Origin: Clostridiales bacterium
GTDB taxonomy: Bacteria; Bacillota; Clostridia; Oscillospirales; Oscillospiraceae
DNA length: 5,864 nt
Direction: 5' to 3'
Assembly (NCBI GenBank): GCA_029098065.1
Contig: JAQXNP010000014.1
Location: 1-5,864 of the forward strand
Shown: piece by piece, positions 1-5,864 of the stretch
How the letters are laid out: every line of letters starts with the position of its first letter
Numbering within the stretch: position 1 is the stretch's first letter
Made by a program: the position numbers and the translations under genes
Notes under the pieces: model-generated
The model's database searches: none
Told to the model about the DNA's origin: nothing
Seen by the model: only the letters and a program-made list of their open reading frames with translations

Positions 1-2606
<2,606 letters not shown>

Positions 2607-2615
2607 GTGGATTGG

Positions 2616-2623
2616 CCTCCTTT
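2616..2623 (-). promoter_or_regulatory. ppdK ribosome binding site
   Basis: AAAGGAGG on the minus strand, 9 nt before the ppdK ATG, is a near-perfect Shine-Dalgarno sequence. It fixes the start of ppdK. Confidence 0.9.
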
Positions 2624-2664
2624 ATTTTTCACCCTGGGGATATAGTCGGGCGATGTTCGTTCTT

Positions 2665-2692
2665 ATTATATCATTCTCACAAGGAAATGCAA
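2665..2692 (-). promoter_or_regulatory. Sigma-A promoter of ppdK
   Basis: On the minus strand a TTGCAT -35 box (2687-2692) and a perfect TATAAT -10 box (2665-2670) are separated by 16 bp. Transcription should start near 2658, which gives a leader of about 50 nt before ppdK. The stretch is AT-rich in a GC-rich neighbourhood and lies between the trmO terminator and the ppdK ribosome binding site, as expected for an independent promoter. Confidence 0.8.
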
Positions 2693-2730
2693 GGAGACTT
2701 TTCCTGGTTTAGTAAACTTCCTGTTTTACT
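2682..2730. promoter_or_regulatory. Overlapping inverted repeats upstream of the ppdK promoter (possible operator)
   Basis: Three short dyads sit at and just upstream of the ppdK -35 box. AGGAAA (2682-2687) is inverted as TTTCCT (2700-2705). GTTTA-G-TAAAC (2707-2717) is a perfect 11-bp palindrome around one base. AGTAAA (2711-2716) is inverted as TTTACT (2725-2730). Their position suits a regulator of ppdK. They match no operator consensus I recognise, and short AT-rich dyads can occur by chance. Confidence 0.25.
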
Positions 2731-2795
2731 TTTTCCCGTTTTTGTTCACTATTTCTCCCCTTTTGACCACCATCACCCCCGGCGGAATTATGCGC

Positions 2796-2826
2796 AAAAG
2801 GAGGGCCGCCGGCCAGGCAGCCCTCC
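2796..2826 (-). terminator. Intrinsic terminator of trmO
   Basis: Read on the minus strand, GGAGGGCTGCC and GGCGGCCCTCC form an 11-bp stem (one U-G pair) with the 5-nt loop TGGCC, followed directly by TTTT. It begins 13 nt after the trmO stop codon and precedes the ppdK promoter, so trmO and ppdK are separate transcripts. The U-tract is short, but the stem is very GC-rich. Confidence 0.8.
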
Positions 2827-2839
2827 CCTCCGTTTCTTC

Positions 2840-3541
2840 TCACATTGTCTTTCTGATCTCCCGGACGGTAAGCACCCCGCCGGAAACAGAAAATTTGACT
2901 TCCATACCGGCAAATGACATCCCGTAGATCCGCTCCGGGTCCTCCTGATAGGAGGGCCGGGGATCGCACTCCAGCACCCCCAGAAGGGCCTCCCGCCGGT
3001 CCGGCGGGACCTGCTCCAGCAGCCCGGGAGGGCATTCCGCCCGGAGCCGCCTGCCGGGGGCGGGAGCGAACCCCTCCCTGGCCTCCGGATAGGCGTCGGC
3101 GTAAGGGATATAGGGCTTGATGTCATAAATCGGCGTGCCGTCCATCAGATCCGCTCCCAGCACACGGAGCACCGGCCCCTGGCCGGTGTGCAGCTCCACA
3201 CGGTCCAGCCTCACGCAGGACAGGCCGATGGGATTGGGCCGGAAAGGAGACCGGGTGGCAAATACCCCCACCCGCTCATTGCCGCCCAGCCGCGGGGGCC
3301 GCACCGTGGGGGACCATGTGTCCCGCACCGCCTGAGAAAATTCCCAGATCAGCCACAGGTGGGAAAACCCCTCGATCCCCCGCAGCGCGTCAGGATTCCG
3401 GAATTCCGGCTCAAAAACCACTGTACTCCGCAGGTCCTGCACCAGTCCGCTCTGGCGGGGGATTCCGAATTTGGCGGGAAAGTCGCTGCGCATCCGGGCC
3501 ACCGGTCTCATCCGGCGTCCGCCCCCTGTCTCCTGATCCAT
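2840..3541 (-). CDS. trmO: tRNA (adenine(37)-N6)-methyltransferase TrmO (TsaA/YaeB family)
   Basis: TrmO uses SAM to N6-methylate t6A37 to m6t6A37 in ANN-decoding tRNAs, notably tRNA-Thr(GGU), to tune codon recognition. The 233 residues contain the family signatures in order: KFGIPRQSGLV (24-34), RGIEGFSHLWLIWEF (54-68), RPPRLGGNERVGVFATR (81-97) running into SPFRPNPIGLS (98-108), and the core block DLMDGTPIYDIKPYIPYAD (131-149). The C-terminal DPRPSYQEDPERIYG (193-207) matches the family's last domain. Length is normal. The start at 3541 has an excellent GGGAGG 7 nt upstream. Family alignment suggests the core begins at Met11 (3511, MRPVARMRSDF), whose ATG overlaps the stop of an upstream frame (ATGA) but has a weaker ribosome binding site. 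It lies between a candidate promoter and a strong terminator, so it is probably monocistronic. Confidence 0.93.
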   Translation of the reverse strand: MDQETGGGRRMRPVARMRSDFPAKFGIPRQSGLVQDLRSTVVFEPEFRNPDALRGIEGFSHLWLIWEFSQAVRDTWSPTVRPPRLGGNERVGVFATRSPFRPNPIGLSCVRLDRVELHTGQGPVLRVLGADLMDGTPIYDIKPYIPYADAYPEAREGFAPAPGRRLRAECPPGLLEQVPPDRREALLGVLECDPRPSYQEDPERIYGMSFAGMEVKFSVSGGVLTVREIRKTM

Positions 3542-4163
3542 TCCAACGCCTCCCTCCGCTCGTTCAGAACGGGCCGGCCCACCCGGCCCTGTATCTTCCT
3601 GTATGCCGTTCCAGTATACCCTCTCCGCCGAAAAAAGGGAAGGGGGTTTCTGATCCTGTCCTTCAAAATCCGCTGCCTGCCGGTTCCGCTTTTGGGCGTA
3701 TTTCCCGGACCGGTCTGCGCACGGTCTCCCGGGAACGGGCCGCGTTCATCAGGGTTCGGGCCGTGAAGAGGCTGTTTCATGTACCGTTTCCCGCAATTGA
3801 CTTCCGCCTCCGTGAACCCATAGCGGCCGGACAGCTTTCCCAGCTTCTTGCAAGTGGGAGAGCGGAAGGCCAGCCGGTCATCTTTCCCGTCATAGGGGTT
3901 GATGCAGGCGCGGGCCTGTGGGATGGCCGCCAGCATGGCGGGAGTCTCCGTCCCCAACACAATCACCGGCGCCTCGAACACATACCCCGGGATCCCGCCG
4001 CCTTTGGAAAGGCCGAAACCGGGCCGTTCTGCGGCTGCACCGCAAACCGTGATGATCAAATCTATCTGACTGGCGAACTTGCTGGCATCCGGTTTCTGTC
4101 CCGCCTTCCCCGCTTCATCATCACGTCCAGCGGATTGCGGCAGACGAACACCTCAAATTTCTG
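3508..4163 (-). pseudogene. Unrecognised coding-like remnant, frameshifted
   Basis: I do not recognise this protein. Minus-strand sequence from about 4163 down to about 3770 has strong coding character (regular G/C third positions, protein-like composition) but is broken into frames. The first reads RQKFEVFVCRNPLDVMM (4163-4116). The sense then continues in the next frame as DEAGKAGQKPDASKFASQ, IDLIITVCGAAAERPG and GYVFEAPVIVLGTETPAMLA, and on through ARACINPYDGKDDRLAFRSP, TCKKLGKLSGRYGF and EVNCGKRYMKQPL. One lost base near 4115-4121 (GTGATG-ATGAA) would explain the switch. The second frame stays open to a TGA at 3508, overlapping the start of trmO, but coding character fades after about 3770 and the candidate trmO promoter lies inside. 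Several Cys residues (in VCG, ACIN, TCKK, NCGK) could be structural or metal sites. There is no ribosome binding site or convincing start. It could be a decayed host or phage gene, or a gene broken by sequencing errors. Confidence 0.45.
3613..3641 (-). promoter_or_regulatory. Candidate promoter of trmO
   Basis: On the minus strand TATACT (3613-3618) lies 17 bp from a weak -35 TTCCCT (3636-3641). Transcription would start near 3606, about 65 nt before the trmO ATG. The -10 is good and the -35 poor, so an activator or another -35 is possible. It lies inside the tail of the unassigned open frame, which argues that this tail is not coding. Confidence 0.4.
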
Positions 4164-4399
4164 CCTTCCGGCTTCTGCTTCAGATATTCCTTGCCGGCCT
4201 TCTGCAGCGTAGTAACCGGATCAACCGGAGCACCTTCGAAGTGCAGCGCAGAGATGGCATTGAAAAGGCCTCGGGTGCTCTCCATGTGGAAGTTCTCCGG
4301 GGAGAGCTTAGCGATGACCTCGCCCACATGATTCGGCTCGTAGAGGATGGTGCCAAGGATGGTATACTCGATCCGCATCAGATTCGTGTAGTCAACCAT
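4121..4399 (-). pseudogene. DnaB-like replicative helicase, N-terminal domain only (truncated)
   Basis: The first 72 or so residues resemble the N-terminal domain of DnaB-family helicases: IEYTILGTILYEPNHVGEVI (10-29), LSPENFHMESTRGLFNAISA (32-51), then EGAPVDPVTTLQKAGKEYL (55-73). In DnaB this helical domain serves hexamer assembly and primase contact. The RecA-like ATPase domain with its Walker motifs is missing. After about residue 73 the frame reads non-homologous sequence and stops at codon 93 (TGA 4121-4123). A full DnaB is about 450 residues, so this is a fragment that cannot be a helicase. The ATG at 4397-4399 overlaps the stop of the upstream replication gene (TGATG), and GGAGG lies 7 nt before it, so the 5' end is intact. 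In the parent phage it would load or drive the fork together with the upstream replication protein. Confidence 0.75.
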
Positions 4400-4872
4400 C
4401 AAAGCACCTCCTCATCCTCGGCCCATCCGCTGCCGGCATCGGCCTGGTCATTCGGAGTGTCCAGCTCATCGGCGTCAGCCCATCGGGCGCCGTTGAGGAA
4501 AGTAGCCACATAAGGAATGCCAATGCCTCGCTTCCAGTCCTCCGTGGCCTTCAGCTTCACCAGCGCTCTTGCAATGGTGTCGATGAGAGCATCGTCAGGA
4601 TGGAGCTTGTCCCAGGCATCCATGGCCCGCTGTTTATCCTTTCGTCCGTCCTTTGGATAGAACTGCCAAAGCCCGGAGAACCGTTCTGGCTTCCAGTTTG
4701 GAGCCTCTCTCGGCTCTTTGCGCTTGTGCGCACGCGCGCCCCCTTTGGGGGTATGGGGGTTATTTATATTATTCTTATTCTTATTATTCTGCTTGCCGTT
4801 TTCGTCAAGACCCCTCTTGCAATCCGGGTGGTCGGTGTGGTATACTATGGGTGTTCTCGTGGTGGAAACCAC
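4399..4872 (-). CDS. Phage replication protein, linker and C-terminal domain only (N-terminal DNA-binding domain absent)
   Basis: The C-terminal part FSGLWQFYPKDGRKDKQRAM (65-84), followed by DAWDKLHPDDALIDTIARAL and ending with IGIPYVATFLNGARWADA (117-134), matches the domain that closes many Firmicute phage replication-initiator/replisome-organiser proteins (consensus like FW..YPRK..K..A..AW.KL ... P..P..WLN..RW). An Asn/Lys-rich linker (28-38) and a basic stretch (about 45-60) precede it. In relatives an N-terminal winged-helix domain of roughly 120-150 residues comes first. Here the frame is closed by a TGA about 15 codons above the only available start, a GTG at 4872 with a weak AAGGG, so that domain is missing. 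Its stop overlaps the helicase start (TGATG). The GTG falls inside the hairpin of a predicted opposite-strand RNA. It is either a truncated gene or a short form that keeps only the helicase/protein-interaction part. Confidence 0.65.
   Translation of the reverse strand: MVSTTRTPIVYHTDHPDCKRGLDENGKQNNKNKNNINNPHTPKGGARAHKRKEPREAPNWKPERFSGLWQFYPKDGRKDKQRAMDAWDKLHPDDALIDTIARALVKLKATEDWKRGIGIPYVATFLNGARWADADELDTPNDQADAGSGWAEDEEVL
4760..4790. repeat. Low-complexity AT-rich stretch (TTATTC-like repeat)
   Basis: A run of TTATTC/TTATTA units, in an otherwise GC-rich region, encodes the Asn/Lys-rich linker of the replication protein on the minus strand. Such tracts are prone to slippage. The reading frame nevertheless stays open through it. 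Confidence 0.55.
4817..4846 (+). promoter_or_regulatory. Candidate extended -10 promoter, opposite strand to the phage operon
   Basis: On the plus strand TTGCAA (4817-4822) and TATACT (4841-4846) are separated by 18 bp. The -10 is preceded by TGG, giving the extended TGnTATACT form. Start of transcription is expected at about 4851-4853. No plus-strand protein gene follows. An intrinsic terminator does, about 50-65 nt on, which is why I read it as the promoter of a small RNA. It lies inside the minus-strand replication gene. Confidence 0.5.
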
Positions 4873-4920
4873 TTGGCCCTTGACGGTGTACCCGCACCGC
4901 CAGGGGCCTTTTATCTTTCT
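4851..4920 (+). ncRNA. Predicted small antisense RNA (two hairpins, intrinsic terminator)
   Basis: Downstream of the extended -10 promoter the sequence folds into two adjacent hairpins. The first is GTGGT-GGAA-ACCAC (4859-4872), a 5-bp stem with a GNRA-type tetraloop. Two bases later comes a 14-position stem (4875-4888 with 4895-4908; 13 pairs including one U-G, one A-C mismatch) with loop TACCCG. A T-rich run follows. The predicted RNA is about 65-70 nt. It fills the only gap in the minus-strand phage operon, between the stop of the 86-residue protein and the start of the replication gene, and its first hairpin covers that gene's GTG. By analogy with plasmid countertranscript RNAs it could restrain replication-gene expression. 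That role is inference. I recognise no RNA family, and no protein-coding reading explains the arrangement. Confidence 0.5.
4875..4920 (+). terminator. Intrinsic terminator, plus strand
   Basis: GGCCCTTGACGGTG pairs with CACCGCCAGGGGCC (13 of 14 positions) and is followed on the plus strand by TTTTATCTTTCTT. On the minus strand the hairpin is preceded by A-rich sequence and not followed by T's, so termination is directional. Since no plus-strand gene lies upstream, it most likely ends the small RNA described above. Confidence 0.65.
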
Positions 4921-5171
4921 TCAACGAGTTCAAAGTGTATCACCTCCGCCATCGTGAGATTAATCCACTGCTCATTGACCTGCAGCACCGGCTTCCCCGC
5001 AGCAGCGGTATAGTAAGCATGAAAGGATGACCCATCTGCAGCCACCCAGTGCAGCCAGTAAGACCGACCAAAATGGGTAAGACACGCCTGACGAATGGAC
5101 GGGATAGTGAAGCCCTTAGATCTAATCAACCTTGCAAGGCTGGTTTTTGTTGCCCTTGGATAAAGCGCCAT
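4911..5171 (-). CDS. Hypothetical phage protein, 86 residues
   Basis: I do not recognise this family. The protein is small and soluble-looking, with no membrane segment or signal peptide. It has a basic N-terminal third (RATKTSLARLIRSKGF), then an aromatic-rich central part (GRSYWLHWVAADGSSFHAYY, 36-55), and an acidic end (EVIHFELVEER). The start is the ATG at 5169-5171, which overlaps the stop of the upstream gene (TGATG). GGAGGG lies 7 nt before it. It ends just before the hairpin region that separates it from the replication gene. Its place between an excisionase-like protein and the replication protein suggests an accessory early phage function. The basic start and aromatic core would suit nucleic acid or partner binding, but nothing specific can be claimed. 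Confidence 0.7.
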   Translation of the reverse strand: MALYPRATKTSLARLIRSKGFTIPSIRQACLTHFGRSYWLHWVAADGSSFHAYYTAAAGKPVLQVNEQWINLTMAEVIHFELVEER

Positions 5172-5410
5172 CAAACAACCCTCCTAATTACTCCTATCTG
5201 CTGGGGCTCCGGAGGCATGGCGTACCCGTTAGCCAGCAGTTCCATGACGGCATCGACATTGACCAACTTCTTGCGGCCGCAGCACACGACCGGCACCGCC
5301 TCGGCGCGGATCAGCGCCCGGATATAATGCAGGGTCACCTCAGTATCAGGGTCAGCCTGCTTGATTTCAGCCAGCACCTTTTCTGCTGTTCTCATTCTCG
5401 GCATTGTCAT
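5171..5410 (-). CDS. Excisionase/MerR-like small DNA-binding protein
   Basis: The 79-residue protein has the layout of small helix-turn-helix proteins common in Firmicute phages and integrative elements. A first helical segment (RMRTAEKVLAEIKQADPDTE) is followed by a turn and second helix (VTLHYIRALIRAEAVPVV, 25-42), then the wing-like GRKKLVNVDAVMELL (45-59). The pattern of a helix, then a short 'P-V-x-x-x-G-R-K-x-L-V-N' strand, resembles excisionase and MerR-type winged helices. Such proteins bind DNA to bend it for excision or to regulate early genes. The ATG at 5408-5410 overlaps the stop of the XRE gene (ATGA), with AAAGGAGG 9 nt before it; a second in-frame ATG follows two codons later. 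It overlaps the next gene's start by one base. With no integrase visible, an excision role is only an analogy. Confidence 0.7.
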   Translation of the reverse strand: MTMPRMRTAEKVLAEIKQADPDTEVTLHYIRALIRAEAVPVVCCGRKKLVNVDAVMELLANGYAMPPEPQQIGVIRRVV

Positions 5411-5862
5411 CTTGGCCCCTCCTTTGCAAACCGCATCTCGTAGTAGGCCTTATTGGCCTGCTTTGCCATTTCCATCAGTGCATGGAAGTCAGATTCCTCG
5501 ATGGCATCAATGTGGCCATCAGCAATCATGCGGATCAGCTTCCGGTCAAACCGCGCATCCACCAGATCGAGCACGCAGCTGACATACTCAGCTGCAGCCT
5601 CCGCCAGGGGGCGGCCAACCGTGAAGTTGGGAATCAGCTCATTCAGTGCGTTGGTCTGTTCCCGGAGGTATACGCCGGTGAGCCAGGGGGCCTCCAGACA
5701 TTCAGACAGGATGCTCAGGGCTTCAATGGATGCCGTCCGTGCGCCGCTTTCCCAGGCCCGGATGGTATCATCCGAATAGCCGCAGCGGCCGGCGAGGGCT
5801 TCTTGGGTCAAACCCTTACCAATCCGCGCCCTTTGGATGGCATTTGGCTTATTTTGGTACAT
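5407..5862 (-). CDS. XRE-family helix-turn-helix regulator of the phage module
   Basis: The 151-residue protein begins with a Cro/CI-type helix-turn-helix domain at about residues 8-62. RARIGKGLTQEALAGRCGYS holds the scaffold helix, and SDDTIRAWESGART (30-43) the recognition helix. The C-terminal half (LAEAAAEYVSCVLDLVDARF, then KLIRMIADGHIDAIEESDFH) is alpha-helical and probably oligomerises. There is no LexA-type peptidase motif, so this is not a RecA-cleavable repressor as seen. It is read in the same direction as the replication genes and directly precedes them, which fits a Cro-like or activator role in early transcription more than a divergently placed CI. The ATG at 5860-5862 is only two bases from the window edge, so promoter, ribosome binding site and operators are out of view. 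Its stop overlaps the next start (ATGA). Confidence 0.85.
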   Translation of the reverse strand: MYQNKPNAIQRARIGKGLTQEALAGRCGYSDDTIRAWESGARTASIEALSILSECLEAPWLTGVYLREQTNALNELIPNFTVGRPLAEAAAEYVSCVLDLVDARFDRKLIRMIADGHIDAIEESDFHALMEMAKQANKAYYEMRFAKEGPR

Positions 5863-5864
5863 GG

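Follow-up and report, generated by a model that had tools for sequence, protein, structure and literature searches.

To our knowledge, few phage small RNAs have a clear, evolutionarily supported target. The OOP RNA of phage lambda, transcribed from pO, is in the available text of PMC3985674 and PMC5869508 a short terminated RNA that lies upstream of an initiator gene, runs against the early operon and exerts antisense control on a phage gene; it is likened to the present unit by position, not by sequence. OOP overlaps its target cII in cis, whereas the co-varying target described here lies 2.2–3.9 kb away and is matched by a 5′ seed. An OOP-like layout, between an upstream gene and the initiator gene and on the opposite strand, is seen in relatives of the unit; in the window (the whole 5,864-nucleotide stretch of DNA analysed) the initiator is truncated. 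The ArrA RNA of Bacillus subtilis dnaA is likewise an antisense RNA over the leader of an initiator gene in a Firmicute, but it concerns a host gene and a cis target, and the abstract of PMC12112137 mentions no partition-gene target. The P22 sar RNA (RF00262), also a small phage antisense RNA, differs in acting on antirepressor synthesis, according to the available text of PMC12197685. RNAII of plasmid pMV158 is presented in the available text of PMC4485353 as a small antisense RNA that inhibits translation and has an important 5′ tail; its target is the initiator gene repB, whereas the co-varying target here is parA. With plasmid rep countertranscripts the unit shares its antisense position, but its conservation points to parA. 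A mycobacteriophage region in which a non-coding RNA neighbours the partition genes parABS (PMC7157519) is similar in that arrangement but is needed for replication, and the available text does not mention a seed against parA. In the open-access literature, with subscription papers mostly outside the scope of the search, no antisense or small RNA directed against a phage partition gene was found.

The unit occupies 4817–4920 of the window and lies in a decayed prophage, with the following parts and neighbours.

4817 to 4846, plus strand: predicted sigma-A promoter, from the sequence and a −10 box kept across loci
4817 to 4822, plus strand: −35 box TTGCAA, 18 bp from the extended −10 box TGG-TATACT at 4838 to 4846 (TG at 4838 to 4839, TATACT at 4841 to 4846)
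4851 to 4920, plus strand: predicted small RNA of about 65–70 nt, from the RNA fold and a match to covariance model R1
4853 to 4862, plus strand: seed GUUCUCGUGG, whose counterpart in relatives is complementary to the parA start region
4859 to 4872, plus strand: hairpin 1, GTGGTGGAAACCAC, 5 bp with a GGAA loop, from the RNA fold
4875 to 4908, plus strand: hairpin 2, which is the terminator stem and bears at its apex a GU-N-CCCGC motif that is common among relatives, from fold and covariation
4909 to 4921, plus strand: T-rich tract TTTTATCTTTCTT, which completes the terminator, from the sequence
4399 to 4815, minus strand: C-terminal remnant of a replisome organizer gene, N-terminal part and native start missing, from PHROG 270, relatives and alignment
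4121 to 4402, minus strand: truncated N-terminal DnaB-helicase fragment, from Pfam DnaB
4911 to 5174, minus strand: small phage gene of 86–87 aa whose 3′ end meets the terminator, from family P0121–P0127

The initial annotation had read a TTGCAA, 18 bp, TGG-TATACT promoter, a 5-bp GGAA-capped hairpin and a terminator stem with its T-tract as a self-contained small-RNA unit opposite the replication operon. This reading held: all three elements were found where it had placed them, and the stem covaries in related phages. Judged by sequence, the unit has its own promoter and Rho-independent terminator, and we infer a 5′ end at about 4851–4853. RNA from 4851 to 4920 folds at −33.1 kcal/mol, whereas shuffled versions average −19.3 (z −4.5) and none of 200 folds as well; the terminator stem alone gives a z of −4.7 and the 5′ hairpin alone −3.1. 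A simple terminator scan of the window did not list the terminator at 4875–4908. Model R1 matches 4849–4916 at 71.4 bits, the window being among the 13 sequences used to build it. The apical GU-N-CCCGC motif (4885–4898 and relatives) is common to many members and is more than a terminator requires. Taken in isolation, the promoter is a weak match (9 of 12 positions), and five such sites occur in the window versus 1.8 expected from shuffling. Across 39 loci, window included, the −10 box agrees with TATAAT at at least five of six positions in 36, an extended TG occurs in 36, and 30 have a −35 box that matches at four or more of six positions. The promoter at 4817–4846 is therefore credible because of this conservation, despite its weak match alone.

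The minus-strand open reading frame at 4399–4872 matches PHROG 270 (phage replication initiation proteins) at profile positions 147–260 of 383. Among organizer relatives, most of the 120 listed (of 512) are 225–272 aa long, mostly with an N-terminal HTH_36 domain, and in the alignment to them homology in the window starts only at about 4815. The gene has thus lost both its N-terminal part and its native start codon; the GTG at 4872, which had been taken as the start of the replication gene, is incidental and a by-product of the deletion. The prophage is considered decayed because its DnaB gene is also cut to an N-terminal fragment. The 4911–5174 protein family comprises seven database matches, one of them the window's own, and a Pfam search with this protein gave nothing above the cut-off. 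Single-sequence searches for relatives returned nothing for the truncated organizer among viral contigs, nor for the 87-aa gene among viral and genome contigs. To the left of the prophage lie a trmO-like gene (Pfam) and a gene which, as recognised from its sequence, we take to be pyruvate phosphate dikinase-like.

By sequence comparison, the unit at 4817–4920 belongs to a conserved small-RNA gene family of Oscillospiraceae prophages. A 164-base stretch of the window had no DNA match among the other 15 genomes of the genus. In a looser DNA search of 400 genomes of the family, the terminator hairpin was seen upstream of intact organizer genes; 293 genomes were counted in that search at E ≤1, most of the matches being short and probably due to chance. 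In genome contigs, 16 stretches matched a promoter-plus-seed pattern; among the 11 listed, the unit is present in 3 and the other 8 look fortuitous, and the remaining five lie on contigs of the same length as those of loci already in the set. The covariance model finds the unit in 54 of the 400 family genomes at E ≤0.01, and at E ≤0.001 in 39 of the 400 versus 3 of 390 others, from a class-wide draw of 391 genomes that takes in a few members of this family. Records with a name in which the unit occurs comprise metagenome bins of Oscillospiraceae or Clostridia, two faecal phage records and one Flavonifractor phage. An Rfam search with the window and eleven relatives, a check that had been proposed for the unit, placed no family above its gathering score there. 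The closest family was P22 sar RNA (RF00262), for which the best of the 11 relatives, L008, reached 29.4 bits against a gathering score of 43; in the window it had no match up to E 5.

In a MAFFT alignment of 13 units, 15 of 19 pairs changed on both sides, a value reached by none of 500 shuffles, in a set to which L005 and L019 were admitted by a script requiring the stem and most other members by a motif itself containing 4 bp of it. Sliding the pairing partners gave far lower covariation values. The compensatory changes anticipated for both stems are strong in the terminator stem and only weak in hairpin 1, which is paired in 57% of cells of this alignment, the loci differing in sequence; RNAalifold on the same 13 sequences predicted hairpin 2 alone and no hairpin 1. 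In a model-fitted set of 38, which leans towards structure, 68% of cells are paired in hairpin 1 and 93% in hairpin 2. On the small-RNA strand, 32 cells hold G·U and 10 hold A·C, an excess that favours this strand as the RNA.

The conserved 5′ end of the unit appears again at a distance of about 2.2 kb, where a parA-like gene starts. For this analysis 38 small-RNA loci were used (omitting L016, L030, L031, L102 and the viral L138 and L139). A parA gene lies on the organizer strand in 30 of the 38, at 2.2–3.9 kb and in 28 of the 30 within 2.2–2.8 kb; in the remaining 8 it was not found within the stretch fetched, some of these stretches being short. One example has the gene order organizer, DnaB, parA (AAA_31; PHROG ParA-like partition protein) and a parB-like gene, with parA and parB overlapping. 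The best run of complementarity covers the whole start codon in 23 of the 30 loci, over 10–18 nt with at most two G·U pairs, and in a few (L136, L191) it lies just upstream of the start; several predicted duplexes reach towards the Shine–Dalgarno sequence through hairpin 1. In 24 of the 30 the parA start outranks every other site in the downstream stretch as a whole, and in 6 it does not; in L188 and L190 the seed is interrupted by mismatches. Seed and target variants track each other, as with GUCCGCAUAGC (L173), GUUCUCAUCGC (L185) and GCCCUC (L183, L184), and GTG starts of parA are met by CAC in the RNA (L194, L196). In the relatives, the target is the start of an mRNA encoded apart from the small RNA, and the short seed complementary to this start co-varies with it.

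Seed matches of 13–17 nt were also seen at the starts of other phage genes (L143:674-928, L167:2323-2523, L168:2310-2510, L189:2980-4296), namely an XRE regulator, a 66-aa gene and a DUF3102 gene (in a locus in which no parA was found). In L161, L115 and L025 a second seed copy lies directly behind the terminator, 66–82 nt from the model's start. One prophage encodes an ORF2/G2P-type replication-associated protein (L166:5965-6765) about 2.9 kb past the end of parA.

The scores of own seed–target pairs sum to 366, versus a permutation mean of 242 (sd 10), and none of 20,000 permutations reaches that sum; with one locus per seed core (17) the figures are 203 versus 125 (sd 8), again with 0 of 20,000 and with the own target best in 13 of 17, although such permutation counts overstate independence because the loci are related. 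A score of at least 11 was obtained for 24 of 30 own pairs versus 4 of 6,000 shuffled seeds, and, within the stretches concerned, for 1 of 438 starts of other genes. Among loci with at least 3 kb downstream, 23 of 29 that have the RNA also carry parA, against 9 of 28 that lack it (p 0.0005; shorter loci, 2 with and 3 without the RNA, were omitted, as were L016, L030, L031, L102, L138 and L139).

Searches starting from the target were made in nine model-negative loci that carry parA. A new promoter–terminator unit was found in one of these, L222, where an exact TATAAT and a terminator accompany a 14-nt match whose sequence is quite different; no unit was found in the other eight. The approach was also applied to two phage records. 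For the Flavonifractor phage Cormatin, it gave as best site within 8.9 kb a 12-nt perfect match to the parA start, located behind TGTGCTATAAT, before a strong terminator and upstream of an annotated replication initiation gene. The covariance model gives this unit 35.1 bits. Phage record MT835558 has a 12-nt match with one G·U to a GTG start, behind TATACT; its unit and that of L222 have weak model scores (18 bits). Since Cormatin is nearly without hairpin 1, this hairpin is not essential to the family, and the GNRA (GGAA) cap that had been put forward as a feature is not conserved, hairpin-1 loops varying between loci.

Probably, then, this is a conserved prophage small RNA, predicted at about 55–78 nt, whose 5′ end would pair with the parA start of the same phage and likely block ParA translation. 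The antisense promoter would give rise to the small RNA, and in the cell its seed would pair over the parA start codon, often with the Shine–Dalgarno sequence as well; ribosome entry would thereby be blocked and ParA translation reduced. Where the two genes overlap, ParB would be expected to fall together with ParA.

The position of the unit against the organizer bears on two other accounts. Of 67 organizer places outside the window, 66 were examined (G069, at a contig edge, was omitted). The model matches 35 of these at E ≤1, all 35 antisense to the organizer, and 30 at E ≤0.01; weak among the 35 are L016 (E 0.94), which overlaps the organizer match, and L102 (E 0.48), and three partial opposite-strand matches of the same hairpin (window, L115, L132) are not counted among them. 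In 24 of the 35 the organizer-frame start codon lies 36–62 nt from the model's 5′ end, which puts the −35 box across from the organizer ribosome-binding site. The gene on the terminator side differs between the loci listed: in the window an upstream ORF shares 5 nt with the 3′ end of the model, and in the other loci listed the predicted 3′ overlaps range from none to tens of nucleotides, with different upstream genes.

Where the organizer gene is intact, the RNA runs antisense to the sequence immediately before that gene's start, and because of this a cis effect on the organizer may exist. The same observation speaks for a cis-acting countertranscript, similar to plasmid ctRNAs, that would pair with the organizer mRNA leader and lower replication, which the initial annotation had proposed as the main mechanism. 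Pure cis pairing, however, requires no conserved sequence and would not tie the 5′ end to the parA start, with which it co-varies instead. The predicted RNA moreover starts upstream of the organizer ribosome-binding site without covering it, organizer N-terminal sequences vary while the RNA persists (among the loci listed), and in L115 and L004 another small gene precedes the organizer. As the main mechanism this account appears rather unlikely, and the replication gene was probably the wrong target. Of the complementarity claimed for the RNA, that to the replication gene leader stands in intact loci, and that to the GTG start region stems from the deletion.

It is also conceivable, if unlikely, that the promoter acts as lambda pO does, opposing transcription tuning read-through into the replication genes and the RNA itself being secondary. 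The topology is that of pO and OOP between cII and O in the available text of PMC3985674, and the −10 box is conserved, but such a promoter leaves both the co-variation of seed and parA and the conserved RNA stem unexplained. It may act in addition to pairing with parA: the proposed control may be supplemented by an effect in cis, either on the leader of the organizer or, as at lambda pO, on read-through.

A shared DNA operator, with the motif at the RNA start and at the parA start bound by one phage regulator, was considered on account of the recurring 5′ motif, which occurs at a promoter start and at a gene start and has extra copies in some loci. This is very improbable. Differences between seed and target comprise 17 wobble-compatible transitions versus 5 of the opposite kind and 9 transversions (p 0.017, omitting L136 and L191, where the match is off the anchor); the position of the match with respect to the start codon also varies (L136, L191, L222), and the motif is no palindrome. 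A small leader peptide read through the hairpins on the operon strand is scarcely credible as the source of conservation: some loci can be read by eye as P-L-x-V-R-x-H in one frame, but each of the three frame classes is represented in the spacing from seed to terminator loop (by 11, 6 and 5 of the 22 scored loci), the pairing covaries, the G·U cells favour the other strand, and in loci whose seed has G (L166, L170, L063, L143) the ATG of the sense strand is changed to ACG.

Model matches also occur in other contexts. Those in L085, L087, L088, L090, L093, L094, L062, L064 and L065 lie upstream of genes that by eye resemble tyrosine integrases, on the opposite strand, and L086, L089, L092, L133, L134, L135 and L095 were set aside as well. 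In longer stretches of L085–L090 and L133–L135 (as L197–L205) and of L062, L064 and L065, parA was found only in L204 (L089), 1.6 kb away and without a seed match; a free search for complementary sites in the same loci minus L065 gave no match of at least 10 at a start codon.

For the copy in the window, a matching parA was sought in its own genome (89.7% complete) and not found. The extended seed TTCTCRTGGTGG has one other exact match in that genome, not at a parA, and of its four ParA-family matches the starts could be read in three, none of which resembles the seed. From its sequence, the window copy is probably an orphan: it has kept its promoter, seed and terminator beside a shortened organizer gene, and the assembly, from which a contig may be missing, contains no parA that matches it. 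Its remaining targets would then probably be only the parA genes of related incoming phages.

The module joins three phage functions: replication start, helicase and partition. Control of ParA as proposed could serve the partition of an extrachromosomal prophage or the timing of the lytic cycle. The unit is present in a named prophage, Cormatin of the laboratory strain Flavonifractor plautii YL31, which the available text of PMC10197239 lists among 13 induced prophages; the RNA predicted there would be about 55–60 nt long, would start near 31,885 of ON453905.1 and would run against the replication genes. The many phages provide natural matched and mismatched seed–target pairs, so the mechanism is testable without invented sequences. 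A more speculative idea, which we hold to be doubtful, is that the RNA is a phage incompatibility factor, locked by lineage to its own parA start and drifting into matching groups, with relics that provide immunity. If this were true, relic copies of the kind seen in the window would outlive their prophage and silence the partition genes of related incoming phages.
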